Below, one piece after another: positions 1-64,000 of a stretch of DNA of 64,000 nt. The notes beneath the pieces were generated by a model, which was not told the origin of the DNA, did no database searches, and was given only the letters and a program-made list of their open reading frames with translations. The stretch's first letter is position 1, and the number at the start of each line of letters is the position of its first letter. The DNA is from Haloarcula halobia (GTDB taxonomy: Archaea; Halobacteriota; Halobacteria; Halobacteriales; Haloarculaceae): the NCBI RefSeq assembly GCF_029338255.1, contig NZ_CP119787.1:1240001-1304000 (forward strand), given 5' to 3'. Both the position numbers and the translations under genes were made by a program.

Positions 1-1
1 C

Positions 2-94
2 CCGCTGGACCGCGACGAGGAGCCCATCCACGAGGCGTGTGCCATCTGTGGCGAGACCGCCGAAGAGACGGCGTACTTCGCGAAGAGCTACTGA
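2..94 (+). CDS. proS: C-terminal end of a probable prolyl-tRNA synthetase (partial)
   Basis: Only the last 30 codons are in the window, in frame from base 2 to TGA at 92-94. The peptide holds a CxxC pair (CAIC) and ends in AKSY. Archaeal/eukaryotic-type ProRS enzymes carry a C-terminal zinc-binding domain and finish with a conserved tyrosine, so this tail fits that family. The enzyme would charge tRNA-Pro in the cytoplasm. The call rests on a short tail only; another zinc-ribbon protein ending in tyrosine cannot be excluded. Confidence 0.55.
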   Translation, partial: PLDRDEEPIHEACAICGETAEETAYFAKSY

Positions 95-442
95 GCGCGG
101 CCGAACGCACTCGCGACCGCGTCCCTGGTTTCGACGTTTCGGAAGACGGTTTTGGGGAGGGAGCGTGTGACGTTTCTCCGTGCCCCCGTGAGTGCATCGG
201 ACACCGGTGTATATAAATCGGCGTCAGACTCCGGTCATACAATCGGCAGACCGGGGTCGATTTCTTGTTGTCTCTACAATGGTTTCGCTGCCTTCGACGG
301 CCTGGTTCTCGCACCGTGGCGACTGTTCACGAACTATCATCATGGTCATTATATATGTGTCAATATACCTTATATCCCCTAGTTTGGCATTAACAGCCCC
401 TTAGCCTTAGAGGGACACGCTCTTGTACCAGTAGTCGTAAGA
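95..442. promoter_or_regulatory. Long AT-enriched upstream region of gltB
   Basis: No convincing gene lies in these 348 bases. Two AT-rich patches stand out in otherwise GC-rich DNA: a TATATAAA-type box at about 210-217 and a cluster of overlapping TATA-like words at about 346-376. The second cluster is 65-95 nt before the gltB start, so the messenger would have a leader of roughly 45-70 nt, unusual in haloarchaea and compatible with nitrogen control of gltB. Which box is used cannot be told from sequence. Confidence 0.45.
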
Positions 443-4999
<4,557 letters not shown>

Positions 5000-5065
5000 C
5001 CAGTCGACTGCGGCTTGGCCCACCGCGACCCGACCCGTTTTGTCGCTCCCGTCCGAGACGCCGGT

Positions 5066-6052
5066 ATGGATCGTGCCCTCGTCATCGGCGGCACCCGGTT
5101 CATCGGCCGCCACGCCGTCGCGGAGTTCCTGGACGCAGACTACGACGTGACCATCCTCAACCGGGGGCGCCACGAGAACCCCTTCGCCGACGACCCGGCC
5201 GTCGACCACGTGCGCGGTGACCGTCGCGAGCGCGAGACGCTCGAAGTCGCCCGCCGGGAGGTCGACCCCGACGTCGTCGTCGACTGCGTGGCCTACTTCC
5301 CCGCGGACGTGCGCGTCGCGACGGACGTCTTCGCCGACGTCGACGCCTACGTCTACGTCTCGAGCGGTGCCGCCTACGGCGAGGAACGGGTCCCCAAGCG
5401 GGAGGGCGAGACCGGACTGGTGCCCTGTGACGACGACCAGGCCACGACAGACAGCCGCGCGACCTACGGCCCGCGGAAGGCCGAGGGCGACCGGGAAGTC
5501 TTCCGGGCCGCGGCCGACGGCGTGCGGGCGATGAGCGTCCGGCCGACCGTCGTCTACGGGCCCCACGACTACACCGAGCGCTTCGCCTACTGGGTCGAGC
5601 GGGTGGGGGCGTTCGACCGCGTCGTCGTCCCCGCCGACGGCCTGAGCCTCTGGCAGATGGCCTACGTCGAGGACGTCGCGAGCGCGCTGCGGGTCGTCGC
5701 CGACTCGGGGACGGCCGGCGAGGCCTACAACGTCGGCGACGAGCACGCGCCGACGCTGGGCGGGTGGGTCGACCTGCTCGCCGACGCCTGCGAGACGAGC
5801 GTCGAGACGGTCGGCGCGAGCAGGCGGGCCCTCGCGACCGCGGGCCTGGAACCCGAGGACTTCCCCGTCTATCGCGACCCGCCACATCTGCTCTCGGTCG
5901 CGAAACTCCGGTCGCTCGGCTGGTCGTCGACCGATCACGGGACTGCCCTCGAGCGGACCGTCGCGGAGCACCGGCGCAACGACCGGACCGGGCGGGAGTA
6001 CGGTCCCGACCGGGCGGTCGAACGGGCGGTGCTGGACGCGCTGCCCGAGTGA
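5066..6052 (+). CDS. NAD-dependent epimerase/dehydratase (SDR superfamily)
   Basis: A 328-aa extended/atypical short-chain dehydrogenase. The Rossmann fold begins at once with GGTRFIG (8-14), and Y134-x3-K138 gives the YxxxK catalytic pair. The overall look, including the short GGTRFIGRH start and a C-terminal substrate domain, resembles the CSP41/isoflavone-reductase-like group of nucleotide-sugar epimerases. The substrate is unknown. The ATG at 5066 is chosen over an in-frame TTG at 5015 because the Rossmann strand starts immediately after it. It follows gltB by 66 nt and precedes egsA by 59 nt on the same strand. Confidence 0.85.
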   Translation: MDRALVIGGTRFIGRHAVAEFLDADYDVTILNRGRHENPFADDPAVDHVRGDRRERETLEVARREVDPDVVVDCVAYFPADVRVATDVFADVDAYVYVSSGAAYGEERVPKREGETGLVPCDDDQATTDSRATYGPRKAEGDREVFRAAADGVRAMSVRPTVVYGPHDYTERFAYWVERVGAFDRVVVPADGLSLWQMAYVEDVASALRVVADSGTAGEAYNVGDEHAPTLGGWVDLLADACETSVETVGASRRALATAGLEPEDFPVYRDPPHLLSVAKLRSLGWSSTDHGTALERTVAEHRRNDRTGREYGPDRAVERAVLDALPE

Positions 6053-6111
6053 ACGCCCGCCCGGTGTCCGCAGGACAAACCGATTTGTACCCCGGGGGAC
6101 GACAGGCGTGT

Positions 6112-7170
6112 ATGTTCGACAAGACCACCTGGATTCGCCTGCCGCGCAACGTCGTGGTGGGCCACGGCGTCTTGGACCAGACCATCGACGCCGTCACCGA
6201 ACTCCATCTCAGCGGCAAGCCGCTGGTCGTCTCGTCGCCCACGCCATACGAGGTAGCCGGCGAGCGGGTCGTCCGGCAGTTCGCCGAGGCGGGCTACGAC
6301 CCCGCCGAGGTGGTCATCGAGGAGGCCAGCTTCGCCGCGGTACAGGAGGTCATCAGCCACGCCGAGCACGTCGACGCGGGGTTCATGATCGGGGTCGGCG
6401 GCGGGAAGGCCATCGACATCACGAAGATGGCGGCCGACGACCTGGGACTGGGCTTCGTCTCGGTCCCGACGGCCGCCAGCCACGACGGTATCGTCTCGGG
6501 TCGGGGGTCGGTCCCGGAGGGGGACACCCGCCATAGCGTCGCGGCCGAACCGCCGCTGGCCGTGGTCGCCGACACACAGATTCTCTCGAAGGCACCGTGG
6601 CGACTCACCACGGCAGGCTGTGCGGACATCATTTCGAACTTCACGGCCGTCCGCGACTACGAGCTGGCCCACCGGCTGAAGAACGTCCCCTACTCGGAGT
6701 ACGCCGGCGCGCTCGCCCAGATGACCGCCGAGATGCTCGTCGAGAGCGCCGACTCCATCAAGCAGGGGTTAGAGGAGTCGGCCTGGATCGTCGTGAAGGC
6801 GCTGGTCTCCTCGGGCGTGGCGATGTCCATCGCGGGGTCCTCCCGTCCCGCGAGCGGCGCCGAGCACCTCTTTTCGCACCAACTCGACCGCCTCGCGCCG
6901 GGGTCGGCGCTGCACGGCCACCAGGTCGGCGTCGGCGCCGTCATGACCGAGTACCTCCACACCGGGCCCCAGGGGCGCTGGCGGGACGTCCGCGACGCGC
7001 TCGCGGCCATCGGTGCGCCCACCACTGCCGAGGGACTCGGCATTGACGGCGAGACGGTCATCGAGGCGCTGACGACCGCCCACGAGATTCGCGACCGCTA
7101 CACCATCCTGGGCGACGGGATGAGCGAAGACGCGGCGCTCGAGGCGGCGACGGTGACGGGCGTCATCTGA
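6112..7170 (+). CDS. egsA: sn-Glycerol-1-phosphate dehydrogenase
   Basis: A 352-aa protein matching archaeal glycerol-1-phosphate dehydrogenase, which reduces dihydroxyacetone phosphate to sn-glycerol-1-phosphate and so sets the stereochemistry of archaeal ether lipids. GVGGGKAID (94-102) is the nucleotide-binding loop. Asp125 in SHDGIVSG and the histidines in EHLFSHQ (251-257) and LHGHQ (267-271) are where the metal ligands of this family lie. The ATG at 6112 gives the family's usual N-terminus; a long open extension upstream lies in the epimerase gene's shadow. Its 3' end overlaps the convergent Nudix-like gene by 8 bp. Confidence 0.95.
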   Translation: MFDKTTWIRLPRNVVVGHGVLDQTIDAVTELHLSGKPLVVSSPTPYEVAGERVVRQFAEAGYDPAEVVIEEASFAAVQEVISHAEHVDAGFMIGVGGGKAIDITKMAADDLGLGFVSVPTAASHDGIVSGRGSVPEGDTRHSVAAEPPLAVVADTQILSKAPWRLTTAGCADIISNFTAVRDYELAHRLKNVPYSEYAGALAQMTAEMLVESADSIKQGLEESAWIVVKALVSSGVAMSIAGSSRPASGAEHLFSHQLDRLAPGSALHGHQVGVGAVMTEYLHTGPQGRWRDVRDALAAIGAPTTAEGLGIDGETVIEALTTAHEIRDRYTILGDGMSEDAALEAATVTGVI

Positions 7171-7654
7171 CCGACTCGATGCCGGCTACGGACGGTTCGG
7201 CGTCCCAGCGGACCCGGTCGGTCTCCTTGGACGGCGGTTCGTCGACGTCCGCCGTGAAGACGATGACCAGCTGGTAGACCGTCTCCGCGGACGGGTCGTC
7301 GCTGTTGCAGTAGCCGGTGATGGTGGCGCTGTCGACGTCTTCGATGACGCAGTCGACGCCCACCTTCTCCCGGACGATGCGTTTCGCCGCGGCCTTGGGC
7401 GTCTCCTCGCCCGTTATCTGTCCGCGGGGCACCGTCCATCCGCGCTTGCCATCGCGGACCAGCACGTCGTCGGCCTCGTTGCGGACGACCACGTGGACTT
7501 CGGCCCCCTCCCGTCCGCTCTCGGTAGCGACCCGCCGGTACTGTTCGTCGTCGACCTCGTATGTGGTCTGGTTCACCGTGACTGCCCCGTAGACCTGTTC
7601 CAGGCGTTCCAGCCGGTCCTGGATGTCTTCCCGGGTCCCCCCGTCGCTGACCAT
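7163..7654 (-). CDS. Nudix-fold protein with degenerate Nudix box
   Basis: A 163-aa protein. Residues about 50-160 read as a Nudix fold. The box begins normally with G-x5-E-x7-R, but the catalytic part reads RIVREKVGV where the consensus is R-E-U-x-E-E-x-G-U, so two of the three metal-binding glutamates are replaced (I and K). It may hydrolyse poorly or act as a ligand-binding protein. The start at 7654 is preferred over an in-frame codon at 7717 because a TATA-like box lies 27 nt upstream, implying a leaderless transcript. Convergent with egsA. Confidence 0.8.
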   Translation of the reverse strand: MVSDGGTREDIQDRLERLEQVYGAVTVNQTTYEVDDEQYRRVATESGREGAEVHVVVRNEADDVLVRDGKRGWTVPRGQITGEETPKAAAKRIVREKVGVDCVIEDVDSATITGYCNSDDPSAETVYQLVIVFTADVDEPPSKETDRVRWDAEPSVAGIESVR

Positions 7655-7676
7655 ACTGACATCTCGAAAGGACCGC

Positions 7677-7684
7677 GTATAAAG
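7677..7684 (-). promoter_or_regulatory. TATA-like box of the Nudix-like gene
   Basis: CTTTATAC on the minus strand, centred about 27 nt before the ATG at 7654. This spacing is typical of archaeal leaderless promoters and supports the shorter start. Confidence 0.5.
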
Positions 7685-7823
7685 TCGTTCATTATTTTCA
7701 TCTCTGTTACTGGGCACAATCGATAGACTGCAGCCCCGTCGGTGAACACGATGGGGCGCAGTCTTCCGGTTTCCCCAGGAGTTCGCAGGATGCTCTTAAA
7801 TACGTCCGATTCGCCTCGCTCGT

Positions 7824-9623
7824 TCAGACGTGTTCGTCCAGGAACTCGACGACGCGCGAGTAGGCCTCGATGCGGTTCTCGCGCTTGCTGATGCCGTGTC
7901 CCTCGTTCTCGAAGATAAGTCTCTCGACCGGGACGCCGTGGGACTCGACCTCGGCGGCGATCTGTTCGGCCTCCCCGACCGGCACGCGGGGGTCGTTGGC
8001 CCCGTGGAGGACGAAAAGCGGCGCGGCGATGCGGTCGGCGTTGTTGAGCGGCGAGATGGACTCGAGGAACTCGCGGTCGTCCTCCAGCGACCCGTACTCC
8101 GCCTCCCGGAGCTCGCGGCGCCACTCGCCGGTGTTCTCGAGGAACGTGACGAAGTTCGCGATGCCGACGACGTCGACGCCGGCCGCCCAGAGGTCCGGGT
8201 ACTCGGTGAGCGCCGCGAGGACCATGAACCCGCCGTAGGACCCCCCCATCGCGACGATTCGGTCGTCGTCGACCGCCGGGTGAGCGTGTAGCCAGTCGAC
8301 GCCGGCCCGGAGGTCCTTCACCGAGTCCATCCGTTTCTCGACGTCGTCTAAGTGGGTGTAGGCCGTCCCGTAGCCGGTCGACCCGCGGACGTTGGGCTCG
8401 AAGACGGCGTAGCCCCGCGAGAGGAAGTACTGGGTCAGCCCCGCGAAGGAGGGCCGGCGCTGGCTCTCGGGACCGCCGTGGATGTCGACGATGACCGGCG
8501 TGTCGCCGTCCTCACCAGCGCCGTCGGGGAGCGAGAACAGCGCGGGAATCTCCCGACCGTCGAAGGACTCGAAGCGGACCACCGCGGGTTCGACGAACGT
8601 CTCGCGGGGGATGCCGGCCGTCGACGCGGCCGTCCAGCGCTCCGTGGCGCCCGTCTCCGTCTCAACCACGAAGAGGTTCGTGTTCACCGTCCGGCCCGTC
8701 ACGCTGACCGCGAAGCGGTCGGCGTCGGGGCCCCACGCGACGCCGCCGGCCAAGCCGCCCGGCAGGTCCGGTATGGGAAACGAGTCGATTGTCGTCGGTC
8801 CCGTGAGCTCGCCGACGGTCAGCTCGTTGTAGCCGTCGACGTTGCGCGAGACGGTGATGCGCCCCGTCGCCTGGTCCAGCGCGACGCCGTCGATGTTCCA
8901 CTGTGAGTCCTCGCGGACCGGTTCGAGCGTCCCGTCCAGATCGAGGCGGGCGAGGTACAGCCGGTCGCTGTCGTGGTCGGTGACGAGGTAGAGGCCGTCG
9001 CCCTCGGGGCCCCAGGACGCGCTGAGATAGCGGACGGTCCCCTCGTGGGGGGTGAGGTGTGTCAGGTCGCCGCGCTCGACGTCCAGCACGTAGAGGTCTT
9101 GGTCGAAACTGGAGTGGGCCTCGCTGACGACGAGGTGACTGTCGTCGGGCGACCACCCACCGACCGAGAGCCACCCGTCGCCCTCGTGTATCAGTTCGGC
9201 GTCGGTGCCGGTGACGTCGCGCCCCTGGACGTAGACGTCGAAGACGGCCTCGTCCCGGCGGTTCGAGGCGAACGCGAAGGCTTCCCCGTCGTGTCGCCAC
9301 CCGCCCCAGCGGTGTTTCGCCTCGGGGTGGGCGGTGAGGTTCGTGATGCGGTTCTCGCTGTCCAGGCGGTACAGCTGGGCGCGCTCGTTGCCCCCCTCGT
9401 CCATCCCGAAGACGAGTTCGTCTCGCTGGGGCGCGTAGTCGACGAAGCCGACCGGTTCGTCGAAGAAGGTCCGCTGTTCGGGCCACCCGCGTGGCTCCTC
9501 GAGGGTCCAGACCTGTCCCACGCCTGTCGTGTCCAGGAGAAAGGAGAGCGTCCCGTCGGCGGAGACGGACGCGCCGTAGGCGCTGCGGACGTTCAGGTAG
9601 CGTTCGAGGTCGTACTCGTACAC
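7824..9623 (-). CDS. S9 family serine peptidase (prolyl oligopeptidase/acylaminoacyl-peptidase type)
   Basis: A 599-aa peptidase. The first two thirds read as WD40/beta-propeller-like repeats that gate access; the last third is an alpha/beta-hydrolase peptidase domain. The catalytic triad is visible: Ser462 in GGSYGG, Asp544 in GANDPRVP and His576 in NEGHG. No signal peptide is seen, so it is probably cytoplasmic and trims short peptides. The GTG at 9623 gives MYEYDLERYL; the longer open frame upstream overlaps the divergent glycosyltransferase and is not coding-like. Intergenic space to that gene is 81 bp. Confidence 0.92.
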   Translation of the reverse strand: MYEYDLERYLNVRSAYGASVSADGTLSFLLDTTGVGQVWTLEEPRGWPEQRTFFDEPVGFVDYAPQRDELVFGMDEGGNERAQLYRLDSENRITNLTAHPEAKHRWGGWRHDGEAFAFASNRRDEAVFDVYVQGRDVTGTDAELIHEGDGWLSVGGWSPDDSHLVVSEAHSSFDQDLYVLDVERGDLTHLTPHEGTVRYLSASWGPEGDGLYLVTDHDSDRLYLARLDLDGTLEPVREDSQWNIDGVALDQATGRITVSRNVDGYNELTVGELTGPTTIDSFPIPDLPGGLAGGVAWGPDADRFAVSVTGRTVNTNLFVVETETGATERWTAASTAGIPRETFVEPAVVRFESFDGREIPALFSLPDGAGEDGDTPVIVDIHGGPESQRRPSFAGLTQYFLSRGYAVFEPNVRGSTGYGTAYTHLDDVEKRMDSVKDLRAGVDWLHAHPAVDDDRIVAMGGSYGGFMVLAALTEYPDLWAAGVDVVGIANFVTFLENTGEWRRELREAEYGSLEDDREFLESISPLNNADRIAAPLFVLHGANDPRVPVGEAEQIAAEVESHGVPVERLIFENEGHGISKRENRIEAYSRVVEFLDEHV

Positions 9624-9704
9624 GCCACCCCGAAGGCGGGGCACCGGCAAAACAGTTTGTGGCGAACGGGGGGATTTTTGCCGGCCGGTGTCGTCCCCGC
9701 CAGT

Positions 9705-10763
9705 ATGCGTGTCGCGGTCGTCGCCATGGAGACGAGTCACTACCGGGAGACGGCCGGCCGCGAGCGGGTCGAACGGATCGCGACCGACCTCGCCGAGGCG
9801 GGCCACGACGTCTCGGTGTTCTGCTCGCAGTGGTGGGACGGCCACGACAGCCGGTTTGCCCCCGAGTCGGTGACCTACCGGGCGGTCACCGTCTCGCCGA
9901 CGGCCCCCTCCTTCTGTACGCGGCTCCCGGCCCTGCTGGCCCGGTCTCGTCCCGACGTCGTCTACGCGATACCGGAGCCACCCTCCGTCGTGCTGGCCGC
10001 CAGTGCCGGGGGGTTCCTGGCCCGCGCGCCGCTGGTCGTCGACTGGTTCGGCGACGAGTCCGTGCCAGAGGGACGGATGACCCGGTCGGCGCTGCGGACG
10101 CCGGACTGTCTCGTCACGCCCTCCGAGCTGGTCCGGACGACCCTCCGCGAGCGGGGCGCACCCGACGAACAGACCACCGTCCTGCCCGAGAGCATCGACA
10201 TGGATCTGGTCCGCGAGGCCGACCCCGCCGAGGAGGTGGACGTCGTCTACGCCCACCCGTTAGACGAGAGCGCGAACGTCAACGCGCTCTTTCTCGGCCT
10301 GGCCGAACTCCGACAGAAAGACTGGTCGGCGACGGTCATCGGCGACGGCCCCGAGCGCGAGACCTACGAGCAGGAGGCCGCGGACCTGCGCATCGACGAC
10401 CGGGTCGAGTTCGTCGGGGCCTGCGACCGCGAGCGGCGGGTCTCCATCTACAAGGGCGCCCACGTCTTCGTCCAGACGGCCTTCAGGGAGTACTTCGCAA
10501 CCGAACTGCTGTGGGCGATGGCCTGTGGCTGTCTCGGCATCGTCGAGTACCAGGCCGAGTCCAGCGCCCACGAGCTCATCGAACAGCGCGACCGGAGCTT
10601 CAGGGTCACCACTCCCCAGGAGATCGCCGACCGCATCGTCGCGTCGGCCGACTTCGAACGCAAGCACGTCGACGAGTCGTGGGCGTCCTTCGACCACGAC
10701 GCAATCCGGGTCGAGTACGAGGAACTGTTCGACCGCCTGGTTGAGGAGTACGGGTTCGTCTGA
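9705..10763 (+). CDS. Glycosyltransferase family 4-like
   Basis: A 352-aa GT-B-type protein. The N-terminal domain starts directly at MRVAVVAMETSHY with a GRERVERI segment typical of acceptor-domain loops; the C-terminal part has VIGDGPERE and an E-x-F-x-x-E-like stretch in FREYFATELLWAMACG, as in GT4 enzymes. It would move a sugar from an activated donor to an unknown acceptor, probably at the cytoplasmic face of the membrane. The stop overlaps the next ATG (TGATG), so translation of the two genes is coupled. Confidence 0.82.
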   Translation: MRVAVVAMETSHYRETAGRERVERIATDLAEAGHDVSVFCSQWWDGHDSRFAPESVTYRAVTVSPTAPSFCTRLPALLARSRPDVVYAIPEPPSVVLAASAGGFLARAPLVVDWFGDESVPEGRMTRSALRTPDCLVTPSELVRTTLRERGAPDEQTTVLPESIDMDLVREADPAEEVDVVYAHPLDESANVNALFLGLAELRQKDWSATVIGDGPERETYEQEAADLRIDDRVEFVGACDRERRVSIYKGAHVFVQTAFREYFATELLWAMACGCLGIVEYQAESSAHELIEQRDRSFRVTTPQEIADRIVASADFERKHVDESWASFDHDAIRVEYEELFDRLVEEYGFV

Positions 10764-11092
10764 TGGCAACCGGCGAGGAGAGACGGCTGGCGCTCGCGCT
10801 CGTCGTCCCCGAGGTCGTCGGCCTGTCGCTCTTGTTGCTCTTGTTGGGCCTGAGTCTGGCCGGCCGGTCGTCGTTCGCAGCGACGTACTCGGTCCCGCTG
10901 CGTCTCGCCGCGTTCGCGTTCGTCCTCGTGGAGCTTCTCATCCCGGTTGGCGTCTACCTGGACGTCAGGCGGCGACCGGACGACCCGGACCTGACGTGGG
11001 TCCACGCGGCGGCGCTGCCGGTTGTCAACGTCTTCGGGGTCGTCGCGTACCTCGAGGAACGCCGGCGTGCGCTGGGCGAGTCCGGGCCGTAG
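10763..11092 (+). CDS. Small membrane protein coupled to the glycosyltransferase
   Basis: A 109-aa protein with two clear hydrophobic helices (about 10-34 and 46-66) and a third weaker one (about 80-97). No family recognised. Its ATG overlaps the TGA of the glycosyltransferase by one base, so it could anchor or assist that enzyme; this is inference from position only. Confidence 0.75.
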   Translation: MATGEERRLALALVVPEVVGLSLLLLLLGLSLAGRSSFAATYSVPLRLAAFAFVLVELLIPVGVYLDVRRRPDDPDLTWVHAAALPVVNVFGVVAYLEERRRALGESGP

Positions 11093-11093
11093 G

Positions 11094-11116
11094 TTTATAT
11101 TGTAGTTCAATCTACA
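11094..11116 (+). promoter_or_regulatory. TATA-like box plus inverted repeat before the zinc ADH
   Basis: TTTATATT at 11094-11101 is followed at once by TGTAG-TTCAAT-CTACA (11101-11116), an inverted repeat with 5-bp arms. A repeat placed between TATA box and start (11137) is where a repressor would block initiation. No regulator gene is adjacent. Confidence 0.45.
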
Positions 11117-11136
11117 TTTAGTGTGGTGATACATCC

Positions 11137-12189
11137 ATGCAAGCCTTCGTCATGACGGAGCTCGGTGAGGTCGGATTCGCCGAGAAAGAACGACCAGCAC
11201 CGGGACCGACAGACGCGATTCTTCGGCCGACGAAGGGCCTCGTCTGTACGTCCGACGTACACACGGTCCACGGCGCGATCGGCGAACGCGAGAACCTCAC
11301 GCTCGGGCACGAGGTCGTCGGTATCGTCGACACGGTCGGTGCGGCAGTCGAGGACTTCGAACCGGGGGACAGAGTGGCCGTCGGCGCGATCACGCCCGAC
11401 TGGGGCTCGGCCGCCGCACAGGACGGACACTCCTCGCAGTCGAACCAGGCGCTCGGTGGCTGGAAGTTCGCCAACGTCAAGGACGGCACGTTCGCGGAGT
11501 TCGTCCACGTGAACGAGGCGGACGCGAACCTCGCTCACATCCCCGAGTCCGTCACCGACGAGGCGGCGGCCTACGTGACCGACATGATGAGTACCGGGTT
11601 CATGGGCGCGGAGAACGCCGACATCCCCATCGGAGGAACCGTCGCGATCTTCGCGCAGGGACCTGTCGGGCTCATGGCCACGAAGGGCGCGGCGCTGCAG
11701 GGAGCCGGGCGCATCATCGCCGTCGAGACGGTCCCGAACCGACAGGAACTCGCCCGGGAATACGGTGCCGACGACATCGTCGACTTCGAGGCGGGCGATC
11801 CGGTCGAACAGATCATGGACCTGACGGACGGTGAAGGGGTCGATTCGGCCATCGAAGCGCTGGGGCGCACCGAAACGTTCGAACAGTGCGTGAAGGTGAC
11901 GAAACCCGGCGGGACGATCTCGAACGTCGGGTATCACGGCGAGGGCGAGTACGTGAACATCCCCCGCGAGGAGTGGGGCGTCGGCATGGCCGAGAAGACG
12001 ATCACGACGGGTCTCTGTCCGGGCGGTCGGGCCCGTCTCCGACGGCTCCTCCGCTTGCTCGAGGCCGACCGCGTCGACCCGACGCACATGACCTCCCACG
12101 AGTTCCCCTTCGAGGAGACAGACGAGGCGTTCCGCCTCATGGAGACCAAAGAGGGGGACATCGTCAAACCGCTGATCGACTTCGAGTGA
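11137..12189 (+). CDS. Zinc-dependent alcohol dehydrogenase (MDR superfamily)
   Basis: A 350-aa medium-chain dehydrogenase. Cys37, His58-Glu59 and an Asp in the DMMSTGF segment correspond to the catalytic zinc site of the secondary-alcohol/isopropanol dehydrogenase group. The four-cysteine structural-zinc loop is absent, as in that group. The nucleotide-binding region has FAQGPVGLMA. It interconverts an alcohol and a carbonyl compound with NAD(P); the substrate is not predictable. It has its own promoter and a candidate operator. Confidence 0.88.
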   Translation: MQAFVMTELGEVGFAEKERPAPGPTDAILRPTKGLVCTSDVHTVHGAIGERENLTLGHEVVGIVDTVGAAVEDFEPGDRVAVGAITPDWGSAAAQDGHSSQSNQALGGWKFANVKDGTFAEFVHVNEADANLAHIPESVTDEAAAYVTDMMSTGFMGAENADIPIGGTVAIFAQGPVGLMATKGAALQGAGRIIAVETVPNRQELAREYGADDIVDFEAGDPVEQIMDLTDGEGVDSAIEALGRTETFEQCVKVTKPGGTISNVGYHGEGEYVNIPREEWGVGMAEKTITTGLCPGGRARLRRLLRLLEADRVDPTHMTSHEFPFEETDEAFRLMETKEGDIVKPLIDFE

Positions 12190-12345
12190 CCGCTGCAGCG
12201 GATCGGGACAGGGGCCCCGAAGGCTCCCGTTTCGCTGCCGACGAATCGGATCGGTGCCCGTTCTCGGTCGAGACGCGCTCGCGCTCGCTATCGGCCAGCG
12301 GCCGTAGACGAAACCCGTTTGACCGTTCGACCACTACGGACGCCA

Positions 12346-14223
12346 GTGACAGACGACGAGTCAGCCGACGGGGACGGCTCGACGGACCCCGACGCAGACA
12401 GCGACCGACCCGTCGAACTCGACGCCGTCTACGACGCGTTCGACGCCGTCGGCCGGCCCCACCTGACGGCGACCGAGCTCTCGCGGAAGACCGACCTCAC
12501 GCCCGACGAGGCCCGCGAGGCGCTGGCGGCGCTCGCCGACGACGGACAGATACAGCGCCACGACGTCTCGGAGGCCGAGTCGGTCTGGTACCCCACCGAC
12601 GTCGGCGAAGTGACGAAGCGCGAGCGGGTGATCCTCTTCCCGGACCGCCGTGAGATCGTCGTCGAGCACCCCGAGCAGTTCACCCGCGCACAGCTCTCGC
12701 AGTTCGCCCGGTTACAGGACAGCAACCGCTCTGGCGGGTCGATTTACGAGATTCGCGAGGAGGACATCTGGGCCGCGCCACACGATTCGCTGGACGCGCT
12801 GCTGTCGACGATGCGGGACGTGCTGGGCGAGCGGTCGCCGCATCTCGAGGAGTGGGTGACGGGCCAGTGGGAACGCGCCCGGAAGTTCCGCCTGTACACC
12901 CACGAGGACGGCTACGTGGTCCTCGCGGCGGAGAACGACGACCTGATGGGCAACGTCGCCCGGCAGAAACTCGACGAGGACCACCTCCGGGCGCCGATAT
13001 CGGACTCCGAGTCGTGGGTCAACGAGGACAGCACCGCCGAGATCAAGCGGGTCCTCTACGAGGCCGGCTATCCGGTCCGCGACGAGCGTGATCTGGAGAC
13101 CGGCGACGCCCTCGAGATGGACCTCCTGCTCGGATTGCGGGACTACCAGCAGGACTGGGTCGAACGGTTCGTCGACCAGGGCTCGGGCGTGTTCGTCGGG
13201 CCGCCTGGGTCGGGCAAGACCGTCGCGGCGATGGGTGTGATGGCCGCCGTCGGCGGCGAGACGCTGATACTCGTGCCCTCGCGGGAACTGGCGACCCAGT
13301 GGCACGACGAACTGGTGCGCCACACCTCGCTCTCCGACGACGACATCGGCGAGTACCACGGCGGCGAGAAGTCGATTCGCCCCGTCACCATCGCCACCTA
13401 TCGGACGGCGGGGATGGACCGCCACCGGAAACTGTTCGACCAGCGCCGGTGGGGGCTCATCGTCTTCGACGAGGTGCATCACATCCCCTCGCCCATCCAC
13501 CGCCGCAGTGCCGACCTCCAGACCAAACACCGCCTCGGCCTCACCGCGACGCCCACCAGGGAGAGCGACGACGAGGAGGAGATATTCACGCTCGTCGGCC
13601 CGCCCATCGGGACCGACTGGGGCAAGCTGTTCGACGAGGGCTACGTCGCCGAACCGGCGGTCGAGATACGGCTCGTGCCCTGGGGGACCGAGGACGAGCG
13701 GACCGAGTACGCGGCCACGTCGGGCCACGACCGCCGGCAGGCCGCCGCGTCGAACTCCGGCAAGGTCCCGGAGGTCCGCTACACGCTCGCCGAGCACCCC
13801 GCGGCGAAGGCGCTGGTGTTCGTCGAGTACCTAGACCAGGGACGGGCACTCAGCGAGGCGCTGGACGTGCCGTTCATCAGCGGGGAGATGCCACACGTCG
13901 AGCGTGAGCGGCTGTTCGGGGAGTTCCGCCGGGACGAACGCGACACGCTGGTCGTCTCCCGGGTCGGCGACGAGGGTATCGACCTGCCCGACGCGGAACT
14001 CGCCGTCGTCGCCTCCGGTCTGGGCGGGTCCCGCCGACAAGGGGCCCAGCGCGCCGGCCGGACCATGCGACCGGCGGGCGACGCGCGGATGATCCTGCTC
14101 GCCACGCGGGGCACCACGGAGGAGGACTTCGTCCGACGGCAGATGCGCCACCTCGCCTCGAAGGGCATCCAGGTCACCGAGACGGAGAGCGAGGCCGTCG
14201 AATCGCCAGCCGACGCGGAATAA
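12346..14223 (+). CDS. XPB/Rad25-like superfamily 2 DNA helicase
   Basis: A 625-aa helicase. An N-terminal winged-helix-like region (about 25-95) precedes a helicase core with Walker A GPPGSGKT (285-292), DEVHH motif II from Asp375, LTATP motif III, and motif VI QRAGRTMRP. The spacing and motif VI match archaeal XPB relatives involved in transcription-coupled processes or nucleotide excision repair. The GTG at 12346 is favoured over an in-frame TTG nine codons earlier; neither is certain. It ends 6 bp from the convergent folCP gene. Confidence 0.85.
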   Translation: MTDDESADGDGSTDPDADSDRPVELDAVYDAFDAVGRPHLTATELSRKTDLTPDEAREALAALADDGQIQRHDVSEAESVWYPTDVGEVTKRERVILFPDRREIVVEHPEQFTRAQLSQFARLQDSNRSGGSIYEIREEDIWAAPHDSLDALLSTMRDVLGERSPHLEEWVTGQWERARKFRLYTHEDGYVVLAAENDDLMGNVARQKLDEDHLRAPISDSESWVNEDSTAEIKRVLYEAGYPVRDERDLETGDALEMDLLLGLRDYQQDWVERFVDQGSGVFVGPPGSGKTVAAMGVMAAVGGETLILVPSRELATQWHDELVRHTSLSDDDIGEYHGGEKSIRPVTIATYRTAGMDRHRKLFDQRRWGLIVFDEVHHIPSPIHRRSADLQTKHRLGLTATPTRESDDEEEIFTLVGPPIGTDWGKLFDEGYVAEPAVEIRLVPWGTEDERTEYAATSGHDRRQAAASNSGKVPEVRYTLAEHPAAKALVFVEYLDQGRALSEALDVPFISGEMPHVERERLFGEFRRDERDTLVVSRVGDEGIDLPDAELAVVASGLGGSRRQGAQRAGRTMRPAGDARMILLATRGTTEEDFVRRQMRHLASKGIQVTETESEAVESPADAE

Positions 14224-14229
14224 CCGGGT

Positions 14230-16668
14230 TCACTCCTCGAACCGCGTCGGGTCGCTCGCCGCGTGGACGACGTCCACGGCGGCCACGTTCTCGGGCACGT
14301 CGTGGACGCGAACGATGTCCGCGCCGCGCTCGGCGGCTACGGCGGTGGCGGCGACCGTCGCCGACCCCCGCTCGTCCGGGCCCCGACCGACGAGGCCGAA
14401 CATCGATTTGTGGGAGTGGCCGACGAGCACCGGACAGCCAAGCGCCCGGAACTCGCCGAGTCGGTCCAGCAGCTCGAAGTCCTCGGCGGGCGACTTCCCG
14501 AAGCCCAGTCCCGGGTCGACGATGATCTGCTCGCGGTCCAGTCCCGCCTTCTCCGCCAGCAGGACCCGCTCTGTCAGCTGGTCGATGCAGTCCTCGACGA
14601 CGTCGTCGTACTCGACGTCCGTGTCGGGGTCGACCGGCGTGTCGATGGAGTGCATCACGACCACGGGCACGTCGTGCTCGGCGGCGACCAGTCGCATCTC
14701 GGGGTCCTCGAGGCCCGAGACGTCGTTGAGGATGTCCGCGCCGGCGTCGAGTGCCGCGCGGGCGACGCTGGCCTTCCGGGTGTCGATGGAGATGGCCACG
14801 TCCGTGTCGGAAAGCGCCTCGATGACCGGCACGACGCGCTCGCGCTCCTGCTCGGCGGGGACCGGGTCGGCCCCGGGCCGGGTGGACTCGCCCCCGACGT
14901 CGAGGATGTCGACGCCCGCCGCGACCATCGCCTCGGCGCGGTCGACGGCGTCCGCGACGTCGTCGTATTCGCCCCCGTCGTGGAAGGAGTCGGGCGTGAC
15001 GTTCAGGATGCCCATGACGGCGGTGCCGTCGTCCCACGGATACGTCCGCTCCGGGGGCGGCTGCTGGATGCCCAGCGCGTCGCGCAGTTCCTCGCCGAAC
15101 GTCGACAGGCCGTACGGTTGCCCCTCGAGTTTGTCGGTCAGCCGCTTGAACTGCGCCATCGTCGCCATCATCACGACGTCGACGTTCTCCTCGTCCTGGT
15201 TGTTCAGTCCGGAGATGGCACACTCCCCGCCCAGCGAGAGCAGTTCCTCCTTGAGGTACTGGGCCTGCCTGACCTGGACCCGCGTTCGCAGGACGCGGTG
15301 GACGGCCTTCCCGCGCATCCGCCAGGCTCCGGCGTCGGTGACGTCGGCGGCCTCGATGGTCGCGCGAGCCTCGGGAATCGAGTCGACGCGCTTGGGGACC
15401 ATCGACCGCGACCACCGCGTCCGGGCCTCGCGGACGGCGTAGAGCGACCCGGTGACGAGGACGGCGTCGTCATCGCTGGCGGCGTCGAGCGCGATACCGA
15501 GTGCACCGGCGACGTCGGAGCGCGTCTCGACCGTGGCGTCGGTCGTCGATTCGATGGCCTCGGCGACGACCGACGTCGACTCCGCCCGGTCGACGTTGGG
15601 CTTGCAGGCCACGACGTGGTCGGCCGTCGAGAGAGCCGCCGCGATGCCGGTGTGGTCCTTGTCGACCATCGCGCCCACCACCACGTGCAGGTCGTCGTAC
15701 GCGAACTCGTCGAGCGTCTCGACGACCCGCTCGACGCCGCCGGGGTTGTGCGCCCCGTCGAGGACGGTCAGGGGCGACTCGTCCATCACCTCGAAGCGGC
15801 CCGGCCAGTGTGCGTTCCGCAAGCCCCGGGCCAACTCGGCCGCCGAGACGCCCGCGATCTGCCGGCACAGCACTGCCGCGACCCCCGCGTTCAGTGCCTG
15901 GTGTTCGCCCAGCAACGGGAGGTGTGTCTCGGCGTGCCAGCCCGGCCCGTCGAGCGTGACGGCGGCCTCGAGGCCCTCGCGGCCGCGGTAGGTCACCGTC
16001 ACGTCCGCCCCGGCCGCCTCGCCGACAGTCAGTACCTCGTCGGCGACGTCCCGGACCGCTTCCAGTGCCCGTCCCGTCGCGCCGGTCACCAGCGGCGCGT
16101 CGCCGGGCGCGACGTGGGCCTTGTCGCGGGCGATCTCCACGACGGTGTCGCCGAGGATGTCCGTGTGTTCGAGCGTCACCGACGTGACCGCGCTGGCGAC
16201 GGGGTCGACGACGCTGGTGGCGTCGTGCTTGCCGCCGATGCCGACCTCCAGGACTGCCACGTCGACGTCCTGGCGGTCGAACTCCCAGAGCGCGAGCGCC
16301 GTCAGCGTCTCGAAGAACGTCGGCGAGTCGTTGGTCGCGCCCTGCGTGGTGAGATGGGGGCGCACCTCGGTGACGAACTCGACGAGGGCCGCCTTCGACA
16401 GCTTCCGGCCGTTGACCGTGACGCGCTCGCGAACGTCGTCCAGGTGCGGCGAGGTGTACCGGCCGACGTCCAGGCCCGCCTCCCTGAGCGTGCGCTCGAC
16501 CATCCGGACGGTCGAGCCCTTCCCGTTGGAGCCGGCGACCTGGACACACCGCAGGTTCTCGTGGGGCTCGCCGAGTTCGGACAGCAGATCCCGCGTGGCG
16601 TCGGTGCCGGTCCCGGACGGGAACCGGCGCAACTCGAGGAGGAAGTTCGCGGCCTCGTGGAACTCCAT
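14230..16668 (-). CDS. folCP: Bifunctional folylpolyglutamate/dihydrofolate synthase and dihydropteroate synthase (FolC-FolP fusion)
   Basis: An 812-aa fusion. Residues 1-430 are a Mur-ligase-type FolC with P-loop GSNGKGST (46-53), adding glutamate to (di)hydropteroate. Residues about 545-812 are a pterin-binding dihydropteroate synthase, with MGILNVTPDSFHDGG near 551 and a GGESTRPGA loop, joining the pterin and p-aminobenzoate. A linker of about 110 residues lies between. Two consecutive steps of folate synthesis are thus on one chain, an arrangement known in haloarchaea. The ATG at 16668 gives the standard FolC start. Confidence 0.95.
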   Translation of the reverse strand: MEFHEAANFLLELRRFPSGTGTDATRDLLSELGEPHENLRCVQVAGSNGKGSTVRMVERTLREAGLDVGRYTSPHLDDVRERVTVNGRKLSKAALVEFVTEVRPHLTTQGATNDSPTFFETLTALALWEFDRQDVDVAVLEVGIGGKHDATSVVDPVASAVTSVTLEHTDILGDTVVEIARDKAHVAPGDAPLVTGATGRALEAVRDVADEVLTVGEAAGADVTVTYRGREGLEAAVTLDGPGWHAETHLPLLGEHQALNAGVAAVLCRQIAGVSAAELARGLRNAHWPGRFEVMDESPLTVLDGAHNPGGVERVVETLDEFAYDDLHVVVGAMVDKDHTGIAAALSTADHVVACKPNVDRAESTSVVAEAIESTTDATVETRSDVAGALGIALDAASDDDAVLVTGSLYAVREARTRWSRSMVPKRVDSIPEARATIEAADVTDAGAWRMRGKAVHRVLRTRVQVRQAQYLKEELLSLGGECAISGLNNQDEENVDVVMMATMAQFKRLTDKLEGQPYGLSTFGEELRDALGIQQPPPERTYPWDDGTAVMGILNVTPDSFHDGGEYDDVADAVDRAEAMVAAGVDILDVGGESTRPGADPVPAEQERERVVPVIEALSDTDVAISIDTRKASVARAALDAGADILNDVSGLEDPEMRLVAAEHDVPVVVMHSIDTPVDPDTDVEYDDVVEDCIDQLTERVLLAEKAGLDREQIIVDPGLGFGKSPAEDFELLDRLGEFRALGCPVLVGHSHKSMFGLVGRGPDERGSATVAATAVAAERGADIVRVHDVPENVAAVDVVHAASDPTRFEE

Positions 16669-16708
16669 GCACGCACAAATCGGAGCCGCGCGCTTTAGCC
16701 TGTCGGAC

Positions 16709-17497
16709 CTACCGTTCGCCGCCCGTGTCACGCTGCGCCCACTTCACGACGGCCGCCGTGACGGCGAGAAAGCCCATCCCCAGCAGCGGCGCAACGTCGA
16801 CTGACCCGGCCGCCCCGCTGGTCGGGTCCGCCGACGCCGCATCGTCTTCCGTCGCCGCCTGCACTCCGTCCGCCGGCCCGTCTCCCGCCGACCCCTCGCC
16901 TCCGGCCGGTGGCGCTTCGACGGCCGACGCTGTGCCAGCCGCGTCCGCGGACGGTCCAGCCGACGCCGCCTCCTCTCTCAGCACCGTCGACTCGGCCGTG
17001 TCGGTGAGTTCGACCGTCCGTGGCCTGCCGGTCGGCTCGCTCCCCCGGCCGGCCGCGACGTCGCCGGTGTCCGCTGTCGCCGTGTCCTCGTCGCTGTCGG
17101 GGCGCCACTCGTCGACGGGTTCGTCGACGCTGTCGACCATCGGTGGCTGGTCGGCCGCCTCGTCGGCGTTCCGGCGGCGGAGCCACCACAGCACGGCGCT
17201 CGCGACGCCGACCAGCAGGAACAGGACGCCCACGACCAGCAGGCCATACTCGCGGACGACCGGCGGCAGACGGTCCGTCGGGCCGCCCTCCGAATCGTCG
17301 TCAGTGCCGGCGCTCACGTCGACGGCGGTGTCGTTCGGTGGCGGCGTCTCCCCCGGCCCCGCCCTCCAGGCGTCGAAATCGTCTCTCTCGGCCGGCTCCC
17401 CGGACTCGTCGCCGACTGCGACACCCGGGACCCTCCGGAGTACGCGGGCGGCGGGGCCGACCTCCGTCTCGACCCTGACGAACGTGTAGTCTCTCAT
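16709..17497 (-). CDS. Membrane protein with long acidic low-complexity segment, unknown function
   Basis: A 262-aa protein, no family recognised. After a soluble N-terminus of about 80 residues there is one strong membrane helix (about 84-107) ending in WWLRRR, a roughly 125-residue acidic Ala/Asp/Glu/Thr-rich linker, and a second hydrophobic segment near the C-terminus (about 236-252). The linker looks disordered and may be extracellular. Same strand as folCP, 40 bp away. Confidence 0.65.
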   Translation of the reverse strand: MRDYTFVRVETEVGPAARVLRRVPGVAVGDESGEPAERDDFDAWRAGPGETPPPNDTAVDVSAGTDDDSEGGPTDRLPPVVREYGLLVVGVLFLLVGVASAVLWWLRRRNADEAADQPPMVDSVDEPVDEWRPDSDEDTATADTGDVAAGRGSEPTGRPRTVELTDTAESTVLREEAASAGPSADAAGTASAVEAPPAGGEGSAGDGPADGVQAATEDDAASADPTSGAAGSVDVAPLLGMGFLAVTAAVVKWAQRDTGGER

Positions 17498-17528
17498 ACG
17501 TGTTCTAACGGCCCGCCGGGACGTGAAG

Positions 17529-18059
17529 CTACCCCCGGTCGCGCTCGGTCAGCGTCTCGTGTTCCCGGCCGGTCCGCTCGGCCGACGCGGCGGGCGTCGA
17601 CGGGGCCTCCTCGCCGGGCTCGCTCTCGAGCAGCGACTCGAGTTCGCGCTCCAGGCCGGCCTCCGAGAGGTCGCCGTCGACGTAGCGCCGGACCAGCTCC
17701 GCCCGACGCTCCTCGCGCGTCGGTTCGGGCGGTTCGAAGCGGTCCGCGAGACCCAGCGCCGACAGCGGCGGGAGGAGGCGCTCGAGCAGACGGACGGCGT
17801 CGGCTACGCCCTGGTGGGTCGGCAGCGACGCGCGCCGGCGCAGTTCCAGCGCGAGTGCCACCGCGAGCACGAGTGAGAGCCCGAACAACACGAGCGGCCC
17901 GAGGACGGCGAGCGCGACCGGCGCGAGTATCGGGCCGCCCGTGAGCAGCGTCGACAGCGTGGCGGCGGCCCCCACGAGGCCGAGGCCGACGGCTCCGGCG
18001 GTGGTCAGGACGACGCCGGCGAACAGCAGGAGGTGGCGGTTGTCGGCGACCCGGGACAC
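17529..18059 (-). CDS. Membrane protein with SHOCT-like C-terminus
   Basis: A 176-aa protein with two hydrophobic helices (about 10-33 and 38-68), then a charged tail containing RRAELVRRYVDGDLSEAGLE, which resembles the short C-terminal SHOCT motif found on many haloarchaeal membrane proteins. The GTG at 18059 is chosen; an in-frame TTG nine codons upstream is possible. Function unknown. Confidence 0.7.
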   Translation of the reverse strand: MSRVADNRHLLLFAGVVLTTAGAVGLGLVGAAATLSTLLTGGPILAPVALAVLGPLVLFGLSLVLAVALALELRRRASLPTHQGVADAVRLLERLLPPLSALGLADRFEPPEPTREERRAELVRRYVDGDLSEAGLERELESLLESEPGEEAPSTPAASAERTGREHETLTERDRG

Positions 18060-18132
18060 GCGTCTAGCTACGGCCAGGACGGGCAAATGCGTTTGGCACC
18101 GGTCGGGGTCGTACCGGCGTCGACCGGCGGGC

Positions 18133-19713
18133 TCAGTCGTGGCGGAACGACCGCTGGCCGGTGAACACCATCGCCATGTCGTGCTCGTCGGCAGCCTCGA
18201 CGACGCTCTCGTCGTTCTTGGACCCGCCGGGCTGGATGACCGCCTCGATGCCGGCCTCCGCGGCCGCCTCGATGCCGTCGGGGAACGGGAAGAACGCGTC
18301 GGAGGCCATCACGGCGCCCTCGGCGTCCTTGCCCTCGGCGTGCTCGTCGGCCTTCATCGCGGCCAGGCGGACGGCGTCGACGCGGGAGACCTGTCCCATG
18401 CCGATGCCGACCGTCTCGGTCCCTTTCGCGAACAGGATGCCGTTGGACTTGACGTGTTTCAGCGTGTGCCAGGCGAAGAGCATCGACTCGACCTGCTCGT
18501 CGGTCGGCTCGCGCTCGGTGACGACCTCCAGGTCGCCGGCGGTCAGGTGCTGGGTGTCGCGCTCCTGGACCAGCCGCCCCCCGACGAGGGGTTTCTCGGT
18601 GATGGTGTCGGTGACCTCGAAGTCGTCGGTGACCTCCAGGACGCGCAGGTTCTCCTTCTCGAAGAGGACGTCCAGCGCCGCGTCGGTGTACCCCGGCGCG
18701 ACGACGACCTCCTTGAACGAGTCGACGATCTGCTCGGCGGTGTCGGCGTCACAGGTGCGGTTGAGCGCGACGATGCCGCCGAAGGCGCTCATCGGGTCCG
18801 TCGACAGCGCCCTCGCGTAGGCGTCGGCGAGCGTGTCGGCGGTCGCACAGCCCGCCGGGTTCGTGTGCTTGATGACCGCGGCCGCCGGTTCGTCGAACTC
18901 CTTGATGAGGTTCAAGGCGCCGTCGGCGTCGTTGTAGTTGTTGTACGACAGCGCCTTCGCGCCCTCGTTGAGCTGGTCGGCGTGGACGACGCTGGCCTCC
19001 GACACCGTGGTGTCGGCGTACAGTGCGGCGTCCTGGTGGGGGTTCTCCCCGTAGCGGAGGTCGGCGGCCCGGTCGTCCGAGACCAGACGGCGCGCGGGGA
19101 AGTTCCCGCCCACGTCGCCCTCGACCGAGACGGACCTGTCCTCGTAGTCGACCTCGACGCGGTCCTCGGCGAACCACTTGACGACGCGGGGGTAGGCGGT
19201 GAACTCCCCCTGGTAGAGGACGCGCTCTTTCAGGTCGTCGACGTCGTCGCCCTCCACGACTGGAATCGGCTCCTGCGTGACGATGGGGCCGCCGTCGACC
19301 GTCTCGTCGACGACGTGGACCGTACAGCCGGTGACCTTCACGCCCGCCTCGAGCACCTGCTCGTGGGCGTCCATGCCGGGGAAGTTCGGCAGGAGCGAGG
19401 GGTGGACGTTCAGCGTCGTCGGCGCCTCGTCGAGGAATTTCTCGCTGAGGACGCGCATGTACCCGTCGAGGGTCACCAGGTCGAAGTCGTACTCCGCGAG
19501 GGACTCGAGCACGCGCGCTTCGTGAGCCTCGCGGGCCTCGCCGTCGTCGCGTTCGACGACCTCGGTGGGGATACCGCGCTCGGCCGCCGCGTCGAGCACG
19601 GGTGCGTCGGCGTCGTTCGTCAGTACGACAGCGAACTCGGCCCCGCCCGGGGCCCGGTCCGCGATGTTCATGAGATTCCGGCCGCGGTTGCTGGCCATGC
19701 CGGCGAGTTTCAT
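18133..19713 (-). CDS. purH: PurN-PurH fusion: GAR transformylase plus AICAR transformylase, no IMP cyclohydrolase domain
   Basis: A 526-aa fusion. Residues 1 to about 195 are a phosphoribosylglycinamide formyltransferase (NVHPSLLPNFPG and VDETVDGGPIVTQ carry the conserved Asn, His and Asp). Residues about 200-526 are the AICAR formyltransferase half of PurH (YGENPHQ, IKHTNPAGCA with the catalytic Lys-His). The MGS-like IMP cyclohydrolase domain of bacterial PurH is missing; in archaea a separate cyclohydrolase (PurO) does that step. Both activities use formyl-tetrahydrofolate, linking it to the nearby folCP. The ATG at 19713 starts the GART fold directly; a long open extension upstream is not coding-like. 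Confidence 0.93.
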   Translation of the reverse strand: MKLAGMASNRGRNLMNIADRAPGGAEFAVVLTNDADAPVLDAAAERGIPTEVVERDDGEAREAHEARVLESLAEYDFDLVTLDGYMRVLSEKFLDEAPTTLNVHPSLLPNFPGMDAHEQVLEAGVKVTGCTVHVVDETVDGGPIVTQEPIPVVEGDDVDDLKERVLYQGEFTAYPRVVKWFAEDRVEVDYEDRSVSVEGDVGGNFPARRLVSDDRAADLRYGENPHQDAALYADTTVSEASVVHADQLNEGAKALSYNNYNDADGALNLIKEFDEPAAAVIKHTNPAGCATADTLADAYARALSTDPMSAFGGIVALNRTCDADTAEQIVDSFKEVVVAPGYTDAALDVLFEKENLRVLEVTDDFEVTDTITEKPLVGGRLVQERDTQHLTAGDLEVVTEREPTDEQVESMLFAWHTLKHVKSNGILFAKGTETVGIGMGQVSRVDAVRLAAMKADEHAEGKDAEGAVMASDAFFPFPDGIEAAAEAGIEAVIQPGGSKNDESVVEAADEHDMAMVFTGQRSFRHD

Positions 19714-19917
19714 ATCCGAGTGGGGGCGCGGACTGTGCAAAGTAGTTGCGAAACGGCCGCTCGACGACCCTCGCGACACCCACCGAACTGGCAATCGGGC
19801 TCGGTATCTCGGGACGGTCCCGTGCGTGACCGGGTTCCTGGCTCCTGTGAGCGGTCGCGGCGCCGCCGGCGTTCGCGTGTCGACGTGCATTTGTAGCCGG
19901 ACCGACGAACGGCGAGT

Positions 19918-20466
19918 ATGTCGAAACTGCGGTGTCAGTGGGCTGGCGCCGTCGCCGCGGTCGGGGGACTCGTCTGGGTCGGGTGGGCCGTCACGCTGGG
20001 ACTGACCGGAGCCGAGACGGACCTCGTCCGGAGCGCCGTCGTCGTCTCGACGCTCGGCGTCGTCGCGGGCCACTACGCGGTCGAGACGTTCTACGGGGCG
20101 CGGATGAAACGGCCCGGCGTCGGCGGGACCTGGCTCGGTGCGCTCGGCGGCATCCTCTTTGCCGCCGGCCAGGCGCTGCGGGTCGTCACCGGCGGCGGGA
20201 CCGTCCTCGTCGCGCTGGGCGTCCTCGCGCTGGTCGCCGGGTCGCTCCTGGCCGCCGTCGGCCTCGTGCGAACGCGCATCCAGCCGCCGTGGCTGGGCGT
20301 GTTGCTGGGCGCCGGGACCGTCGTCTTCCTGGGGTTCAGCGCCCAGCCCGCGACGGCGGTCCTCTACGGCCTGGCGTGGGTCGCCCTCGGGCAGGATCTC
20401 TACCGGTACGACCCGCCCGACGGCCGCTTCGGCGAGTCGGCGGCCGACTACGGCTGGCTCTCGTAG
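19918..20466 (+). CDS. Multi-pass membrane protein, unknown function
   Basis: A 182-aa protein with about five hydrophobic segments (about 8-28, 38-55, 70-88, 93-113 and 122-150) and a short acidic C-terminus. No family recognised. It is divergent from the purN/purH fusion with a 204-bp gap. Confidence 0.7.
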   Translation: MSKLRCQWAGAVAAVGGLVWVGWAVTLGLTGAETDLVRSAVVVSTLGVVAGHYAVETFYGARMKRPGVGGTWLGALGGILFAAGQALRVVTGGGTVLVALGVLALVAGSLLAAVGLVRTRIQPPWLGVLLGAGTVVFLGFSAQPATAVLYGLAWVALGQDLYRYDPPDGRFGESAADYGWLS

Positions 20467-20514
20467 GCGCCGTTTGCATTCGACGCCACAACGCTAACGT
20501 GTCTTCCACGCGAC

Positions 20515-21525
20515 GTGTCTGACGTGTCATCCGACGATACCGAGGACCCCGTGGCGGCGGCACTGTCCGGTTCGACCGACCTCTACGACGTCGCCGAGTG
20601 GGACCCCCGGTCGGGGCTCGACCGGTTCTCCGTGTCCATCCACGGGTTCCTGCACGCCTCGCGCCGCTGGCTCCTCATCGCGCTGGGTCTGGTCCTGTTC
20701 GTCGCGCAACTTGCCTTCGCCGGCCTGCTCGTCCTCCGGCAACCGTCGCTTGGCATCCTGGCGGCGCTCTCGGTGGTCCCGGCCTTGGCCATCGTCGGCT
20801 ACCTCTGGTACGGCGACCCGACGATACGCGAACCCGTCGAGACGATGGCCGTCGTGTTCGTGCTGGCCATCCTGTTTGCGAGTTTCGCGGCGCTCGTCAA
20901 CACCGTCCTCCAGCCGCTGTTCCAGTTGATCCCGGTCGTCGGGATGGCCGTGTTCTTCTTCGTCGTCGTCGGCCCGATCGAGGAGACGGTGAAGTGGCTC
21001 GGCGCCCGGGTCGGCGCGTTCGGCACTATCGAGTCGGTCGTCGACGGCGTCGTCTACGGGGCCGTGGCCGGACTGGGCTTTGCCACCATCGAGAACGCGC
21101 TGTACATCGTGCAGGGATACTCGCAGGCCATGTCGCTGGACAACGCCGAGCCGCTCCTGGCGGCCGTCCAGACGGCGACGAGTCGGGCGTTCGTCGGCCC
21201 GGGCCACGTGCTCTACTCCTCGATCGCCGGCTACTACCTGGGCCTGGCGAAGTTCAACCCCGAGCACAGAGGCCCCATCGTGGTGAAGGGCATCTTCATC
21301 GCGGCGGTCGTCCACGCCGTCTACAACACATCGGTCACGTACCTTCCACAGCTGGTGCCGTGGAACCTGGTGACCTTCGTCGGGTTCGTCGTCGCCTTCG
21401 ACGCCGTCGTCGGTTACTTCGTCTACCGGAAACTCTCGCGGTACAAGCGCCTCTACCACCAGACCGAGGCCAGCGGCCACCACAGCGAGGGGGACCCGTC
21501 GGGTTCGGAGTCGGCCGACGCGTAA
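20515..21525 (+). CDS. PrsW-family intramembrane metalloprotease
   Basis: A 336-aa membrane protein with about eight or nine helices. PIEETVKW gives the EExxK motif of PrsW proteases, FATIEN and GPGHVLYSSIAG supply the second and third conserved patches, and VVHAVYN the last His. PrsW proteins cleave membrane-anchored anti-sigma factors in bacteria; in archaea, which lack sigma factors, the substrate is unknown. The GTG at 20515 is assumed; another GTG lies three codons later. Confidence 0.85.
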   Translation: MSDVSSDDTEDPVAAALSGSTDLYDVAEWDPRSGLDRFSVSIHGFLHASRRWLLIALGLVLFVAQLAFAGLLVLRQPSLGILAALSVVPALAIVGYLWYGDPTIREPVETMAVVFVLAILFASFAALVNTVLQPLFQLIPVVGMAVFFFVVVGPIEETVKWLGARVGAFGTIESVVDGVVYGAVAGLGFATIENALYIVQGYSQAMSLDNAEPLLAAVQTATSRAFVGPGHVLYSSIAGYYLGLAKFNPEHRGPIVVKGIFIAAVVHAVYNTSVTYLPQLVPWNLVTFVGFVVAFDAVVGYFVYRKLSRYKRLYHQTEASGHHSEGDPSGSESADA

Positions 21526-21562
21526 CGACACGCTTTTTCGGACTTCCCGTGCACTCTCGGAT

Positions 21563-22945
21563 ATGACCGAGAGAGGGCCACTCGCCGCCGTGTCGCCGCT
21601 CGACGGACGGTACGCCCGCTACACCGACCCGCTCGTCCCGTACGCCAGCGAGCGTGCGCTCATGCGCGCCCGCGTGCAGGTCGAAGTCGAGTACCTGCTG
21701 GCGCTCGCCGACCTCGACGCGACGCCACTGACCATCGGCGACGACCAGCGCGCGACGCTTCGTTCGCTCTACGAGGCGTTCGACGACGAGGACGCGACCG
21801 TCGTCAAGCGACTCGAGACGGAGGGCTACGGCGAGTACGCCGCCACCAACCACGACGTGAAGGCAATCGAGTACTTCGTCCGCCTCGGGATGCCCGAGGA
21901 GCTGGACGCCGACCACTGGATCCACTTCGGCCTCACCAGCGAGGACGTCAACAACCTCGCCCACCGTCTGCTCGTCAAGCCCGCTGCCGAGGACGTGCTG
22001 GTCCCGGAACTGCGCGAGGTCCGCGACGCGCTGGTGGAGATGGCCCACGACTACGCCGACGTGCCGATGCTCGCCCGGACCCACGGCCAGCCCGCGACGC
22101 CGACGACGTTCGGCAAGGAGATGGCCGTCTACGCCTCCCGCCTTGGCCAGGCAATCGGGCGCATCGAGCGCGCGACCGACGACCTCTCGGGGAAACTCGC
22201 CGGCGCGTCGGGCACCTACGCCGCCCACCACGCGGCCTATCCGGACGTGGACTGGCCCGCGTTCTCGACGGCGTTCGTCGCGGACCTGGGACTGGAGCAC
22301 GAACCGCTGACGACGCAGGTCAACCCCTGTGACGACCTCGCGGCGCTGTTCGACGCGCTCCGGGGAGCCAACAACGTCCTGCTGGACATGGACCTGGACA
22401 TGTGGCTGTACGTCTCGGACCGCTACCTGGGCCAGGAGACCGTCGCGGGCGAGACGGGGTCCTCGACGATGCCCCACAAGGTCAACCCGATCGACTTCGA
22501 GAACAGCGAGGGGAACCTCTCGAAGGCCAACGCCGATCTGACCTTCCTCGGCGACTACGTCACGAGCTCGCGCCTCCAGCGTGACCTCTCGGACTCGACG
22601 GTCAAGCGGAACATCGGCGCGGCGTTCGCCCACTGTCTCGTCGGCTACCGCAAGTGCCAGAACGGCCTGGCGAAGGTCGTCCCCAACGAGCAGGTGATGC
22701 TGGACGATCTGGACGACACGCCCGAGATCATCGGCGAGGCGGTCCAGACCATCCTCCGCCGCGAGGGCCACGACGACGCCTACGAGCAGGTCAAGAAGGC
22801 AACCCGCGGCCGCGAGGTGACGATGGCCGACTTCGAGGCGATGATCGCGGACCTCGACGTCGACGAGGCGGTGCGCGCGGAGCTCGAGGCCCTGACCCCG
22901 TCGGGCTACACCGGCATCGCACGGGACCTGGCCGAGGACGTCTGA
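21563..22945 (+). CDS. purB: Adenylosuccinate lyase
   Basis: A 460-aa fumarase/aspartase-superfamily enzyme. GSSTMPHKVNPIDFENSEGN is the superfamily signature with the flexible catalytic-serine loop, and TRTHGQPATPTTFGKE carries the catalytic histidine region. It acts twice in purine synthesis, on SAICAR and adenylosuccinate. The first substrate branch leads directly to AICAR, used by the nearby AICARFT fusion. Its TGA stop overlaps a large inverted repeat. Confidence 0.96.
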   Translation: MTERGPLAAVSPLDGRYARYTDPLVPYASERALMRARVQVEVEYLLALADLDATPLTIGDDQRATLRSLYEAFDDEDATVVKRLETEGYGEYAATNHDVKAIEYFVRLGMPEELDADHWIHFGLTSEDVNNLAHRLLVKPAAEDVLVPELREVRDALVEMAHDYADVPMLARTHGQPATPTTFGKEMAVYASRLGQAIGRIERATDDLSGKLAGASGTYAAHHAAYPDVDWPAFSTAFVADLGLEHEPLTTQVNPCDDLAALFDALRGANNVLLDMDLDMWLYVSDRYLGQETVAGETGSSTMPHKVNPIDFENSEGNLSKANADLTFLGDYVTSSRLQRDLSDSTVKRNIGAAFAHCLVGYRKCQNGLAKVVPNEQVMLDDLDDTPEIIGEAVQTILRREGHDDAYEQVKKATRGREVTMADFEAMIADLDVDEAVRAELEALTPSGYTGIARDLAEDV

Positions 22946-23026
22946 TACTGCCGGCTGTACGTTCGTCACAGCTCTCGGAACCCCGGGGGGTGCCGAGTAT
23001 TTTCTAAATGTTACAGCCGGCAGTAT
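22945..23026. repeat. 15-bp perfect inverted repeat between purB and the MFS gene
   Basis: ATACTGCCGGCTGTA at 22945-22959 is repeated as its exact reverse complement at 23012-23026, with a 52-bp spacer. The left arm begins at the last base of the purB stop codon. The right arm ends 52 nt before the MFS start. It may be a regulator's paired operator, a long-loop hairpin acting on the 3' end of purB mRNA, or the ends of a very small mobile-element remnant (82 bp). Confidence 0.8.
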
Positions 23027-23078
23027 GGGCGGCGAACGGAAAGAGTCACCACGCGCTCGGCCGTAGCCGCGACAACCG

Positions 23079-24356
23079 ATGGTCCTCGGTACAGACAGTC
23101 GAGTCATCACCCTGGGGTTGGCCCGCATGGCCGACGCCCTGGGGAACTCCTTTCTCATCATCGTCCTCCCGCTGTACATCGCCAGCGGGCAGATATCGCT
23201 GGCCGGCATCGTGGGGACGAGCGTCTTCGGCTTCGTCCTCCAGACGGAGACGCTCATCGGCCTCGTCCTCTCGCTGTTTGGCCTGCTCAACAGCTTCGGA
23301 CAGCCGTTCACGGGGCGAGTCTCCGACCGGACCGGTCGACGCCGGATATTCGTCCTCGTGGGGCTTGCGATCTTCGCGGTCGGGAGCGCGGCCTACCCCT
23401 TCCTCACGAGTTACTGGAGCGTCCTGGTCGCCCGGGCGCTCCAGGGCATCGGCGCCGCGTTCACCATCCCCGCGACGGTGGCGCTGGTCAACGACTACGC
23501 GGAGAGCGACGCCGAGCGCGGGGGCAACTTCGGCGTGTTCAACACGTTCCGGCTCGTCGGCTTCGGGTTCGGTCCCATCATCGCCGGCGTGGTCATCACG
23601 GGCGGACTCGCCGCACGGGACGTCGTCACGTACTCGCTGTTCGGGTCGACCGTCTCGGGGTTCACCGCGGCCTTCGCCGTCGCCGTCCTGGGGGCGGTGG
23701 TGAGTTTCGTGCTGGTCTTCCTGCTCATCGCCGACCCGCCCGCGGCCGCCAACGCCGCGAGCAAGAACCTCGCTATCGCCGTCCGGGACCCGAACGGCCG
23801 GGGGCTCGACTCGGTGTTCGTCCTCGGCGTCGGCACCTTCCTGATGGCGACGACCATCGCGCTCTTTGCCACGCTGGAGGGGCCCATCCGGATGCGCCTA
23901 GACGAGTCGACGTTCATGTTCAGCGTCCAGTTCGCTGCCGTCGTCATCGCCAACGTCGTCTTCCAGGTGCCCATCGGCCGGGCCAGCGACCGGTTCGGCC
24001 GCCGCCCGTTCGTCGTCGCCGGGTTCGTCGTCCTCGTCCCGTCGGTGTTCGCCCAGGGTGTCGTCACCGACCCGTGGCTGATGCTGCTGGCCCGCTTCGT
24101 CCAGGGCATCGGCGTGGCGCTCGTCTTCGCACCGTCCCTGGCGCTGGCCGGCGACCTGGCGGGCGAGCGCGGGTCGGGGACGACCCTCTCGGTGCTGACG
24201 ATGGCCTTCGGCCTCGGCGTCGCCGCCGGCCCGCTGGCCTCGGGGCTCCTCTTTAACTTCGGCGGGTTCAGCACCCCCTTCACCGTCGGCGCTGGCCTGG
24301 CGGTCGTCGCGCTGGCCCTGACCTACTCGCAGGTCGAGGAGACGCTGGAGGTCTGA
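23079..24356 (+). CDS. Major facilitator superfamily transporter
   Basis: A 425-aa protein with about twelve hydrophobic helices split into two halves. The loop between helices 2 and 3 reads GQPFTGRVSDRTGRRR, the MFS signature, and a matching PIGRASDRFGRRP appears in the second half. It is probably a drug or metabolite exporter of the DHA type; the substrate is not predictable. The stop lies 3 bp from the convergent dehydrogenase gene. Confidence 0.9.
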   Translation: MVLGTDSRVITLGLARMADALGNSFLIIVLPLYIASGQISLAGIVGTSVFGFVLQTETLIGLVLSLFGLLNSFGQPFTGRVSDRTGRRRIFVLVGLAIFAVGSAAYPFLTSYWSVLVARALQGIGAAFTIPATVALVNDYAESDAERGGNFGVFNTFRLVGFGFGPIIAGVVITGGLAARDVVTYSLFGSTVSGFTAAFAVAVLGAVVSFVLVFLLIADPPAAANAASKNLAIAVRDPNGRGLDSVFVLGVGTFLMATTIALFATLEGPIRMRLDESTFMFSVQFAAVVIANVVFQVPIGRASDRFGRRPFVVAGFVVLVPSVFAQGVVTDPWLMLLARFVQGIGVALVFAPSLALAGDLAGERGSGTTLSVLTMAFGLGVAAGPLASGLLFNFGGFSTPFTVGAGLAVVALALTYSQVEETLEV

Positions 24357-24359
24357 CGC

Positions 24360-25421
24360 TCAGAACTCGTCGATGACGGGTATCCCCAGCGTGTCGTAGT
24401 CGGTCATCGCCGCGAGTTTCTCGGGGGTCTCCTCGAGCGAGACCGTCTCGGAGACGATCTTCGCCGGGTCGATGCGCCCGCCCTCGATGAAGCGGAACAG
24501 CTCGTCGTAGCGGGCCGGCGACATGCCGATGGCGCCGACGACCGACAGCTCCTCGCCGACGATGCGGTCGGTGGGGAGCGCCACCTGACCGCCCTCGCTA
24601 CTGGTCGTCAGCCCGATCTGGACGTGCTGGCCCCGCGTCCGCAGGCAGTTGACGGAGTTCTGGCACGTCGTCGCGATACCGAGCGCGTCCACCGAGACGT
24701 GCGCGCCCCCGTCCGTGATGGCGCGTATCTCGCCGGGCACGTCGTCGGTCGCGTCGGCGTCGACCGTCGCCCTGGCCCCGAGTCGCTCGGCGAAGTCCAG
24801 CTTCTCCGCAAAGAGGTCGACCGCGACCACGTTCGCGCCCAGCGCCGCCGCGATGTGGACCGCCGACAGGCCGACCCCGCCACAGCCGTGGACGGCCACC
24901 CAGTCGCCGGCGTCGACGTCGGCCTGGTGGACGAGTCCGTGGAAGGCAGTCATGAACCGACAGCCAAGGCCGGCCATGTCCACCGAGGAGACGCTGTCGG
25001 GCAACTGGACGACGTTGACGTCGGCGTCCGGGATGTGGAGCTGCTCCGCGAAGGCACCCGGGACCGCCGGCGCCAGGCCGAGTGCGAGGCCGTTCTCACA
25101 GAGGTTCGCGTGGCCCGTCCGGCACTGGTGACAGGTGCCGTCGGCGAGGTTGAACGGGACCGTCACGTGGTCGCCCTCGCGGACGCGCTCGACCTCGTCG
25201 CCGACCGCGCGGACGATGCCCGCAGGTTCGTGGCCCAGCACGTGCCCGGGGGCCAGGCCCCGCTCCGCCCAGACTGGGTCCCCCTGCCACGCGTGCCAGT
25301 CGCTCCGGCAGATGCCACACGCCTCCAGTTCGATGACGACTCCCTCGGGGTCCGGTGTCGGCGGGTCAACCGTCCTGACCTCCAGCGGTTCACCGTGACC
25401 GGTGAAGACAACTGCGCGCAT
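24360..25421 (-). CDS. Zinc-dependent alcohol dehydrogenase (MDR superfamily)
   Basis: A 353-aa dehydrogenase. Cys38 in GIC and His64-Glu65 in GHEPAG form the catalytic zinc site; CHQCRTGHANLCENG is the structural-zinc loop with three of the usual four cysteines, the first being replaced. HGCGGVGLSAV is the nucleotide-binding turn. It oxidises an unknown alcohol with NAD(P). It differs clearly from the dehydrogenase at 11137, which lacks the structural-zinc loop. Confidence 0.9.
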   Translation of the reverse strand: MRAVVFTGHGEPLEVRTVDPPTPDPEGVVIELEACGICRSDWHAWQGDPVWAERGLAPGHVLGHEPAGIVRAVGDEVERVREGDHVTVPFNLADGTCHQCRTGHANLCENGLALGLAPAVPGAFAEQLHIPDADVNVVQLPDSVSSVDMAGLGCRFMTAFHGLVHQADVDAGDWVAVHGCGGVGLSAVHIAAALGANVVAVDLFAEKLDFAERLGARATVDADATDDVPGEIRAITDGGAHVSVDALGIATTCQNSVNCLRTRGQHVQIGLTTSSEGGQVALPTDRIVGEELSVVGAIGMSPARYDELFRFIEGGRIDPAKIVSETVSLEETPEKLAAMTDYDTLGIPVIDEF

Positions 25422-25490
25422 ACCCGGACCTGGTCGCCCGACCGAATAATAGTATGCCCAGTCGCGCCGGGAGGTCCGACCGCGACCCCC

Positions 25491-26729
25491 TCAGACCAAT
25501 CGCTCGATGCTCTCTCTGAGCGCGCGAGCGGCGGCCCTGACCTCGGAGAGCCGGACGTACTCGCGCTCGGAGTGAGCCACCGCACCGACGTCGTCGGTCA
25601 GGTCGCCGGGACCGAAGACCACCGTCGGCGCCCGCTCGGCGAAGTACGAGGCCTCCGTCGCCGCGCCGAAGGGTCGGACTGCGCCGCCGCTGGCACGCTG
25701 GAGGACCCGGACGACCTCGGCGTCCTCGTCGGTCGCGAACGCCTCGGGGAAGGGGGTGTCGGGCCGGACGAGGTCCACCGAGAGCCCCATCGGTCCCGGG
25801 AGCCACTGCGCGAGGTGGGTCTCTAGGTCGGCACAGAACTCGCCGCTGGTCTCGGGCGGGACGGAGCGCCGGTCGAAGGTGATGACACACTCGGCGGGCA
25901 CCTGGTTGGTCGCCTCGCCGCCCTCGATCATCGACGGGGTGAGCGTCGCCCGGCCGAGCGTCTCGTGCTCGGCGGGGCCGCTCACTCGCGGTTCCGTCCC
26001 GTCACCGCTCGTGCCTTCCGAGGCGCGCTGCGCCTCGCGTTCCTCGTCGTACGTCTCCATCGCCTGCAGGACGGGCGCGGCCGCCCGGATGGCGTTCATG
26101 CCGCTGGCCGGGTCGGCGGCGTGGGCGCTCTCGCCGCGGATGGTCACCGTCCCCTCGAACTGCCCGCGAGCGGCGGTACAGACGTCGAGCCCAGTCGGCT
26201 CGCCGACGATGACGGCGTCGGCGTCGCTGTCCTCGGCGAGATGCGCGCCGCCGGTCTGGGTCGTCTCCTCGTCGATGGAGACGGCCAGCGTCACGCGCCC
26301 GGCGTCCGGCGAGACGGTGACGAAGGCGTCCAGTAGTGCCGCGAGCGACCCCTTCGCGTCACACGCCCCGCGGCCGCAGGCCACGTCGCCTGCGTCTCGT
26401 GGCTGCCGGCCGCTCGACTGGTCCGAGGCGGTCGCCTCGCCCCCCTCGTCGCCACTCCCGTCGACCCGCTCGTCCAGGCCGGGCGGTTCGGCCCGCCGCT
26501 CGTACGGGAGGTGTGGCGGGACGGTGTCGATGTGCGTGTTCAGGAGGAGGTGGGTCCCGTCGCCGTCGCCCCGCGTCGCGCGGACGTTCCCCAGGTCGTC
26601 GACCGTCCCCTCGATTCCCTCGGCGTCGAGTGTCTCGAGGAGGTACTCGCGCATCTCGCCGACGTCCTCGTGGGAGGGGACGTCGACGGCCTCGCGGTGG
26701 AACGTCTCGAGATCGAAGGTCGTCGTCAC
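25491..26729 (-). CDS. dapE: M20-family deacylase, probable succinyl-diaminopimelate desuccinylase
   Basis: A 412-aa M20 metallopeptidase-fold enzyme. The metal-binding landmarks are NTHIDTVPP, GACDAKGS and IDEETTQTGG, plus a late GAVAHSERE. Its position at the end of the lysine cluster and the presence of dapD upstream support desuccinylation of N-succinyl-diaminopimelate rather than ornithine deacetylation. About 35 residues between YERRAEPPG and VACGRGAC are an acidic low-complexity insertion; another polar insertion lies mid-protein. The GTG start overlaps the lysA stop (GTGA), giving translational coupling. Confidence 0.85.
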   Translation of the reverse strand: MTTTFDLETFHREAVDVPSHEDVGEMREYLLETLDAEGIEGTVDDLGNVRATRGDGDGTHLLLNTHIDTVPPHLPYERRAEPPGLDERVDGSGDEGGEATASDQSSGRQPRDAGDVACGRGACDAKGSLAALLDAFVTVSPDAGRVTLAVSIDEETTQTGGAHLAEDSDADAVIVGEPTGLDVCTAARGQFEGTVTIRGESAHAADPASGMNAIRAAAPVLQAMETYDEEREAQRASEGTSGDGTEPRVSGPAEHETLGRATLTPSMIEGGEATNQVPAECVITFDRRSVPPETSGEFCADLETHLAQWLPGPMGLSVDLVRPDTPFPEAFATDEDAEVVRVLQRASGGAVRPFGAATEASYFAERAPTVVFGPGDLTDDVGAVAHSEREYVRLSEVRAAARALRESIERLV

Positions 26730-27964
26730 GCCTGTTCCACCCGTGTGACGTCCTCGAGCGTCTCTCGTTCCCTGACGATCCGCGCCTCGCCGCGTTCGAT
26801 GGCGACCTCCGCCGGACGGGGCTGGGAGTGGAACTGGTTGGCCAGTTCGTAGCCGTACGCGCCGGCGTTCCCGATCGCCAGCAGGTCCGTTCGCTCGGGC
26901 CGGGCGATCGGTCGGTCGGTACAGAACACGTCCGCGCTCGTACAGCAGGGCCCGCCCACCGACACCGGTTCGGCCTCGCGCTCGGGGGCGCTGACGTTCC
27001 GGATGGGGTGGTACGACCCGAACATCGCCGGGCGGATCAGCGTCGCGAGCGAGGCGTCGACGCCGACGACTGTCGTCGCCGGCGTCTCCTTGACCGTGTT
27101 GACCTCGGTGAGGATGCACTCGGCGTCGGCGACGACGTAGCGTCCCGGTTCGAGTTTGATCTGTGCGTCCAGGTCGCCGACCGCGTCCCGGACCTTCTCG
27201 CCGACGACCTGCATGTCGAGTGGCTCCTCGTCCTCGCGGTACGGGACGCCGAAGCCGCCACCGAAGTCGACGAACTCCAGGTCGCCCACCCCGTCGATGA
27301 CGGTCCGGCCCATGTCCGCGACCTTCGCGATGGCCCGGCAGTGATCGTCCAGGTCGTCGTGGAGGACGCCGCTGCCGGCGTGGGCGTGGAGTCCCACGAG
27401 GTCGAACCGCTCTGCGACGTCTTCGGCGACTTCGGGCACCTGCTCGTAGGGGATGCCGAACTTCGCGTCCTTGCCGGTCGCGACCTTCTCGTGGTGCCCG
27501 GTGCCGATGCCGGGGTTGACGCGGATGGCGACCCGGCCGTCGTAGCCCCGCGCCTCGAGTCGGTCGAACGTGTCGCGCGCGCCGGCGGTGATGGTCAGCC
27601 CCGGGTGGGCCGCAGCGAGGTCCGTCGCGTAGTCGAGGTCGTGGTCCGGGGGGTTGACCGCGGTGTACTGGAGCGTCCCCGGCGGCGCGCCGGCGTCGAT
27701 GGCCCGCTGGAGTTCCCCCCAGGCGGCACACTCGATGTCCGCGCCGGTCTCGAGCAGTTTCGAGAGCACCGCCTGGCCCGTGTGGGCCTTCGCGGCGTAC
27801 ATCACGTGGGCGTCGGGGAACGCCGCCGAGAACCGCTCGTAGTTCTCGGCGACCCGATCCAGGTCCAGCACGTACAGCGGTGTCCCGTGTTCGACAGCGA
27901 GCCGTTCGAGGAGCCCGTGGTCCCAGTCCGCGAGACGGCGGACCGGCGGCGAGGCGTCGTTCAT
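26726..27964 (-). CDS. lysA: Diaminopimelate decarboxylase
   Basis: A 412-aa PLP-dependent fold-III decarboxylase making lysine from meso-diaminopimelate. Lys59 in MYAAKAH is the Schiff-base lysine; HAHAGSG and EPGRYVVADAE are phosphate and substrate contacts; the active-site cysteine region reads GGPCCTSADVF. The ATG at 27964 removes a non-conserved upstream extension. Its stop overlaps the dapE start. Confidence 0.95.
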   Translation of the reverse strand: MNDASPPVRRLADWDHGLLERLAVEHGTPLYVLDLDRVAENYERFSAAFPDAHVMYAAKAHTGQAVLSKLLETGADIECAAWGELQRAIDAGAPPGTLQYTAVNPPDHDLDYATDLAAAHPGLTITAGARDTFDRLEARGYDGRVAIRVNPGIGTGHHEKVATGKDAKFGIPYEQVPEVAEDVAERFDLVGLHAHAGSGVLHDDLDDHCRAIAKVADMGRTVIDGVGDLEFVDFGGGFGVPYREDEEPLDMQVVGEKVRDAVGDLDAQIKLEPGRYVVADAECILTEVNTVKETPATTVVGVDASLATLIRPAMFGSYHPIRNVSAPEREAEPVSVGGPCCTSADVFCTDRPIARPERTDLLAIGNAGAYGYELANQFHSQPRPAEVAIERGEARIVRERETLEDVTRVEQA

Positions 27965-28117
27965 TGGCAGAACCACGCCTCGCCGCGTAACAAGAGTTGC
28001 GCTCTCGGAGCGAGTGGCCGGGCGTTTCGACGCCGCTGGGACCCTCGTTCGCACCGTCGGCCGTGGTCGTGACTCCGCTGCTCGCTTTCCGAGGGTTTCG
28101 CTGCGCTCGCGCTCTCG

Positions 28118-28957
28118 CTAGTCCCGGAGCGCGTCTTCTCGCTCGGTCGCCTCCAGCGTCTCCTCCTCGACGTCGGTGGCGACGACGGCGGGCTTGTAGG
28201 CCCCGCCCGGAATCAGATCGTGTTCGCCGACCGATGAGTCGACGAACCGCTGGAAGGCCCGGCGCTCGGGCGGGAGTTCGCCGTACAGCACCTCGTCCTC
28301 GACGAGGTCGTAGACGGGGATGCGCGGGGTCAACAGCGTGTTCTCGCCGACGACGCTGCCCTCGCCGACGACGAACCCGGAGGTGACCCGACAGCCGGCA
28401 CCCAGCGAGACGTCGTCCTCGACGATGACCGGCGCGCTCTCGACCGGTTCGAGGACGCCGCCGATGAGGGTGTTCGCGCCGAGTTTGACGTCCTCGCCGA
28501 TCTGCGCACAGGAGCCGACCGTGTCACAGGAGTCGACGAGCGTCCCGTCGCCGACGTGCGCACCGATGTTGACGAAGGAGGGTGACATCATGATGCAGTC
28601 CTCGCCGAGGTAGGCCCCGCGGCGGATGGTCGTCCCGTCGGGCGTGTTCCGAGTCCCGCGCTCGCCCAGGTCCTCGGTGTCTCGCAGGGGCAGGACGTCG
28701 TGGTATGTGACGCCGCCGTACTGGCGCTCGTAGGTCCGCCGGAACGCGAAGTTCAGCAGGATGCCCCGCTTGACCCACTCGTTGACCTGCCACTCGCCGT
28801 CGACCTTCTTCGCGGCGCGAATCTCGCCGGTCTCCAGCGCCGTGAGGAAGGCATCGAGCGTATCCAGCTGCGGCGGTTCGACGTCCTCGACGGTCGCGCC
28901 ACCTTCGTAGGCCGTCCACAGGTCCTCGACGTTCCCTTCGAGGTCTTGTCCGAGCAT
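28118..28957 (-). CDS. dapD: Tetrahydrodipicolinate N-succinyltransferase
   Basis: A 279-aa protein whose C-terminal two thirds are left-handed beta-helix hexapeptide repeats (for example IMMSPSFVNIGAHVGDGTLV). It succinylates tetrahydrodipicolinate with succinyl-CoA in the DAP pathway. It is separated from dapB by an unrelated gene, and has its own AT-rich upstream boxes at about 28984-28990 and 29020-29030, so it is probably transcribed apart from dapA-dapB. A 153-bp gap without a visible gene separates it from lysA. Confidence 0.93.
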   Translation of the reverse strand: MLGQDLEGNVEDLWTAYEGGATVEDVEPPQLDTLDAFLTALETGEIRAAKKVDGEWQVNEWVKRGILLNFAFRRTYERQYGGVTYHDVLPLRDTEDLGERGTRNTPDGTTIRRGAYLGEDCIMMSPSFVNIGAHVGDGTLVDSCDTVGSCAQIGEDVKLGANTLIGGVLEPVESAPVIVEDDVSLGAGCRVTSGFVVGEGSVVGENTLLTPRIPVYDLVEDEVLYGELPPERRAFQRFVDSSVGEHDLIPGGAYKPAVVATDVEEETLEATEREDALRD

Positions 28958-29203
28958 TGGTGTCCGTGTGTATCCCCTCCCGGAGTATAGCCTCCGGGGA
29001 TTCCGAACGGCGGTTCGGGATATATTCTCGGCCGGATCGTCGCGGTAACGGCGCAACAGAATGGGGCGGCCGGCCACCCGACTCCGGCGGCGCTTAAGAG
29101 CACAGCTCTTCCGTAGCCGGGCGCGTCACAGAACGATCCACACGAGATTCACCGATAGCGGAGTGAGTCAGCCGGTCCGTACGAGTGGGAAGCATCGACG
29201 TCC
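28958..29203. other. Intergenic stretch upstream of dapD
   Basis: No gene seen. It carries TATA-like words in minus orientation (about 28984-28990 and 29020-29030) and, at 29096-29110, the hairpin AAGAGC-ACA-GCTCTT. From about 29110 onwards base composition drops relative to the dap genes, marking one edge of the atypical segment that interrupts the lysine cluster. Confidence 0.45.
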
Positions 29204-30001
29204 CTATCGGGAACTGCTCTCGGTCGTATTTCCTGTGAGGTCTCGTGCCGTATCTACCCACTCGTGTTCTGGGAATGGCGCGGGTCGTACGCTGTAGGTG
29301 TAACGATACGGACCCCCCTCTGCGTCCTTCGTGATATCGTAGGCGTAGATGATTCCATCTTCGAGGCCGAGCTGGAGCGTTCCGTTGATCGCTGGTGGGG
29401 CCTGGGAGTCCGGACGCGTCCCGGTCACCCGGTACGTGATGACTGGGACGCCGTGATGCGTCGTCGTATTGATCGCCTCCCAGGTGTAGGAATCGACGAC
29501 CATCGTGTGGCGACCGATGTTCGTGGGCGCGATCTGTCCGTAGCGCGGGTCGTATCGGTAGTACGCGTCAGTCGTGTTGTCGTAGACGAACGCCGGGTCC
29601 GACCTGAACTGCTCGCGCTGGTGTTCCGGGAGACTGTCGGCTGGTTGGTAGAACACGTAGGTCGTCCCGTTGCGATAGACTTTGGCGTCGTGCCAGCGGT
29701 CAGCGATTATCTCTCCCGTCGTGGCGTTGATGTAGTACTCGCCTTCTACGAGTCGGCGCTCGGAGGGGGCAGCATAGAGGATTGCGTACGACTCCCAGTA
29801 TCTACGCGGCGTGTGAGTCAGATTGGCGTCGTCGGCGCCGAGAGTCGAGAAGTTGATGTGGTCCGGTCCTGCTCCAGGGGGATACGTCTGGTCGGAATCG
29901 AGGGGCTCTGATGGGCCAGACCAGACGCCGAGGAGGGCGACGGAAGCGACGACTATTACCACGAGTATGAGCGAGCCAACGACGAGGTCGTGCCGGTTCA
30001 T
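29204..30001 (-). CDS. Exported, membrane-anchored protein of unknown function interrupting the lysine cluster
   Basis: A 265-aa protein, family not recognised. It starts MNRHDLVVGS with one membrane helix (about 6-26) and continues as a soluble, Tyr/Thr-rich domain. At least seven N-x-S/T sequons (NFS, NLT, NAT, NGT, NTT and so on) suggest an extracellular, glycosylated, possibly lipoprotein-like chain. GC content and codon use are visibly lower in GC than the dap genes on either side, suggesting later arrival. The ATG at 30001 is preferred over one eleven codons upstream because the helix follows directly. Confidence 0.75.
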   Translation of the reverse strand: MNRHDLVVGSLILVVIVVASVALLGVWSGPSEPLDSDQTYPPGAGPDHINFSTLGADDANLTHTPRRYWESYAILYAAPSERRLVEGEYYINATTGEIIADRWHDAKVYRNGTTYVFYQPADSLPEHQREQFRSDPAFVYDNTTDAYYRYDPRYGQIAPTNIGRHTMVVDSYTWEAINTTTHHGVPVITYRVTGTRPDSQAPPAINGTLQLGLEDGIIYAYDITKDAEGGPYRYTYSVRPAPFPEHEWVDTARDLTGNTTESSSR

Positions 30002-30235
30002 ACAGGGCACGACTCCCGCTGGCAGGTTATGCATACGTGAAGCTCAAACCGATTTTTGTGTGACGGAGTGGCACTATCCTGTTCGAGGAGACCCACCAGC
30101 GCCGCTGTGCTGACCGTCTGCCAGGGTTTTGATGCCGTCTCCGTGATGTGGTCCGTCAGAACGTGCTCGCCGCTGGGGACGACGCGAGGCCCACAACGAA
30201 GGGGAGAGACCGTGATTCGTGGGGCTCTCTGCCGG
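30002..30235. other. Atypical intergenic stretch between dapB and the inserted gene
   Basis: No intact gene seen. The lower-GC composition of the inserted gene continues to about 30230 and stops abruptly at the dapB terminus. On the minus strand about 30070-30200 an open stretch reads like a decayed protein tail (…KPWQTVSTAALVGLLEQD) but without start or recognisable family. Confidence 0.35.
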
Positions 30236-30988
30236 TTATGAACCGACGACTTCGCCAAAGCGGTACCAGTCGGCTTCGCGTCCGTCGACCCACGCGGCGG
30301 CGTCGAGCGCGCCGGCGGCGAAGACGGCCCGGTCCTCCGCGCGGTGCGAGAGCGAGAGCACCTCGTCGTTGCCCGCCAGGACGAGCTCGTGCTCGCCGCG
30401 GATGTCGCCGGCACGGCGGGCGAAGACGCCGATCTCGTCGGCCTCGCGCGGGGCGTGGCCCTCGCGGCCGTAGACTGGTTGGACGTCGCGTTCCTCCTGT
30501 ACCACGTCGAGGATGGTGTTCGCGGTGCCCGAGGGTGCGTCGACCTTCTGGTTGTGATGCGTCTCCATCAGTTCGAGGTCGTAGTCGTCCAGCGCGCGCA
30601 CCGCCTCGCGGACGGTCCGCTGGAGGACCTGGATGCCCCGCGAGAAGTTGGTCGCCTTGAGCACGGCGACCCGCTCGCTGATATCCTTCAGTTGTGCCAT
30701 CTCCTCCTCTTCGAAGCCGGTGGTGCCGACGACGAGCGCGACCCCGGCGTCGGCACAGGCTTCGGCCAGCGAGAGCGTCGATTCGGGGATCGAGAAGTCG
30801 ACGACGACGTCGACATCGTGCTCGGCGAGCGTTGCTGCTACGTCGTCGGCGACGATGGGGACGCCCTGGTACTCGCCTGCCTCGACGTCGAAGCCGACGA
30901 CGATCTCGAGGTCATCGCGGTCGGCCGCGGTGTCGACGACCGTCTGCCCCATCCGGCCGGCCGCGCCGTTGACGGCGACCCGCGTCAT
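30236..30988 (-). CDS. dapB: 4-Hydroxy-tetrahydrodipicolinate reductase
   Basis: A 250-aa enzyme of usual length. It begins with the nucleotide-binding VAVNGAAGRMGQ, and METHHNQKVDAPSGTA is the family's catalytic signature with the His-His and Lys. It reduces hydroxy-tetrahydrodipicolinate with NAD(P)H in lysine synthesis. The ATG overlaps the dapA stop (ATGA), so the two are co-translated. Confidence 0.96.
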   Translation of the reverse strand: MTRVAVNGAAGRMGQTVVDTAADRDDLEIVVGFDVEAGEYQGVPIVADDVAATLAEHDVDVVVDFSIPESTLSLAEACADAGVALVVGTTGFEEEEMAQLKDISERVAVLKATNFSRGIQVLQRTVREAVRALDDYDLELMETHHNQKVDAPSGTANTILDVVQEERDVQPVYGREGHAPREADEIGVFARRAGDIRGEHELVLAGNDEVLSLSHRAEDRAVFAAGALDAAAWVDGREADWYRFGEVVGS

Positions 30989-31911
30989 CGTTCGACCTCC
31001 GCGTACTCGTCCTCGAGGTCCTCGGTCTCCAGGACTGTGAGCACGTCACGGAGGTGGTCGAGGTGTTCGTCCGAGAGTCGCGTCAGGGGCGAACGCACGT
31101 GCGCCGGGCCGTAGCCCCGGATGCGCATGGCCTCCTTGACCGGGATGGGGTTGGTCTCGACGAACATCGCGCGGAACAGCGGCCCCAGTTCGTGGTGGAT
31201 CGCGCGGGCGCGCTCGAAGTCGCCCGACAGCGCCGCACCGACCATCGCACAGGTCCGCTCGGGTTCGACGTTCGCGGCCACGGAGATACAGCCCGTGCCG
31301 CCGACCGAGAGCATCGGGAGCGTCATCCCGTCGTCGCCCGAGAGCACCGCGAACTCCTCGTCGCGCGTGCGCTCGATGATCTCGGAGATCTGGTTCATGT
31401 CGCCGCTGGCGGCCTTGTACGCCTGGATGTTCGGATGCTCGGCCAGTTCGACGGCCGTGTCCGGCTCGATGTTCTGGCCGGTCCGCGAGGGGACGTTGTA
31501 GACGATCTGCGGGACGTCCACCGCGTCGGCGATGGCGGTGTAGTGCTCTATGAACCCCTGCTGTTCGGGCTTGTTGTAGTACGGCGAGATGAGCAGGAGG
31601 GCGTCGGCGCCGGCGTCGGCCGCTCGGCGCGACAGGGAGAGCGCCTCGCGGGTGTTGTTCGACCCGGTGCCGGCGATGACGGGCACGTCGTCGACGGCGT
31701 CGATGACGGCCTCGACGACCTCGACGTGTTCGTCGTGGGTCATCGTCGCCGACTCGCCGGTCGAGCCCGCGGGAACGAGCCCGTCGACGCCCGCTTCTTC
31801 GAGCCGCTGGGCGTCTCGCTGGAGTGTCTCGAAGTCGATGCTGCGGTCCTCGTCGTCGTGGAACGGCGTGCACATCGCGGGAAACACGCCGTGGAAGTCG
31901 ATGTCGGTCAT
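30985..31911 (-). CDS. dapA: 4-Hydroxy-tetrahydrodipicolinate synthase
   Basis: A 308-aa TIM-barrel aldolase condensing pyruvate with aspartate semialdehyde, the first committed step to diaminopimelate. Lys166 in QAYKAASGD is the Schiff-base lysine, Tyr138 in VYNVPSRTG the proton relay, and GSTGE (49-53) the carboxylate-binding loop. It is first in the cluster. A weak TATA-like box at 31937-31944 lies about 28 nt before the start. Confidence 0.95.
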   Translation of the reverse strand: MTDIDFHGVFPAMCTPFHDDEDRSIDFETLQRDAQRLEEAGVDGLVPAGSTGESATMTHDEHVEVVEAVIDAVDDVPVIAGTGSNNTREALSLSRRAADAGADALLLISPYYNKPEQQGFIEHYTAIADAVDVPQIVYNVPSRTGQNIEPDTAVELAEHPNIQAYKAASGDMNQISEIIERTRDEEFAVLSGDDGMTLPMLSVGGTGCISVAANVEPERTCAMVGAALSGDFERARAIHHELGPLFRAMFVETNPIPVKEAMRIRGYGPAHVRSPLTRLSDEHLDHLRDVLTVLETEDLEDEYAEVER

Positions 31912-32482
31912 TGCTGAGTTGTGTCGTGTCGCTGTGGGATATGTCGTCCGGTCTGTCCTCGAGAACTCGACCCGGGACGGGGCGCCACGCCCGCCGCGAG
32001 CCGCTAGAACGAGTGTTTGCGTTTCGGCGGGGAGACGACGCGCTCGCCGGCGGCAGTCCCAGCGACCGGGACGGGGAGGCGTCGTCGCATACGAGAACCT
32101 GTCTATCCAGACGGTGTTAATAGTTCTGCTCCGCGTCCGGGCGGTCGCGCCGCTGGAGCGCTCGTCGCCGCTCTCGGGGGTCTGTCGGAAAATGCGTCGC
32201 TCTGGTGTCTCGCTGCCGGGCTCGGTCGTCGGACTCGGTCCCGCCGTCCGCGCTGACCGCGTCGCCGGGGTGGGACCGACCGGACCTGTTCGAGCCGACG
32301 GAGGTGGGTCGGCCGTCGACGTTCTTCGTCACGCAGTCCTCGCCGCCCCAGCCCGGGGCGACGCCGATGGTGAGCGCCCCGCATCGCCCCAGGAGAGCGC
32401 CCCGGGCGAACGCTGATTCCGGGTGGCACGGAGACGGTGTCGAGTCCGAAAACCTATCTTTCCGGCGGCGCAATCCGCGCCT
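31912..32482. other. Wide gap upstream of dapA with no confident gene
   Basis: This 571-bp stretch holds the divergent promoters of dapA and the NYN gene. No tRNA-like clover leaf, SRP RNA motif or RNase P RNA core was recognised on either strand. The only protein candidate is the short minus-strand frame at 32117-32332. Confidence 0.45.
32117..32332 (-). CDS. Possible small hypothetical protein
   Basis: A GTG-started frame of 71 codons, rich in Arg, Asp and Ser, without hydrophobic core; it ends DRPDAEQNY before TAA. Most codon third positions are G or C, which favours coding, but this is weak evidence in such GC-rich DNA. It would be a disordered, near-neutral protein, unlike the acidic neighbours. 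No family recognised. Confidence 0.3.
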   Translation of the reverse strand: MTKNVDGRPTSVGSNRSGRSHPGDAVSADGGTESDDRARQRDTRATHFPTDPRERRRALQRRDRPDAEQNY

Positions 32483-32980
32483 ATGACCGTCACGCATCCG
32501 GGACAGCGCGTCGCCGTGCTGGCCGACGCGCAGAATCTCTATCACACCGCCCGGAGTCTCTACACGCGCAACATCGACTACGCAGCACTCCTGGAAGAGG
32601 CCGTCAGCGGCCGCGAGCTGTCCAGGGCCATCGCCTACGTCATCCGTGCCGACTCGCCCGAGGAGGAGTCCTTCTTCGATGCGCTCGTCGACATCGGTTT
32701 CGAGACCCGCATCAAGGACATCAAGACGTTCCAGGACGGGTCGAAGAAGGCCGACTGGGACGTGGGGATGAGCCTCGACGCCGTCACGCTGGCGAAGCAC
32801 AACGACGCAGTCGTCCTCTGTACCGGCGACGGTGACTTCGCCCGCCTGTGTCGCTACCTGCGCCACGAGGGCTGTCGGGCCGAGGCGATGGGCTTCGCGG
32901 AGTCGTCCTCCGAGGACCTGATAGAGGCTGTCGACGGCTTCGTCGACATGAGCGACGACCCCGACCGGTTCCTGCTGTAG
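32483..32980 (+). CDS. NYN (LabA/DUF88-like) domain protein
   Basis: A 165-aa single-domain protein of PIN-like fold. Conserved acidic residues lie in VLADAQNLY near the start, KADWDVGMSLDA in the middle and CTGDGDFARL after it, as in NYN-domain ribonucleases. It probably cleaves or processes RNA, but no substrate is known. The ATG at 32483 is followed directly by the first beta strand. Confidence 0.85.
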   Translation: MTVTHPGQRVAVLADAQNLYHTARSLYTRNIDYAALLEEAVSGRELSRAIAYVIRADSPEEESFFDALVDIGFETRIKDIKTFQDGSKKADWDVGMSLDAVTLAKHNDAVVLCTGDGDFARLCRYLRHEGCRAEAMGFAESSSEDLIEAVDGFVDMSDDPDRFLL

Positions 32981-33029
32981 GATCGACTGGTCGAGTCGGT
33001 TCGAGCGGCAGAACGTGGTTATCGGACGT

Positions 33030-33212
33030 TCAGACCGGGCGACCGTCTTCGGAGGTCCCGATCAGCAGTGCGCCCGCCGCCAGGCCGAGCGCGGCGATGG
33101 TGGCACCGAACAGCGGTACCGAGACGTCGAGGGGACCGGTCCCCAGGATGAGCGCCGTACTGGCCGCCAGCAGGACCCCGCCCACGAGTACTTTTCGCTT
33201 GTCTGTTGCCAT
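33030..33212 (-). CDS. Small two-helix membrane protein
   Basis: A 60-aa protein starting MATDKRKVL with two hydrophobic segments (about 8-25 and 30-52) and a short polar end. No family recognised. The ATG at 33212 is preferred to an in-frame GTG at 33224 because a TATA-like box (TTTTATACC, minus strand, about 33238-33246) is centred roughly 30 nt upstream. Confidence 0.65.
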   Translation of the reverse strand: MATDKRKVLVGGVLLAASTALILGTGPLDVSVPLFGATIAALGLAAGALLIGTSEDGRPV

Positions 33213-33383
33213 TGTAGTGGCCACTTAGACGTCATCCGGTATAAAATTCCCCAAAACCACCCGACGGGCGTACGATAGACGGTCACACACTACACAAAAA
33301 ATGGTGATGGTCTGCCTGCGTGGTTTTCCCGCGCCCGCCCGCGGACCGAAAGTCGGTTGTCGCCGGGGCGTCGAGGACGGACG

Positions 33384-33854
33384 ATGACCGACCGCGAGTT
33401 CCGGAGCCTCCGCCGCGCCGCCGACTACCAGTTCGGCCGCGGCGCGGGCGCGACGCTCTTTCCGGCCCCCGACGCTATCGAGGTGACCCACACCAGTTCC
33501 GGCCGCCCCCGACAGGTCCTGGCCGACAGCGGCCGGCTGGCTACCTACGGCACCGACGGCCGCTACACCCTCGGGGTCGCCGGCGGACGCCGCCTCCTCG
33601 ATGGGTTCGACGCGCCACGCCACCGCGTCGTCGTCGGCGACGAGAGCGAACCGTTCGTCCGTGAGGGGCGCAACGCCTTCGCGAAGTTCGTCCAGGACGC
33701 CGACCGGGACCTGCGGCCGGGCGACGAGGCGCTCGTGGTCCACGCCGAGGGCCACCTGCTCGCGGTGGGCCGTGTGGAACTGCCCGGCCACGGCATGGCC
33801 GACTTCGACACCGGGATGGCCGTGAAGGTGCGCCACGGGGCCGACGACGCCTGA
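33384..33854 (+). CDS. PUA-domain protein
   Basis: A 156-aa protein. The C-terminal half (about 75-153) reads as a PUA RNA-binding domain, with PFVREGRNAFAKFV, LRPGDEALVV and LLAVGRVELPG in the usual order. The N-terminal half resembles the region preceding PUA in archaeosine transglycosylase relatives. It probably binds structured RNA; no catalytic domain is present. The ATG at 33384 replaces a weaker upstream start. Confidence 0.8.
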   Translation: MTDREFRSLRRAADYQFGRGAGATLFPAPDAIEVTHTSSGRPRQVLADSGRLATYGTDGRYTLGVAGGRRLLDGFDAPRHRVVVGDESEPFVREGRNAFAKFVQDADRDLRPGDEALVVHAEGHLLAVGRVELPGHGMADFDTGMAVKVRHGADDA

Positions 33855-33896
33855 TCGCCACAGAAGACCTTTACTACGACCGTCGGAACCGCCGGT

Positions 33897-34373
33897 ATGC
33901 GCCGCCGCCAGGTCCTTGCCACCCTCGCCCTCACCACTGTGTCGCTCGCTGGCTGTTCCGCACCGGGAACGCCCGGAACCGACGACGGGACGGCTACCGA
34001 CGCGCGGACCCGAACCACGACGTCGGAGCCGCCCACCACCGAACCCACGTCGACGACCGACGTCACACCGGACCCCGACGACCCCATCGCGGTCGACCTC
34101 CGGAACACCACCGAGCGGGAACTGATTGTCGAGGTCACGATCACGCGCGCCGAGGAGACGGTGTTCGAACAGGCCACCACCGTCGCTGCTGGCGGGACAC
34201 AGCAACTCGACACCGGAATCAGTCAGACCGGGTCCTACGAGGTGACCGTCGCTATCGAGGGCGGGCCGTCGGAGACGGACCCGTTCCCCGTCGGACCCTA
34301 CGACATTCGGATGGGTTCAAACGCCATCGTGGAACTCTCGATGGACGGGATTCGGATGTACTTCGAAGAGTAA
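33897..34373 (+). CDS. Tat-exported lipoprotein, unknown function
   Basis: A 158-aa protein with a twin-arginine signal (MRRRQVLATLAL) and a lipobox ending LAGC at Cys20, predicting a lipid-anchored extracellular protein. A Thr/Pro/Asp-rich linker of about 40 residues precedes a beta-rich domain (about 63-158) with repeated strand-like segments. No enzymatic motif seen. Confidence 0.8.
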   Translation: MRRRQVLATLALTTVSLAGCSAPGTPGTDDGTATDARTRTTTSEPPTTEPTSTTDVTPDPDDPIAVDLRNTTERELIVEVTITRAEETVFEQATTVAAGGTQQLDTGISQTGSYEVTVAIEGGPSETDPFPVGPYDIRMGSNAIVELSMDGIRMYFEE

Positions 34374-34418
34374 GGACCCGAGAGGCTCCGGAGTCCGCAG
34401 TACTGCCGGCCGCTGGTC

Positions 34419-34861
34419 TCAGGTCGACTCGTCCCCGTGAATCTGCTCGCCCCGGAACAGCCGGTGGGCGATGGTGAACGTCTGTTCTCGCTCCCGGCGG
34501 GTCGGGAAGTGTGCGGCCATGTAGCGCGCCGTCGCAATCAGGGGCACTCGACGCTCGCGGTCGCTCTCGGCGTGGTCGGACTGTCGGAACGCCGCCTCGA
34601 CGTTCTGGAGGGTGTGGAAGCTGGAGTCTTCGCGCAGTAGCCCCTCGCCGAAGGTGCGTTTCAGTGACAGGTCGGCAGGCCGTCCTCGACGGTGCCCTTC
34701 GCCAGTGGAAAGCCCATGTGCGGACACCGGTTGTCGACGGCGTACACCTCCTCCTCGTGGTGGAAGAGCGCGACGGTGTGGCCGCCGGCGTCGGCGACGT
34801 CGTGGCCCTCCCGTTCCAGCGTCGCGAGGTCCGCGACCGCAACGAGTTGGTCGGACGACAT
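34419..34861 (-). pseudogene. Rieske [2Fe-2S] protein gene with internal deletion and frameshift
   Basis: The first part (34861 down to about 34663) encodes a Rieske N-terminal half with the first ligand pair CPHMG and reaches TCH of the second ligand pair, then meets TGA. In the +1 frame, from the same bases, a different coding stretch begins (LSLKRTFGEGLLRED) and runs to the stop at 34419. In intact Rieske domains TCH is followed by WH and a long remainder. The simplest reading is an out-of-frame deletion that removed the middle of a longer gene and joined its two ends at about 34660. Confidence 0.8.
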
Positions 34862-34903
34862 ACCCGACGTTCGGCACGGATTCACAAGGTCCTTCCGCCG
34901 GGG

Positions 34904-35425
34904 TCACGCGCTCGTGCCGTTGACGAGCGGCACCGTCGCCAGCGTCTCGGTCCGGGTGTCCGGCGCGCCGAGGGGGCGGCCGGTCCAGACGACGGCGACG
35001 GTGTCGCCGGCCTCGAGGTGGAAGCCCACGGTCGCGTCGCCGTCGTGGAAGTCACCGTCGCCGTCGCTGTCGACCCGCGGGTCGTCGACGACGAACTGCG
35101 CGCCCTCGCCGACCGGGAGCGCCGACTCGTCGGCCCAGACCACCGTGGTCGTGGCGTTCCGGTCGGCGTCGGTGACGGCGACGGCCAGTTCGTCCGTCGC
35201 GGTCCCGGTGAGCCGATCGCCGCCGGCGTGGGTGAGCGTCACCGCCCCCGTCTCGGCGTCGAACTCGGCCTCGACGACGACGTCGGGGGAGTCGGTCCGC
35301 AGATCGGCCCCCGGGCCGACGACCAGGCCGGCCAGGGCGACCACCGCGAGCACCGCCAGCCCCCAGACTGCCAGTCGCTCGAGTGGCAGCGCCGCGCGCG
35401 CGTCGGTCGGTCCGGCCGGACTCAT
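34904..35425 (-). CDS. Membrane-anchored extracellular protein, unknown function
   Basis: A 173-aa protein with one N-terminal membrane helix (about 16-38) and a beta-rich outer domain. The pattern VVVEAEFDAETGAVTLTHAGG resembles the C-terminal domains of haloarchaeal pilin-like proteins, but the typical pilin signal peptide is not evident. A DSDGDGDFHDGD run (about 129-140) looks like a calcium-binding loop. Confidence 0.7.
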   Translation of the reverse strand: MSPAGPTDARAALPLERLAVWGLAVLAVVALAGLVVGPGADLRTDSPDVVVEAEFDAETGAVTLTHAGGDRLTGTATDELAVAVTDADRNATTTVVWADESALPVGEGAQFVVDDPRVDSDGDGDFHDGDATVGFHLEAGDTVAVVWTGRPLGAPDTRTETLATVPLVNGTSA

Positions 35426-35577
35426 TGGTCGAACTGTCTGTCGGGGTGCAGATAAGTTTCCCGCCCTGCGTGCGCCGCGGTCATTCGGGGGACGGCACCG
35501 GCGTCGCGGGTCGCACTTGCCTCTCGACCGAGAGCCGTTCTATTCAAGTATCTCAATACGGTATCTGCCCACAACGA

Positions 35578-36729
35578 ATGAGCCAGGACTTCTACGAGAT
35601 ACTGGGTGTCTCCCGCGACGCCTCTGAGGACGAGATCAAGGAGGCCTACCGGGAGAAAGCCCGGGAGTTCCACCCGGACGTCAGCGACGATCCGAACGCC
35701 GAGGAGAAGTTCAAGAAGGCCAAGAAGGCAAAGGAGGTGCTCACCGACGAGGAGAAGCGCCAGATGTACGACCAGGTGGGCCACGAGCGCTTCGAGCAGG
35801 CCCAGAAGCGCGGTGGCGTCGGTGGCGGCGGCGCCGGCGGGGCCGGCGGCATGGGCGGCGACCCCTTCGGCGGGGCCGGCGGCTTCGACATGCAGGACAT
35901 CTTCGACCAGTTCTTCGGCGGCGGGGGCGGTCGCGGCGGCAATCGACCCCGCCAGGGCCAGGACCTCCAGACGCGCATGGAGATCGACCTCGAGGAGGCC
36001 TACCACGGCGCGAACAAGCAGCTCTCGGTCACGCGCCCGGAGACCTGCGGGGAGTGTGACGGCGCCGGCCACCCGCCCGGGACCGACTCCCGGACCTGTC
36101 CGGAGTGTAACGGCCAGGGACAGACCACCCGCGTCCAGCAGACGCCGATGGGCCGCGTCCAGCAGACGGCGACCTGCCGGCGCTGCGAGGGCGAGGGCGA
36201 ACTCTACGAGGAGACCTGTGGGACCTGCGGCGGCGACGGCGTCGTCCGGAACGAGGCGACCCTGGAGGTCGAGATCCCGGCCGGCATCTCCGACGGACAG
36301 ACCCTCCGGATGGAACGTGAGGGTGCCCCCGGCGAACGCGGCGGGCCCAACGGCGACCTGCTCATCGAGGTCACCGTCCGCGACCACCCGGACTTCGAGC
36401 GCGACGGCGACGACCTCTCTCACCAGCACGCCATCTCGTTCCCGCAGGCGGTCTTCGGCGACACCATCACCGTCCCGACCATCGACGGCGAGGTGGAGGT
36501 CGACGTCCCCGGCGGCACCCAGAGCGGCGAGGTCTTCCGCCTCCAGGGCAAAGGGATGCCCCGCCTGCGCCGCCGCGGCCACGGGGACCTCTACGTCCAG
36601 GTCCAGGTCGTCACGCCCGAGGACCTGAACACGGAACAGCAGGAAGCCCTCGAGCAGTTCGCCGAGGCCGGCGGCGAGGAGGTCGACGTCGAGGAGGGCT
36701 TCTTCGAGAAGCTCAAGAACTCTTTGTAA
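35578..36729 (+). CDS. dnaJ: Chaperone DnaJ
   Basis: A 383-aa type-I J-protein. The J domain (2-70) has HPD at 32-34; a Gly-rich linker (about 80-125) follows; then four CxxCxGxG repeats (CGECDGAG, CPECNGQG, CRRCEGEG, CGTCGGDG) form the zinc finger, and the C-terminal substrate-binding domains follow. It delivers unfolded clients to DnaK and stimulates its ATPase. No dnaK or grpE is in the window. The ATG at 35578 starts the J domain directly. Confidence 0.96.
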   Translation: MSQDFYEILGVSRDASEDEIKEAYREKAREFHPDVSDDPNAEEKFKKAKKAKEVLTDEEKRQMYDQVGHERFEQAQKRGGVGGGGAGGAGGMGGDPFGGAGGFDMQDIFDQFFGGGGGRGGNRPRQGQDLQTRMEIDLEEAYHGANKQLSVTRPETCGECDGAGHPPGTDSRTCPECNGQGQTTRVQQTPMGRVQQTATCRRCEGEGELYEETCGTCGGDGVVRNEATLEVEIPAGISDGQTLRMEREGAPGERGGPNGDLLIEVTVRDHPDFERDGDDLSHQHAISFPQAVFGDTITVPTIDGEVEVDVPGGTQSGEVFRLQGKGMPRLRRRGHGDLYVQVQVVTPEDLNTEQQEALEQFAEAGGEEVDVEEGFFEKLKNSL

Positions 36730-36761
36730 GTCGTCGTCTCCGATTCTGTAGCGGCTTCTCT

Positions 36762-36965
36762 GACAGTCAGAAAGCCCCCAAGGGACCAACGGTCCCTCGC
36801 TGCCTTTCAGTCCCGCCCCACGACTGGTGACCAGCCGTTAGCGGGTGGGACTGAAAGGGGCGACCCGCTGGACTCGGGGGACTCGTTGCGCTCCGCACTC
36901 ACGACGTTCGTTGCGGTGCTTACGTCGTCCGCCTTCGTCCAGCGGGTCGGGGCTTTCTGGCTGTT
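36762..36965. repeat. Nested inverted-repeat element downstream of dnaJ
   Basis: About 204 bp with layered palindromes: imperfect outer arms 36762-36778/36949-36965 (15 of 17), hairpin AGGGACC-AAC-GGTCCCT (36781-36797), stem 36803-36818/36843-36858 (15 of 16, the mismatch a possible G-U pair) enclosing CTGGT-G-ACCAG, and perfect 13-bp arms 36861-36873/36937-36949 enclosing a further ACGACGT/ACGTCGT pair. No ORF of note inside. It looks like a non-autonomous mobile element or a highly structured RNA. Confidence 0.75.
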
Positions 36966-37052
36966 CACGTTCGAACCCACTGTTACGCCCATCACTCCAC
37001 CAATCGCGAGCCACTCGTCGCGCTTTTGGCCGTCCCCGCCCAACCGGCGCCC

Positions 37053-37802
37053 ATGCAAACGCTGCGAGAGCTCGTCGCCGCCGGTCGCGAGCGCGAGGGT
37101 GTCCTGTTCACGTCGCCAGAGCGCGCCGCGCCTTACAGTTACCGGGACTTCTGTACGAACGCCTGGAAGGCGGGCAACCTCATGCGCCACTACGGCGTGC
37201 GCCACGGGACCCGCGTCGCGGTGGTCGCCGGACCGAAGAACCCGACCGATGAGGACGAACCCGGTGTGCTCCGTGACGGGCCCGACGCGCTGCTGGCGGT
37301 GCTGGCCGCGACGCTTGACGGCGCCGTCGTCGACCTGGACCCGCCGGGGGCCGTGGACGCGACGGCGCTCGTCTCGCCGGCGAACTGGCTCGACCGGTAC
37401 GAACTGGCACCGGGGACGAAGGCGCTGGCCTACGGCGGGCCCAGCGACGACCCCACGGTGGCGCAGTTCGAGCGCGAACTCTGGAGCGAGAACCCGCTCC
37501 AGCCGCCGGGCGAGGTGGGGCCCGCCGACGCCGCGCTGGCGGGCGACCGGACCTACACCCACGGCGACCTGCTGGCGGCGGCCCAGCGCGTCGTCGAGGA
37601 CTACGGCGTCGACGCCGGGACGGCCGTCGCGCTCCGGGCGCCGGTCACCACCGCGGGCGCGCTCGTCGGCGGCCTCATCGCCCCGATGCGCGTTGGCGCG
37701 ACGGTGCTGCTCGGCGGCGACGAGCCTGCGGACCTCGCGGTCGCACCCGACGACGACGTGCCCGAGTCGACGGTGGTCCGGCCGGCCGACGTCTCAGTGT
37801 GA
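37053..37802 (+). CDS. AMP-binding/acetyl-CoA synthetase-like protein, truncated and without catalytic motifs
   Basis: A 249-aa protein. Its start (TLRELVAAGRERE…YSYRDFCTNAWKAGNLMRHYGV) resembles the N-terminal part of acyl-adenylating enzymes, and a second similar stretch (YTHGDLLAAAQRVVEDYGV) appears later, so it may be an internal duplication. The phosphate-binding loop and adenylation core of real synthetases are absent. It probably does not activate acids; a regulatory or binding role is possible. An ordinary acidic composition and GC3 argue that it is a maintained gene. Confidence 0.65.
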   Translation: MQTLRELVAAGREREGVLFTSPERAAPYSYRDFCTNAWKAGNLMRHYGVRHGTRVAVVAGPKNPTDEDEPGVLRDGPDALLAVLAATLDGAVVDLDPPGAVDATALVSPANWLDRYELAPGTKALAYGGPSDDPTVAQFERELWSENPLQPPGEVGPADAALAGDRTYTHGDLLAAAQRVVEDYGVDAGTAVALRAPVTTAGALVGGLIAPMRVGATVLLGGDEPADLAVAPDDDVPESTVVRPADVSV

Positions 37803-37963
37803 GACGCGATACAGGGCACTGACAGATGTGCGTCGAGAGGGGGCCGGAGACGCCAGTCCGGTGTGGCGGCTCGTCACCCCGGTTCCGCGCTGCCGCTCGT
37901 CGGTTGGCTACCCGGCCGGTCCGGTTTCTCAAGGGTTTTGTCCGTTCGGTCGCAACACCGGGT

Positions 37964-38149
37964 ATGGAGTACGACTTCACGCGCTCGGTGGTGCCCCTCG
38001 TCGTGATCGTGGCCGTCGCGACGGTCGCGCTCACAGCCATGATGACCCCTTCGACGGTGTTCATGATGGTCCTCCCCTCGATGATCGTCTTCTCGGTCGT
38101 CGCGTTCTTCTTCGGGATGAAACACGGCGAGTTCCGCGCCAGTCCGTAG
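37964..38149 (+). CDS. Small two-helix membrane protein
   Basis: A 61-aa protein starting MEYDFTRSV with two hydrophobic helices (about 8-27 and 30-50) and tail GMKHGEFRASP. The ATG at 37964 follows an AT-containing stretch and is the first methionine of a coding-like reading. No family recognised. Confidence 0.65.
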   Translation: MEYDFTRSVVPLVVIVAVATVALTAMMTPSTVFMMVLPSMIVFSVVAFFFGMKHGEFRASP

Positions 38150-38214
38150 CGGTCCGGGTCGGTCGCCGGGCGCCGCTTCGTCGAAGTCTCAAAACGGCCG
38201 AGCGGCTGCTGCCG

Positions 38215-38955
38215 TCACTCGGTCGGTCGCACGACGTCGGCGAGCGTCACCAGCAGCCCCAGTAGCCAGCCGACCGGGAACGAGAAGCCGAGCCACATCA
38301 GGACGTAGGCGGCCCCCTCGCGCTCGAAGTTCTGGACGAAGAACTGGGCGATGCGGTTCGAGTCCAGCAGGTCAAAGAGGATGTAGCGTGCCAGCGCGTC
38401 GCTTCCGGGCAGGACGACCTGGGCGACGGCCGTCGAGAACAGCGCCGCGACCACCGGGGGCAGGAAGATGGCGGTCATCGCCAGCGGGAAGGCGAGCAGG
38501 ACGGTCGTCGCGCGCCCACCGACGCTCCGGAAGCCGACGGCCAGCGCGGCCGAGAGCGTCGCGACGCCGCCGGCGATGGCGATGGCGGTGAACCCGCCGG
38601 CGATGAGGTCCAGTTCGAACCGGGCCAGCGCCACCAGCCCGCCCCAGACGAGCAGCGAGAGCACCACGACGCCGACGAGGCCGAGTCGCGTCGCCGTGCC
38701 GCCGATGCGCCGCGTCTGGAAGCGGACGACGGTCCCGAACAGGACCAGCGGGTAGATGATCGCGACGACGGGCATCCCCAGCGCGGCCCAGGCCCGGTAG
38801 AGGAGCATCCCGGCCTGGCTGTCGGGTGTCCACGTTCCGAGGACCGTATCCCGTGCGCCGCGCTGCCGTGGATAGACCAGTTCCATCCACGTCTCGTGTA
38901 ACCGACGGAGGTCGAAGCGCATCGCGCCGACGATCCCCTGGTTCCCGGTAGACAT
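38215..38955 (-). CDS. Multi-pass membrane protein (YIP1-like arrangement)
   Basis: A 246-aa protein with an amphipathic N-terminus followed by about five helices (about 53-77, 86-107, 116-140, 150-172 and 216-238). The layout (soluble start, five-helix bundle) resembles YIP1-type membrane proteins, but no motif proves it. A TTTAAAA box at 38979-38985 is 27 nt before the ATG, indicating a leaderless transcript. Confidence 0.7.
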   Translation of the reverse strand: MSTGNQGIVGAMRFDLRRLHETWMELVYPRQRGARDTVLGTWTPDSQAGMLLYRAWAALGMPVVAIIYPLVLFGTVVRFQTRRIGGTATRLGLVGVVVLSLLVWGGLVALARFELDLIAGGFTAIAIAGGVATLSAALAVGFRSVGGRATTVLLAFPLAMTAIFLPPVVAALFSTAVAQVVLPGSDALARYILFDLLDSNRIAQFFVQNFEREGAAYVLMWLGFSFPVGWLLGLLVTLADVVRPTE

Positions 38956-39057
38956 ACACCAGGGTTTGACCTACCCCGTTTAAAAGTTTGAGGCTCGGTA
39001 CGGGCCGTACGCGGCGAAACAATCCGACGCGCGTCAGACGCCGTGGACCGCCGCGAG

Positions 39058-39894
39058 TCAGTCCCAGCTGTCGGGGCCGAAGCCCGGGTTGACGCGCCGC
39101 TCCGTGCGCTCGATGGCGTCGATGCGCGCCACGTCCTCCTCGGAGAGGTCGAGGTCCAGACTCGCCAGGTTGTCGCGGATGTGGGCCTCGCCGGTCGCCT
39201 TCGGGATGGCGGTGACGCCATTCTCGCGCAGCCAGGCGAGGCTGACCTGCGCTTCGCTGACGCCGTGGTCGTCGGCGATGGCCGAGAGGACGTCGTCGTC
39301 GAACACGCCGCCGCGGGCGAGCGGCGAGTAGGCGACCAGTTCGTAGTCGTGTTCGCTGGCGTGGTCGCGCAGTTCCCGTTGCTGCAGGAAGGGGTGCATC
39401 TCGACCTGGTTGGCAAAGAGCGGGGCCTCGAGCGTCTCCAGTGCCGTCTCGACGTGGTGGGGCTCGAAGTTCGAGACGCCGACGTTGCGGATCTTGCCCT
39501 GTCGGTACAGCTCGTCGAAGGCCGAGAGCGTCCCCTCGGGGTCGTATGCGCCTGCGGGCCAGTGGACGTACAGCAGGTCCACGGCGTCGACGCCGAGCTT
39601 CGAGAGGCTCGCCTCGGTCGACGCGAGCACGTCGTCGTGGGCGAGGTTCGAGTTCCACACCTTCGTCGCGAGGAAGACGTCTTCGCGGTCGACGTCGGCC
39701 GCCGCGATGCCCTCGCCGACGGCGGCTTCGTTCCCGTAGGCCTGTGCGGTGTCTATATGCCGGTACCCACGCTCGAGGGCGGTCCGGACGCTCTCGGCGC
39801 ACTGGTCGTGGTCGTCGTTCTGCCAGGTTCCGAGGCCGAGCATCGGCATGCCGTCGGCCCGCGGGACCGCGTCGGGGTTGGCTGCAGGTGTCAT
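39058..39894 (-). CDS. Aldo/keto reductase
   Basis: A 278-aa TIM-barrel oxidoreductase of usual length. The tetrad is visible: Asp in HIDTAQAYGNE, Tyr in the same segment, Lys in LATKVWN and His in LLYVHWP. VSNF and IPKATGEAHIRDN contribute NADPH binding. It reduces an aldehyde or ketone, substrate unknown. Divergent from the halocyanin gene with a 103-bp gap. Confidence 0.93.
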   Translation of the reverse strand: MTPAANPDAVPRADGMPMLGLGTWQNDDHDQCAESVRTALERGYRHIDTAQAYGNEAAVGEGIAAADVDREDVFLATKVWNSNLAHDDVLASTEASLSKLGVDAVDLLYVHWPAGAYDPEGTLSAFDELYRQGKIRNVGVSNFEPHHVETALETLEAPLFANQVEMHPFLQQRELRDHASEHDYELVAYSPLARGGVFDDDVLSAIADDHGVSEAQVSLAWLRENGVTAIPKATGEAHIRDNLASLDLDLSEEDVARIDAIERTERRVNPGFGPDSWD

Positions 39895-39997
39895 CCCGAG
39901 ATGTCAGGGGCGTCCCCCGGAAATGGGTTGTGGACTGGCGGTCACCCCGCCGGCGGAAACCGACATATTGAGAACCCGGCCCCCACAACGGTCGAGT

Positions 39998-40690
39998 ATG
40001 ACAGACGGTAGTGTCGACGTATCTCGTCGGGCCTTCCTGCGGACGGCCGCGGGGGTCACGGCTGCCTCGGCCGCGACAGGAACGGCGGCGGCACAGGAAA
40101 ACGGGACCGAAGGTGACGGTGGCGGTGGCGGGGGGAGCAGCGGCCCGCCGGACTACGGCGGTTTCCTCGACCAGGTCGGCAACTACGACGGGACCACCGT
40201 CGACGCCACCGGCCAGAGCGAGGTGACAGTCTCGGTCGGCGCGCAGGGCAACGGCGGCGCGTTCGCCTTCGACCCGCCCGCGGTGCACGTCGACAACGGC
40301 GCGACGGTCCTGTTCGAGTGGACCGGCGAGGGCGGTGGCCACAACGTCGTCTCGGACGGCGAGGGCCCACTCGACTCCGGCGACCCCGTCTCGAACGCCG
40401 GCGTCAACTACGAGTACACCTTCGAGGAGGACGGCATCTACCCGTACGTCTGTGTCCCCCACGAGGGACTGGGGATGAAAGCCGCCATCGTCGTCGGGAC
40501 GGACTACCCGACCGCAGACAGCGGCGGTGGCGGTGGCGGCGGTGGCGGCGGTGGGGGCGGGTCCCCGCAGGTGCCCAGCAGCGCGAAGACCCTCGGCGTC
40601 GCGACGTCGTTCGTCATGGTGGCGACGCTGGGGCTCGCGTACTTCTTCATCCGCTACGGCGGCGACTACGAGACGCCCGGCGAGGAGTAA
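39998..40690 (+). CDS. Halocyanin-type blue copper protein, Tat-exported and C-terminally anchored
   Basis: A 230-aa protein. The Tat signal SRRAFLRTAAG ends in TAAAQ. A Gly-rich spacer precedes a single cupredoxin domain (about 55-168) with type-1 copper ligands His115, Cys152, His155 and Met160. A run of 13 glycines (176-188) then leads to a C-terminal membrane helix (about 198-219). It carries electrons at the outer membrane face, probably between a donor complex and an oxidase. Unlike classical halocyanins it lacks a lipobox and is held by its C-terminal helix. Confidence 0.92.
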   Translation: MTDGSVDVSRRAFLRTAAGVTAASAATGTAAAQENGTEGDGGGGGGSSGPPDYGGFLDQVGNYDGTTVDATGQSEVTVSVGAQGNGGAFAFDPPAVHVDNGATVLFEWTGEGGGHNVVSDGEGPLDSGDPVSNAGVNYEYTFEEDGIYPYVCVPHEGLGMKAAIVVGTDYPTADSGGGGGGGGGGGGGSPQVPSSAKTLGVATSFVMVATLGLAYFFIRYGGDYETPGEE

Positions 40691-40691
40691 C

Positions 40692-41222
40692 TCAGACCGT
40701 CTCGCCGTCGCTCCGAATATCGAGGTCGACCGCCCGGCGTTCGCCCTCGAGGTCCGCGACGACGCGTTCGACGATACGCTCCGCCTCCCGTCGAATCAGC
40801 GGGACCACCTTCCGGATGACCCAGTCCAGCGAGACCAGTCGTGGCAGGTCGACGGCGTCTTTCGAGGCCGAGCCGGGGTCGAACGCGATGCGGAGCACGA
40901 CGCGGGAGGCCGCGTCGGCGTCTGCGGGTGCTTCCTCCGGGGCCGGGTCGACTATCCAGTGACCCTCCGCGTCGATGTCCTTGACGAGTTTCCAGTCGAT
41001 ACTGTGTGGCGGGTCGACCGCCGTCACCTCGGACCTGGCGGTGTAGGTCAGCTTCCACCACGAGAACACGAGGTCGTAGCGAGTCCCCGGCGCGCCGTCG
41101 CCGTCCTGTCGAACCTGGTCGATGTACTCCGAGTAGCGGGCATAGCCCGGGAAGTCGAGCAGGAACTCGTACAGTCGCTCCGGGGGCACGCGCACCACGG
41201 TACTGACCTCGATCTCGTCCAC
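40692..41222 (-). CDS. SRPBCC (START-like/coenzyme Q-binding type) protein
   Basis: A 176-aa protein with the START-like pattern: VSTVVRVPPERLYEFLLDFP at the start, YARYSEYI, and a long C-terminal helix (about 130-160). It resembles the Coq10/polyketide-cyclase group that binds hydrophobic small molecules. A GTG start at 41222 is used. Convergent with the halocyanin gene, the two stops being one base apart. Confidence 0.8.
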   Translation of the reverse strand: MDEIEVSTVVRVPPERLYEFLLDFPGYARYSEYIDQVRQDGDGAPGTRYDLVFSWWKLTYTARSEVTAVDPPHSIDWKLVKDIDAEGHWIVDPAPEEAPADADAASRVVLRIAFDPGSASKDAVDLPRLVSLDWVIRKVVPLIRREAERIVERVVADLEGERRAVDLDIRSDGETV

Positions 41223-41318
41223 GTCCCCTAGGCGGTGGGTTCGCGTCGTAAACTTTCGGGCGACCCGGCGGCGCGGTAATTGCCGGAAGATTCATTCTGT
41301 GCATAATCTGGAACAGAC

Positions 41319-41349
41319 AATATTATTACGCTGTATCCGATACGGGATA
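41319..41349 (+). promoter_or_regulatory. Promoter and candidate operator of the winged-helix gene
   Basis: An AT-rich AATATTATTA box (41319-41328) is centred about 31 nt before the start at 41355. TATCC-GATACG-GGATA (41334-41349) lies between box and start, where the gene's own product could bind and repress. Confidence 0.4.
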
Positions 41350-41354
41350 GTAGC

Positions 41355-41630
41355 ATGAGTGCTTCCGACATCCAGCACGCCGAGGCGGACGGAGACTCCG
41401 AGCCCACGGGGTGGGACGCGGTCAGGGACCTGCCCCCGAGTGCGAAGCTCGTCGCCAAGGTACTGGAGTACAACGACACGCTGACCCAGAGCCAGCTTGC
41501 AGACGAGACGCTGTTGCCGCCACGGACCGTTCGCTACGCGCTGAACCGACTCGAGGACGTCGGCGCCGTCGACTCCCGGTTTTCCTTTGCCGACGCGCGA
41601 AAGCGCATCTACTCGCTGCGCATCGAGTGA
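41355..41630 (+). CDS. Small winged-helix DNA-binding protein (MarR/TrmB-like)
   Basis: A 91-aa protein that is almost only a winged helix (about 28-90): LVAKVLEYNDTLTQSQLADE as helices 1-2, PRTVRYALNRLEDVGAV as the recognition helix and VDSRFSFADARKRIYSL as the wing. No ligand domain. It sits 85 bp before cetZ on the same strand, so it may control that gene as well as itself. Confidence 0.82.
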   Translation: MSASDIQHAEADGDSEPTGWDAVRDLPPSAKLVAKVLEYNDTLTQSQLADETLLPPRTVRYALNRLEDVGAVDSRFSFADARKRIYSLRIE

Positions 41631-41715
41631 GCTCGCCGGGGCGGTGGCCGTTCTCCCCGACCGGCCCGTCCCGTCCGGGGCAACGTTGATTAGTCGGCCT
41701 GCCAAGACGTTGGAT

Positions 41716-42789
41716 ATGAAAGTCGTCCTGATTGGTGTCGGCCAGGCTGGGGGCAAGATAACCCAGTCGATCGCCGAGTTCGACTACGAGATGGGGTTCG
41801 AGGCGGTACGGGGGGCGCTGGCGGTCAACACCGCCCGTGCGGACCTCCAGAACCTCGACATCGACACGACCCTCATCGGCCAGGACCGGGTCAAGGGCCA
41901 CGGGGTCGGCGGCGACAACGAGCTGGGCGCACAGGTGATGCAGGAGAACGCCGCCGAGGTGCTCGACGACCTGGACGGTCGGCTTACCTCCGAAGCCGAG
42001 GCGGTCGTGGTCGTCGCCGGCCTCGGTGGCGGCACCGGATCCGGCGGCGCGCCGATGCTCACGCGCGAGCTCAAGCGCATCTACGACATCCCCGTCTACG
42101 TACTGGGCGTCCTCCCCGGGCGCGACGAGGGGGGCATCTACCAGGCCAACGCCGGCCGTTCGCTGAAGACTACCGCCCGCGAGGCCGACTCCCTCCTCCT
42201 CGTGGACAACGACGCCTGGCGCGGCAGCGGCGACAGCGTCGCGGCGGGCTACGAGCGCATCAACGACGCCATCTCCCAGCGGGTCGGCCTCCTGCTGGCC
42301 AGTGGCGAGACAACGGAGGGCGTCGGCGAGAGCGTCGTCGACTCCTCGGAGATCATCAACACTCTCCGGGGCGGCGGCCTCGCGTCGCTGGGCTACGCCA
42401 GCGCGACGGCCAGCGAGGACCCCGCGGAGAACGTCAACGTCGTCACGAGCGTCACCCGGAAGGCGCTGCTCTCGAGCATGAGTCTGCCAAACGCCGTCGA
42501 GGCCGACAAGGCGCTGCTGGTCGTCGCCGGCGACCCGGAGCGCCTCTCGCGGAAGGGGGTCGAACGGGCGCGCCGGTGGGTCGAGGACGAGACCGGGAGC
42601 ATGGAGGTCCGTGGCGGGGACTTCCCGCTGGCCTCCTCGAAGATCGCGGCGCTCGTGGTGCTCTCGGGCGTCGAGCGGTCGCCCCGTATCGACGAGTTCC
42701 TGGACCGCGCTCGGGAGGCCGCGACGTCCCAGGGCAAGAAGGTCGACCCGGAGGAGTTCGACAACGAGGACCTGGACAACCTGCTGTAA
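41716..42789 (+). CDS. cetZ: Tubulin-like GTPase of the CetZ family
   Basis: A 357-aa tubulin/FtsZ-superfamily protein. GVGQAGGKI near the start and the signature GGGTGSG (104-110) form the nucleotide site; NVNVVTSVTRKALL and the late RSPRIDEFLDRAREA belong to the C-terminal domain. CetZ proteins polymerise with GTP and govern cell shape and motility structures in haloarchaea. The ATG at 41716 starts the first beta strand. An acidic tail ends DNEDLDNLL. Confidence 0.92.
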   Translation: MKVVLIGVGQAGGKITQSIAEFDYEMGFEAVRGALAVNTARADLQNLDIDTTLIGQDRVKGHGVGGDNELGAQVMQENAAEVLDDLDGRLTSEAEAVVVVAGLGGGTGSGGAPMLTRELKRIYDIPVYVLGVLPGRDEGGIYQANAGRSLKTTAREADSLLLVDNDAWRGSGDSVAAGYERINDAISQRVGLLLASGETTEGVGESVVDSSEIINTLRGGGLASLGYASATASEDPAENVNVVTSVTRKALLSSMSLPNAVEADKALLVVAGDPERLSRKGVERARRWVEDETGSMEVRGGDFPLASSKIAALVVLSGVERSPRIDEFLDRAREAATSQGKKVDPEEFDNEDLDNLL

Positions 42790-42827
42790 GGCGGCGGCGC
42801 GTTCGAAAGACGCTGGGGATGAGGACC

Positions 42828-44174
42828 CTACTGGACCAGGCTGCTGCCGTCGAACGACGTCCGGTCGTAGTCGTGGTCGAGCAGGTCGAGGATGGTCGGG
42901 GCGATGTCGAAGAGGTCGGCGTCCTCGATGCGGACCTCGGGGTCGTCGACCAGCAGCGAGGCGTTATCGAAGCTGTGCATCCCGTTTCGCGGGCCGACGC
43001 CGAAGACGTCCTCGGAGCCCTTGAAGCCGGCCTTCAGGTCGAAGCCGTGGTTCGGGATGACCACGAGGTCCGGCGCGATGTCGTCGTGGTCGCCGCGGAA
43101 CGCTTGCTCGCGGGTGACGACGCGTTCGGCCACCTTCTTGCCGTCAGGCCCCTCGAGGGCCTCGAGTTGCTCTTTCAGGTCCGCCCGGACCGTCTCGTAC
43201 TCGGACTCGGGGACGCTCCCGCGGGGTTCACGGCCCTCGAGGTTGATGTAGAATCGCCCGGGGATGAGCGAGTAGGCCGTCGTGTCGTCGGCGATGTCGC
43301 CGAGTTCGCTGTGCTCGTCGTCGTCGTACTCGAGCCAGCCCTCCTGTTCGAGCCACTCGTTGAAGTGGACCTCGTAGTCCAGCGACGTGAACCCGTGGTC
43401 GGAGGCGACCACCATGGTCACGTCGTCGGGCAGCAGGTCGCGCAGGCGACCGAGGTAGTCGTCGACCGTGCGGTAGAACTCGAAGAACGCCTCCTGGTTC
43501 TCGCCGTCGCGCTCGTAGTCCCTGAACAGGAAGTGGTTGACCCGGTCGGTGGTCATGAAGACGCCGAAAAAGAGGTCCCAGTCGTCGGCCTCGACGTACT
43601 GCTTGAACGTCTCGAAGCGCTTCTCTAGGGTCTCGTGGGCGTCCTCGACGAACTCGCTCTTGTCGTCGCTGTGGCCCAGTTTGGCGTTGACGTCGATGCG
43701 GTAGCCGTTCGACTCGAGCGTCTCGCGCAGGTCGTCGGGGTAGGCGGCCTTGTCGACGCCCGGTGAGAGGAACCCCGAGACCATCCGCTGGACGTTACGC
43801 TGGGGCGGGAAGGTGACGGGGACGTTCATCACGGTGGCGTCGCGGCCGTCCTCGGCGACGCGGTCCCAGAGCCGGGTCGCCTGGACGTCACGCCCCATCG
43901 GGACGTAGGTGTCGTAGGAGCCGACCTCACGGTCCTGGAAGCCGTAGACGCCCGTCTCACCGGGGTTGACGCCGGTCGTCAGCGCCGGCCAGCAGGCGCT
44001 GGACTCCGGAGGGACGATGCTGTCGATGGGGCCGGCGCTCCCGTCGGCGGCGAGCTCGGTGAGGTTCGGGAACACGTCCGGGTGCTCGTCGATGAGGCTG
44101 TACGGAACGCCGTCGATGCCGAAGAAGGCCACGCGGGGGCCGCTATCTCCTTTCAGTCGGTCGAATAGTCCCAT
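42828..44174 (-). CDS. Alkaline-phosphatase superfamily phosphodiesterase/nucleotide pyrophosphatase
   Basis: A 448-aa protein. FFGIDGVPYSLID holds the first metal aspartate, PPESSACWPALTTG the nucleophile region, FGVFMTTDRVNHFLF the next metal ligands and VVASDHGFT the Asp-His pair. These mark type-I phosphodiesterases. With no signal peptide it is likely cytoplasmic; haloarchaeal relatives are often found near glycan genes, so a sugar-nucleotide or lipid-linked substrate is possible. The ATG at 44174 (MGLFDRLKG) is preferred to one nine codons upstream. Confidence 0.88.
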   Translation of the reverse strand: MGLFDRLKGDSGPRVAFFGIDGVPYSLIDEHPDVFPNLTELAADGSAGPIDSIVPPESSACWPALTTGVNPGETGVYGFQDREVGSYDTYVPMGRDVQATRLWDRVAEDGRDATVMNVPVTFPPQRNVQRMVSGFLSPGVDKAAYPDDLRETLESNGYRIDVNAKLGHSDDKSEFVEDAHETLEKRFETFKQYVEADDWDLFFGVFMTTDRVNHFLFRDYERDGENQEAFFEFYRTVDDYLGRLRDLLPDDVTMVVASDHGFTSLDYEVHFNEWLEQEGWLEYDDDEHSELGDIADDTTAYSLIPGRFYINLEGREPRGSVPESEYETVRADLKEQLEALEGPDGKKVAERVVTREQAFRGDHDDIAPDLVVIPNHGFDLKAGFKGSEDVFGVGPRNGMHSFDNASLLVDDPEVRIEDADLFDIAPTILDLLDHDYDRTSFDGSSLVQ

Positions 44175-44255
44175 GTGACCCGGTATAGCGGTCAGGGACA
44201 AGAAACTTCTTTTCGCAACCGGGTCGCACCTGGCGGCAACCGACGCCGGCGTCGA

Positions 44256-44378
44256 TCAGGCGTCCTCGGCGTTCGCCGGGACGACGGTCAGGTGTGCGAT
44301 TCCGGGTATCGGGGGTTCCTCGCGGCCCGGCGCGCCCGGTTCGTGTTCGAGCGTCGGGTCGGTCTGATGGGTCGCCAT
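44256..44378 (-). CDS. Very small protein, 40 aa
   Basis: An ATG-started frame of 40 codons (MATHQTDPTLEHEPGAPGR… to …VVPANAEDA). It is acidic, GC3-rich and proline-rich with no hydrophobic helix. A TATA-like box (GTAATTATTAG, minus strand, about 44405-44415) lies about 32 nt upstream. Composition and promoter placement favour a real gene in the 321-bp gap between the phosphodiesterase and ppa genes. No function can be given. Confidence 0.5.
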   Translation of the reverse strand: MATHQTDPTLEHEPGAPGREEPPIPGIAHLTVVPANAEDA

Positions 44379-44495
44379 CGTATCGGGATATACCGACCGA
44401 ACGGCCTAATAATTACCCATGCTCATAACTCATCGGCAACTCCTGCCGTCATTACCCACGGATATACCGTCTGGAACGCCGACTGAACCGCCGGC

Positions 44496-45029
44496 TCAGT
44501 CGAAATGCTCGTCGTAGAGGTCCTGGGCGTGCTCGATGGCGTCCATCGCGGCCTGCTTGTCCTCCCAGCCCTGCGTCTCGACTTCCTTGCCCTCCTCTAA
44601 GTTCTTGTACGTCGCGAAGAACTCGTCGATCTCGTCGAGCGTCTGCTGTGGGATGTCCTCGAGGTCCTCGATGTGGTCGTAGCGCGGGTCCTCGCTCGGG
44701 ACGGCGATGACCTTGTCGTCCTGCTCGCCGTCGTCGTCCATCCTCATGAGCGCGACCGGGCGGGCCTCGATGACACAGCCGGGGAACGTCTGATCTTCGA
44801 CGAGGACCAGCACGTCGAAGGGGTCCTCGTCGTCGTAGTACGACTGCGGGATGAACCCGTAGTCCGAGGGGTAGTGGACGTTCGAGTGGAGCACGCGGTC
44901 CAGGACGACACCGGGGATGTCCTTCTCGTACTCGTACTTGTTGCGCTCGCCCTTGAGACACTCGACGACGGCGTAGATCTCTTCGGGTGGGTTCGGTCCG
45001 GTTTCCAGATCTTCCCAGAGGTTCGTCAT
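44496..45029 (-). CDS. ppa: Inorganic pyrophosphatase (family I)
   Basis: A 177-aa protein. DEDPFD (67-72) is the family-I signature D-x-D-P-x-D binding magnesium; KYEYEKDIPG and YPSDYGFIP are further active-site strands. It hydrolyses pyrophosphate and pulls biosynthetic reactions forward in the cytoplasm. It is divergent from the rosR-like gene, with 279 bp between them. Confidence 0.96.
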   Translation of the reverse strand: MTNLWEDLETGPNPPEEIYAVVECLKGERNKYEYEKDIPGVVLDRVLHSNVHYPSDYGFIPQSYYDDEDPFDVLVLVEDQTFPGCVIEARPVALMRMDDDGEQDDKVIAVPSEDPRYDHIEDLEDIPQQTLDEIDEFFATYKNLEEGKEVETQGWEDKQAAMDAIEHAQDLYDEHFD

Positions 45030-45178
45030 CGTCTCGGAGTGGACCGGGGCGTCAAAAAGTCCTTTCGTAATGTCTCTCGGTCTGGACGACCGGAAGGTAT
45101 TTTTAGGTGCTATCGAGATATTACTACAAGGAGTAGTTAGCGGCTACGGCCCGACACACACCGACACCGACGCCGGAG

Positions 45179-45215
45179 TGGCCAGTGTAAATTGAGTACC
45201 CCCTGACACTGGCCA
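45179..45215. repeat. 10-bp inverted repeat in the ppa-rosR intergenic region
   Basis: TGGCCAGTGT (45179-45188) is repeated as ACACTGGCCA (45206-45215) with a 17-nt loop. It lies in the divergent promoter space about 95 nt before the regulator gene and about 150 nt before ppa. Either a transcription-factor site pair or a hairpin. Confidence 0.6.
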
Positions 45216-45269
45216 ATACCCCGTTACGGGGCCGCGGTCCCCTGATTTGTCCTGTCTCTTAGGCTGAAG

Positions 45270-45283
45270 TTAACAAGTGTTAA
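45270..45283 (+). promoter_or_regulatory. TTAACA-AG-TGTTAA palindrome at the rosR promoter
   Basis: A perfect 6+6 palindrome with 2-nt centre, centred 32 nt before the ATG at 45309, thus on or beside the expected TATA position. A winged-helix dimer bound here would block TBP, so it is a candidate autoregulatory operator. Confidence 0.5.
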
Positions 45284-45308
45284 GTACTGTGGTGACATCG
45301 TACTAACT

Positions 45309-45668
45309 ATGTCAGAGGCACAATCACTCGACGCAAGCCCCGGCATCGCGAAGGACCTCACGGCCTTCCAGCAGAACATCCTGGTCATCCTGGCCGAAGA
45401 GCCACGGTACGGCCTCGCTATCAAACGCGAGCTCGAGTCGTACTACGACGACGAGGTCAACCACGGTCGCCTGTACCCGAACCTCGACGACCTGGTCGAG
45501 ATGGGTCTGGTCGAAAAGAGCGAACTCGACAAGCGAACGAACCAGTACGCACTGACCGAGGACGGCAAAGAAGCGGTCCTCGACCAGCTCGGCTGGGAGT
45601 TCTCGAAGTTCGTCACGGACGGCGACCGCGCCGGCATGCTCGAGAACCTGGTCGAGAGCCAGAAGTAA
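45309..45668 (+). CDS. rosR: PadR-type winged-helix transcription regulator, RosR-like
   Basis: A 119-aa PadR-family protein: helix FQQNILVILAEEPRYGLAIK, recognition segment NHGRLYPNLDDLVEMGLVEK, and wing DKRTNQYALTEDGKEA, then a dimerisation helix. Length, sequence style and gene neighbourhood (ppa on one side, RNase HI on the other) match what I recall of RosR, the oxidative-stress regulator of Halobacterium salinarum. The symbol is by that resemblance and should be checked by alignment. Confidence 0.8.
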   Translation: MSEAQSLDASPGIAKDLTAFQQNILVILAEEPRYGLAIKRELESYYDDEVNHGRLYPNLDDLVEMGLVEKSELDKRTNQYALTEDGKEAVLDQLGWEFSKFVTDGDRAGMLENLVESQK

Positions 45669-45685
45669 TCGCCGTTTACTCGGCG

Positions 45686-46240
45686 TTACGGCTCGAGTAC
45701 TCGATTCCCAGATTTTTCGACGGTCAACCGAACAGACTCCTCCAGCAGCGCCCGCTGTTCGTCGCTCGGCCAGGCGTTCCGCGGGAAGTACTCCGTCTTG
45801 AACTCCGCGAGTTCGTCGGGGGTCGCCTCCGCGATCGGCTTGGCGTAATGGTTGCCCATGAAGTCCGCCAGTGCCGACGCGGTGGCCCCGTGGACCGGGC
45901 CGTGCTCCTCCTCGACGGCCGTGGCCACTGCACGGTTGCGCTCCTCGACGGCGTCCCACTCTTCGGGGTCGCCGGGCCCGCTGAGCTGGATCTCGACGCC
46001 CCGGTCGACGTCCTCGACCCGCTCGGGACGGATGACGCCGTCTTCCACCCACTCCTGTGGGTGACAGACCAGCACGTCGCCGGTGTCGTCCGCTCTGACG
46101 CGCGCGGTGAAGTCGTGGCTGTCCAGCAACGCGTCCCGTCTGTCGACGTACGCCGTCGCCTCCGCGTCGTCGACCACCTCGCGTGCGAGTCGGGTGAGCC
46201 GTTCCGCTTCCTCCAGTACCTCGGGTGGCAGGTCAGTCAT
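45686..46240 (-). CDS. Conserved protein of unknown function, coupled to rnhA
   Basis: A 184-aa acidic, mostly helical protein. LLDSHDFTARVRADDTGDVL VCHP-type beta segment lies centrally, and the C-terminal part (ASALADFMGNHYAKPIAEAT) is helical. No catalytic motif recognised. Its first eight bases overlap the end of rnhA, so the two are co-translated. Confidence 0.75.
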   Translation of the reverse strand: MTDLPPEVLEEAERLTRLAREVVDDAEATAYVDRRDALLDSHDFTARVRADDTGDVLVCHPQEWVEDGVIRPERVEDVDRGVEIQLSGPGDPEEWDAVEERNRAVATAVEEEHGPVHGATASALADFMGNHYAKPIAEATPDELAEFKTEYFPRNAWPSDEQRALLEESVRLTVEKSGNRVLEP

Positions 46241-46829
46241 CGTCGAGTGCGTCGTTGGCTAGTTGGTCCGCGCGGTCGTTTATCTCTCGCGGAACGTGCT
46301 CGATGTGCCAGTCGTCGAAGTCCATCAGGAACTCCCGGACGCGGACCCGCTGTTCGCGCAGGTCGGGGTCGTTCGTGTTCCACTCGCCCCGGACCTGCTT
46401 GACGATGAGCTCCGAGTCACCCCGGACGCGGACTTCGTCGAATCCGTACTCCGTGGCGACCTCCAGCGCCCGCACGAGCGCGGCGTACTCGGCCTGGTTG
46501 TTGGTCGCCCGGCCGATGGTCTCGCCGCCTTCGGCGACGATGCCGCTGTCGTCGACGAGGACGTACCCGACGGCGGCCGGGCCAGGGTTCCCGCGAGAGG
46601 CACCGTCGAAGTAGACGTGGACGCGGCCGCCCGAGTCAGCTCGCAGCAGCGCCTCCAGTCGCGCGGTGTCGCCACCCTGGACGACGACCTTCCCGTCGTA
46701 GGCGACGGCGGTGGCGCCCGCGTGTGTGGCGCGCCAGCGTTCGTGCGGCGTGTTCCCCGACTCCACGGGGACGCCGTCGGCTTCCAGACGCTCTCGGGCG
46801 GCGGTCGGGTCGCACTCGATGACCGGCAT
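46233..46829 (-). CDS. rnhA: Ribonuclease HI
   Basis: A 198-aa protein. Residues about 70-196 are an RNase H domain with catalytic acidic residues Asp75 (YFDGASRG), Glu114 (NQAEYAAL), Asp138 (RGDSEL) and a late Asp (185 or 188, NDRADQLA). It cuts RNA in RNA-DNA hybrids. The first 65 residues form a small extra domain, different from the hybrid-binding domain of eukaryotic RNase H1, and are typical of haloarchaeal versions. Confidence 0.94.
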   Translation of the reverse strand: MPVIECDPTAARERLEADGVPVESGNTPHERWRATHAGATAVAYDGKVVVQGGDTARLEALLRADSGGRVHVYFDGASRGNPGPAAVGYVLVDDSGIVAEGGETIGRATNNQAEYAALVRALEVATEYGFDEVRVRGDSELIVKQVRGEWNTNDPDLREQRVRVREFLMDFDDWHIEHVPREINDRADQLANDALDDD

Positions 46830-46927
46830 CGTCCGAGGGTGGCCGACGGGCGGGCAAAGCCGTTGTGGTCCGCCGGAGCAGGCAGGCGCTTTCGGTGCGG
46901 TGAGTGGAAAACGGAGACTCGACGCGA

Positions 46928-47323
46928 TCAGCTGCTCGAGCGGCCAGCGATGCGCTGGGCACCGGTCTGGCGCCCCTCCTCCCCGCCGACGATGCGGTCG
47001 GCGAAGACGCCGATGCCCGACGCGACGATGAGGAGACTACAGACCAGCTGGATGGTCAGGTACGGGTCGAAGCGCGCAAACAGGTACGGCGTCGCCGCCA
47101 GCACGATGCCGCCGACGATCGCCACCCCCGCCGCCATGGGGCTCGCCTGCTTGCCCGACGAGATGCGGTACGTGGAATGGGCCAGGGCGATGACCACGAA
47201 CTCCCCGACGAGCAGGTTGATGAGCGCCTGGACGTACGGAATCGAGAACACGCTCGACAGGATGACGACGACGAGGCTGAGTATCGTTGCGACGAGTCCG
47301 AGCCACTTGAGTGCGTCTACCAT
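46928..47323 (-). CDS. Four-helix membrane protein, unknown function
   Basis: A 131-aa protein with hydrophobic segments at about 7-27, 30-49, 62-82 and 87-108 and a Gly/Arg/Ser-rich tail. No family recognised. It is divergent from nreA with 105 bp between the starts. Confidence 0.7.
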   Translation of the reverse strand: MVDALKWLGLVATILSLVVVILSSVFSIPYVQALINLLVGEFVVIALAHSTYRISSGKQASPMAAGVAIVGGIVLAATPYLFARFDPYLTIQLVCSLLIVASGIGVFADRIVGGEEGRQTGAQRIAGRSSS

Positions 47324-47428
47324 GTCAGTCTCACTACCCCGCTCTTCCGGCGCCCTCCTAATAGTTGTTCATGCTCTTTCGGTCGCCGGGGGACACATTG
47401 ATGCCCGCCGGGGGGCAACTGCGAATAG

Positions 47429-48718
47429 ATGCAACTCGACGAGTTCATCGAGGGGTTCGAGCGCGACGAGGCCGCCGAGCGCCGTCGCCTCGCCGCCGAG
47501 AAGTCCTACGCCATCACGGACCACCTCGAGGACGTCGAGCGACAGTTCGAGCAGGCCCTCCAGGGCGACACGCTCGTGGGCTCGACGGCCCCCGAGATAT
47601 TCGTCGGCCGGTCGGGCTACCCGAACGTCTCGACGGGACTGCTCTCACCGGTGGATACCGGGGCCGCCGCTGACGACTTCGCGACCAGCGGCGAGTGGTA
47701 CCAGCAGGGGCTGGGTATCGAGGACGTCCTCCAGCGCCGCACCGGAATGGTCAACTCGGCGAAGCCGACGTCCGTCGACGCGGTGAGCACGGGGGGCGGT
47801 CGCGGGCAGTCGGGCGTCCACGACGTCTGGACGGGCTTCGTCGGCGTCCAGCGCGAGGTGGCCATCGCCGACCACGCCGTCGGCGTGGAGGTCGGCCTCG
47901 ACGGGAAACCAGACCTCGACGTGGCCTTCGACGACGTCTCCACGCCGACGGGGCCGCGGGCCCGCGCGAAGCGGGCCGACCTCACGGAGAACCCCCACGT
48001 TCCCCGCCCGGTGCAAAAGACACTCTCGGACGACGACTGGCGCGCCGAAGGAGCGATGACGTACCTCTACCGGCGGGGATTCGACGTCTACGACATCAAC
48101 ACCATCCTCTCGGCGGGTGCGCTGGGCCAGGCCAGCGAGCGCTCGCTCGTGCCGACCCGGTGGTCTATCACGGCCGTCGACGACACCGTCGGCCAGTACC
48201 TCCGGGGGACCGTCCACAACAGCGACACCATCGACAAGCCCGAGGTGTGGTACAACGAGTACATGGGCAACCGCTACTGGGTGCTGCTCTCGCCGGGGCG
48301 CTGGGAGTTCGAACTCGTCGAGATGAAGGCCCCAGAGAGCGTCTGGAACCCGAACCCGGGAGCGGGCTACTACCTCGCCAGCGCTCACGAGGGGTACGAG
48401 GGTCGCACCGGCTACGTCGAGGAGACGGCCGGGGCCTACTACGCCGCCCGCCTGGGCGTGCTCGACCACCTCCAGGACCGGGGCCGCCAGGCGAAGTGTC
48501 TCGTCCTGCGTGAGATAACCGACGATTACTGGGCGCCCGTCGGCGTCTGGCAGGTCCGCGAGGGCGTCCGTAACGCCTTCGAGGGCGAACCGGGCGTCGG
48601 CCAGACGTTCGGCGAGACGCTCTCAGCCGTGGCCGACCAGCTGCCGGTCCCGATGGGGGCGCTCCGCCGCAAGTCTCAGCTCGTCGCCGGACTGCAGTCG
48701 ACGCTGTCGGACTTCTGA
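47429..48718 (+). CDS. nreA: DNA repair protein NreA
   Basis: A 429-aa protein matching the archaeal Nre family of DNA-damage response proteins. The conserved core includes EIFVGRSGYPNVSTGLLSP and the central NPHVPRPVQKTLSDDDWRAE. The C-terminus QSTLSDF (423-429) is a PIP box (Q-x-x-L-x-x-F) for binding the PCNA clamp, as known for NreA. The ATG at 47429 is the only suitable start. Confidence 0.94.
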   Translation: MQLDEFIEGFERDEAAERRRLAAEKSYAITDHLEDVERQFEQALQGDTLVGSTAPEIFVGRSGYPNVSTGLLSPVDTGAAADDFATSGEWYQQGLGIEDVLQRRTGMVNSAKPTSVDAVSTGGGRGQSGVHDVWTGFVGVQREVAIADHAVGVEVGLDGKPDLDVAFDDVSTPTGPRARAKRADLTENPHVPRPVQKTLSDDDWRAEGAMTYLYRRGFDVYDINTILSAGALGQASERSLVPTRWSITAVDDTVGQYLRGTVHNSDTIDKPEVWYNEYMGNRYWVLLSPGRWEFELVEMKAPESVWNPNPGAGYYLASAHEGYEGRTGYVEETAGAYYAARLGVLDHLQDRGRQAKCLVLREITDDYWAPVGVWQVREGVRNAFEGEPGVGQTFGETLSAVADQLPVPMGALRRKSQLVAGLQSTLSDF

Positions 48719-48765
48719 GGCGACCCGGGACAACAAATTTCACGCTGGTGGGCCAGAGAGCCTGT

Positions 48766-48948
48766 ATGTTCGCCCTCCTGTTCCCCGGACTGCCTGGCGG
48801 CCCCGAACTCCTCATCGTCGTCCTGCTACTCGGACTGTTCCTGGTACCGCTCCCGCTCCTGCTCGCCGCCGGTGGCTACGTCGTCGGCAAGCGCCGCGGC
48901 CGGCGTGAAGCGACCCAGGAGCGCGAGGGCGCGTCGAGCGAGGAGTGA
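48766..48948 (+). CDS. Small single-helix membrane protein
   Basis: A 60-aa protein starting MFALLFPGLPGGPE, with a hydrophobic stretch at about 14-41 and a charged tail GKRRGRREATQER. It resembles preprotein translocase-type TatA-like or holin-like small proteins only in general build. The ATG at 48766 begins 47 nt after nreA. Confidence 0.6.
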   Translation: MFALLFPGLPGGPELLIVVLLLGLFLVPLPLLLAAGGYVVGKRRGRREATQEREGASSEE

Positions 48949-48957
48949 GGTCCCAGT

Positions 48958-49510
48958 TTCCCGCCGGTCCGTCACCGTGTCCTCGTCCTCCCGACGGACG
49001 ACGAGCACCGGACCGACCGACCCCGCCGCGACCCGGTCGGGTTCCTCGCCCCAGACGAGCGAGGCGAGCGACGGGGCACGCTGACCCATGTCGATGGCGT
49101 CGTGGCCCGGGCGGTGTCGACGAGCGCCTCGAAGGGAGTGCCCGCCTGGTGGCTCGTCGTGACATCGACGCCCGCAGTCGCGAGGTGCTCGGCCGCTTCG
49201 TCGAGTCGCGTCTGTGACGGGTCTCCCTCGCCGACGACCAGTAGCGTGACGTCGATGTCCCGGTCGCCGACCAGTGGTGCGACGACGCCGCCGATGGCGA
49301 ACGACCCGGCGGCTGGTCCGGCCGCGAGGCCCGGAAGACGAAGATGCCTGCCCGGATCATCGTCCCGATACCGATGGCGAGGCCAGCGGTGAGCCCGATG
49401 GGCCGCTCGAGCTCGGCGTCGTCGGTGGTGGTCGCCCCGTTCGTCTCGACTGTCGGTTCCACGTTGGGGGTCTCGCCGCGGATGTTCTGTCCGGGCTCCT
49501 CGCTGGCCAT
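48958..49510 (-). pseudogene. Decayed APC-family amino-acid permease with universal-stress-protein tail
   Basis: The reading starts at the ATG ending at 49510 with an APC permease N-terminus (ELERPIGLTAGLAIGIGTM). Near 49332 a one-base loss shifts frame, after which PGLAAG-type and SFAIGGVVA follow; then helix 2 to about 12 are missing and the frame passes directly into a UspA-like domain (DIDVTLLVVGEGD). A second one-base loss near 49095 shifts to the frame reading DAIDMGQRAPSLASLVWGEE. Thus one large deletion plus two frameshifts. The full parent would be a permease-Usp fusion of the kind common in haloarchaea. Confidence 0.85.
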
Positions 49511-49645
49511 ACACGATCCAGGACTGGGCTCGAACGCAGAGTCGTCCGTCGATTACTGTGGGTCTCGACGGCCGTGTTAGCAGGTCTCGTGCCTGTCCGG
49601 GAACGAATCGACTCGTTTATCGGTGCCAATCCGTGAGGGGAACCT

Positions 49646-49819
49646 ATGACCTCCGACAGGCGTGGGCCCGGGCCCGCCGAGCCCCTCTCCAGCCGCGCGT
49701 TCCGCATCACCGTCGACGACGGTCGCGACGACTTCTGTGCCCTGAGCATCGAGGGCGACGACCCCGAGACCGAGTGGCTCATCTCCGATACGGTCTGTGC
49801 GCTCGAGAACATGCGGTGA
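49646..49819 (+). CDS. Small protein, 57 aa
   Basis: An ATG-started frame of 57 codons beginning MTSDRRGPGPAEPLSS and ending TVCALENMR. Residues about 19-57 read like a compact beta-alpha unit (FRITVDDGRDDFCALSIEGD). It is acidic with GC3-rich codons, supporting expression. No function known. Confidence 0.6.
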   Translation: MTSDRRGPGPAEPLSSRAFRITVDDGRDDFCALSIEGDDPETEWLISDTVCALENMR

Positions 49820-50047
49820 GCGCGCAGGCGCCTCGTACGACACCGCTCGCTGACTGTTCCAGCGCTCGCCGTCCCCGCCTTGCCGTCGACTCCATGCGTT
49901 CGCGTCACGTGCGCCGAGGACCGTCGGTGACCTGCGAGAGCGCCCGTCAGCGACCCACGTCACCGACCGCAGACTAAAGACTCTGGGCCGTGCCGGTGAC
50001 TCGGACGACAGTGGTCTCTGTGCGGGACACCGACCGGGAGACCCGCT

Positions 50048-50335
50048 TCACTCGGTCGGGACCGGCCCGGTGCCGATGACGTCCCGAACTGCGTTCTCGA
50101 ACTCGTTGCGGTCCGCGAAGTACGGCACGTCGACTTCTTCGAGGACCTCGGCCAGCTCCCGGGGGCCGTCGGGCGTCCGGATGGTGGTCTCCCCCTCGCG
50201 CTCGACGATGGTGCTGTGTTCGATGCCCCAGGTGAGTCGCGCCGAGACGCGCGCCAGCGGCGCGCCCTCGACGTCGGGCCCCTCGCCGAGTTCGACCGCC
50301 GGCGCCTCCTCTTCCTCGCTCTCGTCGTCGCTCAT
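50048..50335 (-). CDS. Small acidic haloarchaeal protein, unknown function
   Basis: A 95-aa protein beginning MSDDESEEEEAPAVELGEG; the C-terminal part (TIVEREGETTIRTPDGPREL, then VDVPYFADRNEFENAVRDVI) reads as a small alpha-beta domain. The start at 50335 is favoured over an open extension upstream. Similar small proteins are widespread in haloarchaea without known role. A 228-bp stretch before it (49820-50047) shows no gene. Confidence 0.7.
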   Translation of the reverse strand: MSDDESEEEEAPAVELGEGPDVEGAPLARVSARLTWGIEHSTIVEREGETTIRTPDGPRELAEVLEEVDVPYFADRNEFENAVRDVIGTGPVPTE

Positions 50336-50447
50336 ACCCCGACTGTACCCGCGGGCCCGATTAGTGCTTTCGGAAACGTGCCGGCCGTACGCCCGTCTTG
50401 CCTCTGTCTGACGGGTAGTTTTGTCGGTGGCCGTGGTACAGCTCGCC

Positions 50448-51467
50448 ATGACCAGTTTGACAGACGTCTACGAGGGGGACGTCGGACGCATCGCGTCGCG
50501 CCGGCGCCAGTTCGCCGGGACGGCCCTGTTCGTCGCGGGGGCGGCCGGCCTCGTCGGGGCCATCGCCCTCGCGACGACGGGGCTGGGGTCGGTGCTGGGA
50601 CTGGACGGGTACGCCGCGCGCGAGGTCGCCGGTATCGTCGCTGGACTGGCGCTCCCGGCGGTGGTCCTGGGTGTGTTCGTCGTCCTGCCCGCGGGGCGAC
50701 AGATCAGGGCGACGGCCGGCCTCGGCCTGGGCGTGGCCGTCTTCGGCGTCGCCCTGTTCCAGCACCTCTACCCGTACAGCTGGCTCGAGGGCGCACCGCT
50801 GCTGGCCTCACTCGCCGGCTTCGTCTACTTCGCCGGCGTCGTGACGACGTTCTGGTGTCTGTTCGTCGCGCTCGCGACGTTCAAGACACGCAACGACCCC
50901 GGCGGCACCGCACACATGGCGGTCACCGAGGCGGGGACCATCAGACTGGTCGAGGAGGCACGCTCGATTCCCGGTCTGGGCGGCATCGGGTTCTTCGGCC
51001 AGGACCCCGACGGCACCGTCGAGACCCAGACCAACCGGCCGGGGGCGGACTCGGGCGCGGTCAGCGACGGCGGGTCCCAGTCCGACCCGGCGGCACAGCA
51101 GTCGTCTGCGTCCCAGTCTCGTGACCGACCACACGCCGCCGGCCGGTCCTCCCAGTCGACCACCGACACGTCGTCCCCGTCCGGCGGCGTGTCGGCGATG
51201 GGTCCCTCTGAGCACTCGCTGGATCCCCGCATCGCCAACGCCGGCCCCGAGGCCTCCCCCTCGACCGACGGCGGCACGACGACGGAGACGGGCCACGACC
51301 CCATCACGGAGACGGCCGTCCACCGGGGTGAACCGGACACCTACTGTGGCAACTGCCGGCACTTCCAGTACGTGATGGAGGGCGAGGACATCCAGCCCTA
51401 CTGCACCTACCACGCGGAGGTCATGGACGACATGGACCCCTGTTCGGCGTGGATGCGAAACGACTGA
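50448..51467 (+). CDS. Membrane protein with C-terminal cysteine-rich domain, unknown function
   Basis: A 339-aa protein. Four helices (about 22-43, 60-85, 93-110 and 117-142) are followed by an approximately 130-residue Ser/Thr/Asp/Gly-rich, likely disordered linker and a compact C-terminal domain with CGNCRHF, PYCTYH and DPC, a probable zinc or iron site. The pattern is seen in other haloarchaeal membrane proteins; function unknown. The ATG at 50448 replaces a GTG nine codons upstream. Confidence 0.75.
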   Translation: MTSLTDVYEGDVGRIASRRRQFAGTALFVAGAAGLVGAIALATTGLGSVLGLDGYAAREVAGIVAGLALPAVVLGVFVVLPAGRQIRATAGLGLGVAVFGVALFQHLYPYSWLEGAPLLASLAGFVYFAGVVTTFWCLFVALATFKTRNDPGGTAHMAVTEAGTIRLVEEARSIPGLGGIGFFGQDPDGTVETQTNRPGADSGAVSDGGSQSDPAAQQSSASQSRDRPHAAGRSSQSTTDTSSPSGGVSAMGPSEHSLDPRIANAGPEASPSTDGGTTTETGHDPITETAVHRGEPDTYCGNCRHFQYVMEGEDIQPYCTYHAEVMDDMDPCSAWMRND

Positions 51468-51621
51468 GCCCCCGCCCCGTTTTCCGGTCCTCCCATGTCG
51501 CTGGGCTGCTGCTTCGAACCGTCCGCGAGCCCCGGCACTGCTCTCGTCTGCCGACCGACACCTCTCCGCGACGACGAACCCGGGCGTTTAACACGCCCGC
51601 CGAGCATACAGGGGGACACCA

Positions 51622-51948
51622 ATGGAGTTCTGCGACGACTGCGGTTCGATGATGAAGACAGAGGGCGATACCTGGGTCTGTGGCAGCTGCGGCTACGAGA
51701 AACCGCGTGACGCCGAGACGGAGAAACAGACGGCCGTCACCACGCAGGGCCAGGAGGCCTCGGAGGTCGTCGACACCTCGGAGGTCGACGCCGCGGACAT
51801 GGGGCCGACGACGAACGCGCGGTGTCCGGAGTGTGGCAACGACCGGGCCTTCTACGAGATGAAGCAGATCCGTGCGGCCGACGAGTCCGAGACGCGCTTT
51901 TTCACCTGCACCGAGTGCGAGCACAAGTGGCGCGAGGACGACCACTGA
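51622..51948 (+). CDS. tfs: Transcription factor S (TFS)
   Basis: A 108-aa protein of usual length. The N-terminal zinc ribbon has Cys4, Cys7, Cys20 and Cys23; the C-terminal ribbon has Cys68, Cys71, Cys96 and Cys99. The loop RAADESETRF carries the Asp-Glu pair that enters the RNA-polymerase active site to stimulate transcript cleavage, as in TFIIS. The next gene follows 9 bp downstream and is probably co-transcribed. Confidence 0.95.
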   Translation: MEFCDDCGSMMKTEGDTWVCGSCGYEKPRDAETEKQTAVTTQGQEASEVVDTSEVDAADMGPTTNARCPECGNDRAFYEMKQIRAADESETRFFTCTECEHKWREDDH

Positions 51949-51957
51949 GGCCAGAGC

Positions 51958-52569
51958 GTGTCTGACGACGCCGCGTTCCCGGTGCTCCCGACCGACCGCC
52001 TCTCTGCGGGCGGGTGGACGATCGCCGACGAGACCGTCGAGACGGTCTTCGAGATGCCGACGGCGAGGGTCGTCGGCGCGACCAGGCTCTACGACGACGA
52101 CCGGACGCGGGGGGCGGCCCGAGAGGCGGTCAGCGTCGACCAGCAGTGGCGCTTCTTCTTCGCGACGCGACTGACGTTCGAGCCACCGCTCGCCCCGGGC
52201 ATCGGCGCGCCGATGGTGTTGCCGACGGTGCGTTCGGAGGCCGTCTCGGCGTTCGCCGACCAGCTGCGTGACCGCGGGTTCCGCAACGTCGACCGGGGGC
52301 GGCGCGAGCGGATCCGCGTCGACTCGGGCGACCGAGCGCGACTCAGGTCGTACTCGGCGTCAGTCGACGTCGGGGACGTCGGCGAGACGCTGTCGGTGAC
52401 TGGGTGGGTCGCTGTCTGGCACGGCGACGGGTTCCGCATCGCGGCCGGCGCCTATCCGGACGACAGGGTCGCGGACGTGCTGGGTCTCGAGGACCCGCCG
52501 GACGTGCTCTGCCGGACCGCCAGGGAGTACCGCGACGACCTGCTCTCGCTCATCCGCGCCGTCGAGTGA
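51958..52569 (+). CDS. Conserved protein of unknown function downstream of tfs
   Basis: A 203-aa mixed alpha-beta protein starting with GTG. Segments RTRGAAREAVSVDQQWRFFF and WVAVWHGDGFRIAAGAYPDD look like strands of a single domain. No membrane helix or catalytic motif. It lies 9 bp after tfs; its 3' end overlaps the convergent gene by 20 bp. Confidence 0.7.
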   Translation: MSDDAAFPVLPTDRLSAGGWTIADETVETVFEMPTARVVGATRLYDDDRTRGAAREAVSVDQQWRFFFATRLTFEPPLAPGIGAPMVLPTVRSEAVSAFADQLRDRGFRNVDRGRRERIRVDSGDRARLRSYSASVDVGDVGETLSVTGWVAVWHGDGFRIAAGAYPDDRVADVLGLEDPPDVLCRTAREYRDDLLSLIRAVE

Positions 52570-52960
52570 CCGCGGCTAGCAAGAGCCCCTCCGGGACGAG
52601 TTCGACCGGTCCGAGCCCGAGCATCCCTGCTAGCCCGCTCGGCGTCGCTCCGTGGCCGATGCGGGCCAGCGGGACGCCGCGGACGCGCACCTCGGCGGTC
52701 AGGCCGGTCGAGGCCAGGCCGGCGGCGACGTCCATCGACTCCGACCGGTGCCGGCGGAACAGGTCGACGGCGCTCGGGAGCGACGGGCAGTCGACGGCCA
52801 CCAGGTCCTCGTAGCCAAGCACCGTGACCGTCGTCCCGTCTATCGTCACCTCGAGGTCGGCCTCGACGGACAGCTCCGGCCGCCGTTCGAGGCGGTCCAG
52901 CAGCTCCGCGACCGTCGTTATCGGTTCGTCGGTCGTGCGCGCCGCCGTCACTGTCGCCAC
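52550..52960 (-). CDS. Conserved protein of unknown function
   Basis: A 136-aa protein. A beta-rich centre (VEADLEVTIDGTTVTVLGYE) is followed by helices and the hydrophobic C-terminus GLAGMLGLGPVELVPEGLLL. The GTG start lies immediately after the stop of the upstream gene, which suggests co-translation. No family recognised. Confidence 0.6.
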   Translation of the reverse strand: MATVTAARTTDEPITTVAELLDRLERRPELSVEADLEVTIDGTTVTVLGYEDLVAVDCPSLPSAVDLFRRHRSESMDVAAGLASTGLTAEVRVRGVPLARIGHGATPSGLAGMLGLGPVELVPEGLLLAAVTRRRG

Positions 52961-53170
52961 TCACTCACGCTCGCGCGTCTTGACCGTGAGCGTCCCGTCG
53001 AGGCGCCAGTGGGCGTACTCCGGGTCGTCGCCCGTCTTGCTCGGGACGTCGACCTCCATGTCCTCGAACTCGTACGTTATCTCGGCGTTGCGTCCGGTCA
53101 GGCGGTCATAGAGGCTGATCGCGAGCTCTGGCCAGGTCTGTGTCTCCTCGGGCGCGTCTGTGTCGCTCAT
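52961..53170 (-). CDS. Small conserved acidic protein, 69 aa
   Basis: MSDTDAPEETQTWPELAISL to the end. A single predicted beta-rich domain (ITYEFEDMEVDVPSK, HWRLDGTLTVKTRE). The ATG at 53170 is the natural start; an upstream frame extension is not coding-like. It directly abuts the next gene on the same strand. Confidence 0.7.
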   Translation of the reverse strand: MSDTDAPEETQTWPELAISLYDRLTGRNAEITYEFEDMEVDVPSKTGDDPEYAHWRLDGTLTVKTRERE

Positions 53171-53234
53171 ACGGTCGGTTATACGGTTCGCTGACGTTTG
53201 AAAGTATGCCTCCCGCACCACTTCTGCAGCGCGG

Positions 53235-53957
53235 TCACGGCCGACGGGCGAACGTGAGGTAGCCGGTGTGGCCGACCCCGGCCGTCGAGGGCCGGGACCC
53301 GCGCTCGTCGAAGTCCATCTCGCGCTGGACGGTATCGAGCGTCTCGATGTCGTCGAGCCCGACGTCTCTGGCCGCCTCGACTGCCGCCCGCGTGTTCTCG
53401 ACGAACGGGGAGTACACCGCGAGCGACCCGCCCCGTTCCAGCAGCGTCGGCGTCCGCTCGACGACGGCGGGGGCGTCCTCGGTGTCGAGCGTGAGGACGT
53501 CGAACCCGGAGAGGTCGTCTATGTCGTCGGTGACGTCGCCGGTCCGCACCTCGACGGCCTCCGAGACGCCGGCGACCGCCATGTTATCCCGGGCCACCGC
53601 GGCGAACTCGGGGTCCCGCTCGTAGGTCACCACGTCCGCGCCCAACCGGCCCATGTAGGCGCTGAGGATGCCGGTCCCGGTGCCGGCGTCGAGCACCCGG
53701 TCGCCGGCGGCCACGCCGGTCTTGCCCACCACGAGGCCGACGTCCCGTGGCATCATCGGCGCGCCGGTCCGTTCGAGGTGGGTAAAGAGGTCCGGCCCGC
53801 GGAGTCGGCGGACGGTGAAGCTCGTGCCGAGATGGGTCTCGACGACCTCGCCGGCCGCGACGTCCTCGGGGACCTCGAGGATACCGAGGTCGGACTCGAA
53901 GCGCTCGCCGGGTTCCAGCAGGTACTCGCGGTCCTCGTGGACGAAGAGGTAGGCCAC
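53235..53957 (-). CDS. trmI: tRNA (adenine-N1)-methyltransferase, TrmI type
   Basis: A 240-aa SAM-dependent methyltransferase. The N-terminal small domain (YLLEPGERFESDLGILEVPE) precedes the Rossmann core with motif I VLDAGTGTGILSAYMG and VVTYERDPEF (acidic SAM ligand). This layout matches archaeal TrmI, which methylates N1 of adenines in the T-loop region of tRNA. The GTG at 53957 is one base from the nac stop, implying an operon with nac. Confidence 0.85.
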   Translation of the reverse strand: MAYLFVHEDREYLLEPGERFESDLGILEVPEDVAAGEVVETHLGTSFTVRRLRGPDLFTHLERTGAPMMPRDVGLVVGKTGVAAGDRVLDAGTGTGILSAYMGRLGADVVTYERDPEFAAVARDNMAVAGVSEAVEVRTGDVTDDIDDLSGFDVLTLDTEDAPAVVERTPTLLERGGSLAVYSPFVENTRAAVEAARDVGLDDIETLDTVQREMDFDERGSRPSTAGVGHTGYLTFARRP

Positions 53958-53958
53958 G

Positions 53959-54381
53959 TTACTCCAGCTGGTCGACGGCGTCGGCGAGGTCGCCGTCGTT
54001 GTCCTCGAGCGCCTGCCGGGCGGTCTCCTCGTCGACGCCGGCACGCATCGCCACCAGCTCGATATCGCCCTCCGAGATGGTCACCGGGCCGGACGACTCC
54101 GTGTCGGCCTCGTCGCTCTCGTCGTCGTCGGCCTCTGCTTCCGTCTCGTCGGCCACACTGCTCGTGCCGTCGCGGGCCCGGGACTCGGGTTCGCCGACGA
54201 CCTGGTAGGTCTTTTGCCCCTGTGCGGCCATCAGCTGGACCTCCGCGTCGGTGAAGACCAGTTCCTCCTCGGGGGTCCGGATAATCACTTCCTCGGCGTC
54301 GATATCCTCCATATCGATGCCCATCTGTTCCATCATCTGCTGTAGCTTGCGCGGGTCCATCCCGCCGCCTCCGCCGAACAT
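53959..54381 (-). CDS. nac: Archaeal nascent polypeptide-associated complex protein
   Basis: A 140-aa protein. [20 protein letters not shown] is the typical archaeal start; the NAC domain (about 25-70) includes [20 protein letters not shown]; an acidic linker follows, and a UBA domain ends the chain (about 100-140, [20 protein letters not shown]). It binds nascent chains at the ribosome exit. It directly precedes trmI. Confidence 0.95.
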
Positions 54382-54470
54382 ACTCCGAATCCGCAGTGCG
54401 AGGGGAAAAGTCTCACGACCCGTCGGCTCTCGCCGCCGTCGAGTCGGTCCACGAGCAGTGACGGTGGCGT

Positions 54471-54602
54471 TCACTCGCCGACCGGGCCCCACTCGTTGCG
54501 GTCCCCCAGCCCCTCGTAGCCGTCGTATATCACCGTCGTCACGAGCGCACGAGACCGGCGTTGGTAGGCTGGTCGGGGTAGCCACGGCGTCGGCAGACCC
54601 AT
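54471..54602 (-). other. Possible small ORF or protein-tail remnant
   Basis: A 43-codon frame whose end ([19 protein letters not shown]) looks like a genuine protein C-terminus, but the first part ([18 protein letters not shown]) does not read like haloarchaeal coding sequence. It may be the surviving tail of a lost gene between topA and nac. No further gene is seen in 54382-54644. Confidence 0.25.
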
Positions 54603-54644
54603 ACGGACGCCCGGTCGCCGGTCGTCGTCGGTGTCGTCCGCGGC

Positions 54645-57128
54645 TCAGGCCTCGAGCTGGTCCTGCCAGTCGCGGACCTTGCCGGCGGTCACGCCCTGGA
54701 CCTCCGCAGCGACGACGTCGGGGTCGGCCTCGCGCAGGGCGTCCAGCGAGTCGACGCCGGCGGCCTCGAGCTTCTCGGCGGTCGCGCCGCCGATGCCGTT
54801 CAGGTCCTCCAGGTCCTCGACGGCGTTGCGAGCCCGGTACTCCTCGTAGTTACAGATGGGACAGCCAAGTTCCCAGGGGTCGTCGCTGGCGGGGTCGACG
54901 ACGAGTTCGGGCAGGTCGTGGTCCTCGCAGAACTCGTCGGTCACCTCGATGTCGCCGTTTCGGGGCAGGGGCAGCGAGTAGTCACAGTCGGGATAGCGCG
55001 TACACCCGACGAGCCGTGACCCCGAGCGGAGGTGCTTGATCGCGAGTTCGCCGCCTTCCTCCTGGTGGCACTCGGGACACGGGCCGATGACCTCGTCCTC
55101 GCTCGCCTCGGCCTTCTCGGCCTCGCAGCGGGGACAGCCGTGGACGAAGGTGTCCCGACCCGCGAGCATCTTGACGTGTTTCATGTCGTGGTCCGCACAG
55201 ACCTCGTCGAGCACCTGCGGGCTCCCGGTGGAGGGCAGCGGGAGGGTGTTGCGACACTCGGGAAAGCCGTCACAGCCGACGAAGTACGAGCCCTGACGCG
55301 AGCGCCGGACGAGCATGCCCTCGCCACACTCCGGGCACGGCCCCAGCGTCTTGTCGGCCTTCAGCGACTCCTGGAGGTACTCGCCGATCTCCTCGCGCGA
55401 GTCCTCGAGTTCCTCGAAGACCTTCTCTAACATCTCGCGGGACTCGTCGGTCACCTCGTCTAACGTGGCCTCGCCCTCGGCGATGGCGGTCATGTCCCGC
55501 TCTAACTGGGCGGTCATCTCTTCGCTGGTGACGTGGTCGGCGAACTCCTCGGCAGCCTCGACGACGGCCATCGCGAGCTTCGTCGGCCGGGGCGGGTCGC
55601 CCTCGATGTAGCCGCGGTCGTAGAGTTTCTCTATGGTATTGTGTCTCGTGCTCTTCGTCCCCACCCCGAGCCCCTCCATGGTCTCGATGAGCCGCGACTG
55701 GCCGTATCTGCGGGGCGGCTGGGTCTCCTTGTCCTCCAGGCGGACCGCGGTGATGGCCAGCTCCTCGCCCTCCTCGACGTCGGGGACGTGGTTCTCGCTG
55801 GCGCTGGAGTAGGGGTAGACGGCGTGGTAGCCCGGCTCGAGAAGGCGCTTGCCGTTGGCCTTCAGCGAGCGGCCGGCGGCGTCGGCGACGACGCGCAGGT
55901 GCTCCCAGGTGGCGGCCTCGGCGACCGTCGCGAAGAACCGGCGGACGACGAGCTCGAATAGCTCCCACTCGGCGTCCGACAGGTCGCTCTGCGAGGGGAG
56001 CTCGCCGGTCGGGTGGATGGGCGGGTGGTCGGTCGTCTCCTCGTCGCCCTCGGTGGCGACGATCTCGTCCTGTTCGAGCAGCGACTCGGCGTCCTCGCCG
56101 AACGTCGGCGACCCGACGAAGGCGTCGAGCAGGGCGTCCTCCTCGAGGTCCTCCGGGTAGACCGTGTTGTCGGTCCGGGGGTAGGTGATGTAGCCGGCGG
56201 TGTAGAGGTCCTCGGCGATAGACATCGCGCGCTGGGCCGAGTAGCCCAGCGAGCTGGCCGCCGAGATGAAGGCGGTTGTCTTGAACGGCGTCGGCGGACT
56301 GTCCTCGCGGGTGCGCCGGCGGACGCTCGTCACCGCCGCGGCGTCGACGCTCGTCAGGTCGGCGTGGGCCGCGTCGGCCTCGCCCTCGTCCTTGACGCGT
56401 TCGGCCTCGGTGCCGTCGTCGTCGTAGAAGTACTGGGCTTCGAAACTGGACCCGTCCTTCGCGAGGTCGGCGAACAGCTCCCAGTAGGCTTCGGGTTCGA
56501 AGGCCTGTATCTCGCGCTCGCGGTCGACGATGAGCTTCAGCGTCGGTGACTGCACCCGACCGACCGAGATGAAGTCGTTGCCCAACTGGCGGGCCGACAG
56601 CGAGAGGAAGCGCGTCAGCGCCGCGCCCCACACCAGGTCGATGATCTGGCGAGCCTCGCCGGCCGCCGCCAGGTCGAAGTCAACCTCGTCGGGGTCGGCG
56701 AACGCCTCGGTGACCTCGCGGTCGGTGATCGAGGAAAAGCGGACCCGCGAGATGGGGATGTCCGTCTCGGCGCGGATGAGCTCGTAGGCCTCCTTGCCGA
56801 TGAGCTCGCCCTCGCGGTCGTAGTCGGTCGCGATGACGGCCTCGTCGGCCCGGCGGGCCAGTTGCTGGAGCGTCGTGACGATGTTCTCCTGGGTCGGTTC
56901 CTTCGTGACGTCGGCGTAGATGAGCTCCGAGGGCTCGACGTCGCGCCAGTCGCTGTACTCGGGCGGGAAGTCGACGCCGACGACGTGGCCCGAGAGCCCG
57001 ACGACCCGCTTGTCGCCCCAGCGGTAGACGTTCACGCCGTTGCGTCGCTCGGTCGAGGCGCTGCCCTCCGAGAGAATCTCCGCGATGCGGCGCGCGGCGT
57101 TGTCCTTCTCGGTGATAATCAGCTCCAC
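54645..57128 (-). CDS. topA: DNA topoisomerase I (type IA)
   Basis: An 827-aa enzyme. The Toprim domain (1 to about 150) has [14 protein letters not shown] and [11 protein letters not shown]; the catalytic Tyr316 is in [10 protein letters not shown]. Three C-terminal zinc-binding modules follow (CPECGEGML near 600, a CADHD…CPRC unit, [10 protein letters not shown] near 680, with a later CPIC), and a helix-hairpin-helix region ([20 protein letters not shown]) ends the chain. It relaxes negative supercoils by single-strand passage. Confidence 0.96.
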
Positions 57129-57269
57129 GGCCCACCACCTTGTGCTGTCATTAGCGGTCGATACGCCGCGAGAGAGTCTAAAGACTTTCGGGGGAAATCG
57201 GCCGACAGCGCGGGTATGCGTGCGGTTGCGGGCGGCTGCGGGGGCGGGCCCACGCCCGCGAGAGGTTGC

Positions 57270-58673
57270 CTAGTCGGCCGGTTCCGGCGCCCCGTCCCGA
57301 CGGGCCCTGAGGTGGCGATAGCCCAAGAAGCCAACCTCCGCCAGCAGCCAGGCGATCGCAAGGGCGGCCGCCAGCAGGCCGTAGAACAGCGCCCACCCGG
57401 TCATCCACACCGGACGGAGCCACGGCGCGTAGTGGCCCCAGACGGTGCTCACCTCGCTCGCGACGCCGGCAAGCGGCGTCCCGGCGAACGTGGCCTCGAT
57501 GAACGTCCCGACCGAGACGTTCTGCTCGCCGCCGGCCGAGAGGTTGGCGCTGCCCGTGATGTCGTAGGTGCCGGTGGCGTTCTGCTCGCGGATGGTCGGC
57601 CCGTTCGACCCGTCGCCGTGGGCGATGCGCTCTGAATCGTAGGGGCCCCAGGTCACGTAGTACTCCCAGACGACTTCGCCGGTAGGCGTGACCTCGATGA
57701 CGCGGTGGTTCAGCGTGTCCGTGATGAGCGTGTTGCCGTTCGGGAGTCGATCGGCGTCACGGGGCCAGTTCAGCGTGTTCGACCCGACGCTCCAGGTCCG
57801 GGTCCACGTGCCGTTCGTGTAGGCGTACTCGACGACGCGGTTGTTGCCGCTGTCGGCGACCAGCATCGTCGGCGTCCCGTCCTCTCCACGGAGGAAGTCG
57901 GGGTTGTGCTGCTCGTTGAGGATGCTGTGGTTCCCGTCCTCGCCGAGACGCATGTCGATCTCCTTGGTGGTGCGGTTGATGAGCAACACCTGGTCGAAGT
58001 TGCGCGGCGAGACCAGGAAGTGGTCGTCGCCGACGACGTCGACGTCGTTGCTGTGGGTCCAGTCCTCGTCCATCCCGCCGTCGGTCGAGGGCGGGAAGTG
58101 GTTCCGGTAGGCCCAGGTCCAGGTCACCTCGTCGGTCGTGAGGTTGTAGACGACGATCTCGTCCATCGACGTCTCGTTGGACGCCTCCCACGCTCGCATG
58201 TGTGAGATCACCAGCGCGGTGTCGTTGAGCATGTCCACGTCGTGAGTGTCCTCGTAGGGGAGCAGCCGCTTCCAGACCCGCTCCTGGGTATCGGGGTCGT
58301 ACTCGTAGACGAGCGTCTTGCCCTCGCGGGGCGAGACCACGAGCAGGTTCCCGTTGGGCAGCGGGTCGATGTCGAAGAACCAGCCACTGGTCCCCTCGGG
58401 GTTCCGGTGGGTCCACCCCAGGCGGCCGCGTTCGTCCACCGCCACGAGGCGGGCGGGCTTCTTGCGGTTGGTGTTCCCCTGGAAGGTGTAGCCCTGCGCG
58501 CTGACCACCGTCGTCCCGTTCGCGGGACTGGTCAGCGTGCCACGTTGCAGTGTCTGTGCGTCCGACGGTTCGTGTGTCACCGCACTGACCAGCATCGGAG
58601 TCAGCAGCGACAGGACGAGGAGGGCGACGACGCCGCGGACGGCCCAGCGGCGCGACCTGATACTCGGGAACAC
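57270..58673 (-). CDS. Arylsulfotransferase-like (ASST family) membrane-anchored surface protein
   Basis: A 467-aa protein with an N-terminal signal/anchor helix (about 12-32), a large beta-propeller region with repeats such as DIDPLPNGNLLVVSPR and DADRLPNGNTLITDT, and two C-terminal helices (about 418-452). The repeats and DTHDVDMLNDT match arylsulfotransferase-type propellers, which use aryl sulfates as donors. Many N-x-S/T sequons support an extracellular, glycosylated domain. Catalytic histidine not assigned with certainty. GTG start. Confidence 0.8.
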   Translation of the reverse strand: MFPSIRSRRWAVRGVVALLVLSLLTPMLVSAVTHEPSDAQTLQRGTLTSPANGTTVVSAQGYTFQGNTNRKKPARLVAVDERGRLGWTHRNPEGTSGWFFDIDPLPNGNLLVVSPREGKTLVYEYDPDTQERVWKRLLPYEDTHDVDMLNDTALVISHMRAWEASNETSMDEIVVYNLTTDEVTWTWAYRNHFPPSTDGGMDEDWTHSNDVDVVGDDHFLVSPRNFDQVLLINRTTKEIDMRLGEDGNHSILNEQHNPDFLRGEDGTPTMLVADSGNNRVVEYAYTNGTWTRTWSVGSNTLNWPRDADRLPNGNTLITDTLNHRVIEVTPTGEVVWEYYVTWGPYDSERIAHGDGSNGPTIREQNATGTYDITGSANLSAGGEQNVSVGTFIEATFAGTPLAGVASEVSTVWGHYAPWLRPVWMTGWALFYGLLAAALAIAWLLAEVGFLGYRHLRARRDGAPEPAD

Positions 58674-58786
58674 ACTCCCGCCTGCGGGGCGGGACGGATT
58701 AATCCCTTCGAGTCGTTCCGAGGGGCGGTCCTGGCCGCCGCGGGCACTTCCGATGCGCTCATGACGCTGCCGACCAGAGCGTCGAC

Positions 58787-59335
58787 ATGGACTCCCGGAC
58801 CGCTCGCGTCCTCCGTGGTGTCGCCGCCACGCTCGTCTTCGCGACGGCGGCCTTCCACCTCTGGTGGGGTCTCCCGCGCAGCATCATCTACCTGCAGGCC
58901 CTGGAGAGTCTCACAGGGCGGGGGCTGCCACCGGACCCGCGTCCGTTCCTCTTTGTCGCGATGGCGGCGCTGCTGTTTGCGGGCCCGCATCTCGTCACGC
59001 GGAAGGTCGTCGGGCTGCGTGACGCATACGTCGCCGGCACTGTCGTCCTGCTGGCCTCGGTCGCCGCCTGGGTGTTCTGGCACACCACCGGGCACGGCGC
59101 CTTCCTCGTCGACAGCTTCAGCGCCCCGTCGGCGGGCGGCGGCGGCCACCACCACGACCAGAGCAGCCTCGCGCTCGTCCTCGACCACTTCGTCGTCGAA
59201 CCCGTCGAGGGCGTCATCAAGATAATCGAGCTGTCGGCCATCGCCATCTTCGTCACGCTCCTGTGGAGGGACCCGGCCATCATCCCCGACGGGAACCAGT
59301 CCCGGAGCGACGCGGGCGAGGGAGTCGACAGTTAG
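58787..59335 (+). CDS. Multi-pass membrane protein with a His-rich loop
   Basis: A 182-aa protein with hydrophobic segments at about 8-27, 51-66, 78-100 and 140-160. The loop between the third and fourth helices reads AGGGGHHHDQSS and could bind a metal. No family recognised. It is divergent from the arylsulfotransferase-like gene, 113 bp apart. Confidence 0.7.
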   Translation: MDSRTARVLRGVAATLVFATAAFHLWWGLPRSIIYLQALESLTGRGLPPDPRPFLFVAMAALLFAGPHLVTRKVVGLRDAYVAGTVVLLASVAAWVFWHTTGHGAFLVDSFSAPSAGGGGHHHDQSSLALVLDHFVVEPVEGVIKIIELSAIAIFVTLLWRDPAIIPDGNQSRSDAGEGVDS

Positions 59336-59390
59336 CGCGGGGGCGTATTCGCGCTCCGCGATTCGTCCCGGCGTCCCCCCGCTTCTCTCG

Positions 59391-59454
59391 GTCCCGTGAA
59401 CCGATGCGCAGCGCGTGTCGGACGCTACTCGTCCAGTTCCTCGCGCAACAACCC
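59391..59454 (-). repeat. Duplicated remnant of the gatB 3' end
   Basis: These bases repeat the segment at 59561-59624 (offset exactly 170 bp) with about four in five identical, including the conserved start GTCCCGTGAACCGA. Translated on the minus strand it ends EGLLREELDE and stop, next to the true gatB end NGLLRDALDE. It therefore is a second, older copy of gatB coding end plus its downstream flank, not a gene by itself. Confidence 0.75.
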
Positions 59455-59570
59455 TTCACAACCACCTTTTTCGTCGTCGGGTTTCCTCGCTCGCTTCGCT
59501 CGCTGCGGGAACCCATCCTCGAAAAACCTGGGGGAAAAAGGCGGGACCTCACTTCGTTCGGTCCCGTGAA

Positions 59571-59591
59571 CCGAAGCGCTGCGCGCTTCGG
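59571..59591 (-). terminator. Hairpin just after gatB
   Basis: CCGAAGCG-CTGCG-CGCTTCGG, a perfect 8-bp stem, sits two bases past the gatB stop codon. Archaeal terminators usually depend on T-runs, none of which follows closely, so a role in mRNA 3' end stability is equally possible. Confidence 0.45.
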
Positions 59592-59594
59592 ATG

Positions 59595-61112
59595 CTACTC
59601 GTCCAACGCGTCCCGAAGCAACCCGTTCACTTCGCCGGGGTCCGCGCTGCCGCCGGTCTTTTGCATCACCTGGCCGACGAGGAAGTTGATGGCGCCGCCC
59701 TCTCCGTCGTCGTAGTCCTGCACGGCGTCGGGGTTCTCCTCGATGGCTTCCTCGACAGCCTGCTGGACGGCGTCGCCGGAGGTCTTGCCCAGGCCCTCGC
59801 GCTCTACGACGGTGTCGGGGTCCTCGCCCTCGTCGAGCATCTGCCGGAGCACGGTCTCGTGGGCGTTCTTCGCGGTGATCTCTTCGTTCGCGACCAGTTC
59901 GACCAGGCGGGTCACCTCGTCGAACCGTCCCGAGACGTCCGTGATCTGCATGTCGCGGTAGTTGAGTTCGCCAAGCAGGTTGTCGGCGACCCACGTCGCC
60001 GCCAGGTCGGCGTCGAACTGCTCGGCGACGTCCTCGAAGAAGTCCGCGACCTGTTTCGTCGAGGTGAGTTTCGATGCGGCCTCCTCGCTGAGGCCGTACT
60101 CGGCGACGAACCGCTCGCGGCGCGCGTCGGGCAGTTCCGGAATCGAGAGTTCCGCCTTCCAGTGGCTGACCCGGAGCGGCGGCAGGTCGGCCTCGCGGAA
60201 GTAGCGGTAGTCCTTCTCCTCCTCTTTCGAGCGCATCGAGACGGTGTTGCCGTGGGTCTCGTTGAAGTGGCGCGTCTCCTGTTCGACGGCGCGGCCCGAC
60301 TCGATGAGTTTGCGCTGGCGCGAGGCCTCGAAGGCCAGGGCCTGCTCGGCACCCTTGTGGCTGGAGATGTTCTTGACCTCGGTACGGTTGGCGTCCGCGA
60401 GGACCGACTCGTCGATGGTCCCGTCGTCGTCCACCTCGCTCGCGTCGACCATCGAGAGGTTGGCGTCGATGCGCAGGCTGCCGTCGCGGGTGGCGTCGAA
60501 GACGCCCAGGTACTCCAGTACTTCCTCGAGCTTCTCGAGGAACGAACGGACCTCCTTGGGGGCGCGGAAGTCGGGCTCGGTGACGACCTCCATCAGGGGC
60601 GTCCCGGCGCGGTTGTAGTCGACGAGCGTGTAGTCGGCCCGGTCGATAGAGCAGGTCCGGGACTCCAGCGGCCCGGTGCCCTCGCGGACGTGCTTGATCG
60701 AGCCGGGGTCCTCTTCGAGGTGGGCCCGCCGGATGGCGACCGAGCGTCGCTCGCCCTCGACGCCGAACTCCAGTTCGCCGTCCTGGCAGATGGGCGCGTC
60801 GTACTGGGTGATCTGGAAGTTCTTGGGCAGGTCGGGGTAGTAGTAGTTCTTCCGGTGGAAGGCGGTCTCCTCGGGGATGTCGGCGTCGATGGCCTTGCCG
60901 ACCTTCACGGCGGCTTCGACGGCCCCCTCGTTGACGACCGGGAGCGCGCCCGGCAGGCCGAGACACACCGGACAGGTGTGGGTGTTGGGGTCGTCGTCGG
61001 CGACGTCGGTCGAACAGCCACAGAATATCTTCGTGTCCGTCTCGAGCTGGACGTGGACCTCCAGCCCGATGACGGCCGCGAGTTCGCCGGACTCGGCGGC
61101 TTGTGCAGTCAT
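59595..61112 (-). CDS. gatB: Aspartyl/glutamyl-tRNA amidotransferase subunit B
   Basis: A 505-aa GatB. It starts with VIGLEVHVQLETDTKIFCGC and has a cysteine-pair zinc site (FCGCS… with CPVCLGLPG), the kinase-like cradle domain, and C-terminal YqeY/tail domain ending GLLRDALDE. It phosphorylates and amidates Glu-tRNA-Gln and/or Asp-tRNA-Asn together with GatA/GatC, which are not in the window. The ATG at 61112 is near-universal for the family. Confidence 0.96.
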   Translation of the reverse strand: MTAQAAESGELAAVIGLEVHVQLETDTKIFCGCSTDVADDDPNTHTCPVCLGLPGALPVVNEGAVEAAVKVGKAIDADIPEETAFHRKNYYYPDLPKNFQITQYDAPICQDGELEFGVEGERRSVAIRRAHLEEDPGSIKHVREGTGPLESRTCSIDRADYTLVDYNRAGTPLMEVVTEPDFRAPKEVRSFLEKLEEVLEYLGVFDATRDGSLRIDANLSMVDASEVDDDGTIDESVLADANRTEVKNISSHKGAEQALAFEASRQRKLIESGRAVEQETRHFNETHGNTVSMRSKEEEKDYRYFREADLPPLRVSHWKAELSIPELPDARRERFVAEYGLSEEAASKLTSTKQVADFFEDVAEQFDADLAATWVADNLLGELNYRDMQITDVSGRFDEVTRLVELVANEEITAKNAHETVLRQMLDEGEDPDTVVEREGLGKTSGDAVQQAVEEAIEENPDAVQDYDDGEGGAINFLVGQVMQKTGGSADPGEVNGLLRDALDE

Positions 61113-61227
61113 TACCCGGCGTTCGGCGTCCGGTGGCTAAAGGCTAACGACCCCGGCGCGCCGCCGTGTCGCCGACCCGCGAGCACGCCGGCTCCGGGGG
61201 CTGCTACTCGATCAGAGGGCAAACGCT

Positions 61228-61233
61228 AATATC
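61228..61233 (+). promoter_or_regulatory. TATA-like box of the DICT-domain gene
   Basis: TAATAT centred about 25 nt before the GTG at 61255, compatible with a leaderless transcript and supporting the GTG start. Confidence 0.4.
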
Positions 61234-61254
61234 TCCGAACTACAACGGCCACGC

Positions 61255-62004
61255 GTGACCATTGCACGGTTCATCGACGCGGTCAGCACGGGGGGGAAGA
61301 CGCTGACCGTGTACAACGAGGACGAACCCGCCCCGCTGGTGCGGATGCTCCGGCGGATGGTCGACACGCCGACGGTCGACGTGCGTGAGGGGTCCAGCGA
61401 CGACGGGGCGGTGACGGACGCGGTCACGCTGGAAGACGAGAACGGCGCGGAACTCGGCATGTCGTCGCTCGAGGACATCGCCAGGAGCGTCCTGATGGTC
61501 AACTCCGACCTCTACACCACCGGGACGCGCCCCGTCGACGAGGTTCAGACGCCGGAGGTGCTCGCGAACCTCGAGGAGACGACCTTCTCCGTCTCGGGCA
61601 AACAGAAGATGCTGCTCATCCAGATGTCCCGCCACATCGAGTCGCTGGCGCTCCAGCACGGCGACGGAACACTCCACGCGGGATTCCAGTACCTCTCGCG
61701 CATCGACGACGAACGGGGGACGCGCCGGGTCTACGAGCGACTCGTCGAACGGGACGTCGACGTCCACCTCTACGGCGTTCCGGACAGCGAACTGTCGGTG
61801 AGCGAGGACGTCGCGGTCTACACGTCGCCGACCGAGGAGCTCCGGCGCTCCTGGTTCGTCGTCCACACCGGGTGCCCGGACCCGGCCAAGGCGGCGCTGG
61901 TGGCCGAGGAGACGGGCGACAACGAGTGGCGCGGGTGCTGGACGTTCGACGGCGAGGTGACCGATGCGGTCACCGAGTACGTCGAGAACACGTACCGTTC
62001 GTGA
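61255..62004 (+). CDS. DICT sensory-domain protein
   Basis: A 249-aa single-chain protein. FSVSGKQKMLLIQMSRHIES near 114-133 and the following region YLSRIDDERG to VYTSPTEELRRSWFVVHTG match the DICT domain, found in haloarchaeal signalling proteins linked to light or redox sensing. No output domain is attached, so it may act with a partner. GTG start with a close TATA-like box. Confidence 0.82.
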   Translation: MTIARFIDAVSTGGKTLTVYNEDEPAPLVRMLRRMVDTPTVDVREGSSDDGAVTDAVTLEDENGAELGMSSLEDIARSVLMVNSDLYTTGTRPVDEVQTPEVLANLEETTFSVSGKQKMLLIQMSRHIESLALQHGDGTLHAGFQYLSRIDDERGTRRVYERLVERDVDVHLYGVPDSELSVSEDVAVYTSPTEELRRSWFVVHTGCPDPAKAALVAEETGDNEWRGCWTFDGEVTDAVTEYVENTYRS

Positions 62005-62123
62005 CTGGTCCGCCGTGTGACCGGTTCGCGCCGAACCGGCACCTGTGTGTCGCGCCCGACCTGTCAAAATATGTGTCAATGTCTGACGTAGGTATAAGTG
62101 GCCGGACCGGTTGGTGTTCTCAT

Positions 62124-62432
62124 ATGTGCGGCAACCGTGTCGAGGAACTCGAAGCGCACGTCAAGGAACTGGAAGCGTCCGTCGAGGGGCTCACAGACGA
62201 ACTCGTCGAGTGCAAGGTCCGACTTCGCGAACTGGAAAACGCCGTCGACGAGGACCTCGGGTTCGGCGACGACGGCACGGTGAGCCACCAGCGGGCCGAT
62301 ACACCTAACACGGAGGACACCGACGGGGCTGACAACAGGGAGGGAGTCGCGGCCGGGTCCGATGGCGACGCCGAGGCCGACGCAGAGTCCGGGTCCACAG
62401 AGGACTCGGAGTCGGACATCATCGTCGCGTAG
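62124..62432 (+). CDS. Small coiled-coil protein preceding smc
   Basis: A 102-aa protein. Residues 1-40 (CGNRVEELEAHVKELEASV then LTDELVECKVRLRELENAV) form a strong heptad coiled coil; the remaining 60 residues are acidic and disordered. TATAAG at 62093-62098 lies about 28 nt upstream of the ATG, favouring this start over an earlier ATG at 62079. It is 20 bp from smc and may be an accessory of the condensin complex; this is inferred from position only. Confidence 0.75.
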   Translation: MCGNRVEELEAHVKELEASVEGLTDELVECKVRLRELENAVDEDLGFGDDGTVSHQRADTPNTEDTDGADNREGVAAGSDGDAEADAESGSTEDSESDIIVA

Positions 62433-62452
62433 GGAGACGGTCCGCCCACCGT

Positions 62453-64000
62453 ATGCACATCAAAGAGCTCGTCCTTGACAACTTCAAGAGCTTCGGTCGC
62501 AAGACTCGAATCCCCTTCTACGAGGATTTCACCACCATCAGCGGCCCGAACGGCTCGGGCAAGTCCAACATCATCGACGCCGTCCTCTTCGCACTCGGCC
62601 TGGCCCGTACGTCGGGCATCCGCGCAGAGAAGCTGACCGACCTCATCTACAACCCCGGGCACGCCGACGAGGACGCCGAGTACAGCGGCGAGCGCCAGGC
62701 CAGCGTCGAGGTCATCCTCGCCAACGAGGATCGGACGCTCGAGCGCTCGCAGGTGGTCAACGCCGCCGGCACCGAGGACATCGGCGACGTCGACGAGATC
62801 GCCATCAAGCGCCGCGTCAAGGAGACCGAGGACAACTACTACTCCTACTACTACATCAACGGTCGCTCGGTCAACCTCGGGGACATCCAGGACCTGCTGG
62901 CCCAGGCCGGCGTCACGCCCGAGGGCTACAACGTCGTCATGCAGGGCGACGTCACCGAGATCATCAACATGACCGCCGGGTCTCGTCGGGAGATAATCGA
63001 CGAGATCGCCGGCGTCGCCCAGTTCGACCAGAAGAAGGCCGACGCCTTCGAGGAACTCGAGGTGGTCCAAGACCGCATCGACGAGGCCGAACTGCGCATC
63101 GAGGAGAAGCAGGGCCGCCTCGACCAGCTCGAGGACGAACGCGAGACGGCCCTGGAGTACCAGTCGCTCCGCGAGGAGAAAGAGGAGTACGAGGGCTACC
63201 GGAAGGCCGCCGAACTCGAGGACAAGCGCGAGGAACTCGCGGCGGTCACCGAGGCCATCGACGACCTCGAGTCGGAACTGACCGACCTCCAGGCCGAACT
63301 CGACGAGCGCCAGGGGAAGGTCATCCGCCTGGAGGACGAGCTCCACGAGCTCAACAACGAGATCGAGCGCAAGGGCGAGGACGAACAGCTCGCCATCAAG
63401 CGGGAGATAGAGGAGATAAAGGGCGATATCTCGCGGCTCGAGGACAAGATCGCGACCGCCGAGGCGGCCGTCGAGGACGCCGAGAACGAGCGCCGCCAGG
63501 CGTTCGTCAAGATCGACCGCAAGCAGGAGACGGTCGACGACCTGGAGAGCGACATCCGCGAGACCAAGGTCGCGAAATCCAACGTCAAGGCCGACATCGC
63601 CGACAAGGAGAGCGAGCTCGCCGACGTCCAGTCCCGCATCGACGCCGTCGGCGAGGAGTTCGAGGAGGTCAAGGAGGAACTCGAAGCGAAACGCGAGCGC
63701 TTAGAGACGCTCAAAAGCGAGCGCAACGACCTCCAGCGCGAGCAGGACCGCCTGCTGGACGAGGCCCGTCGCCGCTCGAACGAGGAAGACGAGAAGCGAG
63801 ACGCCATCGAGGACCTGGAGGCCGAGATCCCGGACCTCGAAGCCGAGATCGCGGACCTCGAGACGGAACTCGAGAAGGCAGAGAAGAACAAGGCGACCAT
63901 CGGCGAAGTGGTCGACGACCTGCGCGAAGAGAAACGGGAACTGCAGTCGGACGTAGACGATCTCGAGGACGAGATCAGCGCGAAACAGCAGGAGTACGCC
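62453..64000 (+). CDS. smc: Chromosome segregation protein SMC (N-terminal part, runs off the window)
   Basis: 516 codons are present and the frame is still open at the last base. MHIKELVLDNFKSFGRKT begins the head domain; GPNGSGKS (31-38) is Walker A. The middle helical region reads as a long coiled coil rich in Glu/Leu heptads (from about residue 170). It would form a rod-shaped ATPase that folds chromosomal DNA. The signature motif and Walker B lie beyond the window. Confidence 0.95.
   Translation, partial: MHIKELVLDNFKSFGRKTRIPFYEDFTTISGPNGSGKSNIIDAVLFALGLARTSGIRAEKLTDLIYNPGHADEDAEYSGERQASVEVILANEDRTLERSQVVNAAGTEDIGDVDEIAIKRRVKETEDNYYSYYYINGRSVNLGDIQDLLAQAGVTPEGYNVVMQGDVTEIINMTAGSRREIIDEIAGVAQFDQKKADAFEELEVVQDRIDEAELRIEEKQGRLDQLEDERETALEYQSLREEKEEYEGYRKAAELEDKREELAAVTEAIDDLESELTDLQAELDERQGKVIRLEDELHELNNEIERKGEDEQLAIKREIEEIKGDISRLEDKIATAEAAVEDAENERRQAFVKIDRKQETVDDLESDIRETKVAKSNVKADIADKESELADVQSRIDAVGEEFEEVKEELEAKRERLETLKSERNDLQREQDRLLDEARRRSNEEDEKRDAIEDLEAEIPDLEAEIADLETELEKAEKNKATIGEVVDDLREEKRELQSDVDDLEDEISAKQQEYA

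What the first reader, a model, noticed from the sequence alone, without database searches (positions are those of the whole stretch)
36762..36965. 204-bp nested palindrome element after dnaJ
Five levels of inverted repeats, one 13-bp arm pair perfect and one 16-bp stem with a compensating G-U, fill nearly the whole interval. This density is far above background. It could be a non-autonomous mobile element (outer arms as terminal inverted repeats), or an abundant structured RNA with a role at the dnaJ 3' end.
Basis: seen in the sequence. Interest (0 to 1): 0.6.

Follow-up and report, generated by a model that had tools for sequence, protein, structure and literature searches.

The report
Haloarchaeal inverted-dimer hairpin repeat
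The 204-bp palindrome after dnaJ is a worn copy of a so far unnamed repeat of salt-loving archaea, made of two head-to-head copies of a ~119-nt hairpin whose shape is conserved while its sequence changes freely, with up to 60 or more such hairpins per genome.

Summary
The palindromes are real: none of 939 sampled 204-nt stretches of the window folds as well. They are one copy of a dispersed intergenic repeat family confined, in our sample, to one haloarchaeal order. The unit is a ~119-nt hairpin monomer, [GGGACTGAAAGGGGC]-[variable arm hairpin B]-[GGGGCTTTCTGGCTGTT], mostly present as two monomers pointing outward from a central palindrome. Aligned outward, B shows strong covariation (98.5% of paired cells kept; 258 double-change cells against 78 in shuffles), conserved tandem G.A pairs and a C(GNA)G loop. 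GU exceeds AC (28:7), so one strand is the folded one. It is not in Rfam and I found no paper on it. Some copies sit inside MITEs with the ends of a 697-bp IS6-type element and 8-bp target duplications. The window copy lacks those ends; its right monomer is flipped and its left one worn down. Other copies end in CTAG; the CTAG-to-element distance is a multiple of 3 in 113 of 123 cases, with a purine at every third base. This is unexplained. I read it as a REPIN-like, non-autonomous element with a functional hairpin; RNA or single-stranded DNA is open.

The parts
36762..36965 (.). core element: two head-to-head monomers, from outer arm to outer arm
36763..36778 (.). left outer arm (family consensus AACAGCCAGAAAGCCCC)
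   Evidence: consensus
36949..36964 (.). right outer arm (GGGGCTTTCTGGCTGTT)
36762..36814 (-). left monomer, worn down: arm B replaced by a short AGGGACC-AAC-GGTCCCT hairpin
   Evidence: cmsearch 33.2 bits, E 1.9e-5
36803..36858 (.). central palindrome A (CCTTTCAGTCCCGCCC ... GGGTGGGACTGAAAGG), the junction of the two monomers
36845..36963 (-). right monomer with its B hairpin flipped (100.1 bits on the - strand, 57.7 on the + strand)
36861..36873 (.). 5' arm of the 13-bp perfect B stem (CGACCCGCTGGAC)
36937..36949 (.). 3' arm of the B stem (GTCCAGCGGGTCG)
36966..37010 (-). right outer triplet-phased segment, 45 bp, read toward the element; purine at 13 of 15 first positions; ends at CTCG (37007-37010) where relatives have CTAG
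35578..36729 (+). neighbouring gene dnaJ (not part of the element)
   Evidence: Pfam DnaJ, DnaJ_C, DnaJ_CXXCXGXG
37053..37802 (+). downstream gene, weakly AMP-binding-like (not part of the element)
   Evidence: ORF; PF00501 E 3.5e-4, below cut-off

Best explanation
It is a degenerate copy of a haloarchaeal family of dispersed, non-autonomous, REPIN-like elements. Each full element is an inverted dimer of a ~119-nt hairpin monomer. SHOWN: dispersal; inverted-dimer layout; strand-specific covarying fold with conserved G.A steps; copies packaged between IS6-type transposon ends with 8-bp target duplications; flipping of the arm-bounded inside between species. INFERRED: the hairpin is a recognition signal used as single-stranded DNA by a mobility or host factor; two inverted monomers offer one foldable hairpin on either strand; the palindromes recombine with each other, which swaps and flips arms. 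IS6 transposase acting in trans moves the IS6-ended subset; what spread the CTAG-ended subset is unknown.
For: Dispersed copies: 19 pieces in the own genome, 43 of 60 relatives; the covariance model finds 18 monomers in the own genome and up to 60, the scoring cap, in relatives. Inverted-dimer layout in most loci. Fold: RNAalifold recovers the stems unaided, 21 pairs with double changes; 98.5% of cells paired against 74.9% shuffled, covariation score 0.643 against 0.192 +/- 0.012, slid controls 0.07-0.08. Strand: tandem GA/AG at cols 28/90-29/89, 38/81-39/80, 55/65-56/64 in 31-34 of 34 copies, GNA triloop, GU 28 to AC 7. Mobility: IS6-type ends and perfect 8-bp duplications in 5 loci; same ends and perfect duplications on 697-bp elements in loci fetched with the IS6-family profile PF13610, one enclosing a 211-aa ORF. 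Flipping: L049/L053 and L034/L062; the window's own flipped monomer.
Against: No transposase gene is tied to the CTAG-ended copies: Y1 transposases are absent from several high-copy genomes (G001, G007, G008, G025) and no monomer lies near any Y1 or IS6 gene examined. Predicted folding energy does not favour the outward strand (lower in 87 of 210). RNA is not excluded. The GU/AC bias falls to 16:6 without one column pair.
Confidence: 0.55

Rival explanations
1. A structured RNA element. The monomer acts in transcripts that run through it (e.g. a protein-binding or stability element); the inverted dimer makes it orientation-independent.
For: Covariation, GU over AC on one strand, conserved internal loops; intergenic positions close to genes.
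Against: In tandem gene contexts sense-strand GU 66 against AC 49, no clear bias; hairpin A and outer arms show no strand bias (37/36 and 37/41); C(GNA)G loops with sheared G.A pairs are classic for stable ssDNA hairpins (own knowledge); no Rfam match.
Confidence: 0.33
2. Functionless palindromes whose arms are kept identical by template switching or gene conversion between arms.
For: Arm sequences differ completely between copies while pairing is near perfect (170 distinct arm pairs, 95% WC); arms flip and turn over quickly at orthologous loci.
Against: Arm correction would not conserve unpaired G.A steps, the YAAG/GCA loop and the GNA loop on one strand only, nor favour GU over AC.
Confidence: 0.07
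3. A transcription terminator or 3' processing signal for dnaJ.
For: It lies 33 bp after the dnaJ stop codon.
Against: Of 118 distinct elements 54 are between tandem, 37 between divergent and 9 between convergent genes; most dnaJ loci in the genus have none after dnaJ; no T-run follows the hairpin.
Confidence: 0.05

Closest known systems
IS6-family insertion sequences and their MITEs (PMC7986276)
   Same: A subset of copies has ends GGYAGTGTTTAGTTA/TAACTAAACACTRCC and 8-bp target duplications, matching 697-bp elements with such ends in loci fetched with the IS6-family profile PF13610. The paper gives GG tips and 8-bp repeats for IS6 and mentions two MITEs of 227 and 336 bp.
   Different: Most copies, including the window's, lack these ends; the structured cargo is not derived from the IS.
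REPIN / BIME (REP doublets of bacteria; REPINs: PMC3116915)
   Same: Inverted pair of hairpin monomers, intergenic, many copies per genome, chromosomal.
   Different: Monomer is 119 nt rather than a short REP; no linked Y1 transposase (RAYT) gene found; outer triplet-phased tails.
SMR-A short mobile repeats of Haloquadratum walsbyi (PMC3119063)
   Same: About 110 bp, prominent inverted ends, up to 54 copies, mode of spread unknown.
PATEs of haloarchaea (PMC3119063)
   Same: Palindromic, transposase-free.
   Different: PATEs lack terminal inverted repeats and relate to IS605; these have inverted arms throughout.

Membership tests
IS6-family MITE | IS6-type terminal inverted repeats shared with an autonomous IS6 element | tested here: not met
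   Window copy: no GGYAGTGTTTAGTTA-like end on either flank. Met for other copies of the family.
IS6-family MITE | 8-bp target duplication | tested here: not met
   Not seen at the window copy. 8 of 8 in L022, L031, L072, L073, L084.
REPIN (REP doublet) | two inverted copies of one hairpin sequence | tested here: met
   Minus then plus monomers about 30 bp apart in most loci.
REPIN (REP doublet) | mobilised by a cognate RAYT (Y1 transposase) in the genome | tested here: not met
   G001, G007, G008, G025 have many monomers but no Y1 match; no monomers near 30 Y1 loci. Incomplete assemblies leave some doubt (G007 is 58% complete).
SMR-A | insertion into palindromes of PATE/IS605 elements | not tested
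   SMR sequences not given in the paper text.
PATE | no terminal inverted repeats | tested here: not met
   Outer inverted arms present.
any Rfam RNA family | covariance-model match at gathering score | tested here: not met
   Only a sub-threshold chance hit in the window; only a tRNA in four representative loci.
protein-coding tail (outer segments) | codon-phased, stop-poor, third position most variable | tested here: inconclusive
   Phase and stop depletion met; substitutions by position 59/93/82, first position slowest; not native codon usage.

The most novel reading that the evidence does not exclude
The monomer is a new class of structured nucleic acid in haloarchaea: a conserved G.A-stepped hairpin scaffold followed outward by a variable, triplet-phased tail of about 27-66 nt ending exactly at CTAG. 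The phase would mean that the tail is, or recently was, read in triplets by some machine (the ribosome or another), tying a multicopy repeat to a function not yet described.
Probability: 0.3. Interest if true: 0.85.

Novelty: new variant of a known kind. Interest (0 to 1): 0.62.

Why it matters
Archaea have few well-described families of small dispersed repeats with a demonstrably conserved fold. This one is order-wide, abundant in some species, absent from Rfam and from the papers searched, and can be tested at once in haloarchaeal RNA-seq data. The triplet phasing of its tails (122 of 147 near CTAGs in phase, chi-square p about 2e-36; copies are related, so the p is too small) has no ready explanation and is easy for others to check.

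Tried and rejected
IS1595 (PF12762) as source of the outer ends: no locus of 30 carried a pair of them. RAYT/Y1 transposase partner: not supported. Rfam family: none. Phage or viral origin: no match in phages or viral contigs. Plasmid spread: one weak match, on a 1.16-Mb replicon. Tails as CRISPR-like spacers: a sample of tails had no match in plasmids. Convergent-gene terminator: contexts argue against. Tails as ordinary protein-coding sequence: codon usage and substitution pattern do not fit, and no start codon or long frame was found in either direction. Strand bias of the whole element by gene direction: none. Literature searches for the sequences and for haloarchaeal repeats gave no description of this family.

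Full report
WHAT WAS CHECKED. The window lies on the 3.35-Mb chromosome of a haloarchaeon (G000:C1:1240001-1304000). The lowest of 939 sampled 204-nt windows in the 64 kb reaches -124.8.

COPIES. The query matches 19 pieces at about ten places in the own genome and has matches in 43 of 60 relatives. A pattern of the central palindrome hit only haloarchaeal records among the rows listed. Phages and viral contigs gave nothing, plasmids one weak match on a 1.16-Mb replicon.

ANATOMY. A full element reads: outer arm AACAGCCAGAAAGCCCC, arm hairpin B1, central palindrome A (CCCCTTTCAGTCCCRCCC ... GGGYGGGACTGAAAGGGG), arm hairpin B2, outer arm GGGGCTTTCTGGCTGTT. The B stems differ in sequence between copies but pair within each: 170 distinct arm pairs, 95% Watson-Crick over 12 bp.

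THE MONOMER. Written outward from A, the B hairpins align without gaps and show one conserved fold. RNAalifold finds the same stems unaided, with 21 pairs changed on both sides. On the structure named by me, 98.5% of cells pair (shuffles 74.9%), 258 cells show double changes (shuffles 77.6 +/- 7.7), and the covariation score is 0.643 (shuffles 0.192; slid partners 0.07-0.08). Tandem G.A steps, a YAAG/GCA loop and a C(GNA)G triloop are nearly invariant, and GU exceeds AC 28 to 7 (16 to 6 without column pair 42-78). This makes the outward strand the folded one. It does not say whether as RNA or as ssDNA. The predicted energy of the outward strand is not lower in general. The structure was proposed from these same sequences, so the slid control leans its way, and the relatedness of copies inflates the shuffle test.

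DISTRIBUTION. In 393 genomes drawn across the phylum, 67 are positive and all are in the same order. Monomers are mostly paired, minus strand then plus strand, about 30 bp apart. No Rfam family matches.

MOBILITY. Some copies are flanked by GGYAGTGTTTAGTTA ends; five have perfect 8-bp target duplications. The same ends and perfect 8-bp duplications bound 697-bp elements in loci fetched with the IS6-family profile PF13610. In L169 the element spans 1469-2165 and encloses a 211-aa ORF at 1477-2112, whose translation I did not put to a profile search myself. So this subset is an IS6-type MITE. The own genome shows exact copies of these ends only at two of its elements. IS1595 loci lack them. Y1 transposases do not track copy number.

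THE WINDOW COPY. It lacks IS6-type ends and a target duplication. Its right monomer scores 100.1 bits on the minus strand and 57.7 on the plus strand, so its B hairpin is flipped; its left monomer is a remnant. The closest relative, G013, has an element at the same place with different arms; most other dnaJ loci have none, G007 has a remnant, and G001 has a monomer upstream of dnaJ. Flipping of the arm-bounded inside is seen between other species too. At about twenty orthologous places both species hold an element between flanks 80-96% identical, yet the insides share little sequence.

THE TAILS. Many copies end in CTAG. The distance from CTAG to the outer arm is a multiple of 3 in 113 of 123 cases, varied in length, with a purine at about 75% of first positions read inward, and fewer stops than shuffles (17 against 45.7 +/- 5.6). 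The phase ends exactly at CTAG. It recurs outside the genus, 11 of 11, and overall 122 of 147 near CTAGs are in phase. CTAGs further out also lean to phase (24 of 41), perhaps from tandem units, so that set is not a clean null. Codon usage is not that of native genes and first positions change least, so ordinary coding is not shown. The window copy keeps the phase on its right side: 13 of 15 first positions are purines. I have no tested explanation.

CONTEXT. Of 118 distinct elements, 54 lie between tandem genes, 37 between divergent and 9 between convergent genes, by a simple codon-usage gene call. That speaks against a terminator role.

VERDICT. I favour a REPIN-like non-autonomous element with a functional hairpin, at 0.55, over an RNA role at 0.33. 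The IS6 link of a subset, the fold and the dispersal are shown; the role of the fold and of the tails is inferred or unknown.

Noticed in passing
window 59440-59600: Cluster of small palindromes (GGGTTTCC...GGGAACCC around CTCGCTCGCTTCGCTCGC; GGGACC...GGTCCC; CCGAAGCG...CGCTTCGG); 59484-59508 matches the tip of the monomer model at 19.5 bits, E 0.025.
   Followed up: partly
L034, L049, L073, L097, L123: Smaller paired palindromes (GTTCGAGAGAGC...GCTCTCTCGTGATGACGAAAGACG...CGTCTTTCGAAC) are inserted inside the arms of some elements, a further nested repeat.
   Followed up: no
L043, L066, L347, G002:C1:1225623-1225732: Tandem repeats of the unit outer arm plus CTAG tail, in steps that are mostly multiples of 3.
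   Followed up: partly
L163, L166, L169, L177, L182: 697-bp elements with ends GGYAGTGTTTAGTT...AACTAAACACYRCC in loci fetched with the IS6 profile PF13610; perfect 8-bp duplications in L166, L169, L177.
   Followed up: partly
L103 1238-1365: In G001 a strong monomer (116.5 bits) lies upstream of dnaJ instead of downstream.
   Followed up: no
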